Part shown: one piece after another, positions 1-64,000 of the stretch
Numbering within the stretch: position 1 is the first letter of the stretch
Layout of the letters: each line of letters opens with the position of its first letter
Assembly: GCA_029258925.1 (NCBI GenBank)
Contig: JAPDJV010000020.1
Coordinates: 1 to 64,000 of the forward strand
Length of the DNA stretch: 64,000 nt
Reading direction: 5' to 3'
From: Thermoproteota archaeon
GTDB lineage: Archaea; Thermoproteota; Thermoprotei_A; EX4484-217-1; JAPDJV01
Notes under the pieces: model-generated
What the model was told of the DNA's origin: nothing
The model's input: only the letters and a program-made list of their open reading frames with translations
Database searches by the model: none
Program-made: the position numbers and the translations under genes

Positions 1-694
1 TGAAGTCTCCAATGCTTCCGGAGACTTCCTCGACCTCCGAGTAAGTTAGCAAGACAATATTAGGACTCCTAGAAACCTCAACCATAAGAGGAGTAAGAAT
101 ACAAGGAGAACAATCCAAAGTAGGAAATGTCTTATCTAGCTTCGCCATCTTGCCACCAATGCTGGGAGACTTCTCAACTAAGTACACCTTGTATCCTGCA
201 TTAGCTATGTCAAGTGCTGCCCTAATACCAGCAATGCCTCCCCCGATAACTAGCACTTTTTTCTCGACGTGTGCTATGAGCGGCTCAAGTGGTTCCAAGT
301 GCTTTGCTCTCTCAACAGCCATTTTAATTAGCATCTTCGCCTTCTCTGTAGCCTCCTTTGGATGCTTTGAGTGAACCCATGATGCATGTTCTCTAATATT
401 TACTTGCACGAATAGGTAGGGATTTAACCCTCCCTCTTCTACGGTTTTCCTAAATGTGGATTCATGCATCCTGGGAGAACATGCAGCCACTATAACTCTA
501 TTCAAGTGGTGTTTCTTGATGTCTTCAACTATTAATCTCTGACCTGGAGCAGAGCATAGGTACACGTAGTGTTTGGCAACTACTACTCCGGGGAGTTTTA
601 AGGCATAATTTACAACATCGTCTACATCTATTACTCCAGCAATGTTGGTTCCACAATGACACACATATACTCCTATTCGTGGCTCCTCGTTCAT
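1..694 (-). CDS. hdrA: HdrA-like FAD/iron-sulfur subunit, partial
   Basis: Only the first ~231 codons are in the window; the gene continues past base 1. The N-terminus has a CHCGTNI motif (about residues 11-17) and a CSPRMHE motif, both usual at the start of HdrA. These are followed by a dinucleotide-binding glycine motif, VIGGGIAGI, for FAD. HdrA is the flavin subunit of heterodisulfide-reductase-type complexes, which shuttle or bifurcate electrons in the cytoplasm. The ATG overlaps the hdrB stop as ATGA, so it is translationally coupled as the last visible gene of hdrC-hdrB-hdrA. Because the C-terminus is missing I cannot tell a full methanogen-type HdrA from the shorter sulfur-oxidation type. 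Confidence 0.9.
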   Translation of the reverse strand, partial: MNEEPRIGVYVCHCGTNIAGVIDVDDVVNYALKLPGVVVAKHYVYLCSAPGQRLIVEDIKKHHLNRVIVAACSPRMHESTFRKTVEEGGLNPYLFVQVNIREHASWVHSKHPKEATEKAKMLIKMAVERAKHLEPLEPLIAHVEKKVLVIGGGIAGIRAALDIANAGYKVYLVEKSPSIGGKMAKLDKTFPTLDCSPCILTPLMVEVSRSPNIVLLTYSEVEEVSGSIGDF

Positions 695-1590
695 TTCTTA
701 AACCTCTCCAAAATTCTTTCAACAGGACTCATATTGAAATTTAGACCTAAGTCTCTTGGATCGAATCCGAGGACTAGTCCAAGGATCTGCTGGTAATACA
801 TTACTGGCATGGATATTTCGATTTCGGAAATGGAGGATATTGACTCTTGTCTATAGTCGAGCATTTCAAGACAATATGGACAAGTTGTTAACATTAGGTC
901 TGCACCACTCTTAAGTGCTCCACTAAGCTTTGCACCTCCTACTTTGAGGCCGAGTACGGGATTTGGTGCCATTAAAGGTGCACCACAACACTCAAGTTTC
1001 ATAGGATAGTCTCTTATAGACTTAAATCCTATAGCATCTATTATATTCTCAAATTTCTGCGGGTTCTTCGGATTATCGAATTGCGGTAAATGCTTGGGTC
1101 TTAAGGCATGGCAGCCGTAGTGGGCGGCTACATTTATTGTTCCAACGGTCCTCTCCCCTACAAGTTCTCTAATCCTATTGGGAGTAATCACGTCGTGAAA
1201 ATACTCTATTGTATGGTAAACTCTTGTCTTACCCGTATACTTTAGTCCCTCCTCTTTTAGGAGATCGTTGATTTTAGCCATGTATTTGGGGTTGCTGTCG
1301 ATTACTGTTTTAGCCTCCTTTACGGATAGATAGCATCCGTTACATATTGGCAGAAGATCGGAGCCTCTTTCCTCAGCTATTGCTAGGAGTCTGCATGCTA
1401 AGTACAACCACATTTCCGGCTTAATACTCCTTATAGGATGTCCGCAACACGCTGGATTTGGAAACTCCATTACATGTAACTCTTCGTACTTGGAGTCAAA
1501 AGCTTCTAAGACAACTCTATTAGACATCTCTAAAGCATACTGCTTTGTGCTTGAGAAACAACCTACATAGACTAGAATGCTTCTGTTCAT
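691..1590 (-). CDS. hdrB: HdrB-like subunit with two CCG domains
   Basis: 299 residues carrying two cysteine-rich CCG domains. The first has GCFSS, ACCGHP and CNGC; the second has YGCHAL, ECCGAP and TCPYC. In HdrB these cysteines hold noncubane [4Fe-4S] clusters that perform disulfide chemistry. The length matches the family (~290-300). It overlaps hdrC by 4 nt upstream and hdrA by 4 nt downstream, so the three are one translationally coupled operon. No coenzyme M or coenzyme B genes are visible, so the natural substrate is not the methanogen heterodisulfide on present evidence; a sulfur compound or small thiol is possible. Confidence 0.9.
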   Translation of the reverse strand: MNRSILVYVGCFSSTKQYALEMSNRVVLEAFDSKYEELHVMEFPNPACCGHPIRSIKPEMWLYLACRLLAIAEERGSDLLPICNGCYLSVKEAKTVIDSNPKYMAKINDLLKEEGLKYTGKTRVYHTIEYFHDVITPNRIRELVGERTVGTINVAAHYGCHALRPKHLPQFDNPKNPQKFENIIDAIGFKSIRDYPMKLECCGAPLMAPNPVLGLKVGGAKLSGALKSGADLMLTTCPYCLEMLDYRQESISSISEIEISMPVMYYQQILGLVLGFDPRDLGLNFNMSPVERILERFKK

Positions 1591-2054
1591 TTTAATTTCA
1601 CCAAGATTTTCCTCAACTGTGTGATTGTTGAGGGTTTCCTGAGAGGGCCAAGACCTAAATCCTCCCTCGTAAAAGTCTCAAAGTCTCTGTCGGAAACCTC
1701 TTGAACAGGGAAAGCGTAGCCGCTCTCTATTATGTTCTTTATCATCTCCTCGTATGCTTTCGGGATAGGTTTTCCTCTTTTAGCAACGAGTATTTGAAGA
1801 TACTCTATCACGACAGCTGGAGAAACTTCTTGAGGACACAGATCTATGCATTTAAAGCATTTACTGCAATCCCAAATGAATTCTTTCGATATAATTTCTT
1901 CTAGTTCAGTCCACTTAAATTTCGCTACAAACCTGTGGGGTCTAAACTCTTCAATGAAAAATGCGGAGGGGCAGCCGCTAGTACAGCGAAAACAATTATA
2001 GCAAACATTAGGGTTAGGCAACTCTGGGAAATAGCCTTCCACAATAAGAGTCAT
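1587..2054 (-). CDS. hdrC: HdrC-like ferredoxin subunit
   Basis: 155 residues with two classical [4Fe-4S] ligand sets: C18-C21-C24-C28-Pro and C63-C66-C69-C73-Pro. This is the HdrC arrangement that passes electrons between HdrA and HdrB. It is the first gene of hdrCBA. The ATG at 2052-2054 has a GAGGAT Shine-Dalgarno a few bases upstream and a TATA-like element further up (2108-2121). About 200 bp separate it from the gcvH-like gene on the same strand, so the two may be separately promoted. Confidence 0.88.
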   Translation of the reverse strand: MTLIVEGYFPELPNPNVCYNCFRCTSGCPSAFFIEEFRPHRFVAKFKWTELEEIISKEFIWDCSKCFKCIDLCPQEVSPAVVIEYLQILVAKRGKPIPKAYEEMIKNIIESGYAFPVQEVSDRDFETFTREDLGLGPLRKPSTITQLRKILVKLK

Positions 2055-2107
2055 TGCTACATCCTCGTAGATTAAAGCTTATGAATTCGTTTCGATGTTT
2101 AAGGTTC

Positions 2108-2121
2108 CATATAAATAAAAT
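2108..2121 (-). promoter_or_regulatory. TATA-type promoter of hdrCBA
   Basis: On the minus strand this AT-rich stretch reads as a TTTATTTATAT-type TATA element about 55-65 bp before the hdrC start, a suitable distance for an archaeal promoter with a short leader. Inferred from composition and position only. Confidence 0.45.
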
Positions 2122-2260
2122 TTGCGGATTTGAAAACTAATTTCCCATCACTTTAACTTAATGAATAAAATATAATAAATTTTTCACTATAAAAATTATC
2201 AGCTAATTCTTACAACAATATTCTAAGAGTGAAACCTTTTAGAGTAGTTATAGTACTATA

Positions 2261-2698
2261 TTACTCTTTAGACGCTTCTTTCTCCTTAATCTCCTCCTCC
2301 TGAAGCTTTACAGCCTCTTCGCCAGTAACTAGGTCTTTTAAGTCTTCTTGAAGATTGGCGAGCTTAATTATTGCTATCCAACCCTCCCCATAAGGATCGT
2401 CATTGACTAATGAGGGCTTTTTCTTCAGTTGCTCATTAATTTTAATTATAGTGCCGGAAATCGGCGAAACTATGGGACCAACCCACTTGGCTGACTCTAA
2501 AACTCCTAAAGCCTTACCTTTTACAACCTTAGCTCCCTCCTTCTTAAATCTAATAAATAGTATTCTCTTTGCTAGAGCTTGTCCCACGTCGTCTAATCCC
2601 ACTTTCACCGTTCCATCCTCCAGGAGTTTAACCCAGATGTGGTTTTTAACATCGTAGTACAAGTCTTCTGGTATTTCAAAACCTAAAACATTAACCAT
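2261..2698 (-). CDS. GcvH-like lipoate-binding protein
   Basis: 145 residues, the size of glycine cleavage H protein. The lipoyl attachment motif is ESAKW with the modified lysine at K71, followed by the P-I-S-G-T-I turn and the D-P-Y-G-E-G-W segment typical of the fold. The start chosen is the internal ATG at 2696-2698, preceded by GGTGG at proper spacing; the reading frame extends upstream to 2764 with no comparable ribosome site. No glycine cleavage T or P genes are visible. The gene lies directly upstream of hdrCBA on the same strand, recalling the lipoate-binding proteins (LbpA) that serve the sulfur-oxidizing sHdr complex. The tail (last ~20 residues) is highly acidic/basic. Alternative: an ordinary H protein whose partners are elsewhere. 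Confidence 0.85.
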   Translation of the reverse strand: MVNVLGFEIPEDLYYDVKNHIWVKLLEDGTVKVGLDDVGQALAKRILFIRFKKEGAKVVKGKALGVLESAKWVGPIVSPISGTIIKINEQLKKKPSLVNDDPYGEGWIAIIKLANLQEDLKDLVTGEEAVKLQEEEIKEKEASKE

Positions 2699-2764
2699 AG
2701 AATTCCACCGATTAAAGTGGTAATTGCTTGGATGCGTATAAGTTTTACCGTTCCTCCTTTGCAA

Positions 2765-3186
2765 TCTCCGTAGGCTAGTTCGTCACAATTCCACCGCTGG
2801 GTGAGGGAATGCTATCATAATGTTCGAGACCATAAACTATTATGAAAATCCTAATCTGGGAGACATATGATGTCCTATGAAGACTTGCAGCCATCTAGAA
2901 AACAAAAACAGCTGCATACCTTTCAAATATCGAACTTATTTTCTTCTTTAAGTTTTCAAAATTATTTTGAATGCCTTTGATCCAGGTAAAAAGTAAAATT
3001 TTACTGAAAGTATGTTCCCGTCATCGGCTATTTAGAATATGCGTTATCTCCTGGGGCCCTAACTCGTAGACAGGAGCTTTAAAACATGCATGGCCTCTTC
3101 GGAACACCACTTAATCTGAATAATGGAGCACCTAATGAAGACGCTAACTAGTTGAATTGTTGAAATTTGCAGAGCGATCATGGATT
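2765..3186. other. Intergenic region, no gene seen
   Basis: About 420 bases between the divergent gcvH-like and glpA genes. I see no coding-like frame, tRNA or convincing hairpin. The right end (about 3187-3200) is AT-rich and could hold the glpABC TATA element. Confidence 0.5.
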
Positions 3187-3241
3187 AAAATATTAATACC
3201 AGATTACAGGAATAGGAACACACGTAAAGGAGATGATATTC

Positions 3242-4858
3242 TTGAGCTCCGAGAAATTTGATGTTATAGTTATAGGAGGAGGCTCAACAGCTACTGCTAT
3301 AGCAAGAGATCTCTCTATGAGAGGAGCGAGGGTACTACTTCTTGAGAGACATGATATTCCGCTAGGTGCCACTGGGAGATGTCATGGAATGTTACACAGT
3401 GGCGGGAGATATGCGGTTAAGGATCCTGAGTCTGCGACAGAGTGTGCCAAGGAGAATAAAGTATTGAGGAGAATAGCTAGACACATAGTTGAGCCTCTGG
3501 GAGGATACTTCGTGAGTATTCCACCCGATCCACCGGAGTTCGCCGATAAATTCGTTGAAGGATGTAAAAAAACTGGCGTTGAATTTCATGAAATGACAGT
3601 TGAGGAGGCCTTAAGGGAGGAACCTAATCTAAACCCCAATATTCAGAGAGTTTTCTGGGTTAATGATGGAGCTATAGATCCTATGAAGTTTGCAATACTA
3701 ATGGCATTAGATGCAGCGCGTAACAACGCTGTAATAAAAACGCACACCGAAGTCATAGACTTACTCTTCGACGGAAAAACTGTTGAAGGGGTAAAAGCAT
3801 ACAATCATCTAACAGGACAAGTGGAACGATACAAGGCGGAAATAGTGGTAAATGCTGCTGGAGCATGGGCTGGGGAAATAGCTGCAATGGCTGGAGTATA
3901 CATTCCTATAGTTCCAAACAAGGGCACTATGGTGGTGATTCAAAAGAGGGTATTAAACCATTTAGTCAATAGGTTGAGAAGGCCTACCGATGGAGACATC
4001 ATAGTTCCCCACCATACAACAGCTATTATAGGCACTACTTCAATAAACGTAGACGATCCAGACAAAGCTTATCCCACTAAACCGGAAGTAGTAAAAATGT
4101 TTAAAGCAGCCGTAGAGATTGCTCCTATAGTCAAGAAGACTAGAATTCTAAGAGCGTACGCAGCACCTAGACCCCTAATTGGCGCAGTTGGTGTTTCAGG
4201 TCGAGAAATTTCTAGAACATTCAAAGTATTCGATCACGAGGAGACAGATAACATCGAGGGGTTTGTGAGTATTGGAGGAGGAAAAATGTGCACTGCTAGG
4301 TTAATGGCCGAGAAGCTCTCCGATCTAGTAGCTCGGAAACTTGGATTAAGAGCTCCGTGCCGTACACATGTAGAGCCCTTACCTGGAGCAGAAGACGAAG
4401 TCGACATACAAAGTCTTGCAAGAAAGTATGGACTATACAATTCTGTTGCAGCGAGAGCGGCTACAAGATGGGGGACACTAGCTTACGAGTTTCTGGATGA
4501 AACAGTTAAGAAGCCTGAACTCAAGGCTCTTGTATGTACGTGTGAGCTTGTAACGGCAGCAGAAATTAAGTATGCAATAGAGAAGACTTGGGCAGTAGAC
4601 ATAATAGATGTTAGAAGGCGTTGCAGGACATTGATGGGAACATGCCAGGGGCAAAATTGTACATATAAGGTGGCAGCTTTAATCCACGAGCTTACTGGGA
4701 AACCCATAGAGAAGATTCTAGATGACATTGCACTAGCTATTAGGTATAGGTGGTTTGGAGAGAGGGAAGTGTTTTATAGAGACCAGCTTAGACAGGCGGC
4801 GCTAAAGCTGGGAATATATAACACTCTTGGGAACCTTGACAGGCTAATGGGTATGTGA
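3242..4858 (+). CDS. glpA: Anaerobic glycerol-3-phosphate dehydrogenase subunit A
   Basis: About 538 residues. The N-terminus has the FAD motif VIGGGSTATAIARD, followed by the DAO-fold substrate domain (HSGGRYA). A C-terminal BFD-like iron-sulfur domain has CTCE and a later C-x4-C-x4-C arrangement (RRRC, MGTC, GQNC), as in GlpA. It oxidizes glycerol-3-phosphate to dihydroxyacetone phosphate with GlpB and GlpC. I prefer the TTG at 3242-3244, which sits about 9 nt after AAAGGAGATGAT; an ATG at 3233 overlaps that Shine-Dalgarno and is a poorer start. First gene of glpABC. Confidence 0.92.
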   Translation: MSSEKFDVIVIGGGSTATAIARDLSMRGARVLLLERHDIPLGATGRCHGMLHSGGRYAVKDPESATECAKENKVLRRIARHIVEPLGGYFVSIPPDPPEFADKFVEGCKKTGVEFHEMTVEEALREEPNLNPNIQRVFWVNDGAIDPMKFAILMALDAARNNAVIKTHTEVIDLLFDGKTVEGVKAYNHLTGQVERYKAEIVVNAAGAWAGEIAAMAGVYIPIVPNKGTMVVIQKRVLNHLVNRLRRPTDGDIIVPHHTTAIIGTTSINVDDPDKAYPTKPEVVKMFKAAVEIAPIVKKTRILRAYAAPRPLIGAVGVSGREISRTFKVFDHEETDNIEGFVSIGGGKMCTARLMAEKLSDLVARKLGLRAPCRTHVEPLPGAEDEVDIQSLARKYGLYNSVAARAATRWGTLAYEFLDETVKKPELKALVCTCELVTAAEIKYAIEKTWAVDIIDVRRRCRTLMGTCQGQNCTYKVAALIHELTGKPIEKILDDIALAIRYRWFGEREVFYRDQLRQAALKLGIYNTLGNLDRLMGM

Positions 4859-4869
4859 GGTGGTGATGG

Positions 4870-6204
4870 ATGATTAAGGTGGAGACTGAGGTTCTAGTTA
4901 TAGGTAGGGGTATGGCTGGGGTAATGGCAGCATCTACACTAGCCAAGAACGGTGTTGATGTGACTATAGTTGCAAAAAGTTATGGGACAACAGCTCTATC
5001 ATCAGGGTGCCTAGACATATTAGGCTACATTCCAGAAGTGCAAGGAGTAGCACAGCCCCCGTTCTCAGGATTTAAATATCTAGTTGTATCAAATAGGAAT
5101 CATCCCTATTTAATAGCAGGAGAAGGAGACCCTAAGAAAGCCGAGGATATTATAAGAGAGGCGTTCGACAGCCTTCCTGAACAAATAAAGAATTTGCATG
5201 TAGGATCTGTCGAAAACAATAGCTGGGTGTTAACAAGCTTCGGAACTCTTAGACCCACAGCTTTCGTACAAAAGCCTCTGGAGCCTGCAATAATCACAGG
5301 GGAGAAGGAGAGCATCCTCTTAACGGGTATAAAGGGATTGTTCGAACTAAACCCTGTATTTGCCTCCTCAATAGCAATGAAGGATTTGAAGAGCAGGAGT
5401 CTAGGGTACGTGAAAGTGAAACCCGCCTACGTAAGTATTAGGAGTCTAGAGGGGGCCCAGTACCTGGCAATACCGCTGGTTTCAACAGTATTAGAGGAGG
5501 ATGAAGAATTCGATGAATTTAAGAAAGAATTAGTAAAGTTGGCTAAAAGAGAGAATCCAGACACAATATTGTTACCCTCAATATTCTCCACTCCAAACCT
5601 TGTCGAGAAAATGAAGGAATTAGAGGATGCATGTAAATGTAGAATTGGAGAAGTTCCAACACCTCCAGAGAGCGCCTCAGGACTAAGATTACAGAGAGCA
5701 TTAAACAACGTCTGCAGTACTCTGGGAATAAAGGTATTCCACGCCACGGATCTTAAACCAGAAGTCGAGAATGGTATAGTAAAGAGGATCGTGGGAACTA
5801 GAAGAACTCTACTATTTACGGAGGCTAGGAAAATAGTGTTTGAGGCAGAGAAATATGTCCTTGCCACTGGCGATCTAATAGGTGAGGGAATAACATGCGA
5901 CGTCGATGAAGAATTGAATGTAGCCTTCAGAGAAACAGTATTTGATTTACCACTATATATCCCAGAGGGACCTATAGCAACAACGGATCCATTCAATCCA
6001 GCGGGCCAGAACTTCTCTAAAATAGGGATTAATGTAAACAGCGAAATGCAACCAGTGGATTCAGCAGGTAGAGTAGTATACGAGAACTTATTCGCTGCCG
6101 GATCGATTATAGGCCATTACGATTATAATGCTGAAAAATGCGGCATGGGGGTGGCAATTACAACAGGATATAAGGCGGCTAAATCGATTTTAAGTAGGAG
6201 GTGA
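4870..6204 (+). CDS. glpB: Anaerobic glycerol-3-phosphate dehydrogenase subunit B
   Basis: 444 residues, an FAD-binding flavoprotein beginning with VLVIGRGMAGVMAA and ending with a GlpB-like C-terminus (YDYNAEKCGMGVAITTGYKA). GlpB carries the second flavin of the GlpABC enzyme. Eleven bases separate it from glpA, and a GAGGTGGTGAT Shine-Dalgarno lies directly before the ATG. It is followed by glpC after 5 bases, so this is one transcript. Confidence 0.9.
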   Translation: MIKVETEVLVIGRGMAGVMAASTLAKNGVDVTIVAKSYGTTALSSGCLDILGYIPEVQGVAQPPFSGFKYLVVSNRNHPYLIAGEGDPKKAEDIIREAFDSLPEQIKNLHVGSVENNSWVLTSFGTLRPTAFVQKPLEPAIITGEKESILLTGIKGLFELNPVFASSIAMKDLKSRSLGYVKVKPAYVSIRSLEGAQYLAIPLVSTVLEEDEEFDEFKKELVKLAKRENPDTILLPSIFSTPNLVEKMKELEDACKCRIGEVPTPPESASGLRLQRALNNVCSTLGIKVFHATDLKPEVENGIVKRIVGTRRTLLFTEARKIVFEAEKYVLATGDLIGEGITCDVDEELNVAFRETVFDLPLYIPEGPIATTDPFNPAGQNFSKIGINVNSEMQPVDSAGRVVYENLFAAGSIIGHYDYNAEKCGMGVAITTGYKAAKSILSRR

Positions 6205-6209
6205 TGTGA

Positions 6210-7430
6210 ATGGAAGAAAAATTAGCTAACATAAATATGAGTATAGCTAGAAATGCAGAAAAACACTATGAGCTTTACAGAAAAATGCAGGAAAATATTG
6301 ATGGATGTATTAAATGTAATCTATGTCTCTCTGTATGTCCAGTATTTAAAGCAACAGGCGGGTCAGGTTATGCTGGTCCAAGACATTTATCTGCAGAACT
6401 GCTCAGACACTTACTGGAATTTGCCCCCCTAGTATATGACTCGAGCTACCTCTGTACAGTATGTAGACACTGCGAATTCGTGTGTCCAGGTAACGTGAAT
6501 ACCCCGGTTGCAGTACTCTTCTTAAGGAGACTACTAGATAGCTTAAAGCCGCCATATAAGCCAGCAAAGGATGTATCAAAAGGGCTTGAGACTTTAGTGA
6601 AACTAGGGAATCCATATAACACTCCGCCCGAGTTAAAGGGTGAATGGCTAGAGGAAATCGATGGAAAGGAAGGTGGGAAGGCGAAAGTTCTCGGATGGGT
6701 AGGTTGTACTTCAAGCATCAGGCTCCCCGAACTCGCTCAAGGATTCTACGAGTCTATGAAGAAAATATTAGGAGAAGACTTCACAGTATTAGGCTCAAGA
6801 GAGTGGTGTTGCGGTAAGCCTGCATTCCTTTTAGGCGGAATAGAGGCTGCTAGAATATTAGCTGAGGAATCGAATAAGAGAATAGCTGAAACGGGAGCAA
6901 ACATCATTGTAACACCTTGTCCAGCATGTTACTCGGCATTTAAATACGAGCAAAGGGAAATCTATGGGGTCAACCCTCCATCAGAGAACATACTTCACTT
7001 CACAGAGTACATACATGACTTAATGGATAAGGGAAGAATATACTTTAAAGAAAATTCCGGTAATGAATTGCCAAGGAAGATAATATACCATGATCCCTGC
7101 GAGCTGGGAAGAGGTGTGGGAATATATGATGAGCCCAGAGACATCCTGTCAGCAATACCGGGAATAGAAGTGTTAGAATTCGACGATGTAAGACAAGACT
7201 CGGTATGCTGCGGTGGCGGGGGAGGAATGTGGGGTATTTACCCCGAGATATCGATGTCTGTGGCCAGGTTAAAGGTGAAAGAAGCTTTAAGGAAAGGAGC
7301 TGAGGCCGTAGTGTCCGCATGTCCAGCCTGCATGTTAAACTTCAAATACACTGTTCTAACGTACGATTTACCAGTAAAAGTTCTTGATATATCTCAAATA
7401 GTTGCAAAAGCGTTGTCGGAGAAAAAATAA
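6210..7430 (+). CDS. glpC: Anaerobic glycerol-3-phosphate dehydrogenase subunit C
   Basis: 406 residues. The N-terminal half has two [4Fe-4S] ferredoxin motifs (CIKCNLCLSVCP and CTVCRHCEFVCP). The C-terminal half has two CCG domains (GCTSS, WCCGKP, CPACYSAF; then DPCELGRG, VCCGGGGG, CPACMLNF). This is GlpC architecture, the electron-transfer subunit linking GlpAB to the membrane quinone pool or another acceptor. A near-perfect AGGAGGTGAT precedes the ATG. HdrD/HdrBC proteins share the domain set, but the adjacency to glpAB decides the call. Confidence 0.88.
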   Translation: MEEKLANINMSIARNAEKHYELYRKMQENIDGCIKCNLCLSVCPVFKATGGSGYAGPRHLSAELLRHLLEFAPLVYDSSYLCTVCRHCEFVCPGNVNTPVAVLFLRRLLDSLKPPYKPAKDVSKGLETLVKLGNPYNTPPELKGEWLEEIDGKEGGKAKVLGWVGCTSSIRLPELAQGFYESMKKILGEDFTVLGSREWCCGKPAFLLGGIEAARILAEESNKRIAETGANIIVTPCPACYSAFKYEQREIYGVNPPSENILHFTEYIHDLMDKGRIYFKENSGNELPRKIIYHDPCELGRGVGIYDEPRDILSAIPGIEVLEFDDVRQDSVCCGGGGGMWGIYPEISMSVARLKVKEALRKGAEAVVSACPACMLNFKYTVLTYDLPVKVLDISQIVAKALSEKK

Positions 7431-7435
7431 CATAA

Positions 7436-7465
7436 GTTAAACTTTTTTATATATATAAATTATTA
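7436..7465 (+). terminator. T-rich terminator of glpABC
   Basis: Right after the glpC stop there is a run of six T followed by alternating TA, typical of archaeal T-tract termination. It faces the convergent end of the aEF-2 gene. Confidence 0.45.
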
Positions 7466-7537
7466 TTCGATTAGAATTAAATATTTTAGTTCAAGATACG
7501 ATAATTTATTTCTATCACTCAAACTCTTAATAGGTTA

Positions 7538-9748
7538 TTAGAGACTTATGAAGTCCTCCGCTCTAGGAGGCTCAGGTTTTAGTCCCTTCCTCAACCTTAT
7601 CTGCCTTATCACTTCAGGTAGCATGGAATCTGGAACCGGTGCCCACCTACTGAATTCCGTCCCCCAGAATGCTTTGCCTGCCGTAGCACTTCTTAGAACG
7701 GTTGCTAGATCTTGGCTTTCTGCGACTGGTATTTCCGCTATTATCCTAGCCATAGGACCTTGTTGCTCAACTGATAGTATTCTACCCCTTCTTTGAGATA
7801 GTACTCTCGTTATGTTGCCCATAAATTCCATAGGCGTTCTAATGTCAAGCTTCTGTAATGGTTCAAGAATTGTCGGCTTTGCCGTTAACATGCCTGCGAA
7901 AATAGCGTTTCTAACAGCGGGATATATTTGGGCTGGGCCTCTATGAGCTGGATCCTCGTGAACTATTGCATCGTGCAATATTACCTTTACTCCTCTTACA
8001 GGTTCATGAGCTAAAGGTCCTTCCTCCATAGCAAGTCTGAATCCTCCTATTATAGTCTCCTTAACCTCTCTTAAATGTTGAACTCCTTTTGTGGCATCTA
8101 TGAAAACATCTATTCTATCATCAATAGCCCAGATTCCTCTTGCCTCATCAACACTCCAGCCAGCTCTCGTCCTAAGAAGTTTGGCTCTCTCTCTTGAATC
8201 CTGGTTTTCATAGATTATTCCTTCCTGAATTAGCTTAATAGTTTCATCGTCTAATGGTTCAACACTTATGTAGAACTTGTTGTGCTTGTTTGGAGATTTG
8301 CCCTCAAATACTCTCGACTTGCCTCTGATGCTCTCTCTATAAACTATTATAGGTTTAGATGCTATGACCTCTAACCCATAGTTCTCTTTTATTAATGTAA
8401 GCACTATTTCAAGATGGAGGTGGCCCATGCCTGATATTAGATATTCTCCTGTCTCCTCATTTATCTTAACATGTAAGTTAGGATCTTCTATGCTCATTCT
8501 CCTCAAAATTTCCACTAGCTTCGGGAGATCGCGGCTATTTTTAGGTTCTACCGCTATTGTTACAACAGGTTCTGAAATATACTTGAACCTCTCGAAAGGA
8601 ACCATCAGATCTTTGTACTCAGGTGAGACCCCGGTCTCACCTGCCCTAGCATATTCTAATCCGAGAACTGCCACAATGTTTCCGGCAGGTATCTCATCTA
8701 CAACCTCCCTATAGGGTCCCATATATATTCCAACTTGTAGCACCTTGTTTACGGTGTTAGCTCGAAGCAAGTATAATTCTGTACCGTTCTTTACAGTGCC
8801 GGAGAACACTCTTCCCGTGGCAACTAGACCTGCATGTGGATCAAGGTTAATGTTATTGATGAAGAGGATGGTTGGACCGTTAGGGTCACATTCAAGCATT
8901 GCTTTGCCTAATGGAGTATCTAAGTCTCCTCTCCATATTCTTGGAATTCTATATTTTTGTGCCTGCAATGGATTTGGAACATATTTTACAACCATGTCGA
9001 GGAGGCTTTCATGTAGGGGAACTGTTTTAGCTAGCTCTTCTACACCCTCCGGTCCTCTCTTGTATGCTTCAACTACGTCGCTAAACTTCAATCCCTTCTT
9101 CTGGGCATGAGGTACTGTGAATCCCCACTTATCCTTTGCCGCTCCAAAAGCAACATGTCCCACTGCGGGATTTAGCTTCCAAGCATTTTTGAATTCCGGC
9201 TCAGCATAAGTGTCAATAAGCCCGTTAATTTCCTTTATAATCCCAATTAGTCTCTCCTGTACTTGAGCTGGTGTAAGCCTTAATTCCTTAATCAATCTAT
9301 CAACTTTATTAATGAACAATAGTGGTCTCACTCTTTCTTCTAATGCTTGTCTTAGCACGGTCTCAGTCTGTGTCATAACTCCCTCCACAGCATCAACTAC
9401 AACAATGGCTCCATCAAGAACTCTTAGAGACCTAGTGACCTTACCTGAAAAGTCGACGTGGCCTGGAGTATCTATGAGGTTTATAACGTAGGGTTTACCC
9501 TCGTACTCGTGGTAAAGGCTCACGTTTGCCGCTTTTACCGTCATCTGTCTTCTCTGCTCTATGTCGAGGAAGTCTAGTGCAAGTGCTTGGCCAGCAACTT
9601 TAGGAGAGATTATTCCAGCAGCCATAAGAAGATTATCTGACGTTGTGGTCTTACCGTGGTCTACATGAGCTATTATGCCCATATTCCTAACTTGCTCTAG
9701 ATTCCTCATTATTTTCACTATTTCCTCGACAACCTTATATTTCACCAT
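7538..9748 (-). CDS. fusA: Translation elongation factor aEF-2
   Basis: 736 residues from the ATG at 9746-9748; an upstream in-frame GTG at 9757 overlaps the GGTGG ribosome site and is rejected. The GTPase domain shows G1 AHVDHGKT, switch [15 protein letters not shown]3 DTPGH and G4 NKVD. Near residue 600 the segment [17 protein letters not shown] contains the histidine region modified to diphthamide. Length and motifs match crenarchaeal EF-2, which translocates tRNA and mRNA on the ribosome. Single-gene unit, convergent with glpABC. Confidence 0.97.
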
Positions 9749-9836
9749 ATACTCCACCTAACCACATCTAATTACTCTATATTCCACCTACTACTCTATT
9801 TCACGTCCCCGTTTCACTATAGGATACTAGGTTATA

Positions 9837-9953
9837 AATTATACTTCTCGCACCTGCCCTAGATGTGGGTTTATTGTGAAGACCCGAATAGGGCAGTTGT
9901 TTTCGTGTCCTAAATGTGGTTTTAGAGCAGATAGACAGTTCGTAGCTATCTGA
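9837..9953 (+). pseudogene. TnpB C-terminal zinc-ribbon remnant
   Basis: A 38-codon open stretch, closed by a stop at 9828 upstream and TGA at 9951, encodes TSRTCPRCG, then SCPKCGFRADR, then a short tail. This is the four-cysteine zinc ribbon plus the ADR motif at the C-terminus of IS200/IS605-family TnpB (OrfB). Everything upstream (RuvC I and II, wedge) is missing, so it is a scrap of a lost element and not a gene. The ADR aspartate region corresponds to RuvC III. Confidence 0.75.
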
Positions 9954-9977
9954 AATATTGCAGAGAAATACCTTCAG

Positions 9978-10050
9978 ATGTGGGGAGTTGGGGGACTCCC
10001 GAAAGCCCTAAAAAGGGTGATGACACCCCGAATCCTATGCTGGGGGAAGG
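9978..10050 (+). ncRNA. Structured RNA-like tail after TnpB remnant
   Basis: Just downstream of the TnpB scrap are three consecutive hairpins: GGGAGT/ACTCCC (9983-10000, six-base loop), CCC/GGG around TAAAAA (10006-10017) and CACCCC/GGGGG (10024-10045). In IS605-type elements the 3' end of tnpB overlaps the guide omega RNA, so this may be the remnant of that RNA and the right end of the element. Inferred from position and folding only. Confidence 0.4.
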
Positions 10051-10096
10051 GAGAATTAAACGAAAGTCATAAACTATCATAACTCTCAGACCCTGA

Positions 10097-10852
10097 CTAT
10101 TTATTGCCAGAAGGCTTTTTGTTATCTAAAATAAATCTTTCAATAGATTCTCTTTTAATCCTCTTTACCTCTCCAAGTGGTTTATAGGGGGTTTTCAATA
10201 CTTTCACTATCTTCGTGGCTCTTTCATATCCGATACCCTCTACTCTTGAAAGCTCTGCTACTGAAGCAGTGAATACATTCTCAACCGTGGAAAAAGTTTC
10301 AAGTAGTCTCCTCGCCAGCTTGGGACCTACAAATGGTAAACTTTGAAGTATGTAGAGTTGCCAAGAAGTTATGTTGTCAAGTTTAGGCTTCTTGTGTATT
10401 ACAATACGCCCTTTACCCTTGTAGCTCATAATAATTCTTTTAGTTAGGGAGACGATGAATTGTGCTGTCTCAAGAGGACCCAGTGTATGAAGTACTCTGA
10501 ACTCGTAATCTAATATAATTGAGGAAACAGCCCCGCGTATTGCCTCGGGTCTAGAAGTATACTTCCCGTAAGGCTCACATCCCTCGATGATCAATATTGG
10601 AATAGAGTAGGTTTCAGACATTCTACGGGCTTGATCCATAAGTCTTCCATCAAAAACTGATTTAACAAGATCTCTGATATTTTTTCTCTCTATACCAATA
10701 TCTTCAGGTAAAACATAGTCACATATATCGAGGTTTTTGTAAATGATAGTTATCCCCATATCACTCAAATATTTAGGTACATCAGACATCCTCTCTCTTT
10801 CATCAACGTATACCCTGATCTTAGCACGGCTATTTTTATCAATCAATGTCAT
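10097..10852 (-). CDS. xpf: XPF/ERCC4-type structure-specific nuclease
   Basis: 251 residues, the short crenarchaeal XPF form without a helicase domain. The nuclease core has VDERE near residue 16 and the catalytic GIERKNIRDL (ERK-x3-D). The C-terminal third contains two helix-hairpin-helix motifs (LPFVGPKLARRLL and VEGIGYERATKI). It would cut branched DNA such as flaps and 3' overhangs in repair and fork processing, probably stimulated by PCNA. Start ATG at 10850-10852. Confidence 0.92.
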   Translation of the reverse strand: MTLIDKNSRAKIRVYVDERERMSDVPKYLSDMGITIIYKNLDICDYVLPEDIGIERKNIRDLVKSVFDGRLMDQARRMSETYSIPILIIEGCEPYGKYTSRPEAIRGAVSSIILDYEFRVLHTLGPLETAQFIVSLTKRIIMSYKGKGRIVIHKKPKLDNITSWQLYILQSLPFVGPKLARRLLETFSTVENVFTASVAELSRVEGIGYERATKIVKVLKTPYKPLGEVKRIKRESIERFILDNKKPSGNK

Positions 10853-10893
10853 TCACCGCCATCATTATATGGGGTAAACCTTATAATATAACC

Positions 10894-11649
10894 TTATACC
10901 TCAATGATGTAAAGTATTATGGAGAAGCAAATTACAAAGACTAAGAAAAAGAGGTCTTTTCTGCCGATTCTAAGTTCATGTAGAAATGTCCTCTTCTTAC
11001 TGTAGCCAAAACACCTTGATTCTAAGGCTTCTGCCACTTTATCTACTCTAATCAATGTAATGACAAACGCGGGTATTAATATAGGTATAGTTTTTCTTAA
11101 TCGATTGATGAAGCCTCCTTTTTCTAATTCAAGGCCTCTCGATCTTTGTGCATCATATATTATAGCTATGTCCCTTGCTATTGTAGGGACGAATCTCAGC
11201 GACAACACAATAGTATATGCTAAAGTATATGGAACACCTATTTTAACGAGTGCTTGAGTCATGTCGTCAGGATGGGTTGTCGTGAATAGGAGGGAAAAGG
11301 CTATCATTAATGTTATTAATTTTAAGGCAACGATGATCGATTTAATGACAGCATTAGGGCTATATAGGAGGCCCCCTGCCTCGAAGAAGTATACTATTAT
11401 CACTAGGAATATTATGAAACTCTTACTGGCGGATAGAGCATATTTCAACTTTCTATAAGTCCCCCCTAAGACATATAATGTTATAACTAGTATTAGGAGA
11501 ATCGAGATCTTAATTATGGAGTTCACGAATGGAATTAGCGAGATTATTATAAACGTGGATAGGGCTTTTATCCTTGGATCAATATTGTAGAGAAAACCTT
11601 TTTCTCTTCTGAAGATGAACGTTTCATAAAGGCTACTTGCAAAAGACAT
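10894..11649 (-). CDS. ecfT: ECF transporter transmembrane subunit EcfT
   Basis: 251 residues with about five to six hydrophobic segments and two EcfT (CbiQ family) signatures near residues 165-220: AQRSRGLE and EALESRCFG. The two Ala-Arg-Gly-like boxes are coupling helices that contact the ATPases. Start and stop overlap the upstream ATPase gene (TAATG). Together with the two EcfA genes it makes a complete energizing module. No substrate-specific S component is adjacent, so this is probably a shared (group II) module serving several vitamins or metals. Confidence 0.88.
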   Translation of the reverse strand: MSFASSLYETFIFRREKGFLYNIDPRIKALSTFIIISLIPFVNSIIKISILLILVITLYVLGGTYRKLKYALSASKSFIIFLVIIVYFFEAGGLLYSPNAVIKSIIVALKLITLMIAFSLLFTTTHPDDMTQALVKIGVPYTLAYTIVLSLRFVPTIARDIAIIYDAQRSRGLELEKGGFINRLRKTIPILIPAFVITLIRVDKVAEALESRCFGYSKKRTFLHELRIGRKDLFFLVFVICFSIILYIIEV

Positions 11650-12488
11650 TACTCTCCCCCAACAGGCCTCACTAAGCTCCTAATGACCCTAATGGCGTCA
11701 AATGTTCTTAGAGGTCTTCCACCAACTCTGCCGAATCTCCTCTCTATTTCTATCATTATCTTAGCAATAATTGGCTCAACTAGATTAGCTTCTCTCAAGA
11801 TCTTGGTATCATACATTATTTCATCCGTCTTTCCGTCAGCTAATATTTGTCCCTTGCTCATAACTACGATTCTGCTAAAATTCTCGGATATAAAGTCCAC
11901 GTCATGGCTTATTACTATTATAGTCTTCCCCTGAAGTTTTAACATTTTTATTATTTCTGCAAGTATCTCTTTCTGCAATGGATCCTGACCAACAGTGGGC
12001 TCATCCATAATTATGATATCTGGATCATATACTAAAACACATGCTAATGCAAGTCTTCTCATTTCCCCTCCACTAAGTGTAAAAGGTGATCTATCCTCCA
12101 TCCCCTCTAATCCCAATATAGATAATGTCTTCCTAACTCTCTTCTCGATAACCTCCTCGGGGAAGTTGAAGTTTCTGAGGGAGAATGCTATCTCTTCCCA
12201 GACAGTGTTCGAGAAAAACATGTGGAGAGGGTTTTGGAAGACTATTCCGACTATTTTTGAAAGCTCTGCAACAGAGTGTTTTCTGGTATCTTTTCCTAAA
12301 ACGAGCACTCTTCCCTTCATAGGCTTGAGGAGACCGTTAAAGTGTTTTATGAGAGTGGTTTTCCCCGCACCATTTGCACCGACTATTGCTAAGTCTTCTC
12401 CCATAGATACCTTCATGGAAATGCCTTTTAGAACCCATTCTCCTCCCTCGTACCTGAACCATAGATCTTCGACTTTCAGAGCCTCCAC
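11649..12488 (-). CDS. ecfA2: ECF transporter ATPase (second EcfA)
   Basis: 279 residues, ABC ATPase with Walker A GANGAGKT, Q-loop VFQNP, signature LSGGEMRR, Walker B IIIMDEPT and H-loop ISHD. I start it at the GTG at 12486-12488 after a GAGAGGTG Shine-Dalgarno. The frame stays open to 12566, but that would overlap the preceding ATPase gene by 67 bases. Works as a heterodimer with the upstream EcfA. Confidence 0.88.
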   Translation of the reverse strand: MEALKVEDLWFRYEGGEWVLKGISMKVSMGEDLAIVGANGAGKTTLIKHFNGLLKPMKGRVLVLGKDTRKHSVAELSKIVGIVFQNPLHMFFSNTVWEEIAFSLRNFNFPEEVIEKRVRKTLSILGLEGMEDRSPFTLSGGEMRRLALACVLVYDPDIIIMDEPTVGQDPLQKEILAEIIKMLKLQGKTIIVISHDVDFISENFSRIVVMSKGQILADGKTDEIMYDTKILREANLVEPIIAKIMIEIERRFGRVGGRPLRTFDAIRVIRSLVRPVGGE

Positions 12489-12499
12489 GCTCACACCTC

Positions 12500-13339
12500 T
12501 CAATAGCTTATTAATTCCGATAATGTGTCCAAGAGTTCTTCTATTGATAGAGGAATCTTGTTCCACGCAGAATTTTTAAGTAGGGCTTTAAAGATTATTG
12601 AAGCTCTAGGAGGCATAAGGCCTATGCGTTCTATTATGCCTCTAGAGAAGACCTCCCTAGGCTCTCCCTCATCAACCACTTCGCCGTTATTCATAACTAT
12701 GACCTTTGTTGCGAAAGGTGCAATAAAATCTATTCTATGTTCAACTATTACTATTGTTTTACCTTCATCATTTAACGTCTTTAGCGATTGTATGAATTCA
12801 TACGCGCTTAAAGGATCCATATGGGCCGTGGGTTCGTCTAAAATAAGCACCCGAGGATACATTGAAAGGATTGATGCTACAGCCACTTTCTGCTGCTCCC
12901 CACTTGATAACTCGAAAGGTACCCTAAACTTCAAATGCTCTATTTTCATTGTTCTAAGAGAGTACTCAACTCTTCTCTTAATATCTCCTTTGGACAAGCC
13001 CAGGTTTTCAGGTCCGAAAGCAACTTCTTGCTCTACAGTTAACGTTACGAGCTGGTTTTCAGGATCCTGAAAAACCATTCCAATATAGCGCGATAAATCC
13101 GATACTTTGCTCTCCCTGGTGTCAACTCCATATACTATAACTCTTCCCTCCATTTCCCCCCTATAGAAGTGTGGTATTAGTCCATTGAATGTTCTAACTA
13201 GAGTTGACTTTCCGCATCCAGTAGGTCCTATTATTAATACGAACTCGCCTTCCTTAATTTCTATACTAATATTTCTCAGAGCCGGAACTCTGGAACCTGC
13301 ATACGTAAATGATAGGTTCTCTGTTTTAATTGCTAACAT
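12500..13339 (-). CDS. ecfA1: ECF transporter ATPase (first EcfA)
   Basis: 279 residues with Walker A GPTGCGKST, Q-loop VFQDPENQ, signature ELSSGEQQK, Walker B VLILDEPTAHMD and H-loop VEHR. The C-terminal ~60 residues form the extension usual in EcfA proteins. First gene of the ecfA-ecfA-ecfT operon, with 11 bases to the next start. Signature ELSSGEQQ differs slightly from the canonical LSGGQ, as is common in one EcfA of a pair. Confidence 0.88.
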   Translation of the reverse strand: MLAIKTENLSFTYAGSRVPALRNISIEIKEGEFVLIIGPTGCGKSTLVRTFNGLIPHFYRGEMEGRVIVYGVDTRESKVSDLSRYIGMVFQDPENQLVTLTVEQEVAFGPENLGLSKGDIKRRVEYSLRTMKIEHLKFRVPFELSSGEQQKVAVASILSMYPRVLILDEPTAHMDPLSAYEFIQSLKTLNDEGKTIVIVEHRIDFIAPFATKVIVMNNGEVVDEGEPREVFSRGIIERIGLMPPRASIIFKALLKNSAWNKIPLSIEELLDTLSELISY

Positions 13340-13476
13340 TTTAACATCACTGTACTCCGGGCCGAGTTAATTTACTTTATTTTAATCTCTTGCATCCTAT
13401 TATTAAAACCAGTCTAATATAGATGTTACTTTGAGGCAATATGGCTTTATATAGGGTTTAATAGCCTAAGCAGGTT

Positions 13477-14502
13477 TCACGCTTTTTTAAGTTTCTCCAT
13501 AAGCTCTTCCTTGAGTACAGAATAGCATATTAACAGTGCTAGGTCGGCAGAGCCTTTTCCCGATGCAGCAGCAGCCGTAGGGTGTCCTCCTCCTGAACCA
13601 TTAATCATGCCTCCTACCTTCGCCATTACATCTGACCCTAAGTGTATGCCCGTTTCTCTATAAAATGATTCTCTGGACCTAGCCGATATCCTCAGCTCCT
13701 TGTTCTCTGACGCAACAAATACTACGTCAGCCCCTAAATCTATGATACTCCTAGCTACACTAGACTCGTAAGCACCGATTTTTGTCAACGCCACTATCCA
13801 CTTATCCAAGCTATATACCTGAAGTCTTTGTGCAGCCTTTAGTCTAGCAAGTCTCTCTGAGAGATCCATGGGGCGCCTCATGAGATCTATTATTTTACTA
13901 TAGTTCACACCGGACTCTAGAAGCTCGACCATGACCTTAAGTGATTGTATTGTAGCATAGACAAGATGTCGTGTGTCATATATTATTCCGGTAGCAATTA
14001 ATTCTAGGACTTGTAGATTTGGCTTATAGCCAACGCTTTTAGCTATCTTATAACATAGTTCAGCAGTGGATCCAGCTTCTTCATCAACGACTTTAAGAGT
14101 CATCAGGTTTATGAACTCCTCGTTAGGAGCATGATGGTCTACTAGAATCCTTTCGTCAGCATCATATAAAAGTCTCCCGAAAGCCCCCAGTTGTTCGATA
14201 TTACATGCATCAACTATTATTACTATAGTAAAGCCGCTCATGGGCATTCCAGACAGGTCTTCATAGTATTCCACTTCAATCCCTATTTTCTCCATAATTG
14301 TCTTCGTAAATTGATTTACACCCTCAGGCAAACATAGGCAGACTGTTCTGGAACCATATTTTTCCTCTAGAAGTTTTTTAAAGAAAACAGCCGCTGAGAA
14401 GGCGTCTGGATCCGCAGCCTTATGCGTTATTATAGCCACGCTCTTATCCTTACACTTATTTAACGTCCTCTTCCAATCCTCTACTCTTATGTTTCTTAAC
14501 AT
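13477..14502 (-). CDS. DHH-family phosphoesterase
   Basis: 341 residues. The N-terminal DHH domain has the DPDAFSAA metal site (residues ~31-38), VDACN and DHHAPN. A C-terminal DHHA1 domain ends with the GGGHPTAAAASG motif. This is the archaeal NrnA/RecJ-like group acting on short oligonucleotides or nucleotide phosphates with Mn ions. It overlaps the DUF3194 gene by 47 bases and is the last gene of the exosome/ribosome superoperon. The precise substrate is not evident. Confidence 0.85.
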   Translation of the reverse strand: MLRNIRVEDWKRTLNKCKDKSVAIITHKAADPDAFSAAVFFKKLLEEKYGSRTVCLCLPEGVNQFTKTIMEKIGIEVEYYEDLSGMPMSGFTIVIIVDACNIEQLGAFGRLLYDADERILVDHHAPNEEFINLMTLKVVDEEAGSTAELCYKIAKSVGYKPNLQVLELIATGIIYDTRHLVYATIQSLKVMVELLESGVNYSKIIDLMRRPMDLSERLARLKAAQRLQVYSLDKWIVALTKIGAYESSVARSIIDLGADVVFVASENKELRISARSRESFYRETGIHLGSDVMAKVGGMINGSGGGHPTAAAASGKGSADLALLICYSVLKEELMEKLKKA

Positions 14503-14809
14503 ATTTTTCGAGCCTCTCTCTTACGTATGTAGCAACTCTATTAATTGCATCATCTATAGCTTTTTCGTAATCCATCCCAATGATTTTCGGCCCCATAAAT
14601 GACAGGTCCAGAAATAACACTAGCTTTCCATTTACTTCCTCCATTTTAATAGTTATTTTTAGATCGTCTAACAACTTTGATCCTAGTAACTCTTCTAATG
14701 TGTTCAATATTATGTCGTTGACTCTGGAGACTATTTCTTCTAGTAGTTCTTGATCTAAGCTTACCTCTGCTAGTCCTATGATTTCTTCTATTTCGATCGA
14801 TTTACTCAA
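14456..14809 (-). CDS. DUF3194 family protein
   Basis: 117 residues, mostly helical and acidic, with a central beta-rich stretch (KITIKMEEVNGKLVLFLDLS). Position between prefoldin beta and the DHH phosphoesterase is the conserved archaeal location of DUF3194. Function unknown. The 3' end overlaps the DHH gene by 47 bases, so they are translationally coupled. The family call rests on size, context and remembered sequence features. Confidence 0.65.
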   Translation of the reverse strand: MSKSIEIEEIIGLAEVSLDQELLEEIVSRVNDIILNTLEELLGSKLLDDLKITIKMEEVNGKLVLFLDLSFMGPKIIGMDYEKAIDDAINRVATYVRERLEKYVKKHKSRGLEEDVK

Positions 14810-14842
14810 AAAATCCCCTTAGACTTGTTGTTTAAGGAAGTG

Positions 14843-15202
14843 TTAGGAGAGTTTACGTGTTTTAGCTAGCATTCCAGCGATTTTCCTCCTCAAATCTTCT
14901 ATCTGGGTAGCTATGTTCGCTTCCTGCTTTGTTAACGTTTTCAACCTCAACTCCAGTATTTCCCTTCTTTCATCAAGTTTTTTCTGAACATCATCCTTCT
15001 TCCTTTTCACGAGGATGTGTCCTATCGACTCGTAAACCTCCTCTTCCTCTGGTAATTCCTTGATTTCATCTAGAACCCTCGAAACCTCTCTTAATTCTAA
15101 CTCCACGGATTGTCTTTGTGCTCTAATTGCGGAAAGCTGTTCTTGAAGTTGTTGGAGTTTCATCAATTTCGTCTGGACTTCGGGGGGTATTGATTCAGCC
15201 AC
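14843..15202 (-). CDS. pfdB: Prefoldin beta subunit
   Basis: About 119 residues from the GTG at 15200-15202, which follows AAAGGTGGT; the frame extends to 15256 into pcc1 but the shorter form matches prefoldin beta length. Two long coiled-coil helices (residues ~10-45 and ~75-115) flank a beta-hairpin region (EVYESIGHILVKRKKDD). Prefoldin is the hexameric jellyfish-shaped chaperone that hands unfolded proteins to the thermosome. Lies at its usual place after pcc1. Confidence 0.9.
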   Translation of the reverse strand: MAESIPPEVQTKLMKLQQLQEQLSAIRAQRQSVELELREVSRVLDEIKELPEEEEVYESIGHILVKRKKDDVQKKLDERREILELRLKTLTKQEANIATQIEDLRRKIAGMLAKTRKLS

Positions 15203-15213
15203 CTTAACCACCT

Positions 15214-15471
15214 TTAACCTAACATTTTTAAAGTCTCCAATGCGGAGACCATCCATCCGAGGTACGAGTTAACAGCTGCCCTCATAGCAGCTGTAGTATT
15301 AGATCTTAAACATAAATATAACTTCCCCCTATCCAAGGATATTCTTGCTTTCGTTCTTCGAGAAGGAGCATTTAATATCTCGGGAAGTATGCTCTTAGTT
15401 AAAGTGTTTGCTGTTTCACCATTTAATTCAAGTTCTATCTCTACAAATAAGCTTTCTACTAGCCTACTCAT
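15214..15471 (-). CDS. pcc1: KEOPS subunit Pcc1
   Basis: 85 residues from the ATG at 15469-15471 with GGAG about ten bases upstream. Small alpha/beta protein with the pattern of Pcc1: beta strand IEIELELNG, then SRRTKARISLDRGKLYLCLRSNTTAAMRAAVNSYLGWM. Pcc1 is the dimerization subunit of the KEOPS complex that makes t6A in tRNA. It overlaps the end of the Brix gene by 8 bases. Confidence 0.82.
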   Translation of the reverse strand: MSRLVESLFVEIELELNGETANTLTKSILPEILNAPSRRTKARISLDRGKLYLCLRSNTTAAMRAAVNSYLGWMVSALETLKMLG

Positions 15472-16015
15472 ATTCAACAGCTCCAAATATTTTCAGAAGA
15501 GGTCCGACGTTTTTGAGGGTTGAAGGATTAATAAATCTTAGCTCGCAGTATCGTTCTTTCTCCAACATCCTTATAACCACATCATATTCTAAGAGCTCTT
15601 CTCTATTAAATACTAGTTTGCACCCTAGGAACAGAGCAAGTTTCTCTGCCAATAATTCTGCAAGGCCTGAACCTATATTGCTTGCGTCGATGGCTATACT
15701 AGACGGGTTGTATGGTCTTACAGCATTATCAAGTTCTCTCCACAACTTCAGACCTTTCAATTTCAACATTAATTTCTTCAGAAGAACATTATTCTTCTGA
15801 TCCACCAAGTAGAAAAGAAGAGCACTAGGATTTCCCCGTTTCTCTAACACTAGTATTAGAGTCTTTGCCTTAACTTCTAAGCATACTAATAGCAGTTCCT
15901 GGAGAGTTCTCTTCCCCCTAGTGATCTTAATAGTGTTTGGAATAACAGAAACTAATTCTCTAATAAATGACCTTGTTCTCCTAGAAGGTCTACGGGAGGA
16001 TGTTATAATAATCAT
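15464..16015 (-). CDS. Brix-domain ribosome biogenesis protein
   Basis: 183 residues beginning with TSSRRPSRRTRSFIREL, the hallmark start of archaeal Brix/Imp4-like proteins (sigma70-like RNA-binding motif), followed by NTIKITRGKRTLQEL. It is expected to bind rRNA during large-subunit assembly. Located after L37Ae as in other crenarchaea. The C-terminal half is more divergent but continuous. Confidence 0.85.
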   Translation of the reverse strand: MIIITSSRRPSRRTRSFIRELVSVIPNTIKITRGKRTLQELLLVCLEVKAKTLILVLEKRGNPSALLFYLVDQKNNVLLKKLMLKLKGLKLWRELDNAVRPYNPSSIAIDASNIGSGLAELLAEKLALFLGCKLVFNREELLEYDVVIRMLEKERYCELRFINPSTLKNVGPLLKIFGAVEYE

Positions 16016-16031
16016 TTCCTTATAATAAAGA

Positions 16032-16319
16032 TTAACTTACTTTCAGCCTACCCGTCAAGCTCTCGCTATACTTCCCTGTACTGGTAACGGGTATATAGGC
16101 TCCCCCAGCAAACTTGGTACCACACTTTTTACAGATCCATATTCCAACACTTACTCTCTTAATCTTCCCTTTCACACCGCAAAATGGACATTTGTGATCA
16201 GCATACCTTTTCTCTAATACTTCTCTAACTCTCTTCCTGAGAGTATATCCGTAACGAGATCCGTATCGACCTGCAATTCCTACCTTCCTGGTTCTCCCCA
16301 TAGCTTTATCCCCATACAT
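16032..16319 (-). CDS. rpl37ae: Ribosomal protein L37Ae (eL43)
   Basis: 95 residues with the four-cysteine zinc ribbon C-x2-C-x14-C-x2-C (CPFC...CKKC) and the basic RTRKVGIAGRYGSRYG N-terminus of eL43. Start at ATG 16317-16319 has GGGAG five bases upstream; a second in-frame ATG at 16299-16301 would give the more usual MGRT start. Structural protein of the 50S subunit. Confidence 0.95.
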   Translation of the reverse strand: MYGDKAMGRTRKVGIAGRYGSRYGYTLRKRVREVLEKRYADHKCPFCGVKGKIKRVSVGIWICKKCGTKFAGGAYIPVTSTGKYSESLTGRLKVS

Positions 16320-16342
16320 TCTCCCTTGATGAGAATAAAAAG

Positions 16343-17206
16343 TTATCCGTTATTCCTCAGTGCTTCCCATAGTGATGATGGCTTCTTTAAAGCTTCATCA
16401 ATAACTGTGAATAGCTCTTTAGACTTGTTTAATGCGATCTCCACGGCCTTCTCAACCTCTTCCTGTGTAAATGATGACAACCCTGTCTTCTGCATTCCAG
16501 CTACTACACCATTATCTCCAATCGATATAGATAACTTTGCTTCCAATACTTGTTCTTCTTCCAAGTTTGGATCTACAATAAGCTTTCCACCAACTTTTCC
16601 TATACTTACAATTACGACTCTTCTATTTACGGGAAGGGGTGTTGCTTCGTCTTTGTTTAGTTTAATGAAGCCCCTATCGTCTGCTTCAGCTTTGGGTACC
16701 TTAGTGTTCAATAGTGCTGCCATTGATGCAAGCATGCAGGCATCTGTCAAGTTCCCATCGTGGTCTAGAACATATATGTCAAGCCAAATAATATACACTT
16801 TTTCGCCTGGAATTATAGTCATTTTCTTTAAATCGACAACATCGAGCTCTCTGAGACTCCTATCTATTATCCTAGCTAGCTCAACGGCGTTTTCGTCTGG
16901 GGGACCTGGCTCGAAAGTTGGGAAAGCTAGTGGAACGAATTCAGCATTAACAGCTAGAACTCCTTGGTCGGGGAGATCGGGGAAAGGTGTTCCAACCCCT
17001 ACTTTAATTCCCACGAGAGCCACGGTATTCCCTATTTTTGCTAAAGCAGAACCCTCAGCTTTCTCTATAACACCAACATGTACTGATATATCCCTATACT
17101 GATTAGGACTGCGGCCATCTAGTCTCAAGTCCCTTTCAAGCATGCTTAAAATGCTTTTCTTCTTTATTTTAGGAATTAACATTTGGGATTGGGGTGAGAC
17201 GGACAA
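16343..17206 (-). CDS. rrp42: Exosome subunit Rrp42
   Basis: 287 residues, RNase PH fold without the catalytic aspartate set of Rrp41. Typical segments are LRLDGRSPNQYRDI near the start, FEPGPPDENAVELARIIDRSLRE, and YVLDHDGNLTDACMLAS. Forms a hexameric ring with Rrp41 that degrades RNA phosphorolytically. Starts with TTG two bases after the rrp41 stop; GTGGTGA serves as ribosome site. Confidence 0.95.
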   Translation of the reverse strand: MSVSPQSQMLIPKIKKKSILSMLERDLRLDGRSPNQYRDISVHVGVIEKAEGSALAKIGNTVALVGIKVGVGTPFPDLPDQGVLAVNAEFVPLAFPTFEPGPPDENAVELARIIDRSLRELDVVDLKKMTIIPGEKVYIIWLDIYVLDHDGNLTDACMLASMAALLNTKVPKAEADDRGFIKLNKDEATPLPVNRRVVIVSIGKVGGKLIVDPNLEEEQVLEAKLSISIGDNGVVAGMQKTGLSSFTQEEVEKAVEIALNKSKELFTVIDEALKKPSSLWEALRNNG

Positions 17207-17207
17207 T

Positions 17208-17954
17208 TCATGTCACCACTTGACTTCTTCTTGTAGAAAGCTCGTATTTCTTTTTAAGAGTCTCCTTCTGAAGCTCGTATATTTTCATGATACCCTTTTT
17301 CCCCAGCTCTATAGCCTTACTAGTTTCTTCAGGAGATAGTACTCCATTTAATTGGAGGAGCACTATTTCGTTAAACGATGGTGCCATTGCCATAGGCATG
17401 TCTGCCTCGCAGTGCTCGTCCTCAGTTTCATTGATATCTAACACTAGAACTCCATCAATTTTTCCGACGGCGACTGCGGCAATGAGGTCTCTTATAGGTA
17501 TTCCTGCATCAGCTAAGGCGAGAGAGGCGGCTGTTAAGCCAGCACACCTCGTTCCACCGTCTGCTTGAAGCACTTCTATAAATATGTCTATGACTGTTCT
17601 AGGATAAAGTTGAGTAAAGACTACAGATTCAAGGGCTTCCCTTATAACTTTTGAAAGTTCTATTTCTCTTCTAGAAGGAGCTGGGGACTTTCTCTCCGAT
17701 GTAGAGAAAGGAGCCATATGATATCTGCATCTTATTGCTGCTCTATCTGGGAAAGCTAGATGCCTAGGATGAACCTCTCTGGGACCATAGACTGCTGCGA
17801 TAACCTTTGTTCCCCCTTGCTCGACGTAGGCAGAGCCATCGGCATTCTTTAAGACATCTATTTCCATTCTTATAGGTCTAAGGTCTTCGGGACCTCTTCC
17901 ATCAATCCTCCTCCCCTTCTCATCAATTAGTACAATCTTATCCTCCGAGCTCAT
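17208..17954 (-). CDS. rrp41: Exosome catalytic subunit Rrp41
   Basis: 248 residues, RNase PH fold. Shows [15 protein letters not shown], the [18 protein letters not shown]/phosphate-binding segment, and EADMPMAMA containing the catalytic acidic residue. This is the active subunit of the archaeal exosome ring. It overlaps rrp4 by 17 bases and is followed directly by rrp42. Confidence 0.96.
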
Positions 17955-18684
17955 GTAAACACACCTCTTTATTCTCCTGTATAAACATTCTAATTCTATC
18001 TGTTAGCCCAGTAGTATGTGACTCTCTTTCAATGATTTTAATAGCTTTCACTATAATGTTTGCCATCCTAGGGTCACTACAATTAACTAGAATCCTACCA
18101 TTCATGCCAACCACAATATTGCATCCAGTTTCTCCTTTAATCATAGATATCATTGAGCCTTTTTTCCCAATGATGCGGGGCACTTTTGGTGGAGAAACTT
18201 CTACGATAATCCCCCTAGTAATCTTACCTAACCCCTTACCCCTTACAGTTAGAACGGGGTCTTTAGTCTTGTCAAAATCTAGGATTTTCGCGATAACATA
18301 GTCTCCGATGTCAAAGTATCTCCTTAAATTATTCTTCAGCGGATTAAATGGACCGCTTAAAGCTTCCCCGACGTGTAAAACCCCCTTATAGGGAGACTTT
18401 ATGTCGAGAATCCATGCAGTTAAACCTATGTCCTCAATTATCCCTATTATAACGTCGCCAGCCTTCGGCATATAGGGGCCCTCTAAGGGGATCACTGTAA
18501 TAGTATTGTTGTGGACTTCTACCAGTGAAGTTACTGTGATTACATACTTGTCCCCTATTTTAACAACTCCTTGACCATATACTCTAACATTCTCTCCCTC
18601 TGCGACAATCTCTCCCGGAACACCTATGTACCGGCGGGTGTTTGCAGTATGCTGTTCCATAACTATATCACCATCACTTTTCAT
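17938..18684 (-). CDS. rrp4: Exosome cap subunit Rrp4
   Basis: 248 residues with three parts: N-terminal domain ([18 protein letters not shown]), S1 domain (about 75-145) and KH domain with the loop [10 protein letters not shown] near residue 170. Rrp4 caps the Rrp41/Rrp42 ring and binds RNA. Overlaps the SBDS gene by 11 bases and rrp41 by 17 bases. Confidence 0.95.
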
Positions 18685-19390
18685 ATAATATTTTAATAGT
18701 TCCCTGACCCTTCGTTAAACTATTTACTTTCTCTATGAGCTCCTGCTTCATTCCTGCAGGAATCTCAAGTTCCATATCTAAAGACCCGTCTGAGAGCCAG
18801 TTCATCCTCTTCACTTCGCCGAGAGAAGACAAGTATTTATATGCCTTCCCCGAGTACGGGGGAGGGATTCTCACCGCTACATAAGCTTTTGCTATCTTTA
18901 TGGGAATTATTTTACTAATGGCTCTTATCACGTCTAAAGCCTGTACCTCGATATCCTTAAACGGATCTATACCTACTCTAGCCTCCTCTATTGCTCTTTC
19001 AATTCTGGCTGGAGGATGAGGTAGCCCAGTTTTAGGATCTACACAGCTCTTAGAAATATATAATATTATCTGCCTTCTCTTAGCTTCGATCATTTTTCTC
19101 CTCTGCTCTGTTGTAAGCTGGATTTCACCCTCTCTAACGATAATCTCGGCGACTTCATGTACATTAGTTGTACCAAAGATTTTTCTCAGCAGCTCCTCGG
19201 AGGCTTTCAGCCCTCTCCTTACATCCTTGTATACTATGTCTCCTACTAGTAGTTCATGTATATTCACTTTCTTACCCTCCCTCAGATTCATGGCAATGTT
19301 GGGATTCACCAAGACTTCGAATCTATGGCCTTTCCTCTCCAACCTTGCAATGACATATTCCCTTTCAGGCGACAATGATAGTCCCCGCAT
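18674..19390 (-). CDS. sbds: SBDS family ribosome maturation protein
   Basis: 238 residues with the three SBDS domains; the N-terminal FYSH domain has ARLERKGHRFEVLVNP and VYKDVRRGLKAS, and the middle helical domain has QLTTEQRRKMIEAKRRQII. SBDS works with EF-2 to release the anti-association factor aIF6 from 50S subunits. Standard neighbour of psmA and rrp4. Confidence 0.95.
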   Translation of the reverse strand: MRGLSLSPEREYVIARLERKGHRFEVLVNPNIAMNLREGKKVNIHELLVGDIVYKDVRRGLKASEELLRKIFGTTNVHEVAEIIVREGEIQLTTEQRRKMIEAKRRQIILYISKSCVDPKTGLPHPPARIERAIEEARVGIDPFKDIEVQALDVIRAISKIIPIKIAKAYVAVRIPPPYSGKAYKYLSSLGEVKRMNWLSDGSLDMELEIPAGMKQELIEKVNSLTKGQGTIKILYEK

Positions 19391-19483
19391 TTAAATTTAA
19401 GATGGAATTATTTATTTTTTGACATCCTAAGCTGTCTTATGGCTGCATCAAATCTTGAACACTAATTATGTTAATTATACTAC

Positions 19484-20200
19484 TTAAATTTTCTTTAGGA
19501 AAGCTTCTATTTCCTCGGGAGTCAGTTTCCTTAATACTCCTGTTTCAACAGGTATTACAGCTACTTCAACTAGACTTGGAGTTAGTTCTCCCTCTATCAC
19601 CCTTGCCAGCGCTTTAAGCAATAATATCAGCAAATCATCTAAGCTTAAATCATAGCTGTAGTTTTTCTCCAAGAATTCGTTTGCTAGCTGACCTCCTGAA
19701 CCTATAGCAATAGCATAGTAGCCCATGAATTGGCCACTAGGCTCCGTCATGAAAAGTCTAGGCGAAGAGTCGTCGACTCCTCCAATTAGTAGCGATACGC
19801 CAAAGGGTCTAACTCCTGCATGTTGAGTATATGATTGCTTAATATCACATATTTTCTTAGTTAATACTTCGACACTTATTGGCTCATCATAGGTTAACTT
19901 GTGTTGAATTGCTAGGAGCCTTGCATAGTCTATTAAAATTCTCCCATCAGCAGCTAGCCCTGCAAATGTCATACCTATATGGTCGTCGATTTTGAAAATC
20001 TTTTCAATACTTAGTAGGTCTAGTAGCGGAGTGACTTTCCTTTTCTCCACAGCTAAAACTACGCCTCCCTTCCCCCTAGCAGCAATTGTCGTCCATCCTC
20101 TCCTAACAGCCTCAAACGCGTATTCCACTTGATACAGCTTCCCATCAGGAGAAAATATTGTAATTGCCCTATCATAACCCATTGTTGAAGGAGTGAACAT
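19484..20200 (-). CDS. psmA: Proteasome alpha subunit
   Basis: 238 residues with the alpha-type N-terminus GYDRAITIFSPDG and QVEYAFEAV, and GVRPFGVSLLIGG in the core. It builds the outer rings of the 20S proteasome. The C-terminus lacks the penultimate-tyrosine HbYX form because alpha subunits bind that motif and do not carry it. First gene of this part of the superoperon; the upstream 600 bases separate it from tpiA. Confidence 0.96.
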   Translation of the reverse strand: MFTPSTMGYDRAITIFSPDGKLYQVEYAFEAVRRGWTTIAARGKGGVVLAVEKRKVTPLLDLLSIEKIFKIDDHIGMTFAGLAADGRILIDYARLLAIQHKLTYDEPISVEVLTKKICDIKQSYTQHAGVRPFGVSLLIGGVDDSSPRLFMTEPSGQFMGYYAIAIGSGGQLANEFLEKNYSYDLSLDDLLILLLKALARVIEGELTPSLVEVAVIPVETGVLRKLTPEEIEAFLKKI

Positions 20201-20697
20201 AGTTATTCCCCAGTTCGACGCCTGTTTCTACTAATATTCTTAGCATTATAGCTAGAGGTGTTGCTAGTAATAAACCTATTCTCCTCAAACTGATTATTCA
20301 AACCAGGATATCGGGTGTAATAATGTTCCCAACTTTTAGTCAAGCTTTCCAGTTTTAACTTATGCGGCCCTTATAGCGTATAGTGTAGCCTAGCCTTCCC
20401 AATTATACGTTCAGTAAGGAATTTCCCGGCGACCTAAAACCCGTGGTTATGTTCTTTAAGTTTTTCTTCCATTAATTCTTATTTAGAGATCCCTAGGTAT
20501 CTGTACTCAGATTTTCAACAGCTACTACTGATGTCCCGCAAAATTTTCAGGTAACTCGTCATCGTCCAATTCCTTAGAGAAAGGCTTTCACAGAGTCCCG
20601 GTGGTTTCAAGGCCTTTGTGCTTCGGCTAAAATCGTTCATACAGGTTTAGAAAATGTCTTGAAAGGAGATTTGTTAGAACATTAATCTATACTAATG
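20201..20697. other. Intergenic region upstream of psmA
   Basis: About 500 bases with no coding-like frame. It must hold the psmA promoter near its left end. I see no tRNA, repeat or strong hairpin here. Confidence 0.4.
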
Positions 20698-20758
20698 GAC
20701 TTGTCAGATGGTAGTCCCCAGTTCACCGATCACGAGCAGGGGACTCATCATCCAAGGG
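20698..20758 (-). ncRNA. C/D box sRNA (candidate)
   Basis: On the minus strand: box C ATGATGA at 20745-20751 and box D CTGA at 20704-20707, 37 nt apart, flanked by a terminal stem CTTG (20753-20756) / CAAG (20700-20703). This is the layout of an archaeal C/D methylation guide. The ~12 nt before box D contain the complement of GGTAGTCCC, a segment universally conserved in 16S rRNA near position 800. Internal C'/D' boxes are weak. An alternative reading is a plain hairpin, since AGTCCCC (20713-20719) pairs with GGGGACT (20739-20745). Confidence 0.6.
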
Positions 20759-20828
20759 TATTAAGCTTCTTCTTAACAAAATAATTTTAGGTTAAATACT
20801 TGCTTATATATTCTGTTCCATAATGTTT

Positions 20829-21539
<711 letters not shown>

Positions 21540-21559
21540 TCATGTTCAAGGATTACTGG

Positions 21560-21742
21560 GAAACGAATACCGTTTCCCCCACCTACCGCGTTTTAGGCCT
21601 CCGTAGGTGATTCATTACGGCTTCGGGTGTCTCCCTCCTACCGCTCCTTCATGCTGGCAGTCACTATTTATGGTAGTGTTCGGAGCGGTTGGTCTCGGAG
21701 ACACCCTACCATCAACACCCCATCTAGCATGGTCAGATTTAA
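21560..21742 (-). pseudogene. Possible transposase-tail scar with stem-loops
   Basis: On the minus strand a short frame ending at a stop near 21615 reads KSDHARWGVDGRVSPRPT followed by a Gly/Arg/Pro-rich tail, resembling low-complexity tails of crenarchaeal TnpB proteins. The DNA also folds: GGTGTCTCC (21626-21634) with GGAGACACC (21697-21705), ACCGCTCC (21640-21647) with GGAGCGGT (21682-21689), and CACCTAC/GTAGGTG nearer 21580-21609. I see no zinc ribbon here, so the transposase link is inference only. Confidence 0.3.
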
Positions 21743-22067
21743 AGTTTTATCAACAACTTCATGCTGGAATTATGGTACCTAGAATTGAACCCAAAGGCAG
21801 GCATGCCAAGTTTTTATTAGAGATGTACACACAGATCTAGAACCAGAAACTGCAGACAATCCTTCTTGCTTATTTAAAATATTTCAGTCAGTTTTCTTAT
21901 AGATTTGTCAAAATGACTCAATAACACGATACCTTGAGGCAAATAGCAATGGTGCAGTACAAGTAAGATGCACTAATCTGTTTCACGTAAGGCATAGCCG
22001 CATCCCAGAACGCATCTTCTCCTTCAAGATCCTCGAGAGTTTCGTATAAAGGGGTTTGTCGCTGGAA

Positions 22068-22123
22068 AAGTCAGCTCGTCGCGAGATCTTCATTAATCTG
22101 ATATTGGGGCAGCGTCATCATCC
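22068..22123 (-). ncRNA. C/D box sRNA downstream of rnp2
   Basis: Minus strand, starting ten bases after the rnp2 stop: box C ATGATGA (22115-22121), 14-nt guide CGCTGCCCCAATAT, box D' CAGA (22097-22100), 3-nt spacer, box C' ATGAAGA (22087-22093), 12-nt guide TCTCGCGACGAG, box D CTGA (22071-22074). All spacings fit archaeal C/D sRNAs that guide 2'-O-methylation. D' is a CAGA variant. The position suggests processing from the rnp2 transcript. I could not identify the targets. Confidence 0.75.
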
Positions 22124-22132
22124 TATGCTACT

Positions 22133-22717
22133 CTAGTCCACCCTCTTTTTAAGTATTTCCCGAGCTTTTCTTAGAGTACCAGTTGTTTTAATAGGAATTA
22201 CTACCACATCGTTTCCATCTATTCTCCTTATTAACGATAAACTCAGTAGAACAAGTTTCTTGTATAGATGATAGAACCTAATGATTCCTAAGCCGTTTCT
22301 AGCATCGTAGTACACTACTTTAAGTCCAGACAGCCCTACACCTATGCTTCCACTTAACAAGCTTAATTTCTCTTTGAACTCCCTCTCTATCCTCTTAGCA
22401 TCAACACCCTTGTACCCTAATAGTTCAAATATTAAATACCTTTTACGAGGCTTTAGAAGATATTCTGTACTTACTCCCATCTTTTTCGATATTATCATCG
22501 ACCTTATTAGTTCCCTATGTAACGACAGCTTTCTATACAATATGATAATGTCTAAAAAGAGTAGTAGAGTTATGGAAGTGAGAATTATCGTAAAAGAAAG
22601 GTCTAATACACCTAAAAATGCGCCTACTATTATTACTAGCAATACCGCTGTAATCGATACCGTTAGAATCCAGGCTTCAATGCCTCCAAGTTCCCCCCAA
22701 TCTCCTAAATCAACCAT
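22133..22717 (-). CDS. rnp2: RNase P subunit Rnp2 (Pop5) with membrane domain
   Basis: 194 residues. The C-terminal ~105 residues (from about 90, KPRKRYLIFELLG) match Pop5/Rpp14-type RNase P protein: two helices, SGLKVVYYDARNGLGIIRFYH, and the VVIPIKTTGTLRKARE end. The N-terminal ~65 residues form two strongly hydrophobic segments (about 15-36 and 41-60) joined to a basic linker, which ordinary Rnp2 (~110-140 residues) lacks. The protein would anchor RNase P, or this subunit, to the membrane. It follows rnp3 by 5 bases, the normal pairing. The start ATG at 22715-22717 leaves no room for a separate upstream gene. Confidence 0.8.
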   Translation of the reverse strand: MVDLGDWGELGGIEAWILTVSITAVLLVIIVGAFLGVLDLSFTIILTSITLLLFLDIIILYRKLSLHRELIRSMIISKKMGVSTEYLLKPRKRYLIFELLGYKGVDAKRIEREFKEKLSLLSGSIGVGLSGLKVVYYDARNGLGIIRFYHLYKKLVLLSLSLIRRIDGNDVVVIPIKTTGTLRKAREILKKRVD

Positions 22718-22722
22718 TTCCC

Positions 22723-23415
22723 TTAACCCCCCAGCTTTTCTTCAGCAATTTTCATCGGTCTACTCGAAACAAATGGAAGACACATTTCCAACGGTACTCC
22801 AACTACTGAGAGAAGTGATGCCAGTTGGTATGGAGATCTCAATTCGAATATCGATGATGCATATGAAGTCACTATGATCGTGCAATCCTTTTTTAAACAT
22901 ATTCTTAGAGCCTTAGATAATGCTCTTATAGAGAGTTCAAGAACGTTGTTTAAGACAAACATATGGAAAGGAATTTCCAGAACCACATTGTTATCTCTCA
23001 TTAGAGTTGCTTGGCTCTCATCAAAGAATTTGAGCAAGTGAAGTGGGTCGAAGTAAACTATGCTTACCCTCCTATCTCTCACAACATTCCTGGCAACACT
23101 TTTGGATAGTGGACGAACCCCTACAATATAGTGCCTTGTACGACATTTGCCTAATTTACTTAAAAGGTCTCTCACTCTCTTTAAGTCGTCTCCCATCACA
23201 TTAACCCTGTACAGTATAGAAATCCTCTTCTCACTACGTGAAATTCTCTTCAATACTTTGAGCTTACTGCTCAACTCCGCATCTACACTGCTGAGGTCTA
23301 TTGATAAGGCAATAGCTTTATACCCCATTTTCATCAGTACCGATACAGCTTGTTCTATTCCATTAATTATGGACTCTGTCCCCCTTACATGTAAGTCTGC
23401 TGCACTAATCAACAT
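22723..23415 (-). CDS. rnp3: RNase P subunit Rnp3 (Rpp30)
   Basis: 230 residues, TIM-barrel-like Rpp30 protein: ISAADLHV at the N-terminus, GVRPLSKSVARNVVRDRRVSIVYFDP in the middle, and a C-terminal RSPYQLASLLSVVGVP segment. Partner of Rnp2 in archaeal RNase P, which trims tRNA 5' leaders. It overlaps the preceding gene by 11 bases. Confidence 0.88.
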   Translation of the reverse strand: MLISAADLHVRGTESIINGIEQAVSVLMKMGYKAIALSIDLSSVDAELSSKLKVLKRISRSEKRISILYRVNVMGDDLKRVRDLLSKLGKCRTRHYIVGVRPLSKSVARNVVRDRRVSIVYFDPLHLLKFFDESQATLMRDNNVVLEIPFHMFVLNNVLELSIRALSKALRICLKKDCTIIVTSYASSIFELRSPYQLASLLSVVGVPLEMCLPFVSSRPMKIAEEKLGG

Positions 23416-23866
23416 TATTCGCCTTAATGAGTTTCTTTAGTTCGCTAATTATAGAGTACTTAGGCAATCTTGGAAGCATAAAGTGCACAACTATCTTAAC
23501 TACGTCATCTCCATCGTAAATTAATATGTTACCTAAATATGCTTGCTGCTTGGATATCCTAATATGCAACCTATTAGATTCATCCACCCTCATATCGAGA
23601 GTAGCTGATAAGATTTTCCTGTCCGTCCCACTGAGACCTTTAATAATATACTTAAAGGTCTCTTCAGCTCCATATCCCTCAATGCTCACGTTTAATAGAA
23701 TTATTGGATTACCATAATGTCCTTCAACGTGGACTTCTCTTATTGTGGAATTCTCTCTAATGCTTGGAGGTATAACATTAAGTAGTGCTTTTAATACTTT
23801 TAATTTGTCCTCCGTAGCATGTACTGTAGTAGTTAACACTATCTTAATTGGTTTAATCTCCTTCAA
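23405..23866 (-). CDS. Predicted exosome-associated protein (DUF54/COG1325)
   Basis: 153 residues, alpha/beta, with HVEGHYGNPIILLNVSI near residue 47 and RISKQQAYLGN near 103, features of the archaeal RNA-binding family PF01877 found next to L15e and rnp3 in the exosome superoperon. Probable role in RNA processing; no experiment-based function is implied by the sequence. Confidence 0.75.
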   Translation of the reverse strand: MKEIKPIKIVLTTTVHATEDKLKVLKALLNVIPPSIRENSTIREVHVEGHYGNPIILLNVSIEGYGAEETFKYIIKGLSGTDRKILSATLDMRVDESNRLHIRISKQQAYLGNILIYDGDDVVKIVVHFMLPRLPKYSIISELKKLIKANNVD

Positions 23867-23997
23867 ACACAGTTCACCGCTTTACAGCAAATACAAACAT
23901 TAACTATAGTGCTTCTAAAGAATATATCTTGAAACATGAATTATAACTTTACCTTAAAACCCCGCTTAAATCATAAAATGTAAGATTTTCTTTATTT

Positions 23998-24621
23998 TTA
24001 CTTTAAAATTCTTGCTCCCCTACTTGCTTCATGCCTCTTTCTCTTTGCTCTCTCCTTCTGCTTTTTCTTCCATTTATGGTGATGGGTTCCTCTTAATCCC
24101 CTGCTCTTACGTAGTCCTCTCATTTTCTTACCTGCTGAAGTGAGCCCTCTAAATACTCTTCCTCTATTGGAAGGATTAGATATCCACTTCAAATGGGGAT
24201 CAGATAGTATTGCTGGGTGATGGGGATCCACCATTATTACCTCGAACCACTTAAACCTCCCATCCTCACCAACATAATAACTATTTAACACCTCTAGGTT
24301 AGGATATTTTCTCGCAGCTCTCTCCTCGGCTATCAGTCTTAGACTCTTCTCGGGAGCAAAACCATAGACTCCCATTCTCTTAGGTCTCCTACCTGATCTA
24401 GGCCTAGGCTTCCTCCTTCCTCCCTTCCTAACTCTGACCCTGACAACTATTATCCCCTGCTTCGCCTTATAACCTAGACTTCTAGCTCTATCAAGTCTAG
24501 TAGGTTTCTCCACCCTAACTACAGTAGGCTCTCTTCTCCACGATATCATCCTAGCCCTTAAGAGCTCGAGCATTACTCCCTCGTAAGGCCTCTTCCACAA
24601 CTCTTTGAGATACCTATACAT
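23998..24621 (-). CDS. rpl15e: Ribosomal protein L15e
   Basis: 207 residues, very basic, with [25 protein letters not shown] and [19 protein letters not shown] typical of eL15. ATG at 24619-24621 chosen; a TTG one codon upstream is possible. GGTGGT precedes it. Opens the RNase P half of the superoperon. Confidence 0.96.
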
Positions 24622-24720
24622 CAAGTACCACCATTCCTGCCTCTTTTGGTAAACCTAGAGACACATATAAATGTTACTTAAAACAGCATTATGTAAGGTT
24701 ATCAATTAATAATAAAACTT

Positions 24721-25650
24721 TTACGATTTACCTAATTCCTTCAATATTTTCTCTGCAAGCATTATTCCAGCCCTTTTTTGAGCCTCCATGGTCTGAGCTC
24801 CGATGTGTTGAGTAACGAGAACTCTAGGATGTCTTATTATCTTCCATTCGATCTCGCATTTTGGAGGCTCATTTTCGAAAACATCTATTGCAGCCCATGA
24901 AACCTTACCTGAATCAAGAGCGTTAAGCAATGCTTCAGGATTAATAATGTTCCATCTAGCAGTGTTTATAATAACTACGCCGTCTTTCATTAACTCGAAC
25001 TCTCTCCAATTTAAGTAATGGTATGTTTCGGGAGTCAATGGTATATGCAAGGATATTATGTCGCTTGCTGAAAGCAAGTAGTCAAGGCTACCAGCAGGCT
25101 GTGCTCCATAAGGAGTTGTCTCATTTAGCGTGAGTTCATGTTTAGCTAGTGCTAAAACTTTCATTCCAAGCGCTGAAGCTCTTTTGGCCACCTCTCTTCC
25201 TATCCTCCCAAAGCCTATGAGCCCGACAGTTTTACCGCACAGCTCGAAACCTAGGAGCTTCTTTTTCAGCCACTTTCCTCCCTTAAGACTATCATTAGCT
25301 ATATGTATAAGTCTTGAAACACACAGCATTAACCCCAATGTTAATTCTGCAACTGATGTAGCAGTTGCTTCGGGAGTGTTCAGTACTTTTATGCCTCTAC
25401 TAACAGCGTATTCGACATCTATATTATCTAGGCCAACACCGCATCTGCCAATCAACTTCAAGTTTACGGCTTCATCTATTACCTTTTTATCAACTCTAGT
25501 TCTGCCTCTTACGATTAGAACATCGTATCCGCGTACAATTCTCAATAATTCATCGTAGCTTATATCCTCCATAACGTCTACAACTAAACCCGACTCCTTC
25601 AAGTAATTTATTGCTTTTTTAGATATAGGATCTGTAACTAGAATCCTCAT
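24721..25650 (-). CDS. serA: D-2-hydroxyacid dehydrogenase, SerA-like
   Basis: 309 residues from the ATG at 25648-25650 behind GGGGGAG; the open frame extends to 25716. Two lobes of the D-isomer dehydrogenase fold: substrate motif GRCGVGLDNID, NAD site GLIGFGRIGREVA, and catalytic Arg (NTAR), Glu (FENEP) and His (QHIGAQT). It is the length of archaeal 3-phosphoglycerate dehydrogenases without an ACT domain. Odd: NTAR is followed by WNIIN instead of the usual GGLVD/GGVID. Glyoxylate reductase is the alternative. Confidence 0.8.
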   Translation of the reverse strand: MRILVTDPISKKAINYLKESGLVVDVMEDISYDELLRIVRGYDVLIVRGRTRVDKKVIDEAVNLKLIGRCGVGLDNIDVEYAVSRGIKVLNTPEATATSVAELTLGLMLCVSRLIHIANDSLKGGKWLKKKLLGFELCGKTVGLIGFGRIGREVAKRASALGMKVLALAKHELTLNETTPYGAQPAGSLDYLLSASDIISLHIPLTPETYHYLNWREFELMKDGVVIINTARWNIINPEALLNALDSGKVSWAAIDVFENEPPKCEIEWKIIRHPRVLVTQHIGAQTMEAQKRAGIMLAEKILKELGKS

Positions 25651-25756
25651 AACAGGGACTCCCCCGTTTGCTCTTGACCCTAATTGAAAGTGCAACATAT
25701 ATATCTTCGCATTCATAGTAGTTAAGGTGATCCTAAATCACGTTATTAAATAATGG

Positions 25757-26983
25757 ATGATTGCAATGGCAATCCTGGTTGGAATAGTGGGAAAAACCAA
25801 CGTGGGTAAAAGCACATTTTTCTCAGCTGCTACATTGGTTAGTGTTGATATATCTAATCATCCGTTCACTACTATAAAAGCTAATGTAGGTGTTGGCTAT
25901 TTAAGGAAGAAATGTGTGTGCACAGAATTTGGAGTAAAAGACAATCCACAGAACTCTATCTGTATAAAAGGGTTCAGGTTCATACCCGTAAAACTGTACG
26001 ATGTGGCTGGGCTAATACCTGGGGCACACAAGGGCAGAGGTCTGGGAAACAAGTTTCTAGACGATTTAAGACAAGCAGACGCGCTTATCCACATAGTTGA
26101 TGCAGCAGGCTCGACTGACGCGAACGGTCGACCTGTCCCACCGGGAACCCATGATCCGCTAGAAGATGTAATGTTTGTTGAACGAGAGGTGGACTTATGG
26201 TTATATCAGATATTGAGTAGGGACTGGAAAAGAATAGCTAGAACTGTTGATGCTGGAACAAAGGATCTTGTAACAGCTTTATGTGAGAGGCTAGCGGGGC
26301 TCTCCATAGATAGACAACACATAATCGAGGCTCTTAGACAATGTAAACTTGAAAGCTCTAAGGCTAGCAGTATTAGGGAGGAGGAGCTCCTGGCTCTCAG
26401 CTCTAACATAAGAAAAATCTCCAAACCTATGTTAATAGCAGCAAATAAATCAGATTTACCGGAGGCGTGGGATAATATTAAGAGGATGAGGGAAGAGCTA
26501 AAGGGGAAATACACCGTGGTCCCAGTGTCGGCTATTTCAGAACTTGCGTTGAGAAAAGCGTCTAAAGCTGGACTAATAGAGTACTTGCCGGGAGACCCCG
26601 ATTTTAAAGTGATCAGACCGGAAGCATTAACAGAGAAACAGAGGAAGGGCTTAGAATACATAAAAGATAGAGTTCTAGCAAAATGGGGAAGCACCGGGGT
26701 ACAAGATGTAATAAATAAAGCGTTCTTCGAGCTCCTAGACATGATAGTTGTCTACCCAGTAGAGGATCCAACAACTCTAACGGATCACAAGGGGAACGTT
26801 CTACCAGACGCCTTCCTCGTAAGAAGAGGTACTACAGTTAGACAGCTAGCATACATGATTCACACAGAGCTGGGAAAAACCTTTCTATATGCAATTGACG
26901 TTAGAACCAGGAGAAGACTCGGCGAGTCATATGTATTAAGAGATAATGATGTCGTGAAGATAGTTGCTGCAGGAGGAGAGTGA
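25757..26983 (+). CDS. OBG/TGS family GTP-binding protein
   Basis: 408 residues. G1 GKTNVGKST, switch region HPFTTIKANVG, G3 DVAG, G4 NKSD, and a C-terminal TGS domain (about 340-405). The archaeal YchF-like family binds GTP or ATP and is tied to translation. The gene is divergent from serA with a ~100-base promoter region between them. A second ATG at codon 4 is also possible as start. Confidence 0.9.
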   Translation: MIAMAILVGIVGKTNVGKSTFFSAATLVSVDISNHPFTTIKANVGVGYLRKKCVCTEFGVKDNPQNSICIKGFRFIPVKLYDVAGLIPGAHKGRGLGNKFLDDLRQADALIHIVDAAGSTDANGRPVPPGTHDPLEDVMFVEREVDLWLYQILSRDWKRIARTVDAGTKDLVTALCERLAGLSIDRQHIIEALRQCKLESSKASSIREEELLALSSNIRKISKPMLIAANKSDLPEAWDNIKRMREELKGKYTVVPVSAISELALRKASKAGLIEYLPGDPDFKVIRPEALTEKQRKGLEYIKDRVLAKWGSTGVQDVINKAFFELLDMIVVYPVEDPTTLTDHKGNVLPDAFLVRRGTTVRQLAYMIHTELGKTFLYAIDVRTRRRLGESYVLRDNDVVKIVAAGGE

Positions 26984-27138
26984 CAAAGCTCTAGATTTCT
27001 AGAAATTCTTTGACAGCTAGTAAATCGCTACCTAGAGAGCCTAATCAATATTAAACGATCATGGTTTAATTCCGGATATTTAGAATATTCAAGAACCGTA
27101 CCGCGTTATTACTTGTAAACAAATTATCTTAAGCTTCA

Positions 27139-27453
27139 CTATTTCAAACCTGCATATTCAAAGTAATAGCCCGGCTTCTTGTAAGGACCAAATGATCTTA
27201 ACCCCTTGTTTTTAAGCTGTTCTTTCAATTTTCTGGAATATTCACTTGATATTTCCCCCCTTCCCTCCATGAAGTCTATTATCTCTAAAGCTTCCTCAAT
27301 ACTTTTGCACCTCCTTATGAAATCTATTACCGTGGGATTAAATCCTCTAAGAGGATCTCTTCTTCCAACAGTTATCCTAATACCCTCTCCTCCTTCTAAT
27401 TCCTTCGCCAAACTCGGAAACATCTTCTTAAAGACCTCTTTATCCCACTCCAT
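27139..27453 (-). CDS. DUF2095 family conserved archaeal protein
   Basis: 104 residues from the ATG at 27451-27453. Contains WDKEVFKKMFPSLAKELEGG, DPLRGFNPTVIDFIRRC and LRSFGPYKKPGYYFEY, which I associate with an archaeal protein family of unknown function (DUF2095). It follows the radical SAM gene so closely that its ribosome site overlaps that gene's stop, so the two are likely cotranscribed. Function unknown. Confidence 0.6.
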   Translation of the reverse strand: MEWDKEVFKKMFPSLAKELEGGEGIRITVGRRDPLRGFNPTVIDFIRRCKSIEEALEIIDFMEGRGEISSEYSRKLKEQLKNKGLRSFGPYKKPGYYFEYAGLK

Positions 27454-27461
27454 CAACGGAC

Positions 27462-29096
27462 TCACCCACATAGTCTGCACACACTACACCTGCTGGGACA
27501 CGTTGTTACATGCTTACCCATAATCATATTAAAGTATTCTTCTATCAAAACTTTTTTACTCACACCTATATCTATATGATCCCAAGGAAGAGCTTCCTCT
27601 ATAGATCTCCAATCGAATATCCTTTTTAAAGCGACATTTGCTCTCTTGAGAGCCCTTCTCCACCCTCCTAAACCTCCTCCGTACATGGCCCAGTATACTA
27701 TTGTTTCCGATAATGATCTATCTCCAAGCGATAAAACAGCCTGTATTACTGCCAGTCTAGGATCAAGGTATTCTACCCTAATTCCTGCTCTAGAAAGAGC
27801 AGAGCTAACGTATGAAAGCCTGTTTCTAAGCTCCTTCAAATCCAACATGGGGACCCACTGCATTGGCGTATGAGCTTTGGGGATAAGAGGATTGATAGAG
27901 ACTCTTACGGCGCTAGCTGAGCTAAATCCTGCTAGCATAACAGTCCTCGTAAGCTCTACGATTGCCTCCAGATCCCTCTTGGATTCCCATGGACTTCCAA
28001 TGATAAAGTAAAGTTTTATATTCCTAAAACCGGCCTCCGATGCATTTTTTGCCACGTCTACTACTAGACTATTTTCGAAGTTTTTCCCCAGAATAGTCCT
28101 CAAATTGTCCGTACCTGCTTCAGGCGCTATAGTTAGCGTTCTCTGTCCACCCTTTCTCAATAATTGAAGATTTTCCTTGTCCAATGTATCCAATCTTATG
28201 GAGGGTGCCGAGAAACCTACTTTAATGTCTTGGGTAAGCCATTCCAATAATTCTTCGGCCTTAGGGTGTGATAGAAGAGACGACGATATTAAAACAACCT
28301 TATTAACATCGTTCTCCTTCAACCCCGTGTCTATGAGAGACTTCAAATATTCGAAATCTCTATGACGTGGAGGTAGAAAATTGTAGCCAAGTAAACAGAA
28401 ACGACACCAATAACCACACCCCCTAGTAACCTCGACTAAGAGAGATCTACCGTAGATAGGATAGTATTCTTCTTGATCTGACTGCACTTGAATTACGGGG
28501 TGAAATCCTCTGCTAAAATCGTCCTGAGATAGCCAGAATCTACTTACATAACCATTAGGATCAATACTTGGACAGTATATTCCCCTCTTATGGGAGATCA
28601 TTTCAAGGCAAGCCTTCTTCCCATAGAATGCCGCCTCTACTATAAGAGGAAGGACATGCTCCATTTCTCCTATAACAATTACGTCAGCTATATCAGCCAA
28701 AGGCTCCGGATTAGCTGTTACCGGCGGCCCTCCAATCACTACTATGGGATCCTCCACTCCTCTATCTTTATTTAATGGGGGTATCGAAGATTGAATCAGC
28801 ATCTCCACAATGTTCCTGTAATCCAGCTCATAGTGCACACTGAAAAAGATTATGTTAAAATTCTTCAATCTACGTCTGGACTCTATGGATACTGGTGGTG
28901 CTGATGGGTGCAGCCTAGAGTCGTAAAATGCTCTCTCACACAGTACATCATCCATACTGTTCAGCAAGTTATATAACATGTGAATTGAAAGACTTGAAAC
29001 TCCCACCCTATAAAAAGAAGGATATACGGCTACAGTTCTCATAGAACACTTTCTCCAATCTTTTAATATAAAAAATGGCTCTCTAGGAATACCCAT
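27462..29096 (-). CDS. B12-binding-domain radical SAM protein
   Basis: 544 residues. The N-terminal half resembles a cobalamin-binding fold (VAVYPSFYRVGVSSLSIHML ... VIGGPPVTANPEPLADIADVIVIGE). The radical SAM cluster motif CGYWCRFC is near residue 231. The C-terminus ends in CPSRCSVCRLCG, a possible extra iron-sulfur or metal site. Such proteins do methylation, methylthiolation or rearrangements. Context (DUF2095 downstream, nucleotidylyltransferase upstream) does not reveal the substrate. Confidence 0.85.
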   Translation of the reverse strand: MGIPREPFFILKDWRKCSMRTVAVYPSFYRVGVSSLSIHMLYNLLNSMDDVLCERAFYDSRLHPSAPPVSIESRRRLKNFNIIFFSVHYELDYRNIVEMLIQSSIPPLNKDRGVEDPIVVIGGPPVTANPEPLADIADVIVIGEMEHVLPLIVEAAFYGKKACLEMISHKRGIYCPSIDPNGYVSRFWLSQDDFSRGFHPVIQVQSDQEEYYPIYGRSLLVEVTRGCGYWCRFCLLGYNFLPPRHRDFEYLKSLIDTGLKENDVNKVVLISSSLLSHPKAEELLEWLTQDIKVGFSAPSIRLDTLDKENLQLLRKGGQRTLTIAPEAGTDNLRTILGKNFENSLVVDVAKNASEAGFRNIKLYFIIGSPWESKRDLEAIVELTRTVMLAGFSSASAVRVSINPLIPKAHTPMQWVPMLDLKELRNRLSYVSSALSRAGIRVEYLDPRLAVIQAVLSLGDRSLSETIVYWAMYGGGLGGWRRALKRANVALKRIFDWRSIEEALPWDHIDIGVSKKVLIEEYFNMIMGKHVTTCPSRCSVCRLCG

Positions 29097-29137
29097 GGAC
29101 TTTATCCTCTCTCATATAAACTACAGCTTGTGAGAAA

Positions 29138-30415
29138 CTATGGTGATCTTCTAATAGTTTTCAGAAAACCCTCCTCAACTTTAACGAAAGACTTTGGAGG
29201 AACATCCCTATATATTACTGCTCCGGGAGCGATCCAGCTATATGCTCCGACTTTCACACCCGGCATAAAGGATACATGGACACCTGTTTTCACGTAGTCT
29301 CCAACAAATGCTCCCAGTTTTCTTCTACCGCTTGAAACCTTTTTATTCTTCAAAAACATAGCAACAGGCTTATCGTCGAAACGCAGGTTAGCCGTTATCG
29401 TACCTGCTCCGAAATTGACTCCCTCACCTAAAACACTGTCCCCGACATAGCTTAAATGAGATACGTGGGCTCCCTTCATCAGCACGCTTGCTTTTATTTC
29501 ACAAGCGTTTCCAACTCTCACGCCTTCACCAATAACAGTGAAGGGTCTAATATAACAGTTCGGCCCAACCCTAGCTCTCCTACCAACATATACTGGTCCC
29601 TCAATGTATGCACCAGAGAGAATAGTTGCTTCCTCCTCTACGATCAGAGGACCCTTAATGACAACGTTTTTCTCAATAACACCCCTTATATTGGACTTAC
29701 CGCCTTCTACTTCTTTCAGTAACATTCTCTTATTCAATTCCAATATATCCCATGGTTTCCCCAGCTCCCCCCAATCAGATTCCTCGACTTCCACCACCTC
29801 TATATCGATTGTCTTGCACATTTCGTGAAGTGCACTAGTTAACTCTATTTCCCCTCTCGGCGACGGCTCGATTTTCCTCAAGAATGTGAATATTTCGGGG
29901 CCTAATACGTAGACACCGCCATTAATTAGATTCGAGGGTATGTTAGTAGAAGGCTTCTCCACAACACCCTCCAGTCTACCCTCTCTAACCATTAAAACCC
30001 CATAGTTCCAGGGGTCTCTTACTCTAGTTGCCAGTATAGCATAATTTCCCGAGTGCACCATTTTCTTTAACGGTTCGTCGGAGAACAGTAAGATGTCGCC
30101 ATAGAATACTACGAATTTCCCCTGTATTTTATCTGCTAGCGGAAGAAGTCCGTGGCCTGTTCCAAGAGGTTTCCCTTGATCCACATATTCAACATCCATA
30201 CCGTAATCTGCTCCTTCTCTCAGAAATTCAAATATTTTCTCTTTAAGATAATGTACTACGATAAACACTCTTCTGACACCGACTGCTCTAAGAGTTTTCA
30301 TTACGTAATGTATTAAAGGCTTCTCCATAATAGGTATGAGGGTTTTAGGTCTAGTATCAGTGAAGGGTTTAAGTCTCTCACCCCTACCTGCAGCTAAAAT
30401 TACAGCGTCTAGCAT
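29138..30415 (-). CDS. Bifunctional sugar-1-P nucleotidylyltransferase/acetyltransferase
   Basis: 425 residues. Residues 1-~230 are a nucleotidyltransferase with LAAGRGERLKPFT, RPKTLIPI and GTGHGLLPLADK. From ~245 there is a left-handed beta-helix of hexapeptide repeats ending in PGVKVGAYSWIAPGAVIYRDVP. This is the architecture of archaeal GlmU-like enzymes such as ST0452 of Sulfolobus, giving UDP-GlcNAc or dTDP-glucose type products for glycans. Which sugar is not decided by sequence. Confidence 0.88.
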   Translation of the reverse strand: MLDAVILAAGRGERLKPFTDTRPKTLIPIMEKPLIHYVMKTLRAVGVRRVFIVVHYLKEKIFEFLREGADYGMDVEYVDQGKPLGTGHGLLPLADKIQGKFVVFYGDILLFSDEPLKKMVHSGNYAILATRVRDPWNYGVLMVREGRLEGVVEKPSTNIPSNLINGGVYVLGPEIFTFLRKIEPSPRGEIELTSALHEMCKTIDIEVVEVEESDWGELGKPWDILELNKRMLLKEVEGGKSNIRGVIEKNVVIKGPLIVEEEATILSGAYIEGPVYVGRRARVGPNCYIRPFTVIGEGVRVGNACEIKASVLMKGAHVSHLSYVGDSVLGEGVNFGAGTITANLRFDDKPVAMFLKNKKVSSGRRKLGAFVGDYVKTGVHVSFMPGVKVGAYSWIAPGAVIYRDVPPKSFVKVEEGFLKTIRRSP

Positions 30416-30575
30416 CTAAAACAGTCCCCCAACACTTAACTAACCTAGATATAATGTCTTCTTAATAAACTATTGGAAAACTACATAATATATCTACCCA
30501 GACTCCCCTGCAAACATTCCCAGAATTCCAAAAAGACTTTAGCTAGCTTCTTGACAAGTATTGTGTTTGGAAAAC

Positions 30576-31268
30576 TTATTCTGATTCAACGATCATAGTG
30601 CTTCTCGCGATCTCTGCCTCCTTACCTCTCAACATTAGAGGAGATATCACTACAGCCTTTACAGGACCCTGAGGTGTCGGTATCATGAGGAGCTTCGACT
30701 TGTATATCTCAACTTTCCTAAGAGGATATATCTTCTTCGCCTCATTATAGATTTGTATCGATAGTTTACCAAATATCATGTCCTGAACCAGTTCGTCTAG
30801 TGTTGATTCCGCGGCCCTGCTCTTAATGATGTCTTCCATAATTTTCCTAATTGCCCTCTTCTGCGAAGTCTTACATCTGTAAGACGTTAAAGCAATTGCT
30901 GTGACTCTCAGCCTATATCCATCCTTCGTCTCAATATTGAAAATACCCTGTACTTTACTACTCCTCCTCCTAATGAGACTCCTGATATAATCTCTCGCCA
31001 GCTCATGTCCCTTAAATCTCGTTAAACACTTTTCTCCCTCAACCCTCACTATTTGGAAGTACAGTCTAATATGTACGTGCATGAAGTCTCCCGTTAAATC
31101 ATAGAGCGTCGTCTCCATAACTCTCCCAATAAGCTTCAACGGATCATCAGCTGGCGTCGTCCCCAGAAAAGCCTCGCCAAAAGCCGGTGGAGCTACTACA
31201 GTGAACCACTTCTTCAATCTCCACTTATCTCTTACCCTAGCCTTTACTCTCCTAGCCCTCCTCGACAT
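30576..31268 (-). CDS. rps3ae: Ribosomal protein S3Ae (eS1)
   Basis: 230 residues from the ATG at 31266-31268 directly after GAGAGGAGAAGTGAT; the open frame reaches 31286 at a TTG. Contains RDKWRLKKWFTVVAPPAFG, HVHIRLYFQI and RRRSSKVQGIFNIETKDGYRLRVTA, diagnostic of eS1. Part of the 30S subunit. A TATA-like GATTTAAAC lies about 35-40 bases upstream. Confidence 0.95.
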   Translation of the reverse strand: MSRRARRVKARVRDKWRLKKWFTVVAPPAFGEAFLGTTPADDPLKLIGRVMETTLYDLTGDFMHVHIRLYFQIVRVEGEKCLTRFKGHELARDYIRSLIRRRSSKVQGIFNIETKDGYRLRVTAIALTSYRCKTSQKRAIRKIMEDIIKSRAAESTLDELVQDMIFGKLSIQIYNEAKKIYPLRKVEIYKSKLLMIPTPQGPVKAVVISPLMLRGKEAEIARSTMIVESE

Positions 31269-31452
31269 ATCACTTCTCCTCTCCAAGATAAGACACTTAG
31301 TAGTTTAAATCTTTATCTGCCTCACGCCTCCATAGCACTCTGACCCCTACACCAGCAAATACTAACAGCTTCACAGCACACTTCAATCTCGGAGGAGAGA
31401 AACAAGCGCATTAGGAGCGCGTGGAAGGAGCTTAAGGATTTAGGAGTATTCG

Positions 31453-31531
31453 TGGTGCGGCCGCCGGGATTTGAACCCGGGATCGCCGGCTTGGGAGGCC
31501 GGCGTCCTAGTCCAGGCTAGACGACGGCCGC
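31453..31531 (-). tRNA. tRNA-Gly (anticodon CCC), CCA encoded
   Basis: Reading the minus strand gives a complete cloverleaf: acceptor GCGGCCG/CGGCCGC, anticodon stem CCGGC/GCCGG with loop CTCCCAA (anticodon CCC, glycine), T arm CCGGG-TTCAAAT-CCCGG, discriminator A (31456) and a genomically encoded CCA (31453-31455). No intron. A TTTAAAAT box about 20-30 bp upstream (right side) fits its promoter. Confidence 0.97.
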
Positions 31532-31615
31532 TTTTCCCTTTAAGTATTTTAAATGCCCCATTTTTAAAGGTTATTCGAGTGGAAAGCTTTATACCATGTT
31601 ATGGAAATCTACTAT

Positions 31616-31680
31616 AATGGATGATGAGCTCGGCATAGATGAGCATACACGATGATTGAGGTCTTGAGTGCTGACCGCAT
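31616..31680 (+). ncRNA. C/D box sRNA candidate
   Basis: Plus strand: AATGG then box C ATGATGA (31621-31627); later a C'-like ATGATTGA (31652-31659); 11-nt guide GGTCTTGAGTG; box D CTGA (31671-31674); then CCGCATT, which pairs with AATGG as a terminal stem. A CTTTATA promoter element lies near 31587-31593, placing a start near 31616, and a T6 run follows. D' is not clear and the C to D distance (43 nt) is a little long. Confidence 0.45.
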
Positions 31681-31739
31681 TTTTTGATGACGACTTCTTG
31701 AACGTAGACCCGGAGGCCCCACTGTCCAGCCTTTCCATC

Positions 31740-32340
31740 GAGCTCCCCACTAGAAAGTTGCACTAACAACATAAAAAGCAGTGCACACCGGCGCCTGTAA
31801 GGCGCCTGACTGTCGCTACTCGACTATTTCTCCAACGTAGTACTCCTCGACCAGGGGTCGTCTCGTACATCTGGCCGCGACTATGTACTTGCCCCGCACC
31901 TCACGAGCTTTACCACAAGACCCCCTCTACGTAGAGGTCGACTAGTAGGCACACCAGCGTGTCCCTGCCTTCGCGCGCCTCTACCTGCTAAGGCTCTATT
32001 CGAGCGACTTGCAAGCTCGGATACACGAGCTTTCCCGGCTCCGCAACTGGCTACGTATCCGTATGAAAGTTTGCTACCTCAGTGCTTTCGGCCAAGTACG
32101 CGATAGACGCGCCCAGAGTTGTACCCCCTACGGGAGCTTAGAGCTGAAGTACGCCTTCTACATGAGGAGCGAGGCCGCTAAGCCTGGCATCTTCAAGGAC
32201 CAAACTAACCTTACTGTACAATGGGAGGAGGGAGCTAGAGGCACCGTACGAGTTCAGGATAACTGAGGACTAGTGCTAGAAGTGCTACTCGGCGTGACAC
32301 AAGTACAGTGCGCTCTTGGCATAGATAGTATTTTTAACTT
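31740..32340. other. GC-rich region with decayed coding fragments
   Basis: About 600 bases with GC clearly above the flanks and no full gene. A plus-strand frame at 32009-32266 (85 codons, ending EEGARGTVRVQDN) and a minus-strand frame ending at 31816 are coding-like but match nothing I recognise. I read the region as remnants of degraded or transferred genes. Confidence 0.35.
31816..31911 (-). pseudogene. Fragment of unknown gene, tail type VEEYYVGEIVE
   Basis: The last 31 codons of a broken gene: KAREVRGKYIVAARC, TRRPL and VEEYYVGEIVE before the stop at 31816. Upstream frames are interrupted. The same tail (VEE-stop-SVGEIVE) occurs on the opposite strand at 33586, so two copies of one unknown family flank the HhH-GPD gene. 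Confidence 0.4.
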
Positions 32341-32486
32341 ATAATTCTCACCTATATAGTGGGCTTCCAGGGGGAGCTAGGCAGAGGGAGAGGGACCTGT
32401 CTTTCGAGTGCCCCTTTCCAAACCGCTCGTGCTTCCTAAAGCTCCTAGAGGACCTAAGGGCCCACGTCGAGTACAAGGTCAAGGAA

Positions 32487-33299
32487 ATGCTTAGTTGGAG
32501 TGAAGCCTTAGAGAAGGAGCCCTTCCCTAAGGAGCCCCTCACGTATATAGTTGAAGCCATAGTCACGCAGAGCTGGCGATTCAAGAACTCGTGGGACAAG
32601 CTGATAAAGGACTCGAAAGAGAGGTTGTATAGTAAGCGGAGGGTAAAGAGTGAGGAAGTTAAATGCCAGCAGACGGGGGAAGGCCCTAACCCCGTAGAAA
32701 TAGAGCTTCCAATAGGGCTTAATGACCTACCCCGCGTGTGCGATGCACTACTCTACCTCCACGGGAAGACCGGTAAAAAGCCGTGGAGAATCAAAGCCAA
32801 GGCGGTTAGGGCCCTCGAGGAGAGGCTTAGGAGCGCTGGCTCGCTCAAGGCCTGGGTCTCGGAGCTCCACGAAGCCATTCTAAAGGGCCTCCTCCGCGGA
32901 AGGAAACCCGAGTGTCTCAGTGGCGTGAAGGGGATAGGTCTCAAAGGCGCCTGCGACATAGTCAGGACCTTAGGATACTTCGACGTGGCGCCCATAGACG
33001 TCCACGAGAAGCGCTTCCTCCTCAGGACGGGCATTGTCTGCCGCTACGGACCGGCCAGCTTCGACCCTAAGGATAGAATGTCGTACCTGGAAGCCTTGAG
33101 AAACTTCTGCAGAGAGGAGCTCAGCGGGGAGAAAATACTCGGCATAGACCTAGGAGAAGCCCCCGGCATAGTAGACGTAGCGATATGGTACTTCTGCTCC
33201 GAAGAAGGAAGAAACGTCTGCGGCAACAAGCCGAAATGCGACAAGGGACACTGCCTCCTACGCAGCTGCTGCCTATACTACTTCCTCACACATGCATAG
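32487..33299 (+). CDS. HhH-GPD base-excision DNA glycosylase, iron-sulfur type
   Basis: 270 residues from the first ATG. The helix-hairpin-helix SGVKGIGLKGACDIVRTLGY carries a lysine at the position used for lyase activity, followed by the catalytic aspartate in PIDVHEKRFLLR. The C-terminus has four or more cysteines (VCGNKPKCDKGHC ... SCC) as in the [4Fe-4S] loop of EndoIII-like enzymes. It removes damaged bases from DNA. The frame is open upstream to about 32340 and reads coding-like from 32394, with no ATG, GTG or TTG; a CTG at 32397 behind a purine-rich stretch could be the true start. Neighbours are broken genes. Confidence 0.8.
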   Translation: MLSWSEALEKEPFPKEPLTYIVEAIVTQSWRFKNSWDKLIKDSKERLYSKRRVKSEEVKCQQTGEGPNPVEIELPIGLNDLPRVCDALLYLHGKTGKKPWRIKAKAVRALEERLRSAGSLKAWVSELHEAILKGLLRGRKPECLSGVKGIGLKGACDIVRTLGYFDVAPIDVHEKRFLLRTGIVCRYGPASFDPKDRMSYLEALRNFCREELSGEKILGIDLGEAPGIVDVAIWYFCSEEGRNVCGNKPKCDKGHCLLRSCCLYYFLTHA

Positions 33300-33423
33300 A
33301 GAGACTAGCTTTAAGGTCTCTCTCCTTCGCCTTAAGATAGCTGGATATAGGGAAGTAATCAAAAAGCCACAGTCAAGACTTAAAGCTGTAGGGGATGACT
33401 TAGGAGAAATTAGGGGATGTAAG

Positions 33424-33586
33424 AGTTTATGATGTCTATTTCGACCCGAAGAACTTTGAGTTACTCGTTGGATATATCGTGAGATGCTCGTTAGAAAAAT
33501 CTCTGCTAAGCTTATTTACTCGAAGGATCCTATGGGAGCACGTCGGCTACGTGGAGGAGTAGTCCGTGGGAGAGATCGTCGAGTAG
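33424..33586 (+). pseudogene. Broken gene, second copy of the VGEIVE-tail family
   Basis: Coding-like frame VYDVYFDPKNFELLVGYIVRC continuing to HVGYVEE, a TAG stop at 33560-33562, then SVGEIVE and a second stop at 33584-33586. It matches the tail at 31816 on the minus strand. No start codon or full-length gene is visible. Family not recognised. Confidence 0.35.
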
Positions 33587-33697
33587 ATAACGAAAATGGA
33601 TATTGCCACTATGTTCTTTATGTCAGCTTATCGGGAATCTACGAGCTTCATAAAAATCGGTATGACATAAAGTTCTGGTAAGAATGTGGTTGGGGTT

Positions 33698-34302
33698 ATG
33701 GGTTTGTCGAATGTTATAGTAGAGTTTGGGAGGAGGTATAGTTTTGGTCGTGGTCAGGGCATGCTTTTAAGGTTAGGGATCTTGCATTGAAGATCTTCGA
33801 TGAGGCGATGAGGCTCGGCCTGCACGATATGGGTTCTAAGGAAAGGCTTTGGCTGGAGGCTGCCGCACTTCTCCGCGACATAGGAGCTAGCGTTGGCGGG
33901 GAGTACCATGAGTCTTCTAGAGAGCTCATACTCTCATCTACAGAGCTTAGAGAGACTCTGGGCTACCTAGGCCTCAGAGCAGTGGCTTGGATAGCCTTTT
34001 TCCACAGAAAGAAACCTGACCCCTTAAAGTATCCAGATCCCGAGTGGAAGGAGTTTTTAGAGAGCAAGTACTGGAGTGTGGTGGTTAAGCTGGCCGCTAT
34101 TCTGAGGATTGCCGACGTCTTAGACAGGTCTCTCCTGCAAGTGGTGGGAGACGTGGAGCTTGAGAAGAACAATGATAATGTTTTAATCAAAGTTTATTCG
34201 GAAGAAGATGCATCTATAGAGATTGAGAGAGCACGAGAGAAAGCACAGCTTTTCGAAAAGGTCTTCAGTGTGAAAGTAGGGGTAAGGCAAGTATCTAAGT
34301 AG
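33698..34302 (+). pseudogene. HD-domain protein (Ppx/GppA HD-like), frameshifted
   Basis: From ATG 33698 the frame reads MGLSNVIVEFGRRYSFGRGQ and stops near 33790. The adjacent frame continues as GHAFKVRDLALKIFDEA and runs to 34302. Joined, they give a ~200-residue stand-alone HD protein with LLRDIG, SSTELRE, FFHRKKPDP and KLAAILRIADVLDRS, the helical HD domain that follows the phosphatase in Ppx/GppA proteins. The break is near 33745-33760. The downstream part alone (from TTG 33787) is 171 codons. The usual HD pair is changed to RD in LLRDIG. Either a recent pseudogene or a shortened protein. Confidence 0.6.
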
Positions 34303-34503
34303 GAATCTTCCACTATTATTTGGCAAGAGAATACTGGTATTTGGGGTAATTAATACAATAACGCGCTAAGAAGAAATAGTTTTTCGAGGAGACTTAAGCG
34401 TTTAAACTTGAGTATTAAGCTCCCTCGCACTCTTGGCACTCTTCCTAGCGGATCGCGACATGTTTTCCTTACGCCTGTTCCTACGTCTCCTCATAGTCTT
34501 ACA

Positions 34504-34821
34504 CTAATAGTGTCTATTTGGAGGTGCACGGTACTCGTCCGTCTTGGCCTTGAAGGCCCTGCAGAACTTGAGGTGCATGATGTAGAGCTCCATGAGCACG
34601 GCGTGTAGCTTGTCTCTCAGCTGCCCCTTCCTCCTCTCGAGCATCTTGTCGACGTTATGGGTGTCTATGGTCACAGGATCAGAGCGGACCCTCCGAAGGG
34701 CGACCTCGAGGCTCCTCATTTCGCCGTTAGAGCTGTTGTGCTTATAAAGGGAACCGCGGTCCTGATCAAGATTTTTACATTGGTCTGAGTGCTGATAACA
34801 AATAATGATATAAGTCCACAT
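34504..34821 (-). CDS. Hypothetical protein or gene fragment
   Basis: 105-codon frame; the coding-like part starts near an internal Met at codon 35 (MRSLEVALRRVRSDP) and contains NVDKMLERRKGQLRDKLHAVLMELYIM, a basic helical segment. GC is above the flanks. No family recognised; it may be a decayed remnant like its neighbours. No clear ribosome site. Confidence 0.25.
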   Translation of the reverse strand: MWTYIIICYQHSDQCKNLDQDRGSLYKHNSSNGEMRSLEVALRRVRSDPVTIDTHNVDKMLERRKGQLRDKLHAVLMELYIMHLKFCRAFKAKTDEYRAPPNRHY

Positions 34822-36022
34822 AAATTTCGTAGTCTTGAACCTTTAAGTATAGGCGTTTCCATCAACTATCACATGAATGCGTCATAACCCTATTATAAAT
34901 CTGCATAACAATAGATAACCGAGTCCAGATGACTTACATCTTACTTCTTAAACTAATAGCTCCTTATCCTTTAAATAAAATCCCTTAGCCTCAATGAAGT
35001 AGCTTCCTCTTATCAGGCAGCTTATCGAGGGCTATGATCATAGATTATACTAAATACTTTACTTCCCGGGTTCCATGCTAGATTTTTCTCTTTCTAGTCT
35101 CACTATAACTTTACCATCGCACTAGACTTTGTATCTATAGTAACTACATTACTCTTCATCTTTGACTCTCCTAGCATTCCCAACAACAAAGGCGCTCGGT
35201 TTAGGACCTATTTTTAAAAGATGAAGGCATTCTTTTCTACACTAAACTAGTCCACCTTTACGTCACATTCGACGAAGATATCTATCTCATAACGAGAAAA
35301 GATAATAGATGTAGTTATCGGGAGGCGAAAAAGTATCATAAAGTCCTATGAAGGATTTTTAATGAAAATAGCCCGACAGTAAAAGTTATTATTAGCTAAA
35401 AGAAGCAGCTTCAAAATGGCCTGTATTTGGAAGACGCTCCTGGGAAGGATTTCCTTGAAGTAGTTCGGGGCTAAATGGTGTTAATGAATTAAAGTTATAA
35501 ATCTAACTAGTAAAAATCTAGACAGAGTTGTGAAATCCCGTTTAGCCACCATGGTTACATTTACGAGCCTTATTGTAGGCATTATTTTAGCATTCAAGAT
35601 TATACTGCCATTTCAACTCAATTAATAATTAGGATACCATACTTGCTGGCATGGTTACTGGCTATAATACCGTCTATCGTAGGTATTATAGTTCCTCTAG
35701 CAATTAATAATGAGGGAATGAGAGTACAAAGACTTAAAGTTTATCGTATCTACAGCTATGTAGACTGTATTTAAGAGTGAATATTATAATTGAGTTGTGG
35801 CTTAGTTGTTCGCATATATGTAAGTGTAGAGTTGTACACTCATATTAAGTTTAGTTTTGAAGAAGTAAATTTCATAATTACTATTTAACTCCCCATTTTC
35901 CAAGTGCTAAGATTCTTCGGTTAAGGCCATTATAGCATTGAATGAATATAAGTATTGCATAAAGAGGTGTATAGTAAGCTTTAATAATGTATGTATTCTA
36001 GACTGTAGTTAGGGTTTACTGT
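34822..36022. other. AT-rich gene-poor stretch
   Basis: About 1.2 kb of AT-rich DNA with no intact gene. The only coding-like signal is a pair of short hydrophobic frames at 35551-35776, described separately. The right end must contain the promoter of the VapBC pair at 36023. Confidence 0.4.
35551..35776 (+). pseudogene. Possible small membrane protein remnant
   Basis: ATG at 35551 opens 24 codons (MVTFTSLIVGIILAFKIILP) ending at TAA. A shifted frame immediately after reads IPYLLAWLLAIIPSIVGIIV and continues to about 35775. Two hydrophobic segments in different frames suggest a decayed two-helix membrane protein. Weak evidence. Confidence 0.2.
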
Positions 36023-36295
36023 ATGAGAGATAAGATTAAGACTAGTATAGTGATTAATCGTGAACTATGGGAAGAGTTTAAGTCGAGAGTTGGGAGTGAG
36101 AAAGGATTGAAGGCTCTTAGTAGAGTTATTGAGGAAGTTATTGAGGAGGAGATTTGTGAACGCTTAATCATTAAGGCGATGGAGGAAATTATAGAACCTA
36201 AGAGAGAGCTGCCATTAATGATTAGTCCTGTTAAGCCTAGTGTAGAAACAAGTGCAGGAAAGATAGTTAGAGAGTTGAGGGAATCGAGAGCTTGA
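36023..36295 (+). CDS. vapB: VapB-type antitoxin
   Basis: 90 residues, N-terminal ribbon-helix-helix-like segment (KIKTSIVINRELWEEFKSRVG) and an acidic helical C-terminus that would cover the toxin. It overlaps the PIN-domain gene by 4 bases (TTGA), the standard toxin-antitoxin layout. Binds its own promoter with the toxin. Confidence 0.8.
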   Translation: MRDKIKTSIVINRELWEEFKSRVGSEKGLKALSRVIEEVIEEEICERLIIKAMEEIIEPKRELPLMISPVKPSVETSAGKIVRELRESRA

Positions 36296-36744
36296 TAATA
36301 GTATATTTAGACTCAAGTGCAATTGTAAAGCGTTACATATTAGAATCTGGAAGCGAGGTAGTTAGCGAAATATATCGTAAAGCATTAAATGGCGAGTTAA
36401 CACTCTCGTTCTCAACATGGAATATAGGTGAAGTATTTGGCGTTTTCAATAAGTATTATAGAATAGGATGGCTTAGTAAGGAAGATTACGAAAAGGCTAG
36501 ATATCAATTCATTGGTGAGACAATAAGATTACTAAGATTAAGAATCCTAAGAATAGTACCAGTAAAGACCCGACTACTCATAAAGACTTGGCATATAATA
36601 GAAAAATATCATGTATATGAAGCTGATGCTCTACAAATAGTCTCAGCTAAATACATAGGAGCACACAAGTTATATACAGGAGATAAGCAAGTACATGAAG
36701 TAGCAGTTAAGGAGGGGATTAATAGCATATACCTAGGCCAGTAA
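36292..36744 (+). CDS. vapC: VapC-type PIN-domain toxin
   Basis: 150 residues, PIN ribonuclease fold. Acidic residues expected for metal binding are present: Asp in VYLDSSAIVKR, Glu in NIGEVFG, Asp in YEADALQIVSA and Asp in TGDKQVHEVA. It starts with TTG inside the antitoxin stop. Would cleave RNA when free of VapB. Confidence 0.85.
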   Translation: MIIVYLDSSAIVKRYILESGSEVVSEIYRKALNGELTLSFSTWNIGEVFGVFNKYYRIGWLSKEDYEKARYQFIGETIRLLRLRILRIVPVKTRLLIKTWHIIEKYHVYEADALQIVSAKYIGAHKLYTGDKQVHEVAVKEGINSIYLGQ

Positions 36745-36979
36745 CATAAATCTACGCTAATTAGTGAGAAGCTCTGTGACAGCTATGAATCCTATATAGC
36801 TACTTGTAAACATGATATAAATTATTATAATATAAATTAATTATTATAATATAAATTATTATGTTTAATAGCAATTAGCGTATTCAATATAATTTTCATT
36901 ATATAATATGCTGGGAATACCATGCTTTGCTTCAATTGTACAGTAAGTATTTATCTAGGAGTTACCTCAGAATATTTTG

Positions 36980-37723
36980 ATGTCTGAGAAACCCTTGAAA
37001 CCTTTCTATGGCTTTCCGACTTGGCATATAATCGTGAACTTATTCTATGGTATAATATTGCTCGCGGCAGCCTTAATCGGCTTCCTCCTAGTACACTCGC
37101 TAATGATCATTTTAATCCTCCCAGCAGCCTACCTACTGTGGAGAGGAATTTCATGGAGGAGGGGAGGTTTTCTTGAGGAGAAGCTTAGAATTAGAGAGGA
37201 GTTTATGAGAATCGTTAAGCCAGTAGATGGGGAGAGAATCTTAGATGTGGGAACTGGCGGAGGACTGCTTGCAATAGGCTATGCTAAAGCTATGAAGAGT
37301 GGAGAGGTTATAGGAATAGATATTTGGGTGCCTATGGCCGGAGGAACTTCTCTAGAGAATGCTCTGAAGAATGCTGAGATAGAGGGTGTTGCAGACAAGG
37401 TAGAGTTTAGGAGGGGTGATGCGAGAAATATACCATTCCCAGATAACTACTTTGATAAGGTTGTTGCAAGCTTTGCTATCCACACGATTCACTATAAGGA
37501 GAGAGATAAAGCTTTTAGAGAGATGATTAGAGTTCTAAAGCCTGGCGGGGTTTTAGCGATACTTGAGCCAGAGGCTGATAGGTGGATAAAGTGGAGGGTT
37601 GATGAGAAATTAAAGGAGAAGCTTGAATATCTGAGTTTAAGGAATGTACAGTTTCATCCAATTACGATGACGTACCCTAAGAAGAGAACAGTCTATTTAA
37701 TAGTTGGAGTAAAATCTAAGTGA
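36980..37723 (+). CDS. SAM-dependent methyltransferase with membrane anchor
   Basis: 247 residues. Residues ~15-55 form two hydrophobic helices (WHIIVNLFYGIILLAAALIG and LLVHSLMIILILPAAYLLW). The rest is a class I methyltransferase with motif I LDVGTGGGLLAIG, GIDIW, GDARNIPFP and a VLKPGGVLAI post-motif. TAGGAG lies about 25 bases upstream. Substrate unknown; a lipid or quinone at the membrane is a guess from the anchor. An in-frame TTG sits one codon upstream. Confidence 0.8.
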   Translation: MSEKPLKPFYGFPTWHIIVNLFYGIILLAAALIGFLLVHSLMIILILPAAYLLWRGISWRRGGFLEEKLRIREEFMRIVKPVDGERILDVGTGGGLLAIGYAKAMKSGEVIGIDIWVPMAGGTSLENALKNAEIEGVADKVEFRRGDARNIPFPDNYFDKVVASFAIHTIHYKERDKAFREMIRVLKPGGVLAILEPEADRWIKWRVDEKLKEKLEYLSLRNVQFHPITMTYPKKRTVYLIVGVKSK

Positions 37724-37811
37724 ACACTATTTTCCATAGGGCTGCTTAATGCTTCGACTCTTAACTAACGTCACCTCCCCATTCGGTAGTCCATGTATGC
37801 CTTAAAACCTC
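37724..37811. other. Start of an 850-base gap without intact genes
   Basis: The gap runs to 38578. It contains the retropepsin pseudogene at 37812-38100 and a 71-codon plus-strand frame at 38188-38403 (ending QNTVHGQPLCRLQLVYTLF) that I cannot assign; the latter could be a transposase tail but shows no diagnostic motif. Confidence 0.35.
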
Positions 37812-38100
37812 TTAGCTCATTATATCCAATACGGCCATAGAATTTGCGTCTAAATTTCTTCGTTCACGCCTTGTTAGTTCAAGTATGTGAGCCCTAATGT
37901 TCTCTAATCTGATACCTCCAAACTTAAGGCTCTTAACGATTGTGACCGGAATCGGGACCTCACCGTCCGCCCACTCCTCTCTCCGATATCCATGATCTTA
38001 AGGCCAACCTCCTCTGCAAGTCCTCTCCTAAGTATTAAGCCCGGCCCTTCAGCATCTAGCCAAAAGTTAAAGGGGGTCTCTTTTATTGACGTAAGCGGGA
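37812..38100 (-). pseudogene. Retropepsin-like aspartyl protease, frameshifted
   Basis: Minus strand: one frame gives FNFWLDAEGPGLILRRGLAEEVGLKI; near 37972-37985 the reading shifts to WADGEVPIPVTIVKSLKFGG, IRLENIRAHILELTRRERR and MAVLDIMS before the stop at 37812. Together these match small single-domain clan AA proteases (catalytic DTG, then a G-x-LGLD-like end). The active-site triad reads DAE in place of DTG. No start codon is visible and the N-terminus is lost. Decayed gene. Confidence 0.55.
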
Positions 38101-38578
38101 AATGTTATTAGGTGACTAACTAGCTTGAACCTAATCCTAGAGACTATTTGCTTATTTGGGAATTGTGGAAACTAAAATTATGTAGTTGTGTGGTTGGTTT
38201 GTATTGTGTTGGAGAGCCATCAGGTACTAGCCGGTGACAGCTACCCCCGTAAGACTTCCCGAGTAGTAGCGGTCAATACAGCTCCCAATGAACCACATAA
38301 AGCAGTTAAGAGAGAAACCCACGCAGATCCCCAAAATACAGTGCACGGGCAACCACTATGCCGCCTTCAACTAGTTTACACTCTCTTTATAATCTCAAAC
38401 TAAAAATAGTTGGAGGCTGAAATGTAAGTTGAACTATAAGTAACCTCCTATGGTGGAGAAAGAAGAGTCACATAATGAGTGGGGTAACAGGTCGCATATG
38501 TTAACCATACTATGAATAGTTTAACAAATAATATAATGATAAACTCTCTTATATAGCTAGTTTACCTAGTCTTATACA

Positions 38579-38845
38579 GTGAGAGGCTTGAGGATAGTAT
38601 TGGAGGTTAAGAAGAAGGGTATTCTCATTTTACCTAAGAAGTTAAGGGAGGAAGCTGGCATAAGCGAGGGTGATGAGGTTATTGTGGAAGTTGAAAAGGG
38701 TAAACTAATTATGAAGGTTTTAAAGCCGAGAGTCGTTGATGTAAATCCACATCTTGCAGAGAAGTTAGTTAGGGAAGAATACGAACTTGAAAAGAGGGGA
38801 CATGAGAAGATGTTCTATGATGGAAAGACTAGCTCTCGACACTAG
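38579..38845 (+). CDS. vapB: AbrB/SpoVT-type antitoxin (VapB)
   Basis: 88 residues with an AbrB swapped-hairpin fold: VLEVKKKGILILPKKLREEAGISEGDEVIVEVEKG. It starts with GTG about 25 bases after a CTTATATAG TATA box (38550-38558), so the transcript is probably leaderless. The 3' end overlaps a PIN gene by 26 bases. Antitoxin and autoregulator; its toxin gene is frameshifted. Confidence 0.85.
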   Translation: MRGLRIVLEVKKKGILILPKKLREEAGISEGDEVIVEVEKGKLIMKVLKPRVVDVNPHLAEKLVREEYELEKRGHEKMFYDGKTSSRH

Positions 38846-39270
38846 CATTATAGTAGAATATATAGTATTAAGATCCATGTATAGACCTAAAGTAGTTAAA
38901 CTATTCAACTTAGCATCAACGGGTAAGGTAGAGTTATATACTAGCCCTATTACGCTAAGCGAGGTTCTCTATATTGCTTCGAAAATATATGAAGCAGCTT
39001 GTATTGAGAATCCAAAACGCTGAAGCATTAGACTATGTGGAGTGGGCTAAGAGGAGAACTAAAGTAGTGGAGGTAAGTGAGGATATAATGTTTAAAGCTG
39101 GTGAACTAAAGAAGCTACTACGCATAGCTTTACCAGACTGCTACGTTATTGCAACAGCTGAAGCTGTAAAGGCTACACCAGTCTTTAAAAACGTTGAGAA
39201 AGAAATGGAACCAGTGATAACTGAGCTAAAAAGGTTAGGAGTAAAATTCTTGGATGAAGCAGAGATGTAA
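38820..39270 (+). pseudogene. vapC: VapC-type PIN toxin, frameshifted
   Basis: The first frame gives MERLALDTSIIVEYIVLRS through LSEVLYIASKIYEA and stops at 39021. The next frame takes over as NAEALDYVEWAKRRTKVVEV and continues with LPDCYVIATAEA to 39270. The junction is an AAAA run at 39014-39017; with three A the PIN protein (about 149 residues) would be continuous. PIN acidic residues (LDTS, SEV, PDCYVIAT) are conserved in both halves. A slippage mutation, a programmed frameshift or a base-call error are the options. Confidence 0.75.
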
Positions 39271-39329
39271 GAGTATTCTAAGGTGAGATCTAAATTTAGT
39301 ATATGACATAGTTTACCTTCCATTTAAAA

Positions 39330-39876
39330 GGGAAGAGAATTCTAGTACCAACCATAAGTCATATTGTAGCTGATATAATAGGTTTCTTATGATGTTACTC
39401 TTGCTGTTCATGTCTCTATATTGAAAGAGATTAAGGTTTTACCATCTAACAAGCATGTTGCCATAACGTGGAGTAGACCCTAAAATACATCTTCTATTTG
39501 TGGCTCTAAATTTGTGTGAGACAATGCCCCAATACGAATGGCTTGCCTTAACCGTAAGTACCAAGCTGGAGAAGACGTAATAGCGGTACTCAGCCTTGAT
39601 AGGAAACACTTCAAAATAAGGAATGCCATGCTGTTCACCCCGAAACCCGACGAAGTCGGGGCGAACCTCATGAACTCTGCACAAGGGATAGTATGCAGTT
39701 TCCTAGTAAAAGTTTTTATAGGTCTGTGTAGGTTTTTGTGGGGAATGTGTCTTAGATGTGGGGCGTGTGCCGTTCCCCCCGAAAGGTGCCTTGACCCCCA
39801 TGTAAAGCGGATTGCAGCCGCGATGAAGCATAGGAGCGAGGCACAGCTCATCCTAGCAAGGTCCACAATGACCTAA
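39330..39876 (+). pseudogene. TnpB (IS200/IS605 OrfB) C-terminal pseudogene
   Basis: The readable frame from about 39385 gives YDVTLAVHVSILKEIKVLPS, a stop, NTSSICGSKFV, a second stop, then RMACLNRKYQAGEDVIAVLS, LDRKHFKIRNAMLFTPKPDE and VGANLMNSAQG. TSS-x-C, the later Cys and the ED(V)IAVL segment are the eroded zinc ribbon and RuvC III of TnpB. Two nonsense codons and lost cysteines show it is dead. A weaker upstream piece near 39330 (ILVPTISHIVADIIGF) may be RuvC II. The tail continues to 39876 (HRSEAQLILARSTMT). Confidence 0.65.
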
Positions 39877-40084
39877 GATGAGAAACGGTGAAATCTCTAC
39901 CTATATACACTCCTACAAAATATGCGACGAAATGAATAGATATAAGGTGAAATAGTCTCTCATACTACAGGATGTGAGGAACGTGTAGGATCTTAAGTGA
40001 AGGACTCTTCTATCAAGGGAACTCATCATAATTTAAGTATTATAAGAAATTTCTACAAATGAGTGTTCCTGACATTATGGTAGG

Positions 40085-40453
40085 TTACGTAAACCACCAT
40101 TTCCTACCCCTCAGATCTATGATTATACCTAAGCTCTCAATACATTTATCCGACAACACTACTTCATTCTCTCCTGGAGTTATGAGAGCTTGAGCCTTTA
40201 CTCTCCTAGTCTCCTCCTTAGAGCTAACAATTACTTCTACCTCACCACCGTGATACGAGGCTCCACGTGTAAGACCGGGTCCCTCAAACTCTATAGGAGA
40301 ACCTATTTCTAGGTTAAGTTTTTCAGCCATCTCTATCGGTAAAGATACTGTGGGTATTAATGTTTCAAAACCAGTGTTCAATAGAGCTTGAGCCTTAATA
40401 CAAGTGCTATTATGGCAAAGTTTAACTTTTATTCTTAGAGCCAAAAATGGCAC
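40085..40453 (-). CDS. Retropepsin-like protein lacking the catalytic Asp
   Basis: 122 residues, the size of single-domain clan AA aspartyl proteases of archaea. The segment QALLNTGFETLIPTVSLP sits where such proteins have (L)LDTG: the catalytic aspartate is Asn (codon AAC, one base from GAC). The rest fits the fold: MAEKLNLEIG, GGEVEVIVSS and a late SDKCIESLGIIIDLRGRKWW. It may have lost protease activity or act as a binding protein. It overlaps a small upstream ORF by 32 bases. Confidence 0.65.
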   Translation of the reverse strand: MPFLALRIKVKLCHNSTCIKAQALLNTGFETLIPTVSLPIEMAEKLNLEIGSPIEFEGPGLTRGASYHGGEVEVIVSSKEETRRVKAQALITPGENEVVLSDKCIESLGIIIDLRGRKWWFT

Positions 40454-40559
40454 CTCTCAGTTTCATCCTCTTCCATCGAATCCTTATATTACGCTGCCTT
40501 CTAATCTTCCACTCTGCTTTTTCAATATCTTTTAATAAGTCTATCAGTTTCTTTTTCAC
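40422..40559 (-). CDS. Small basic ORF upstream of retropepsin-like gene
   Basis: 45 codons starting with GTG at 40557-40559 behind a GAGGGGGAT Shine-Dalgarno: KKKLIDLLKDIEKAEWKIRR, then RQRNIRIRWKRMKLRG. Very basic and helical. Its 3' end overlaps the retropepsin-like gene, so the two are probably cotranscribed and translationally coupled. No family recognised; it may be a nucleic-acid-binding partner. Confidence 0.5.
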   Translation of the reverse strand: MKKKLIDLLKDIEKAEWKIRRQRNIRIRWKRMKLRGAIFGSKNKS

Positions 40560-40699
40560 TAAACATCCCCCTCAATAATCTATATTAAAGAAATCAATAT
40601 ATTAATATACCTTGAACTTCGGGTTCATAAAAATTATCTCAAGCACTTGTCTCACTTCTAGTTATTGAGATCCTAATTAGACCTCATGTTGATATTGAT

Positions 40700-40711
40700 G
40701 ACCATATGGTC
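40700..40711. promoter_or_regulatory. Palindrome upstream of modE-like gene
   Basis: Perfect 12-base palindrome GACCATATGGTC about 50 bases before a TTTAAT-type TATA element (around 40758) of the ModE-like gene. Probably an operator. It resembles the CCGATATCGG palindrome in the transporter promoter at 45666. Confidence 0.35.
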
Positions 40712-40800
40712 AGCTGGCCTTGGCTGTGTAGAGGCCTGTAGGGTGCTGTGTCGCTGTATTTAATAGAGATTTCACTGTATAGATGTTTTGAGGAGATGCC

Positions 40801-41865
40801 ATGCACTGTGAGAACTACAAGGTGAGAATTGACATAGCCATAGAGGTTGATGGAAAGAAGATCATTGATTCTAAGATTGCTAAGCTTCTTCTTCTCATAG
40901 ACAGGTACGGCTCTATCCTAGCTGCTTCTAGAGTCCTCGAAATGCCTTACTCGAGAGCTTGGGAAGCTCTTATGAAAGCCGAGAGGGCTCTTAAGAAGCC
41001 GCTTGTGGAGACGAAGAGAGGCGGTAGGGGTGGTGGAGGTGCTAGGCTCACAAGTGTTGGCAGAAGGCTTCTAAAGGAGTATACCAAAGTGTACAGGAAG
41101 ATTGTCGGAAAAGATCTTGAAGTCCAAGACATTAGCTTCATTATACCTAGCCTTGTGTATATGGGCAGTCACGACCCCAATATAGAGGTCCTTGCTGGCC
41201 TCCTTAGGGAGAAGGGTATTACAAGCATGGAGCTTTCATGGCTGGGCTCCGGAATTGGGCTAGCTGCTTTAGCTCTTGGAGAAGCCGATGTAGTGGGCAT
41301 ACATCTATTAGATCCGGAGAGCGGAGAGTACAATAAGCCGTACATAAAAAGGTATTGGCTCGAAAACGACGTTATACTCATTAGAGGATACTGCCGAGAG
41401 ATAGGATTTATAACGAGGAATCCCACGACCTACGATGAGGTGATTAGAGACCTTATAGAGAATAAGTCGAAGTTAGTGAATAGGCAGAAGGGTTCCGGTA
41501 CGAGGGTTCTTCTTGAACATGTTCTCGATGTAGAGTTAAGGAAGATGGGTTTAGACTCTGAGAAACTCGTGGGAACTATTCTAGGCCCTGCGAAGGAGGT
41601 GCGCACGCATACAGAGGTAGCGAAAGCCATAGTGAGTAGGGAAGCCGATGTTGGTATGGGTATCAAGTGGGCAGCAGTACAGTACGGTCTGCATTTTATC
41701 CACGTGAAGTGGGAGAACTTCGACTTCGCAATACCTAAGCACAAATATGGTAAAGAGGAGGTAGAGAAGTTTCTAGAAGTTCTTAGGTCAGGAGAGTTCA
41801 GAGAGAAGCTAAGCAAGCTACCGGGATATAGAATCCCTAGCAACCTAGGGGAAAGAATTCTCTAA
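40801..41865 (+). CDS. ModE-like regulator with ligand-binding domain
   Basis: 354 residues. The N-terminal ~100 residues are a ModE/LysR-type winged helix (LIDRYGSILAASRVLEMPYSR, ETKRGGRGGGGARLTSVGRR). Residues ~115-350 resemble a periplasmic-binding-protein fold (YMGSHDPNIEVLAGLLREKG, RQKGSGTRVLLE, GMGIKWAAVQYGLHFI). This DNA-binding plus PBP-like architecture senses molybdate/tungstate or cofactor status. It sits next to, and convergent with, the Mo/W transporter operon, its probable target. Confidence 0.85.
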   Translation: MHCENYKVRIDIAIEVDGKKIIDSKIAKLLLLIDRYGSILAASRVLEMPYSRAWEALMKAERALKKPLVETKRGGRGGGGARLTSVGRRLLKEYTKVYRKIVGKDLEVQDISFIIPSLVYMGSHDPNIEVLAGLLREKGITSMELSWLGSGIGLAALALGEADVVGIHLLDPESGEYNKPYIKRYWLENDVILIRGYCREIGFITRNPTTYDEVIRDLIENKSKLVNRQKGSGTRVLLEHVLDVELRKMGLDSEKLVGTILGPAKEVRTHTEVAKAIVSREADVGMGIKWAAVQYGLHFIHVKWENFDFAIPKHKYGKEEVEKFLEVLRSGEFREKLSKLPGYRIPSNLGERIL

Positions 41866-42112
41866 TTCTATACATCCTTCACATGGGTCTCCAGAGTAAA
41901 GTGAAATATACAAACAATATTATATTGAGTAACATCTGCATTGGCCACAACTTGATGTTGATCCACATGCAGATATCAGTATTCTCTAAGGCTACTATAG
42001 ACACGCTAAGCCTAGATGCAAGAGCACCACAGGCGCCACGATAATGGGTAGTGCTGGGTTCTCACTTCCACTATGAGGGTTACTTGCTACGGCGGTGGTT
42101 CTTGGATTCTGT

Positions 42113-42994
42113 TCAGCAACTAGTACGCGTGGGAACGCGCTTTATTTTAGTTGTTAAATCTATGGGTTTCACGTGGTAGGGTGCAGACGTGACTATGATA
42201 TCAGGTTCTGCCTTAGCGTAGCTAGCAACGTTGTCTTCATCTATGCCTCCAGCGACGGCTATCAGGAGATGTGGGTACCTTGCACGTAGTAGTGCTATGG
42301 TTTGCGCGGCTTTAACGGGATTAAGCTTCTCCAGCTGAACCAAGTCAGCGCCAGCTGAAGCAACTCTTAGCGCCTCCTTAAGACTACAGACTTCCACTCC
42401 TACTAACCTAAAGGGTGAGGTTTCCTTTACGCGCTTTAGTGTTTCGAGAAGCTTTTCCCAGCCTCCTATCAACTCTATGTGGTTCTCGAAGACTAGTATC
42501 GTGTCGGAGAGACTGGTACGGTGAGGTACCGCGCCACCAGCTAGCGCCGCCTTGAAGTACAATGCTCGCAGACCGGGAGGAGCCTTACGGGTTACAGCGA
42601 CGACGGTTTTAGTGCTAATATTTCTCACAATGTCCACGAGTCTCTTAGCCTTAGTAGCTACTCCAGAGCAGCGAGCTACAATATTCTGGGCAACTCTCCA
42701 CGCTATGTGAAGCGAGTAGGGATCTCCACGTACTTCAAGCAATGTTTCACCAGGCTTCACGCGCGAGCCTGTGGGCTTAAGTACTCTAACCTCACGTGCA
42801 CCAGTTAGCTCGTAGATTCTTGCAGCCTCCTCGGTACAAGCAACTATGCATTTCTCTCTCGATTTGAGCACAGCTACTGCCTCTCCCTCAAACCCTAGAA
42901 GTAGGCTTGTGAAGTCCGCGATACCCAAGTCCTCTCTAATCCATGAGCGTAGAACTTCATCTTCAGTCCAGAGCCTAGTAAGGGCTGGTATCAT
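42113..42994 (-). CDS. modD: ModD, quinolinate phosphoribosyltransferase-like
   Basis: 293 residues of the NadC fold: LGIADFTS, RVAQNIVARCSGVATKAKRLVD, TRKAPPGLRALYFKAALAGG and VAGGIDEDNVASYA. Such genes at the end of molybdate transporter operons are called modD; their exact reaction is not settled. Its ATG overlaps the ATPase stop (ATGA), so it belongs to the same operon. The alternative is true NadC, but NAD-pathway partners are not adjacent. Confidence 0.8.
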   Translation of the reverse strand: MIPALTRLWTEDEVLRSWIREDLGIADFTSLLLGFEGEAVAVLKSREKCIVACTEEAARIYELTGAREVRVLKPTGSRVKPGETLLEVRGDPYSLHIAWRVAQNIVARCSGVATKAKRLVDIVRNISTKTVVAVTRKAPPGLRALYFKAALAGGAVPHRTSLSDTILVFENHIELIGGWEKLLETLKRVKETSPFRLVGVEVCSLKEALRVASAGADLVQLEKLNPVKAAQTIALLRARYPHLLIAVAGGIDEDNVASYAKAEPDIIVTSAPYHVKPIDLTTKIKRVPTRTSC

Positions 42995-44052
42995 CTCGCT
43001 AGCCTCACATTAGCCGCTTTGAAGGAGACATAAACATTATCACCTACACGTAATCCTAGAGCCTTGCAGGAGTTAGGCGTTAAGAGGCCTCGTAGACTTA
43101 AGCCATTAACATCAATAGTTAGCCATACTAAGTGCCCACATCTCTCAATACATTCAATTTTTCCTCTGAAAGTATTCCTTGCAGAGCTCTCTAAGGGTAT
43201 CCTAGAAATGATGATGTTCTCAGGTCTCACCATAACCCTAACCTTCTCCCCTGGCATAGCCTGATCCATGCTATGGACCTTTAATCCCCTAACGTCGATC
43301 ACCGTTAACCCGTTCTTAACCTCCACCACTGTGCCCTCTAAGACATTCACTCCTACGAATTCGGCTACGAAGCCGGGTATAGGTTTACTGAGGACCTCTT
43401 CAACAGTGCCATACTGTAGCAGATTCCCTCCCCTCATCACGAGCACCTTGTCAGCCAAGCTCCACACATCATTAAAGTCGTGTGTAACATGTAAAACCGT
43501 GGCACTGTAATCCCCTACAGCTCTCTTAACCAGGGGATCTCAGCTTCCCCTTTGTCTCACGTCTAAGGCACTAAAGGGCTCATCCATTAATAAGAGCTTA
43601 GGCCTCACTATGAGGGCTCTAGCAAGAGCTACTCGCTGCTGTTCATCACCACTAAGGGTGCCAGGCTTTCTATGCAGAAGGTGGTCTATTTCTAGGAGCT
43701 CAGCAATCCTCTTCACTTCCTGTTTTACTATATTCTTATCCTTAATCTTCTTCCTTAACCCGTACGCTATGTTATTGAATACCGTCATGTGAGGGAAGAG
43801 AGCGTAGTCTTGGTAAACGACACCTACATGCTTCCTCTCCGGTGGAAGGTGGGTTATGTCCTCCCCGTCAAGCAGTATTCTGCCCTTCTTGGGATTGTAG
43901 AGGCCAGCAATAGTCTCGAGAAGAATGCTCTTGCCAACCCCCGTAGGCCCTATTATGCACACGTAGTCACATTTATCAACGCTAAAGGTCACATCCCTAA
44001 GCTTAAACCCGCCCAGGTCCACGTGAAGGCCTTCTACCTCAAGGAACCTCAT
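42991..44052 (-). pseudogene. wtpC: Molybdate/tungstate ABC transporter ATPase, in-frame stop
   Basis: The full gene would be 353 codons. Codons 1-170 carry Walker A GPTGVGKS, Q-loop VYQDYALF, signature LSGDEQQRVALARAL (one Gly changed to Asp) and Walker B LLLMDEPFSALD. A TGA at 43540-43542 then interrupts, and the same frame continues DPLVKRAVGDYSATVLHVTHDF with the H-loop and a C-terminal TOBE-like domain to 42991. A CGA codon there would restore it. A downstream GTG at 43465-43467 could start only the regulatory half. Operon: binding protein, permease, ATPase, ModD. Confidence 0.8.
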
Positions 44053-44842
44053 ATCTTGCCAACCCCGTACGCTCGACTACGTAGATCGCGACAAACGATA
44101 CTGCGAGAAGTAATATGCCGCTAGAGATTGCCATGCCCAGGTTGCCGTAGGACATGTTGAGATACAGCATTATAGGGAGGGTCTCGGTGATCATGTATGT
44201 TCCTCCAGCGAGTATGAGCACTGTTCCGAACGTGCCGACGCTTCGAGCGAAAGCTATTACGAGCGCTGCTATGACTCCGCTCTTAGCCATAGGGAGGGTT
44301 ACGTAGAGGAAAGTCTCTAGCGCCCCGTAGCCTAGGCTTCTCGAGACAAGCTCATACCTAGAACTCACGGACTCGAATGCTGAGTAGAGCACTCTTATAG
44401 CGTAGGGTAGCGCCGTGAAGAACTCAGCTACAACGACTCCTAGCTTCGTGAATACTATTCTCACACCGAGTTCTGCTAGTGCTACTCCAAGAGGATTCTT
44501 TCCGAATAGTAGGAGGAGGGAGAGGCCTAGAACGACCTCGGGCATAGCTACGGGCAAGTCGAGGATAGACATTACAATGTTCTTCCCGGGGAATGGGAAT
44601 CTTGCTAACGCGTAGGCCGATGGGATGCCTATAATCATGACAGTGAGGGTTGAGATAACTGATGATACTAGTGTGAGCCTTAAAGAGTACTTCATCCCCT
44701 CAGTGGATAGGGATTGAAGTATTTCGCTAGGTTTTGGGAGAAAAAGAATACATGCTAGAGCTGAGAACAGCATTATGGCTATGAGGATGGCAATGGCTAT
44801 GCATACGTGCCTAAACTCTACCCGCAAGGCCAGAATCCCCAC
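44039..44842 (-). CDS. wtpB: Molybdate/tungstate ABC transporter permease
   Basis: 267 residues, six predicted helices, with the ModB/WtpB pattern PSAYALARFPFPGKN, LDLPVAMPEVVLGLSLLLLF and the EAA loop SRSLGYGALETFLYVTLPMAKSG. Overlaps the ATPase gene by 14 bases. Intact frame throughout, unlike the genes on both sides. Confidence 0.85.
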   Translation of the reverse strand: MGILALRVEFRHVCIAIAILIAIMLFSALACILFLPKPSEILQSLSTEGMKYSLRLTLVSSVISTLTVMIIGIPSAYALARFPFPGKNIVMSILDLPVAMPEVVLGLSLLLLFGKNPLGVALAELGVRIVFTKLGVVVAEFFTALPYAIRVLYSAFESVSSRYELVSRSLGYGALETFLYVTLPMAKSGVIAALVIAFARSVGTFGTVLILAGGTYMITETLPIMLYLNMSYGNLGMAISSGILLLAVSFVAIYVVERTGLARYEVP

Positions 44843-44847
44843 TTCTC

Positions 44848-45648
44848 CTAGATTTCTAATCCCTCCCCTGTGCTGATGAACTCAACGAACTTCTTAGCCT
44901 CTTCGTAGACTCCATGCTACTTAGCATAGACGGTTACAGCTGCTGGTATGGTCTTGATGATATTCATCTCTCTAGGTATTTCTATGATCTCAACTTTCTC
45001 CTTGCTTTGAGCCCACGTAACCATATCCTCCCAGATTATAGCTGCATCCACCTGGCCCGTAGCTACGTAGAGTAGAAGCTGGTTCGCAGTAGGTGCTTCA
45101 ACCATCTCTCCTCTCTCATATTTCTCCATGAGTTCATCGTCGAGTCCATTTTTCTCGAAGATCTTTCTAGCAACCTTCCCAATAGCGGCGGCCTTAGGAT
45201 TAGCTATAGCTAATCTGACGCCAGGCTTCAGTAAGTCCTCAAGACCTCCGATATTCTTCGGATTACCCTTTGGAACAGCAATCACCGGTATATGCAAGGT
45301 TATGTTCATAACAGTTTCCGGGATAACGTATCCATTCTCTATGGCTATTTCCATGTAGTAGTAAGCGCCGGGGATGAAGACATCACCTATGCCCATACTG
45401 AGCTTGCTAAACTCCTCCCCGCTTCCACCGTAGTCAACTTCTACATTAACTCCTTCACGTTCCTCGTACATATCGATCAACTCGTTCACCGGATTCATTA
45501 GGCCCGCACCACTTAGCACAAGAATACTCTTCTGCTTACTCGTACCCGAAATCCACAGGTGCCCCAAGAAATAGGGAGCTGTGACTGCTACAAGTACGCA
45601 AATTATTGCTAATGCAACAATTATGAGAGATTTAGATGCTATTTTCAT
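44848..45648 (-). pseudogene. wtpA: Molybdate/tungstate-binding protein, late in-frame stop
   Basis: N-terminal hydrophobic signal (LIIVALAIICVLVAV), then a ModA/WtpA-type fold: VLSGAGLMNPVNELIDMYEE, YGGSGEEFSKLSMGIGDVFI, ATGQVDAAIIWEDMV. A TAG at 44917-44919 ends it at 243 codons, but the same frame goes on HGVYEEAKKFVEFISTGEGLEI to a stop at 44848, the usual C-terminal helix of these proteins. The truncated protein lacks that final helix (22 residues). No lipobox cysteine. Confidence 0.75.
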
Positions 45649-45665
45649 TATCCAACACCGGTTAT

Positions 45666-45706
45666 CCGATATCGGTTAAAAATAAGGTGAGATAGAATAT
45701 ATAAAA
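45666..45706 (-). promoter_or_regulatory. Transporter promoter with palindromic operator
   Basis: Minus strand: TATA element TTTTATATATT at about 45696-45706, expected start near 45670, and a perfect ten-base palindrome CCGATATCGG at 45666-45675 over that start, followed by AACCGG. A repressor bound there would block initiation. The ModE-like protein is the obvious candidate. Confidence 0.5.
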
Positions 45707-46215
45707 GAGTATCTATTATTGAATAAAGTTGTTTTAAAATAATAACTTATCAATACGCCATAGATACATCATGTGTACTCAAGCACTAGCTAACTATGGT
45801 GATAGTGTGCCGTGGCGACGTGGAAAACAATGCTCCGTCACGTAGCTGAGGCTCATTTCTGCCGTTGCAGCGACGGCGTCTGCCTCAGTGAGAACGTGTA
45901 GGGCCTCGTGTACTTTTTCTAGCGTGTTGAGTCCTGGTTAAGGCTTTGCCCGTGCTGATACTTCCTTGCTGAGGACTTTAGACAGAGTATTATGAGTACT
46001 GGCATTATTAGAGAGCCTGTGGACAACTGCTCCACTTGTTGCCAAGTCTTCCTCTCACTAATAACGATATGAAGTAGGCTGGCTAACTATCAGCATATAA
46101 AAGAGTGGGCTCGTAGAAGCGAAATTGTAAAGGAGGCCTGCCATGATTTGTCAATATTACTTTAATCATAAGGATTAAATAAGTGTTACAGTAATGTATT
46201 ACACGGTGTTGATGG
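45707..46215. other. Intergenic region with one coding-like fragment
   Basis: No intact gene. On the minus strand 45794-45934 reads GLNTLEKVHEALHVLTEADA, then VAATAEMSLSYVTEHCF and PRRHGTLSP to a stop, coding-like but without a start or recognisable family. Otherwise the region should contain the promoter of the VapBC pair at 46216. Confidence 0.3.
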
Positions 46216-46446
46216 TTGAGTGTTACAGTATCATTTCGGATACCTAAGGAGTTGAAGAGGAAGATGGATGAGCTTCGCGGCATTGTGAATTGGAGTGAAG
46301 AAGTTAGGAAGTTCCTTGAGAGTCGTGTAAGGGAGTACGAGCAGCTTAAGGCTATAGAGGAGCTCGAGAGGCTCATAGAGAGCATTCCATCATCCCCTAA
46401 GGGTACTGCGAGTAGGTATGTGAGGGAGGATCGTGATAGTCATTGA
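46216..46446 (+). CDS. vapB: VapB-type antitoxin (CopG/RHH)
   Basis: 76 residues with a ribbon-helix-helix N-terminus (VTVSFRIPKELKRKMDEL) and a charged helical tail. TTG start preceded by GGTGTTGAT. It overlaps the PIN gene by 14 bases. Confidence 0.82.
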   Translation: MSVTVSFRIPKELKRKMDELRGIVNWSEEVRKFLESRVREYEQLKAIEELERLIESIPSSPKGTASRYVREDRDSH

Positions 46447-46846
46447 TGCATCCTCGCTCGCTAAATACGTTCTACATGAAGATAACTGGAGAGACGTGGG
46501 CTCTTTTATCAAGATGAAAAGACCCTTGTACTCGATAGATCATATAGTCAAGGAGGTGGGGAACTCTATTTGGAAGCACTGCTATCTACGTAAAGTCATA
46601 AGTCGCGAAGAGGCATTAAAGCTGTATCGAGCTCTTATGAGGTTGTTTCAAACAAAAGCCATCATCATTGAATCGGAGGAAAAATATCTAAACACTGCAA
46701 TGCAAATAGGACTAGACTATGGGGCAACGCTTTACGACTCATTATACTTGGCACAGGCACAAGAATACGGTGAGCTTCTCACAAGCGATGAGAGGCAAAC
46801 CAAGATAGCTGTTCAACTAAACATAAGGGTGCACTTCGTAACATAG
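46433..46846 (+). CDS. vapC: VapC-type PIN-domain toxin
   Basis: 137 residues, complete PIN domain: Asp in MIVIDASSLAKY, Glu in VKEVGNSIWK, Asp in YDSLYLAQA and Asp in TSDERQTKIA. Ribonuclease toxin neutralised by the overlapping VapB. The frame is intact, unlike the PIN gene at 38820. Confidence 0.88.
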   Translation: MIVIDASSLAKYVLHEDNWRDVGSFIKMKRPLYSIDHIVKEVGNSIWKHCYLRKVISREEALKLYRALMRLFQTKAIIIESEEKYLNTAMQIGLDYGATLYDSLYLAQAQEYGELLTSDERQTKIAVQLNIRVHFVT

Positions 46847-47009
46847 ATAATCCCATAACTAGCATCAACACTAAGAGTAACATTCATGCAATACATAGTG
46901 AAGTAAAAATGCAGCTTATCACTCTCACCATGTTCTAGCGGATACATCTGCACATCCTCACAGGTAATAGCACTATTGCATGTTTATTTCACGTAGCCTT
47001 AGGCCTCAA

Positions 47010-49050
47010 TTATTCTCGCTTTAAAATCCTCATGGCGTTGAGGACTGCTATTAGTGCTACTCCAACGTCGGCGAGTAGGGCTTCCCACATCGTGGCTTGT
47101 CCAATAATTCCAAGACTTATAAAGGTTAGTTTAACTCCTAAAACGAGGATTATGTTCTGCCAGAATATTCTTCGGTTTTTCCTCGCGATCTTAATTCCTA
47201 GGGTAGCCTTGAAGGTTTGCCGTCCATTATAACAACATCAGCTATTTCTATAGCAACATCGCTTCCCAAAGCCTCCATTGCAACTCCGATATTAGCTCTG
47301 GCAATGACTAGAGCATCGTTTATGCCGTCGCCGACAAAGACTATTGAACTCTTTTTTACCTTTTTCTTTTTCAAGTTTCTCAATGATTTCCACTTTTTCT
47401 TCTGGTAAAAGCTCTGCGTAGAATTCACTAATGCCATTTGCTTTGCTACTTGTTCTGCAACTTCTTTATTATCGCCTGTCAGCATCACTATTTTCTTTAC
47501 ACCGAGTTTTTTGAGCTCCTCTATAGTTTCGGGGACATCTTCTTTTATCTCGTCAGATATTACTATGTACCCTGCATGCTTCCTGTCAACAATTACATGG
47601 GCAACCGTTTCTTTCACGTCGCAAGTATCGTGTGTAACGCTGAATTTATGTAAGATCCTATCATTTCCAACCATTATCTCCTTTCCACAGATTTTCGTCC
47701 TAACGCCTTGTCCAGCTATTTCCTCATATTCTTTAATCTCGCTCCCGCTAACCTCTTTTCCATAGGTCTCTTTTATCGCCTTTGTGATCGGATGGTTCGA
47801 GTGTTCCTCGGCTAAAGCTGCCAATTCCAAGACCTCCTCTTTACTAAAGCCGTCTTTCGCAACTACTTGAGTAACCTTAAAAACCCCTTTGTTAAAGTCC
47901 CGGTTTTGTCGAAGGCAACTATAGTTGCCTTGCTTAGAGCGTCGAGGAAGTTTGAACCTTTTATGAGGATTCCTTCTCTAGCAGATTTTCCAATACCTCC
48001 AAAGTAGCTAATGGGAATTGAGAGTACTAGGGCGCATGGACAAGAAATAACTAGGAGAACTAAAGCTCTATACATCCACTTATGGAAGGCTTCTCCAAGA
48101 GCTAATGGTGGAACCATGGCAACGAGTATAGCTAAAATGATAACTGCTGGAGTGTAGTAGTGGGCAAATCTTGTTATGAACTTCTCTGTCTTAGCTTTTC
48201 TCTCACCTGCCTTCTCCACAAGCTCAAGAACTCTTGAGACCGTCAACTCTTTAAGTTCTTTTGTAACCTTAATGGTTAAAAGCCCGCTTAGGTTGAGCAT
48301 TCCCGATAAAATTTCGTCTCCTTCTTTAATTGTTCTTGGAATAGATTCTCCTGTTAAAGCTGAAGCGTCGACCGTTGATCTTCCTTCAATGACTATTCCA
48401 TCTAAGGGAACTTTTTCTCCTGCTCTCTCAACGATTATGTTTCCGACTTTAACGTCTTCCGGCTTAACTTTAACTATGTTCTCTCCAACTTTGAGGTTTG
48501 CATAATCAGCCTTTAAAGATAATAGTTTTTTAATGGGCCGTCTTGAACGATTTATGGCCAAATCTTGAAGAAACTCCTCTATTCTGTAAAATAACATTAC
48601 TCCAGCGCCTTCAGGATACTCGCCGATTATAAAAGCCCCTAAAGTCGCTATTGTTATGAGGAAGTTCTCGTCGAGTATTCTTCCGTGCACAGAGTTTACA
48701 ATGGTTCTCTTTAGAACTTTCCAGCCAACTAAGATGTAACTAACTACAAACAATTCAAATATCAACATATTGTCGTAGTTGTAGTAATATCTTAAGACTA
48801 TTCCAACTATGAAAAGTATTAGTGAGGTTGTTATGAAGTAGACGTCTTTATTATGTTCTTCTACGCTATGGTCATGGACAGATTCATTTTTATTCTCTTT
48901 CTCCGCAATCTTTGTGTTTGGTTTAACTTTCTTAACAATCTCTCTATCTCTTTCAATATCTCCATGTATTACAGGCTCGCTTGTTGCGAAATTGACTAAT
49001 GCCAACTTGAAAACCTCTTTAATTTCGTAAGTGTGGCTTGAAATTTGAAG
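47010..49050 (-). pseudogene. Heavy-metal P1B-type ATPase, multiple frameshifts
   Basis: Pieces in different frames reconstruct one Zn/Cd/Co-type P-ATPase. 49005-47863: LVNFATSEPVI (end of a lost HMA domain), helices, ALTGESIP, the metal site SCPCAL, and DKTGTLTK. 47830-47198: HSNHPI, LTGDNKEVA, FVGDGINDA. 47200-47010: IARKNRRIFWQNIILVLGVK to MRILKRE. Breaks: a G-run loss near 47883-47890, a lost G in ATGGCATT near 47433, an extra A in the A6 run near 47353, and a shift near 47205. Every catalytic motif is still readable, so decay is recent. Confidence 0.85.
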
Positions 49051-49064
49051 GCTCTAATTTAAGC

Positions 49065-49415
49065 TTATGGAACACCCTTTTCACCTAAGTGTTCAAGTGC
49101 TATCTTCAAGACATTCCTTATATGTTCATCATCTAGGCGATAGAAGACGTTTCTCCTCTCCCTGCGATAACTCACTATTCTCCTATCTTTCAAAAGCCTT
49201 AACTGATGTGAAATTGCCGAAACAGATAATCCTGTGAGGTTGGATAAATCCCGTGTGCAGAGCTCCTCCTCCATTAGGGCGAGGAGGATTTTCAGTCTCG
49301 TAGCATCGCTAAAGGCGTCGAAGAAGTCAGCTGCCTCTACAATCATTTCGTCGGGCGGGAGCTTCCTCTTAATACTAATTGTTTTCTCCTCACGCTTCCT
49401 GCAAAATTCAACCAT
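49065..49415 (-). CDS. ArsR/SmtB-family metal sensor repressor
   Basis: 116 residues, winged helix (LCTRDLSNLTGLSVSAISHQLRLLKDRRIVSYRRE). The last helix has DEHIRNVLKIALEHLGE, that is Asp-x-His-x10-His-x2-Glu, the alpha-5 Zn/Co site of SmtB and CzrA. The alpha-3 site is reduced to one Cys (ELCTRDL). It lies upstream of the broken P-type ATPase on the same strand and would have repressed it until zinc or cobalt binds. Confidence 0.88.
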   Translation of the reverse strand: MVEFCRKREEKTISIKRKLPPDEMIVEAADFFDAFSDATRLKILLALMEEELCTRDLSNLTGLSVSAISHQLRLLKDRRIVSYRRERRNVFYRLDDEHIRNVLKIALEHLGEKGVP

Positions 49416-49622
49416 ACTTTATCACTTTCTCATCTGAACAGTTGTGCAAATATTTTATAAACTTTTCTGAACAAAATACGATTTTGATAATCCAAATTGT
49501 CGTAGACAAAGCGGCTGTGAACCAATATGATTATAATCCCATCCTTAGGTTTTTACCTTTAATTTTAAGAAATTTCCTGATCTTCAGTTTTCGCATTCAT
49601 AGGGACTTGTGGTATTCTTTTG

Positions 49623-51578
49623 TTACACAACTTTAGATATTTTAACTGTGGTAGAGTTGAAAATAGGGCCTCCGCCAATTTTCTGTGTAATACACGGGAC
49701 TAAGCTATTTTGTGGTTCACCATTCAATCCAATCATTTGTCTCGGTGACCACAAAACTCTCCTCGGAACACTGCTAGAAACTATGACCCGCACTCTAACT
49801 CTGCCAAGCTCGTTATAGAGTTCAACAGTTTCGCCACTTCTAATGTTAAGTACTTTCGCATCCTCAGGGTTTATTAATGTTATTGGTGGAATAGAACCAT
49901 ATATCTCTCGAAACTGTGTGTGAGTATACTTTGGCGTTGAACTATTCAATAGGATGAACTCCTCCCCACACAGTTTTAATGGGTACTGTCTTGGTATTGG
50001 GTTTAATCCTAGTTCTTCTGCTCTCTTTGAATAAAACTCTATTTTACCTGTTGGTGTTTGATAATCACTTATTGGTCTGTACTTCAGTTTCAGCACCTTC
50101 CCCATTAATAACTCTTTAAATGAACCATTTTCTAAAGCATTTTTGAGAGCATTTTCTATAGCCTTCCAAGGATCCTCGTAAACCCATTTCTCCTTTAAAT
50201 CTAACCTTTTAGCTAGCTCTTTCATCACCCAGATCTCATTCTTACTTTCACCTAGTGGGTTAATTGCTCTTCTCGATATTCTAATGTAATGATGGCTATA
50301 TGGAATAACTACATCATCTTTCTCGAGATATGTTGGGGCTGGTAGAACCACATCAGCATAGCCTGTTGTTTCCGTCCAGTGTGTTTCGTGGACCACTACA
50401 AAAACGTCGCTTCTCAATAATCCTTCTCTAAAGGCTTTCTGATTTGGAAGGGTTAATGCTGGATTCATATTATATATGTAGATGAACTTGAAGTCTCCTC
50501 GCTTAACATGGTTGCTTAAAGATACCTGGCTGATCGTCATCGGTTTTTTATTTGACAGACTTTCCCCAGTTAAGTACGCTATGTCCACTTGATATCCTCT
50601 ACTATTACTATAGTAGAATCCTCTATGCAGTCCTAGTAGAGCTGGTATTAACGCTACTGCTCTAACTGACTCAGCCCCATGAACGCTTTTTTGAAATCCT
50701 ATTCCAATCATAGTTGCACTCGGCTTTAACTCGCCGTATGCCTCACCTAGCTCCTCAACTAAGCTCCACTTAACTCCCGTAACCTCCTCTACTCTACTAG
50801 GAGTCCACTTCACTACTTCTTCTTTGAAGAGTTCGTAACCATAAGTCCACTTTTCAATAAAATCCAAATCCACATAGCCATGTTCTATAATGTATCTGGC
50901 AACTCCGAATGCTAAAGCCACATCGCTTCCTGGCTTTGGATTTAACCAAATGTCGGCTCCTTTAGCAGACTCACTTTCTCTGGGATCCACAACTGCGATC
51001 ACTGAGCCTTTCTTTCTAGCCTTTATGGATAGAGCCCACATGTGCGGTGAGCTCACTGCAGCGTTAAAGCCCCAATAAACAATTAGCTTCATTTCGAGAA
51101 GCTCTTCAGGCTTAATCCCGTAACTTAACCCATAATGTAGTGATATTGCATCATGCCCTGATTTACTGCATATGCTATAGTCTGTTTTAGTAGCTCCAAT
51201 AGCGTTCCAGAGTCTCTGCGGAAAATACCATGTCAATAACCCCATGTTACCAGCATACTCCAAATGTAAAACTGCTCTTGGACCATACACACGTAGTACT
51301 TTTCGAAGCTTATCAGCTACTAAATCTAGAGCCTCACTCCATTTTACTCTCTTAAGCTTCCCCTCTTCTTTACTTCCAACCCTAATGTATGGGTATAATA
51401 CTCTATTATTGTACACCCGCTCGCAGTCCTTAACCCCTCTAGGACATACAAAACCCTGGGTAACTGGATTCCCATGATCACCTTTAATAGATCTGATTTT
51501 ACCAGTGTCTTCAACTACTGATATGAGGAAGCAGGTGTCGTAGCAGTCCCTAGGGCAGACCACTCTAACAATTCTCAT
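49623..51578 (-). CDS. Molybdopterin (bis-MGD) oxidoreductase
   Basis: 651 residues of the DMSO reductase superfamily. The N-terminal [4Fe-4S] motif is CPRDCYDTC ... CPRG (residues ~9-47). The metal-ligand region is SICSKSGHDA near residue 135, where a Cys or Ser would bind Mo/W. The C-terminal cap domain runs from ~545 (RSGETVELYNELGRVRVRV). No Tat signal, so cytoplasmic. No partner ferredoxin or membrane subunit is adjacent. Substrate unknown; formate, sulfur compounds or hydroxylation are possible. Depends on the Mo/W uptake encoded nearby. Confidence 0.85.
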   Translation of the reverse strand: MRIVRVVCPRDCYDTCFLISVVEDTGKIRSIKGDHGNPVTQGFVCPRGVKDCERVYNNRVLYPYIRVGSKEEGKLKRVKWSEALDLVADKLRKVLRVYGPRAVLHLEYAGNMGLLTWYFPQRLWNAIGATKTDYSICSKSGHDAISLHYGLSYGIKPEELLEMKLIVYWGFNAAVSSPHMWALSIKARKKGSVIAVVDPRESESAKGADIWLNPKPGSDVALAFGVARYIIEHGYVDLDFIEKWTYGYELFKEEVVKWTPSRVEEVTGVKWSLVEELGEAYGELKPSATMIGIGFQKSVHGAESVRAVALIPALLGLHRGFYYSNSRGYQVDIAYLTGESLSNKKPMTISQVSLSNHVKRGDFKFIYIYNMNPALTLPNQKAFREGLLRSDVFVVVHETHWTETTGYADVVLPAPTYLEKDDVVIPYSHHYIRISRRAINPLGESKNEIWVMKELAKRLDLKEKWVYEDPWKAIENALKNALENGSFKELLMGKVLKLKYRPISDYQTPTGKIEFYSKRAEELGLNPIPRQYPLKLCGEEFILLNSSTPKYTHTQFREIYGSIPPITLINPEDAKVLNIRSGETVELYNELGRVRVRVIVSSSVPRRVLWSPRQMIGLNGEPQNSLVPCITQKIGGGPIFNSTTVKISKVV

Positions 51579-51801
51579 GATATCATCCGAGAACCGTTTT
51601 TACATAATTTATCTTAATTATTATGGCTTACTGTAATCAAATATTCTCCTCAGCAAGGTTGATTAGGCACTTTCATAAAACCTTTAAGACTCAGCACTTC
51701 CATTTCCAGAATGCAATGACAGCTCTTTAGATAAGGTAAGCTATCAATAGTTGATCTACAAAATATTTCATATGGTTAGTGCAGCTAACCTTTGAGGTGT
51801 C

Positions 51802-52524
51802 GTGTTGAGTGTTGAACTATGTAGAATAGGTGGCGCCGTAGAGTGTACGATTATCAGGCGTTTAAATAGATTTGTTATCGAAATATTGGTGGGAAATCGT
51901 CGTGCCAAGGCATACATTAACAATACTGGCAGATTGACAGAATATATCATTAGGGGTAGGAAAGCTTACTGTGTAGAGAATCCTCGTGCTAGGAAGACTG
52001 AGTACAGACTGTTCGCCGTAAGTGAAAGAGGTCTAGGAGTCCTCATTGACACGCAAATACAGATGAAGTCGTTCGAGAGGGCAGTAAGTATGGATATTAT
52101 ACCGTGGCTAAGAGGTTGTAAAATCGTTGGGAGAAACCTTAGGCTAGGATCTTCCCGAATCGACTACCTGCTTTATTGTATGGGCAAGCATATCTATGTG
52201 GAAGTCAAGAGTGCTGTTCTAAGAGGAAGCGAGCACTATGCTATGTACCCGGATTGCCCCACCATTAGGGGGAGGAGGCACATAAATGAAATAATAAACC
52301 ATGTATTAATGGGTGGTTTAGGAGCAATAGTATTTATAGCAGCCTTACCCCACGTCAAAGCATTCAAGCCGTGTGCACGTGGAGATCCGGTGATCCCAGT
52401 GCTGGTGAGGAGGGCTTGCGAGGTTGGAGTTATGGTTAAAGCCATAAGCTTACATTACGATCCTCGATCCTCTTTAGTCAATCTAGATAACCCCGACCTC
52501 GAAGTCGAATTAGATGACAAATAA
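51802..52524 (+). CDS. sfsA: SfsA-family DNA/RNA nuclease-like protein
   Basis: 240 residues with SfsA features: an OB-like N-terminal half (NTGRLTEYI, RKTEYRLFAV) and a PD-(D/E)xK-like core SRIDYLLYCMGKHIYVEVKS (Asp, then Glu-x-Lys). The GTG start follows TTTGAGGTG; TTG is the next codon. Exact role in archaea is unclear. Confidence 0.85.
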   Translation: MLSVELCRIGGAVECTIIRRLNRFVIEILVGNRRAKAYINNTGRLTEYIIRGRKAYCVENPRARKTEYRLFAVSERGLGVLIDTQIQMKSFERAVSMDIIPWLRGCKIVGRNLRLGSSRIDYLLYCMGKHIYVEVKSAVLRGSEHYAMYPDCPTIRGRRHINEIINHVLMGGLGAIVFIAALPHVKAFKPCARGDPVIPVLVRRACEVGVMVKAISLHYDPRSSLVNLDNPDLEVELDDK

Positions 52525-52617
52525 AAGCTGCTTAGGAACGATCCTGTAACTTAATTTCGAAGTTTGCTGACTCCTAGTACATGAGTATAAGGCTTTGAAT
52601 TTGTGGGGCAGATATGA

Positions 52618-53151
52618 ATGGATCCATGTAAAGATTTGAAACTTATCATAACTTGTCCCCATAGTAAAGAAGATATTGCCGGAATAGAGGTCTTAGATCT
52701 ATTAGTACCATATGATATGGAATCTCGTGCTGCGAAAACTGCTTTCAGGGGGGTATTGTTAATATATTCTCCTAACTTATCTTCATGGGATGCTTGGAGA
52801 ATTGTTATGGGAGGTCCTACAGCCTATGTATTCAGAGTAGTGCCTGTGGAAACTTGTGTTAAATCCTCTCTTGACGAAATAGTTTCATCGTCGGTGAGAT
52901 TATCTGAGAGAATCCTTGGAAATTGCAACACGTTTATGGTTAAATGTGTTAGGAGAGGCAGGAAAATTAAGTCGAGCCTAGAGTTATGTAAGATTGTTGG
53001 AGCTAGAGTTGCAGAAAAAACTGGAGCCAAAGTTTCTTTGGCAAATCCAGATTACATTATTTTCATAGAAATTGTTGGAGATATAACGGGTATGTGTATA
53101 GTAGATTCGAGCATCTCTTTAAATAAAGTTAGTAGTAGGGTGAAAGAATAA
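52618..53151 (+). CDS. THUMP-domain RNA-binding protein
   Basis: 177 residues. The C-terminal part is a THUMP domain (FMVKCVRRGRKIKSSLELCK, VGARVAEKTGAKVSLANPDY, IIFIEIVGD), which binds tRNA in modification enzymes such as Tan1/TrmG10. No catalytic domain is fused, so it probably acts as a tRNA-binding accessory subunit. Precedes the orc1/cdc6 gene by 65 bases. Confidence 0.75.
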   Translation: MDPCKDLKLIITCPHSKEDIAGIEVLDLLVPYDMESRAAKTAFRGVLLIYSPNLSSWDAWRIVMGGPTAYVFRVVPVETCVKSSLDEIVSSSVRLSERILGNCNTFMVKCVRRGRKIKSSLELCKIVGARVAEKTGAKVSLANPDYIIFIEIVGDITGMCIVDSSISLNKVSSRVKE

Positions 53152-53216
53152 AATATTGAAATTAAAATAATAGATTAAAATAATAGAATATTAAGGGCTA
53201 TAATAAGGTGTGAACT

Positions 53217-54488
53217 TTGAACACCTATGGCTTTGACCCATCAAAAATAATTATTGAAGAAGTTGGGAGGAGTACGGTCTTCCTCAACAAGGAAGCATTA
53301 TACCCAGAGTTCTGTCCACCCAGACTAGTACATAGGGAGGCGGAGATAAGGGAGTTAACAAGATACTTCAAGTTTCTCTTATCCGCACCTGGATCCTTAT
53401 CCCAGAAGATTTTGATATATGGTGGAATAGGAGTCGGGAAAACGTGTACATCAATGGTGTTTGGCAGAGAGTTCTCTAGAATAGCTAGCGATAAAGGTGT
53501 TAACGTGAAATACGTCCACGTTAACTGTCATAGAGCTAGAACTAAGAGCATGGTAATGCTGGAGATAGCTAGACAGATTGGCGCTCCAATACCTCCAAGA
53601 GGGCTTTCAGATTTTGAAACGTATCTGGGTATTTTAGAGTACTTGGAGGACATAGGCGCCTATGTCATAATTGCTTTAGACGAGTTCGACTACTTTGTTA
53701 GGACTGAGGGGAGTGATGCAGCCTACTTTTATGTGAGAACGTATGACGACATGCCGGATCTAGTTAAGAGAGTAAACTTCATTTTCATTGGAAGGGATAT
53801 TAGTGAACTAAGTAATCTCGATTCGGCAACAGCTAGCTATCTTCTGAGACATATGATAAAATTTTCTCCTTACACTGCAAGACAACTATATGCTATACTA
53901 GATGATAGGAGAAAACTTGCCTTCAAAGAAGGGGCAGTAGTAGACGAGGTTTTAGAAATGATAGCGGAGATGAACGGTATTGATACCGGGGGATCTGGCA
54001 ATGCTAGAGCAGCTATAGAGCTTCTACTGCTTGCAGGCGAGAAAGCTGATGCAGAGGGATCAGATATCGTATTGGTTAAGCATGTGAGAGAGGCTATTGC
54101 AGCTTTAGATAGCATAGAGTCATCTTATCTAAGCCAAATAGCTTATATTAAGGACACAATAATCCACCTCCCTCTACACGAACTTCTAATTTATGCTGCA
54201 GCAGTTATATCGCTCAGAGTTAAGGGTACCAGATGGGTGAGAATGGGAGACCTCGAATCCCAGTATGAAGTATTATGTGAATCGTATGGTGAAAAACCGA
54301 GAGGCCACACACAAGTATATGGATACATTTTGGATCTAGCTAGAAGAGACTTGATCAGGAAGAAGCACTCGGGTAAAGGCTACAGAGGTAAATCCACCCT
54401 CATAGCCGTCGATGCTCCATTGGAGATAATCGAGAAAATCCTAATTAACAGAATAGAGACACTGATAAAGTCTTCATGGAGGGGTTAA
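53217..54488 (+). CDS. cdc6: Orc1/Cdc6 replication initiator
   Basis: 423 residues, AAA+ protein: Walker A YGGIGVGKTCTS, Walker B VIIALDEFDYF, sensor I near FIFIGRD and sensor II region GSGNARAAIELL. C-terminal winged helix from ~330. It marks and opens replication origins. TTG start after AAGGTGTGA. The region just upstream (53152-53216) is AT-rich, but I see no clear origin recognition box, so I do not call an origin here. Confidence 0.88.
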   Translation: MNTYGFDPSKIIIEEVGRSTVFLNKEALYPEFCPPRLVHREAEIRELTRYFKFLLSAPGSLSQKILIYGGIGVGKTCTSMVFGREFSRIASDKGVNVKYVHVNCHRARTKSMVMLEIARQIGAPIPPRGLSDFETYLGILEYLEDIGAYVIIALDEFDYFVRTEGSDAAYFYVRTYDDMPDLVKRVNFIFIGRDISELSNLDSATASYLLRHMIKFSPYTARQLYAILDDRRKLAFKEGAVVDEVLEMIAEMNGIDTGGSGNARAAIELLLLAGEKADAEGSDIVLVKHVREAIAALDSIESSYLSQIAYIKDTIIHLPLHELLIYAAAVISLRVKGTRWVRMGDLESQYEVLCESYGEKPRGHTQVYGYILDLARRDLIRKKHSGKGYRGKSTLIAVDAPLEIIEKILINRIETLIKSSWRG

Positions 54489-54769
54489 AGCTGAGAGAGT
54501 TGGATAATAGTATTGTGGAGGAAATATTCTCGTCTAGGGGGAGAGTGAGAACTTTAAGAGCTTTAATAAAACTAGAGGAAGCAAATATCAGTAGAATTGT
54601 TAGGGAAACAGGAATGCACCATAAATTAGTCGAGAGCCACTTAGAGAAGTTGGAGGAACTTGGAATAGTTTTGGAGAAGAAATATAGTAGGGTAAGATTG
54701 TTTAAACTTAATTACACTAATCCTAAAACACACCTAATAAAAGAGTTAATACAATTACTAGAAGACTAA
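54476..54769 (+). CDS. Winged-helix DNA-binding protein
   Basis: 97 residues: RGRVRTLRALIKLEEANISR, IVRETGMHHKLVESHLEKLE, LGIVLEKKYSRVRLFKL, an ArsR/MarR-like winged helix. It overlaps the cdc6 3' end by 13 bases, so it is translationally coupled with the initiator. Role unknown; a DNA-binding partner or regulator of cdc6 is plausible. Confidence 0.7.
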   Translation: MEGLKLRELDNSIVEEIFSSRGRVRTLRALIKLEEANISRIVRETGMHHKLVESHLEKLEELGIVLEKKYSRVRLFKLNYTNPKTHLIKELIQLLED

Positions 54770-54788
54770 TATTTAGGTAAGTAACAGT

Positions 54789-55700
54789 ATGTCAAAGATC
54801 TTCTTAAGAGTATTTTACGTAGGAAAGGGTTTTCACGCTTTTCAAAGACAACCTAATGTCAAAACTGTTGAAGGCACTCTGCTTTCCACTCTTATTGAAA
54901 GAGGTATATTGGTCCGCGATCTAAAAATGGCGATGTACACTTCTGCTTGTAGAACGGATAGAGGTGTTCACGCTCTCTCTCAGACAATAGCATTTGTACC
55001 TTTGAATAGTTGGAGCTTTGAGGGGCTGATCGATACACTTACTGATATAAACGAGACTCTCACGCAAGAGAATATCGTTATATGGGGAGTATCACTTGTT
55101 GACGATCAATATCATCCCAGATATTCTGCTCTATATAGAACATACCTCTACGTCGACTATAGGAGACATAGATTAAGATTTGATGAGGAGACATCAAGAA
55201 ATATAGTCAACCTAGTTGAGGGCGTGCATGATTTCTCCATGTTCACTACTGAGAAGAAGGCTAACACTTTAAGGAGGGTTTTAAGAATCCGCCTGGGCGA
55301 AGTCTCAAAGTACTTCGTACTCGCGATCGAAGCATACGGCTTCCTAAGGCAAATGGTTCGCAGACTAGCATATGTGGTTGAAGACATCGCTTATGGGAGA
55401 GCGAAGTTGGATGTTCTTAGAAAAATGTTAGAGGGTAAGCCGGTTAGAAAATATTTACATAAGATTTCTCCAGCAGAAAACACATTATTACTAAGTGTGT
55501 CGTATCCATTTAACTTCACAGTTTTAGATAAGGGCATAAATATTGTAATGAACATTTTAAAGAATAGGTGTGAGCCTCCCCTATCCTTTCTACTAGACGT
55601 GATTGAGGGGCGTGTAAAGAATGATATCACATATAGTGTCATTGAGGATCTATGTAGATTACAGTTTTTAAATTGCGCGAAATACATTAACGAACTTTAA
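54789..55700 (+). CDS. truA: tRNA pseudouridine synthase A
   Basis: 303 residues with TruA motifs: FHAFQRQPNVKTVEGTL, catalytic ACRTDRGVHALSQ (Asp), YRTYLY and RQMVRRLAYVVEDIA. It makes pseudouridine at positions 38-40 of tRNA. Its stop at 55698-55700 directly abuts the stop of the convergent rfcL gene. Confidence 0.93.
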   Translation: MSKIFLRVFYVGKGFHAFQRQPNVKTVEGTLLSTLIERGILVRDLKMAMYTSACRTDRGVHALSQTIAFVPLNSWSFEGLIDTLTDINETLTQENIVIWGVSLVDDQYHPRYSALYRTYLYVDYRRHRLRFDEETSRNIVNLVEGVHDFSMFTTEKKANTLRRVLRIRLGEVSKYFVLAIEAYGFLRQMVRRLAYVVEDIAYGRAKLDVLRKMLEGKPVRKYLHKISPAENTLLLSVSYPFNFTVLDKGINIVMNILKNRCEPPLSFLLDVIEGRVKNDITYSVIEDLCRLQFLNCAKYINEL

Positions 55701-56972
55701 TCACTCTCTTCTCATCCTTTTAATAACATCCTTATACAAATCTCCTGCTAAGTACTTAACCATACTTTTGCTCATGTTCAGCGAAATTGCTATTTTAGCT
55801 GCCATATCTGGGTTATTTCTGAATATAAACATCACAAAAGGTATTACCTCTGTTTTCGCCCTCCTCCTTGAAATATGACATGCTTCTCCCAGAACTTTTG
55901 CCACGGCCTCCCTCAGCTCTCTTAGCTTTTTAGCTTTCGCCATCATCAGTATTCTTTGAGGAAACCCATACTTAACCCACTTGTACCTAGTTTTCTTCCT
56001 CGCAAAAGCTACTCCTGCAGTCATCATCTCTATGGCGTAGGAGAGCAGACTCCAGTCGCCCGATTTAACTATTCTACCAAGATAAACGTCTGCTCTTGAT
56101 AGTGCCTCATAACCTCTCCATAAATCCTCTGGATCGGAGTACTGGTAGGGCAGATTTTCATTGATCCATTGTAGTAGCATTTCGTAGTCTAGGTTTGTTG
56201 TTGTAGCAGCCATTTTAGCTTGCCAAGCATATTTTGCTGTGAAAATTTTTCTAAGGGTTTCAAAAGGATCGTACTCCCGATATCTCTCTCTTATCAGCTT
56301 CTGGGCGTCTTCTAACGTTATCTTCTTTAAACCTATCGAGACAGCCTGTAAATCGTTTATAGCTGATCTTAAATCTCCCCTTGCTTTCTCAGCTATGTAC
56401 CTTAAGGCATCTTTCTCGTATTCCAGTCCCTCCGATTGACAGATGTTCTCCAGCGCTTTTATTATCACCCTCTTAGGTAGTCTCTTGAACGGAACTAAGA
56501 GGCATACATCTCTAAGGGGTCTAAGTCTTGGATCCCAGGGATCGTTGGCTGTAAGAATTATGGGGTGTCTCGAAACTTCTATAAGTTCCAAGATAGCATC
56601 AAGAGCTCCAAAATCAGCAGTTCCACTTATCCCGTCCACTTCATCTAATAATATAATCTTTCCTCTAAATCCAAATAACGAAGCCTTTGAAGCAGCGATC
56701 TTAGCAACTCTCTCTATATCCCTTCTACTCCTGAAGTCGCTTGCATTCATTTCTACGTACTCTAATTTATATTCCTTAGCAGCTGCTTCTGCTAGCGCCG
56801 TCTTACCGCATCCTGGAGGACCATAGAATAATGCTGCTTTCTTCTCTGGAATCTGCTTAGCTAGCCACTTCTTGAGCCATGGTACTATCAGCTTCTTCGC
56901 TTCCTCCTGGTCGAGGACTTCCGCAATTTTCTTCGGCCTATACTTGATTATCCAAGGTATGTACTTGCTCAT
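55701..56972 (-). CDS. rfcL: Replication factor C large subunit
   Basis: 423 residues. Walker A YGPPGCGKT, Walker B IILLDEVDGI, sensor I LTANDPWDPRLRPLRD. It loads the PCNA clamp with four RFC small subunits. The ATG overlaps the rfcS stop (TAATG). No intein here, in contrast to RfcS. Confidence 0.95.
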   Translation of the reverse strand: MSKYIPWIIKYRPKKIAEVLDQEEAKKLIVPWLKKWLAKQIPEKKAALFYGPPGCGKTALAEAAAKEYKLEYVEMNASDFRSRRDIERVAKIAASKASLFGFRGKIILLDEVDGISGTADFGALDAILELIEVSRHPIILTANDPWDPRLRPLRDVCLLVPFKRLPKRVIIKALENICQSEGLEYEKDALRYIAEKARGDLRSAINDLQAVSIGLKKITLEDAQKLIRERYREYDPFETLRKIFTAKYAWQAKMAATTTNLDYEMLLQWINENLPYQYSDPEDLWRGYEALSRADVYLGRIVKSGDWSLLSYAIEMMTAGVAFARKKTRYKWVKYGFPQRILMMAKAKKLRELREAVAKVLGEACHISRRRAKTEVIPFVMFIFRNNPDMAAKIAISLNMSKSMVKYLAGDLYKDVIKRMRRE

Positions 56973-59410
56973 TAAGATCTGAACCTCTTGCTTAGCAATG
57001 ACAGACGTGCTAAGAATGCTGAAAGCTGGATTTCATCGTCTCCTCCCTCGATTAGCCTAAACTGTATTTCACCAGCATAGTCGGCTATTAAGACTCTTAG
57101 TTCTTCAGGTATCTTAATATCGTTCCCCATGATTTCTCTATGTATTTGTTTTATCACGTCCACGCCGGATAATCCGTAGTTTATCATGGTTTCTCTTAGT
57201 TTAGATCTCGCCCCCAAGAAGTTTCCTGCAAGAGCTAAGTTTAACATCTCTCTTATCTCCTTTGGATGGGCTCTACCAATAACTCTGTAGACTGCTTCCA
57301 CAGTTATTCTGCCTAAAGCGGATGCTGCTTGAAGGACATTTATGGCTTTTCTCATATCACCCTCTGATACCTCATAAACCGTTTTTAAAGCCTCATCATC
57401 ATATTCTACATTTTCCTGCTCAGCTATCCATCTCAATCTAGCAATTATGTCATCTGGTTTCAGCGGTGTGAATCTAAAGAAAGCAGTTCTCGACTGTATG
57501 GGTTCTATTATTTTGCTAGGATAATTAGCTATTAATATGAACCTACATGTAGCAGTATATAATTCCATCAGTCTTCTCAGAGCTTGCTGTGCATCAGCAG
57601 TCATGTTATCGGCTTCGTCTAGAACTATTATTTTAAAGGATATTGGTCCAACTATCATGGTTCTAGCGAACTCTTTCACAGTAGTTCTAATAATATCTAT
57701 GCCACGTGCATCACTAGCATTCAATTCCAAGAAGTATCTGTGATATTCTGGACCATAGAGATCTCTGGCAAGTGCGTGAGCACATGTAGTGTTGTGCAGT
57801 ATTATTGGTCCTCCTCCTCCAACAAAATTGCTGTACTCTGGAACTGTTAGATCATATACTATGCACTCCTTGTTAACAATCCTTTTATCTACTATTTCAT
57901 CCCAGAATATCGATGTAGATTGTAGAAACTTAATATTCCCAATAATCTCAGCTACATCCATGTATAGTTCCACTATTTCATTAATTAAAGAACTCCTTTG
58001 TTCCGGAACATGGAACTCTTTTTTCAGTAAAATTTGTACAGTATTACAATTACTTAATGTATGGTTTTTATAAGGATATTTCAATGAAAATATCAGGCTC
58101 TCCTGTTTCTGCAACCAGACCTCTGCTTCTTTAATGATCTTCCTCAAAAGCCTCCTGTATAGATCAGCGTCTATCGTCCTCTTCTCTAAGAGCATTTTTT
58201 CTTCTAGAGCGGACAAGGACTTTATTTTGAGTATTGTCAGCAGTCTCTTTACATCAGGACTTATCAAAATATTTTCTTCAGTGGCTGAGGAACGTTTAAT
58301 TAAACTTAGAAGTCCCACTTCTTTCATTTTCACTCTAAATCCTATTTTCTTAGCAAATTTGGATAACTCTGTAGATCCTGTTATCGAAATCTCGTAGTAT
58401 TCGCTACTTTCAGAATTTCTAACTCTAAGAATTGATATAATTCCTAGTATTGATAGAGCATATGCAACATCATACATCATCCTCTTAGAGGTGCACGGCA
58501 ACACCACGCTATCCTCATTTACATAAGCCTTGCAATCGAAGTATGCTTTTATAAATGCCGATAAGGTTTCCTTGCTATCCCATACAGGTTCTGGTATCCC
58601 CACTTCCATACTATTGTCTACAACTTTCTTTACAATGTTTAACATATAGCTGTTCTTAGAAACCCTTATTTTCACAAAGCCTCCTTCAGACCTCTCCTCG
58701 CATACTTCTATGCCAGGGACTTCTTTGAAGAGTTCCAGTAATCGTCCTTTAAGCTCTTCATTAACATTGAATGAAATTATACAGTTTTCATCATCGTAGT
58801 GGACTTCTTTCATTCCCATGAAATAGCCTAGGAGCTCCGAGAATTTTACCTTTATGGAATTATCCGACTTCTCAGGCCAGCTAATTATGCGAGGAGTCGC
58901 AATTCTATCACCTACTCTCAACTCTGAGGCATGTATCCATAGGGCTCTTCCATCGCGTAACACTAGTAATGGATGGGTTGGAGTCACCTTTACTATTTTA
59001 CCCGTTTTCGTTTCAAGCTCTACAAGCCTCGAGGTTCTGCCTCTGTAAACATGTGAAATCCTTTCTTTAACTATTTCTCCTTCACTATTCAATGAGAATA
59101 CTTCTATCGATGAATCATTAACATAAAGCTCTCCACACTCACAGCTCTCTTCTCCCCCATAACCCTTCCTCTTCAGAACGTTTTCAACGATAAATCCTAT
59201 TGGTTTGGGTCCTCTGGTAGTTAAGATTAATGTGTCTGGTGTAACACATTTACCTGTACCTGGAGGTCCTGCAAAAAGGCAGTGAGGCATATTCTTTGTT
59301 TTTACGAATTGCATTAATCTACTAACAACTTCTTCTTGATTCACTACCTCACTAAGAGTTTTAGGGCGGTACTTCTCTGCCCATAAAAGTTCTGCTTCAA
59401 CCATCGCCAT
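56972..59410 (-). CDS. rfcS: Replication factor C small subunit with intein
   Basis: 812 residues from ATG 59408-59410 (GGAGG eight bases upstream; the frame runs back to 59539). Extein 1: EKYRPKTLSEVV to GPPGTGK (Walker A). A 486-residue intein follows, then extein 2 from TTCAHALARDLYG with Walker B IIVLDEADNM, SRTAFFRFTPL and the collar domain. After splicing the mature RfcS has 326 residues, the normal size. The clamp loader cannot bind ATP until the intein leaves. Confidence 0.94.
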   Translation of the reverse strand: MAMVEAELLWAEKYRPKTLSEVVNQEEVVSRLMQFVKTKNMPHCLFAGPPGTGKCVTPDTLILTTRGPKPIGFIVENVLKRKGYGGEESCECGELYVNDSSIEVFSLNSEGEIVKERISHVYRGRTSRLVELETKTGKIVKVTPTHPLLVLRDGRALWIHASELRVGDRIATPRIISWPEKSDNSIKVKFSELLGYFMGMKEVHYDDENCIISFNVNEELKGRLLELFKEVPGIEVCEERSEGGFVKIRVSKNSYMLNIVKKVVDNSMEVGIPEPVWDSKETLSAFIKAYFDCKAYVNEDSVVLPCTSKRMMYDVAYALSILGIISILRVRNSESSEYYEISITGSTELSKFAKKIGFRVKMKEVGLLSLIKRSSATEENILISPDVKRLLTILKIKSLSALEEKMLLEKRTIDADLYRRLLRKIIKEAEVWLQKQESLIFSLKYPYKNHTLSNCNTVQILLKKEFHVPEQRSSLINEIVELYMDVAEIIGNIKFLQSTSIFWDEIVDKRIVNKECIVYDLTVPEYSNFVGGGGPIILHNTTCAHALARDLYGPEYHRYFLELNASDARGIDIIRTTVKEFARTMIVGPISFKIIVLDEADNMTADAQQALRRLMELYTATCRFILIANYPSKIIEPIQSRTAFFRFTPLKPDDIIARLRWIAEQENVEYDDEALKTVYEVSEGDMRKAINVLQAASALGRITVEAVYRVIGRAHPKEIREMLNLALAGNFLGARSKLRETMINYGLSGVDVIKQIHREIMGNDIKIPEELRVLIADYAGEIQFRLIEGGDDEIQLSAFLARLSLLSKRFRS
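57791..59248 (-). other. Intein in RfcS Walker A
   Basis: 486 residues beginning CVTPDTLILTTRG and ending IILHN before Thr+1 of the extein. The splicing blocks are canonical: Cys1, the block B TPTHPLL histidine, and the C-terminal His-Asn. It has a LAGLIDADG-type endonuclease domain: ELLGYFMGMKE and FIKAYFDCKAYVN. In the first block the usual acidic residue after GYxxG is missing (GMKE), so nuclease activity may be weakened. The insertion site is the ATP-binding loop, as for the euryarchaeal RFC intein. Confidence 0.9.
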
Positions 59411-59499
59411 ACGGACTTCCTCCAAGTATCCTCTTAAAAGCCCTACTATATTTAAGGCTAGAGATATATACAATACTTGTGGAGCAGAGGATAAGACGT

Positions 59500-60054
59500 A
59501 TGAGTATTGAAATAAGCCTAAGGGCTGTGAAAGAAGCATACATGGAGGAGAACGTGAAGGTCATAGTGGTAGCTGATTATGACGTAGATAGCTATATGGG
59601 TAAGAGAATTGCTTTGAGGAAGGGTGAAGAAGTCGAGCTACCTAGATGGATTGCTAATGCTCTATCTGAGAAGGGAATAGTAAAACTGAAGACTCCATAC
59701 AGCGTGTCTGTGGGAGATTTAAGTAGATATGCATTCCTGGAGTCCAGATCCTCTCACCCATCTTCCCTACAAGCACTGCCCAAGAACATATACTTAGAGT
59801 ACAGGGAGTATATCTCCTCTCTAAGTAAACAGTTAAAGGAGAATTTTAATCCGGAAATATTTGAAGAATTGAGGAAAGCAGAGAACTTCATGAATGAGAT
59901 AGTCAGGTATAGGCTTTCCAAAATACTCAGAGTTGCTTTAGGGAGGGGAACGATGAAGGAGATTGTGGAGAAAATGACTAGGGAGGAACTCATACTATTC
60001 AGAGAGATCAGTAACATTATTGAGAAGTGGGAAAAAATAGTCCTGGAGGGTTAA
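59500..60054 (+). CDS. gins23: GINS subunit Gins23
   Basis: 184 residues from ATG 59500. A small beta domain comes first (VKVIVVADYDVDSYMGKRIALRKGEEVELP) and the helical domain second (YREYISSLSKQLKENF ... EKMTREELILFREISNII), the domain order of Gins23. GINS joins MCM and GAN/Cdc45 in the replicative helicase. It ends 3 bases before the mcm start, the usual crenarchaeal pairing. An in-frame GTG at 59479 near a TATA-placed start is an alternative first codon. Confidence 0.82.
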   Translation: MSIEISLRAVKEAYMEENVKVIVVADYDVDSYMGKRIALRKGEEVELPRWIANALSEKGIVKLKTPYSVSVGDLSRYAFLESRSSHPSSLQALPKNIYLEYREYISSLSKQLKENFNPEIFEELRKAENFMNEIVRYRLSKILRVALGRGTMKEIVEKMTREELILFREISNIIEKWEKIVLEG

Positions 60055-60057
60055 AGA

Positions 60058-63000
60058 TTGGCTGAATCGTACGACGAGGTAGTTCCCGTCCTTAGAGAGG
60101 GATTAGAGGAGGTAGTAGATATTAAGGATAAGTTTTCGCGTTTCTTAAAGGAGTTCAGGGATCGTAATGGAGTATTGAAGTATAGAGAGAAGATTAGAGA
60201 CATGTGTATGCTTGGCCATAAATCTCTCGTTATCGATTGGAACGACGTAAATCTTTACGATAATATCCTGGGAAAGGCTCTCATAGACTATCCTGAGAAA
60301 GTATTGAAAGCTGCTAGCCTCGCACTTAGAGATTACATTGCATATGAGTATCCTGAGTTCTTAGAGGAGGAAAAAGAGGTTTTTGTTAGAGTTAGAGATC
60401 TACCCCAATCAACCCCTATTAGACAGTTGAGAGCTGAAAATATAGGCAAGCTCGTGCAAGTTGAAGGGGTACTAGTGAGAATTACTCCAATAAAGCAGCA
60501 TCTAACATTAGCGTTGTTCAAATGCCCTGCCTGCGGCCAAGAAATAATTATCCCACAGGAATCCGATATCCTAGAAGTCCCAGAGCAATGCCCTAATCCT
60601 GAATGCCCTAGAAAGTCTGGGCCTTTTAGGCTAGTCGTAGAGAAGTCCACATTTACTGATTGGCAGAAAATAGTTGTCCAAGAAAGGCCTGAGGAAGTTC
60701 CATCTGGCCAACTTCCAAGATCAATCGACGTGATTCTGAAGGGAGACCTAGTCGATGCTGCCAGACCCGGTGATAGAGTGAGCATAGTAGGAATACTCAA
60801 AGTAGCGGAAACGAGACTCGTGAGGAGAGGCGGAAGAATAACATTTGACATGTATATTGATGCAAACAACGTTGAAGTTTCCCAGAAAGCTCTGGAGGAA
60901 GTAGAGATAACAAAGGAAGACGAGATGAAGATATTAGAGCTGGCCAGGCAACCGGATATAAGAGAAAAAATTGAGAGGTCCATAGCTCCATTCATATATG
61001 GGTACAGCGACATTAAGAAAGCTATTGCACTATTATTGTTTGGAGGAGTTCCAAAAATCCTCGAAGATGGAACGAGGATTAGAGGAGACATTCATATCCT
61101 GCTTATCGGAGATCCTGGAACTGCAAAGAGCCAGTTACTCCAATATATCGCTAGAATAGCTCCAAGAGGAGTATACACAACGGGTAAGGGCGCCACTGCA
61201 GCTGGTCTATGTGTTAGCCCGGATACGCTGATAATAGATGAAAACGGAGAGATAAGAAGTATAGGAGAACTGATTGATGAGAAGATGGGTGACCGACTGG
61301 GTTCAATAAAATACGAGACAAGAACATGCTCTCTCAACCTATGCAAGAACAGAATTTATTGGGGAGAAGTGACCACACTTTGGAAGCTTAAAAAAGATGT
61401 ATTGGTGAAAATAGTTTCAAACACTGGTTTCTCCGTAAAGCTGACTCCCGAGAATCCGGTGCTCGCTATAAAGAACGGAGTAATAGGCTGGTATAGAGCT
61501 GACCAGTTAGAACCAGGCGATTTAATAGCGGTAGCAAATAGAATTCCAAGAACCCCTAAATCAAGAGGTCTTTCGATGGAGAGTATAGTTAAAAGGATAT
61601 GCCCTGGGTGGGATCTCGACGATAGAAGTGTGAGAAAAGATCTTCCATATATTTTGGGTTACATTTACGTGCTGGGGAAGATAGGAGACAAGAGTGGTGG
61701 AATATTAGTAACCGTTAAATGGTTTAAAGAGGCTACTAGGATATCTCGTATATTAAAGAGAATTTCAAAGAATAGTAGTATTATCATTACGCGTACTAGT
61801 AATAAATATGTGATTTCATGCATAGACGAGCTTCTCTCACGCATCGTTAGGAACTTGCTGTTTCAGAACGGTGTTAAAAGCTTACATCGAAATATTACTG
61901 GATTAAATTATTACAGCTTGAAAATGTTCATTAAAGGTATTTTAGACGCCATATTAAATGAGGGCAACAACATAATACTATCGTCTGAGATCGAAGCCTT
62001 GAAGCTCAAGATATTACTTCTAAAACTGGGAATCCACTCGTCAATTAAGAAATTAAGTGATAGCTGTTTTATGGTAGAAATTAATAATCTGCGTGAAACA
62101 GTAAACCAGTTGCGTGGGAAACTAGAGGTAATAGCGTTTGATGGGGGTCGAGTAAGAGCAAGACGCCATGACATCTTATGGGATGAAGTAAAGGAGGTAA
62201 CGTTAACGCACGGCGAGTTTACAGTATACGATATGACCGTTAAAGAACATCATAATCTCCTAGCTAACGGAATAATAGTGCATAACACTGCCGCTGTTGT
62301 TAGAGATAAGAGAACTGGAGAATATTATCTTGAAGCCGGGGCGCTAGTGTTAGCTGATGGAGGAATATGTGCTGTCGACGAAATAGATAAGATGAGACCT
62401 GAAGATAGAGTCGCCATCCATGAAGCTATGGAGCAGCAGAGCTACCATAAAGATACTGAAATAATTCTTGTAAACGGTGCTAAAGTTAAAATAGGGGAGC
62501 TCGTTGACAAGTTGATAAATGAAAGAAGGGAAAAAGTGATTCATGGATACAAGACGGAAATACTTCCAGTAAACAACCTATATTTACTTGGCTACGACTT
62601 GTCTAAGAAGAAAACTATTATTGTTAAGGCAGATAGAGTGAGCCGTCACATAGCGCCGGATAAGTTCGTAAAGATAACTTTCAGTAATGGTAGATCCATT
62701 ACGGTAACACCTGAACACCCCGTTCTAGTGAGGAATGGAGACGACATTAAGACTGTGCGTGCTGATGAATTAAGAGAAGGAATGATTGTTCCAGCAGTTA
62801 AATACTATAAGCTCCTAGAGGAGCCCATGGTTAGGCTTAACGTGCCAGTCAGCTCTACACTACCACGTGCTCTAAACAGTAATCTAGCTAAGCTGTTGGG
62901 CTACATGCTTTCAGAGGGCTTGACAGAGTTCTACGGGAATCATGAACTGCGATTTACAACGTCGAATGTCCACATATTTGAGGAATTGAAACAACTATTA

Positions 63001-64000
63001 AATGAACTAGGATTAAACTATTTAGTTAAGACTACATCAAATGGAGTAGACAAGCGGGTTTTCGTAATAAAAGTTATGTCGGAAGACTTCTACAGATATA
63101 TTGTTGAGAACTTTCCGGAACTGGCTCCGAGCAGGGATTCTATAGGAGAAGCTGTGAAGAGGAGAGTTCCTTTAAAGATAATGAGAGCTTCCAGCGATCT
63201 TAAGACAAGTTTTCTAAGCGCTTTACTGAATGCTAGTGCTCTCACTTTTGACTCTAAATTAGGGATTCTGGTATCATCAAGAGAGTTAGCTGAAGACCTA
63301 CAAGACTTAATGCTGTCGCTGGGAATACCATCACATATACGCGAAACTAAGTCCAAATATATAGTCTCTCTGCCAATATTAAACGTGAGAGGATTAGAGT
63401 CGACTACATGTGAAATCCAGAAGTCTGAAAACATTGCAGATGCACATGTAAAAGGGCTTAGAGAAGATATTCTATTAAGTAAGGTAGTTAGGCCAGATAA
63501 TTTATTAACTATCCTTGGCGCGCAAGGCTTTGCAGTAAATGTAGTAGAAAACATGCAAAACCATTTCCAGGGAGTAGGAGTCAGCTATTTAGATGGTGGA
63601 GGAAATAGTGTAGAAGACAACATCACGTTTCTGAGAGTAGTTAAAGTAGAGATTATCGCGAACAAGGATTCCAGGTGGGTTTATGATGTAACTGTGGAGC
63701 CGTATCACCTCTTCGTTTCACATGGCTTAATACTGCATAACACTATTAGCATAGCAAAGGCTGGGATTGTTGCAAAACTTAACGCTAGGAGCGCTATTTT
63801 AGCAGCTGGAAACCCTGTTTTCGGGAGATATATACCAGAGAGACCGTTAATGGAGAACATTAACCTACCTGTAACGATTCTGTCAAGATTTGACTTAATA
63901 TTCATCCTAAGAGACATCCCGGAATTGGAGAAAGATACTGGCATGGCTGACCACATATTGAAAGTACATAAAGAAGCCGAACACGTTAGACCCGAAATTC
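60058..64000 (+). CDS. mcm: MCM replicative helicase with two inteins, partial
   Basis: Starts with TTG 60058-60060 behind GGAGGG; no stop before the window ends (1314 codons visible). N-terminal domain with zinc motif CPAC ... CPNPEC (about 157-182). AAA+ core: Walker A LIGDPGTAKSQLL, then GATAAGL, intein 1, TAAVVRDKRTGEYYLEAGALVLADGG, Walker B CAVDEIDKM, AIHEAMEQQ, intein 2, TISIAKAGIVAKLNARS, sensor region AAGNPVFGRY and the arginine finger LSRFDLIF. Without intein sequence the visible part is about 521 residues of a ~690-residue protein. It follows gins23 in one operon. Confidence 0.95.
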   Translation, partial: MAESYDEVVPVLREGLEEVVDIKDKFSRFLKEFRDRNGVLKYREKIRDMCMLGHKSLVIDWNDVNLYDNILGKALIDYPEKVLKAASLALRDYIAYEYPEFLEEEKEVFVRVRDLPQSTPIRQLRAENIGKLVQVEGVLVRITPIKQHLTLALFKCPACGQEIIIPQESDILEVPEQCPNPECPRKSGPFRLVVEKSTFTDWQKIVVQERPEEVPSGQLPRSIDVILKGDLVDAARPGDRVSIVGILKVAETRLVRRGGRITFDMYIDANNVEVSQKALEEVEITKEDEMKILELARQPDIREKIERSIAPFIYGYSDIKKAIALLLFGGVPKILEDGTRIRGDIHILLIGDPGTAKSQLLQYIARIAPRGVYTTGKGATAAGLCVSPDTLIIDENGEIRSIGELIDEKMGDRLGSIKYETRTCSLNLCKNRIYWGEVTTLWKLKKDVLVKIVSNTGFSVKLTPENPVLAIKNGVIGWYRADQLEPGDLIAVANRIPRTPKSRGLSMESIVKRICPGWDLDDRSVRKDLPYILGYIYVLGKIGDKSGGILVTVKWFKEATRISRILKRISKNSSIIITRTSNKYVISCIDELLSRIVRNLLFQNGVKSLHRNITGLNYYSLKMFIKGILDAILNEGNNIILSSEIEALKLKILLLKLGIHSSIKKLSDSCFMVEINNLRETVNQLRGKLEVIAFDGGRVRARRHDILWDEVKEVTLTHGEFTVYDMTVKEHHNLLANGIIVHNTAAVVRDKRTGEYYLEAGALVLADGGICAVDEIDKMRPEDRVAIHEAMEQQSYHKDTEIILVNGAKVKIGELVDKLINERREKVIHGYKTEILPVNNLYLLGYDLSKKKTIIVKADRVSRHIAPDKFVKITFSNGRSITVTPEHPVLVRNGDDIKTVRADELREGMIVPAVKYYKLLEEPMVRLNVPVSSTLPRALNSNLAKLLGYMLSEGLTEFYGNHELRFTTSNVHIFEELKQLLNELGLNYLVKTTSNGVDKRVFVIKVMSEDFYRYIVENFPELAPSRDSIGEAVKRRVPLKIMRASSDLKTSFLSALLNASALTFDSKLGILVSSRELAEDLQDLMLSLGIPSHIRETKSKYIVSLPILNVRGLESTTCEIQKSENIADAHVKGLREDILLSKVVRPDNLLTILGAQGFAVNVVENMQNHFQGVGVSYLDGGGNSVEDNITFLRVVKVEIIANKDSRWVYDVTVEPYHLFVSHGLILHNTISIAKAGIVAKLNARSAILAAGNPVFGRYIPERPLMENINLPVTILSRFDLIFILRDIPELEKDTGMADHILKVHKEAEHVRPEI
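61210..62286 (+). other. MCM intein 1
   Basis: 359 residues from Cys (CVSPDTLIIDENGEI) to GIIVHN before Thr+1, inserted between GATAAGL and TAAVVRD, just after Walker A. Splicing blocks are recognisable (LTPENPVLAI near residue 80; TVYDMTVKEHHNLLANG near the end). It contains weak LAGLIDADG-like segments (YILGYIYVLGKIG and FIKGILDAIL) with no clear catalytic acids in the first, so the endonuclease is probably degenerate. Confidence 0.88.
62440..63741 (+). other. MCM intein 2 (serine-1)
   Basis: 434 residues, beginning with Ser (SYHKDTEIILVNG) and ending LILHN before Thr+1, inserted in MEQQ/TISIAKAG, after Walker B. Blocks: VTPEHPVLVRNG, VYDVTVEPYHLFVSHG. The LAGLIDADG-like LAKLLGYMLSEGL and SFLSALLNASALTF suggest a homing endonuclease. 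Ser in place of Cys as the first nucleophile is less common. Confidence 0.85.

Follow-up and report, generated by a model that had tools for sequence, protein, structure and literature searches.

A class-wide, membrane-type N-terminal extension, apparently undescribed, of the archaeal RNase P protein Pop5 (Rnp2)

The Pop5 (Rnp2) protein of RNase P bears a membrane-type N-terminal extension, usually a single hydrophobic helix, throughout the class of heat-loving archaea to which Sulfolobus, Pyrodictium and Aeropyrum belong. It makes this Pop5 a real and class-wide, though apparently undescribed, variant of a known protein. Its probable role, in which insertion, topology and tethering are all inferred, is that of a once-acquired anchor that tethers most or all RNase P to the inner face of the membrane.

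The gene was studied in a 64,000-nucleotide stretch of a Thermoproteota genome (contig JAPDJV010000020.1, positions 1 to 64,000; hereafter the window). It is an intact open reading frame of 194 amino acids (22133..22717, minus strand; identified with Pfam, AF2 and Foldseek) with an ATG start, and begins 5 nucleotides past the stop codon of rnp3, behind the G-rich sequence GGGGGGTTAAGGGAAATG. The interval 22718..22732 (minus strand), which holds the end of rnp3 and the G-rich stretch GGGGGGTTAAGGGAA ahead of the rnp2 ATG, was read by eye as containing a possible ribosome-binding site. An earlier note, made from the letters alone, had placed a Pop5/Rnp2 domain from near residue 90; the Pop5/Rpp14 family PF01900 matches residues 93-187 (22157..22441, minus strand) with 62.1 bits (cut-off 23 bits) over profile positions 1-101 of 104. 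A profile of relatives matched, in the PDB, solely 2av5, 6k0a, 2czv and 3wz0, each of which bears the name RNase P component 2, and yeast 6agb. The AF2 model of the window protein, made from 37 sequences, has a mean pLDDT of 90.8 (94-98 within the Pop5 domain); residues 11-79 are helical and lead into a Pop5 fold, with low pLDDT about residues 81-90. Foldseek returned 13 matches under E 0.001 for this model, all of them RNase P/MRP subunits from yeast, human or archaea, Pop5/Rnp2 among them, with TM-scores on the target of 0.87 for Pyrococcus furiosus Pop5 (2av5) and 0.70 for 6k0a. Thus, the domain assignment was borne out by the Pfam match and by structure prediction of the C-terminal part, which models as Pop5.

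Conserved residues of Pyrococcus Pop5 are R17 and Y18 at the domain start, R71 in the central strand, and the S103-G104-T105 loop (PMC4919917). By alignment position and motif, their equivalents are kept in the window protein as R93-Y94, the Arg of GIIRF, and a T-G-T loop around G180 in which Thr replaces the Ser of the Pyrococcus Ser-Gly-Thr loop; R93, Y94 and G180 are invariant or nearly so across the alignments. The extension looks as if it had been added ahead of a normal subunit, because the residues of the domain start are kept.

The window gene is the Pop5 subunit of a normal archaeal RNase P. It lies in a block of genes in the order L15e, PF01877, Rpp30, Pop5, psmA, SBDS, Rrp4 and two RNase PH-type exosome subunits, with rnp3 (PF01876; 22723..23415, minus strand), encoding the structural partner Rpp30, directly upstream and the exosome and proteasome genes at 16343..20200 (minus strand; assigned with Pfam). 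Such an Rpp30-Pop5 exosome/proteasome neighbourhood is known in archaea (PMC4919917). The genome also encodes the RNase P RNA (RF00373, 202 bits) and Rnp1, Rnp4 and Rnp3 (matches to PF01868, PF04032 and PF01876, respectively). No second Pop5 gene, and no additional soluble Pop5, was found in this genome, in which the window copy is the only one detectable. In domain, fold, Rpp30 neighbour and exosome/proteasome operon, the gene resembles Rnp2/Pop5 of Pyrococcus (2av5/2czv) and Methanocaldococcus (6k0a) (PMC4919917); whereas only about twelve residues stand ahead of the domain core in the solved archaeal Rnp2 proteins, the window protein has some 90 more there, including two hydrophobic helices.

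Hydropathy was assessed with simple scales (KD19 and a simplified, uncalibrated Hessa sum) and no dedicated transmembrane predictor. The best 19-residue windows in the protein start at residue 20 (residues 20-38; 22604..22660, minus strand; KD19 2.83) and at residue 42 (residues 42-60; 22538..22594, minus strand; KD19 2.58), both within the modelled helix, and so the two strongly hydrophobic segments that the earlier note had described at residues ~15-60, in the same intact frame as the domain, are present as claimed. They are followed by a linker of net positive charge (residues 61-92; 22442..22537, minus strand; from charge count and AF2), which ends in KPRK immediately before the domain-opening Arg-Tyr and gives a flank charge of +5. 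By KD19, charge and the AF2 helix, the window protein thus fulfils the criterion of a hydrophobic helix of membrane-spanning length with a positive-inside flank. Residues 11-79 are inferred to form a hairpin of two membrane helices rather than a single rod, because the 49 hydrophobic residues exceed the length of one span; the model coordinates were not inspected. The AF2 model of Metallosphaera yellowstonensis Pop5 (mean pLDDT 93.2) has a helix over residues 2-28, a lower-confidence linker over residues 29-42, and the domain from residue 43. No segment of like hydropathy was found in the neighbouring Rnp3, PF01877, L15e, psmA, SBDS and Rrp4 proteins, none of which exceeds 1.9, the Rnp3 maximum, which sits in the protein interior at residue 197; the other RNase P subunits Rnp1 and Rnp4 also have no membrane-type segment (best KD19 0.86 and 0.98, respectively).

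Two other features of the window were noted. A SAM-dependent methyltransferase (36977-37723, plus strand; PF08241 at residues 89-195) has a long hydrophobic stretch (KD19 2.67 from residue 29) and a basic flank ahead of its domain, and is thus a second enzyme of soluble type whose N-terminus is membrane-like. A P-type metal ATPase (47198-49005, minus strand) apparently occupies two frames, of which the first ends soon past the DKTGTLT motif and the second contains the TGDN and GDGINDA motifs; the split reflects gene breakage or an error of assembly, and an ArsR-like regulator (49065-49415) lies nearby.

In a first sample of 60 genomes of the class (the window's own and 59 relatives), a Pfam Pop5 match was obtained in 50, and the ten without a match make up exactly two families (f3 and f6). 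All 50 matched proteins have the hydrophobic N-terminal segment and the basic linker, with KD19 of at least 1.6 in 49 and of 1.44 in the remaining one. A full-length profile detected Pop5 in 195 of 229 class genomes and in 120 of the 122 of good quality, with open frames of about 142-225 amino acids among the matches listed; when the best 30 of these loci were read directly, 29 passed the hydropathy threshold (these sets overlap the earlier ones). Named carriers located via a scan for L15e are Metallosphaera, Pyrodictium, Aeropyrum, Thermodiscus and Tiamatella, together with many Acidilobaceae and Desulfurococcales MAGs; Caldisphaera (L236) is a further named carrier. Most members have one helix; two were seen in both families of the window's order (f1, its own, and f2) and in f5, and one further locus (L018) scores two segments, of which the first is far upstream and may be untranslated. 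The membrane-type extension is thus a class-wide, usually single-helix feature, and a one-off fusion is ruled out by its recurrence throughout the class. The earlier note had proposed that absence of the extension from relatives would refute its reading, and this did not occur (50 of the 50 first examined have it); its picture of a solitary two-helix fusion stands for the helix number in the window's order and f5, and not for the class, where the extension is general and mostly one helix.

The exceptions within the class are families f3 and f6, which have a short, very divergent Pop5 below Pfam detection and no anchor (L178, L219, L221, L222, L225-L227). Elsewhere in the phylum, Pop5 frames are mostly 104-146 amino acids long. 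Direct reading of 47 loci of the phylum outside the class placed the start typically 5-10 codons (about 7) ahead of the domain and showed no membrane-type segment that follows a usable start. Bathyarchaeota and euryarchaeal loci with names likewise have no anchor, one open ANME-1 case aside. In that case (Methanophagales, L233), a hydrophobic frame (KD19 2.06) precedes the Pop5 domain and is absent in the relatives L234 and L235; at another locus outside the class (L167), there is an upstream hydrophobic frame, yet no start codon before position -7. Neither is taken as evidence of an anchor outside the class. No Pop5 was found with PF01900 or two profiles in near-complete genomes of two further families of the phylum (f15 and f22; e.g., G061 and G068). 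For the Pop5 domain, whose tree is short and poorly resolved, the best tree requires two changes of the label 'with anchor' and 69% of the bootstrap trees require a single one, compared with 18 for shuffled labels. A single origin is therefore allowed by the tree, as far as so short and poorly resolved a tree can tell, and is unproved; the anchor would probably have been gained once, in the lineage of the Sulfolobales, the Desulfurococcales and their relatives.

The start of about 7 codons ahead of the domain in Pop5 proteins outside the class could suggest that the true start within the class also lies at the domain, the hydrophobic frame upstream being open by chance. This explanation was given almost no credence. 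The same open hydrophobic frame recurs across the class, and its substitutions are constrained: in the extension, dN is, for example, 0.17 against a dS of about 2.9 (near saturation) for the pair L011/L014 and 0.09 against 0.37 for L007/L008, with the very close pair L040/L044 (0.10 against 0.11) being uninformative. Judged by these ratios, the extension is under purifying selection, i.e., translated. It evolves faster than the Pop5 domain in nearly all pairs, and membrane anchors commonly evolve faster. In addition, ATG, GTG and TTG are all absent from mid-helix to the domain in 9 of 50 relatives, and ATG is absent there in 28 of 50, which excludes initiation at the domain as a general rule. 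A mis-annotated start is thus ruled out for the class as a whole, and the possibility, raised in the earlier note as a ground for refutation, that the start codon might prove to lie near residue 85 is unlikely.

Secondary starts stay possible in the window protein itself, which has Met74 and Met81 in frame ahead of the domain. From one of these, or by proteolysis, a soluble Pop5 might be produced alongside the anchored form, leaving RNase P only partly at the membrane, and many relatives do have a start codon between helix and domain. We regard such dual products as improbable, given the 9 relatives without any of the three start codons in this region and the 28 without ATG, and given that no strong stretch resembling a ribosome-binding site was seen by eye ahead of Met74 or Met81. 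A cleaved export signal is also thought unlikely, as the charge pattern is the reverse of that expected (neutral or acidic before the helix, basic after it), and is further disfavoured by the requirement of the enzyme for a cytosolic RNA.

Across the 50 class members, net charge is mostly -2 to +1 ahead of the helix and +5 to +13 after it. The basic flank after the helix implies, by the positive-inside rule, that the C-terminus is inside and the Pop5 domain cytosolic; in the two-helix form, the N-terminus is inferred to be cytosolic as well. The segment sequence drifts in relatives while its hydrophobicity stays. Not all segments are equally convincing: the Hessa sum is marginal (+1 to +2.5) in several Sulfolobaceae, and Pyrodictium-type segments are marginal by this scale and by hydropathy (KD19 1.44, and 1.31 in locus L096). 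The main rival to a membrane anchor is that the hydrophobic helix makes a protein-protein contact within the RNase P particle, stabilising the dimer or binding a lineage-specific subunit. The holoenzyme of Methanocaldococcus is a dimeric particle with a (Pop5-Rpp30)2 tetramer at its centre (PMC6565675), on which such a contact could be built, and the marginal segments would suit it. It is nevertheless considered unlikely, as most members have a KD above 2 over 19 residues, with few charges ahead of the helix and a markedly basic flank behind it, the pattern that a membrane anchor should show, the window's own lineage has a second hydrophobic helix, and hydrophobicity is kept while the sequence drifts.

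A membrane anchor remains the preferred reading, with several points against it. There is no experimental membrane location, hydropathy is marginal in some members, and families f3 and f6 do without the extension. Moreover, the RNA-holding cleft of the Methanocaldococcus enzyme is lined by the N-terminal tail of Pop5 (PMC6565675), and the linker would therefore have to pass the RNA on its way out. If the anchor operates as proposed, one helix in most members, and two in the window genome and the nearest families, would lie in the cytoplasmic membrane, and the basic linker would hold the Pop5 domain, itself unchanged, in the cytosol to pair with Rpp30 and grip the RNase P RNA; tethering of Pop5 would then tether the whole RNase P particle. 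Most or all of the RNase P would be placed at the membrane because this is the sole Pop5 of the genome and Pop5-Rpp30 forms the core of the holoenzyme, and the whole pool is likelier to be there than a subpool because a second Pop5 gene was not found. The interpretation in the earlier note is thus supported, although the coupling of tRNA 5' processing to location that it proposed is, like membrane insertion, unproved.

The purpose of such tethering can only be guessed at; it would most likely be co-localisation with other RNA-processing machinery, of which the exosome, with genes in the same block, is our guess at the most attractive partner. The Sulfolobus solfataricus exosome, an RNA-processing complex of related organisms whose genes lie in the same kind of block, has been reported at the membrane (Roppelt et al. 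2010, as cited in PMC7613921). Unlike Pop5, the exosome subunits in the window have no membrane-type segment (best KD19 1.33-1.68). The further proposal that in this class the entire RNase P pool is membrane-bound and forms, with the exosome, an inner-membrane site at which the 5' leaders of pre-tRNAs are cut and degraded is possible but doubtful.

RNase P is nearly universal, and to our knowledge no archaeal RNase P has been described as membrane-attached. The same statement in the earlier note held up within the open-access literature, in which no report of a membrane-bound archaeal RNase P was found (subscription papers were outside the search). The words 'membrane' and 'extension' do not occur in a study that compared RNase P proteins across 71 archaea, and 'membrane' is not mentioned in the RNase P reviews and analyses examined. 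Single UniProt entries may already flag a predicted helix, and mention in the subscription literature is not excluded. Other membrane-held ribonucleases offer partial likenesses. RNase Y of Bacillus is placed at the membrane by an N-terminal transmembrane domain (PMC5030255); RNase Y and RNase E are, however, bacterial enzymes of mRNA decay without homology to RNase P, whereas here the anchor belongs to a ribozyme and is borne by one of its protein subunits. The yeast SEN tRNA splicing endonuclease, on the mitochondrial outer membrane, is thought to be anchored by a hydrophobic segment of Sen2 (PMC7136024) and is likewise a membrane-held tRNA-processing nuclease, but it is an unrelated enzyme that removes introns at the surface of a eukaryotic organelle, and the resemblance is one of analogy only.

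Given a working anchor, tRNA 5' maturation would take place at the membrane in a major class of archaea, tractable Sulfolobus species among them, in parallel with the bacterial membrane-bound RNases Y and E and the Sen2-anchored splicing endonuclease of yeast. Full-length clones of Pop5 from anchor-bearing species are predicted to behave like membrane proteins, a point that may matter for the reconstitution of their RNase P. A working anchor would also be a direct reason to ask whether RNA processing is spatially organised in cells that lack organelles.
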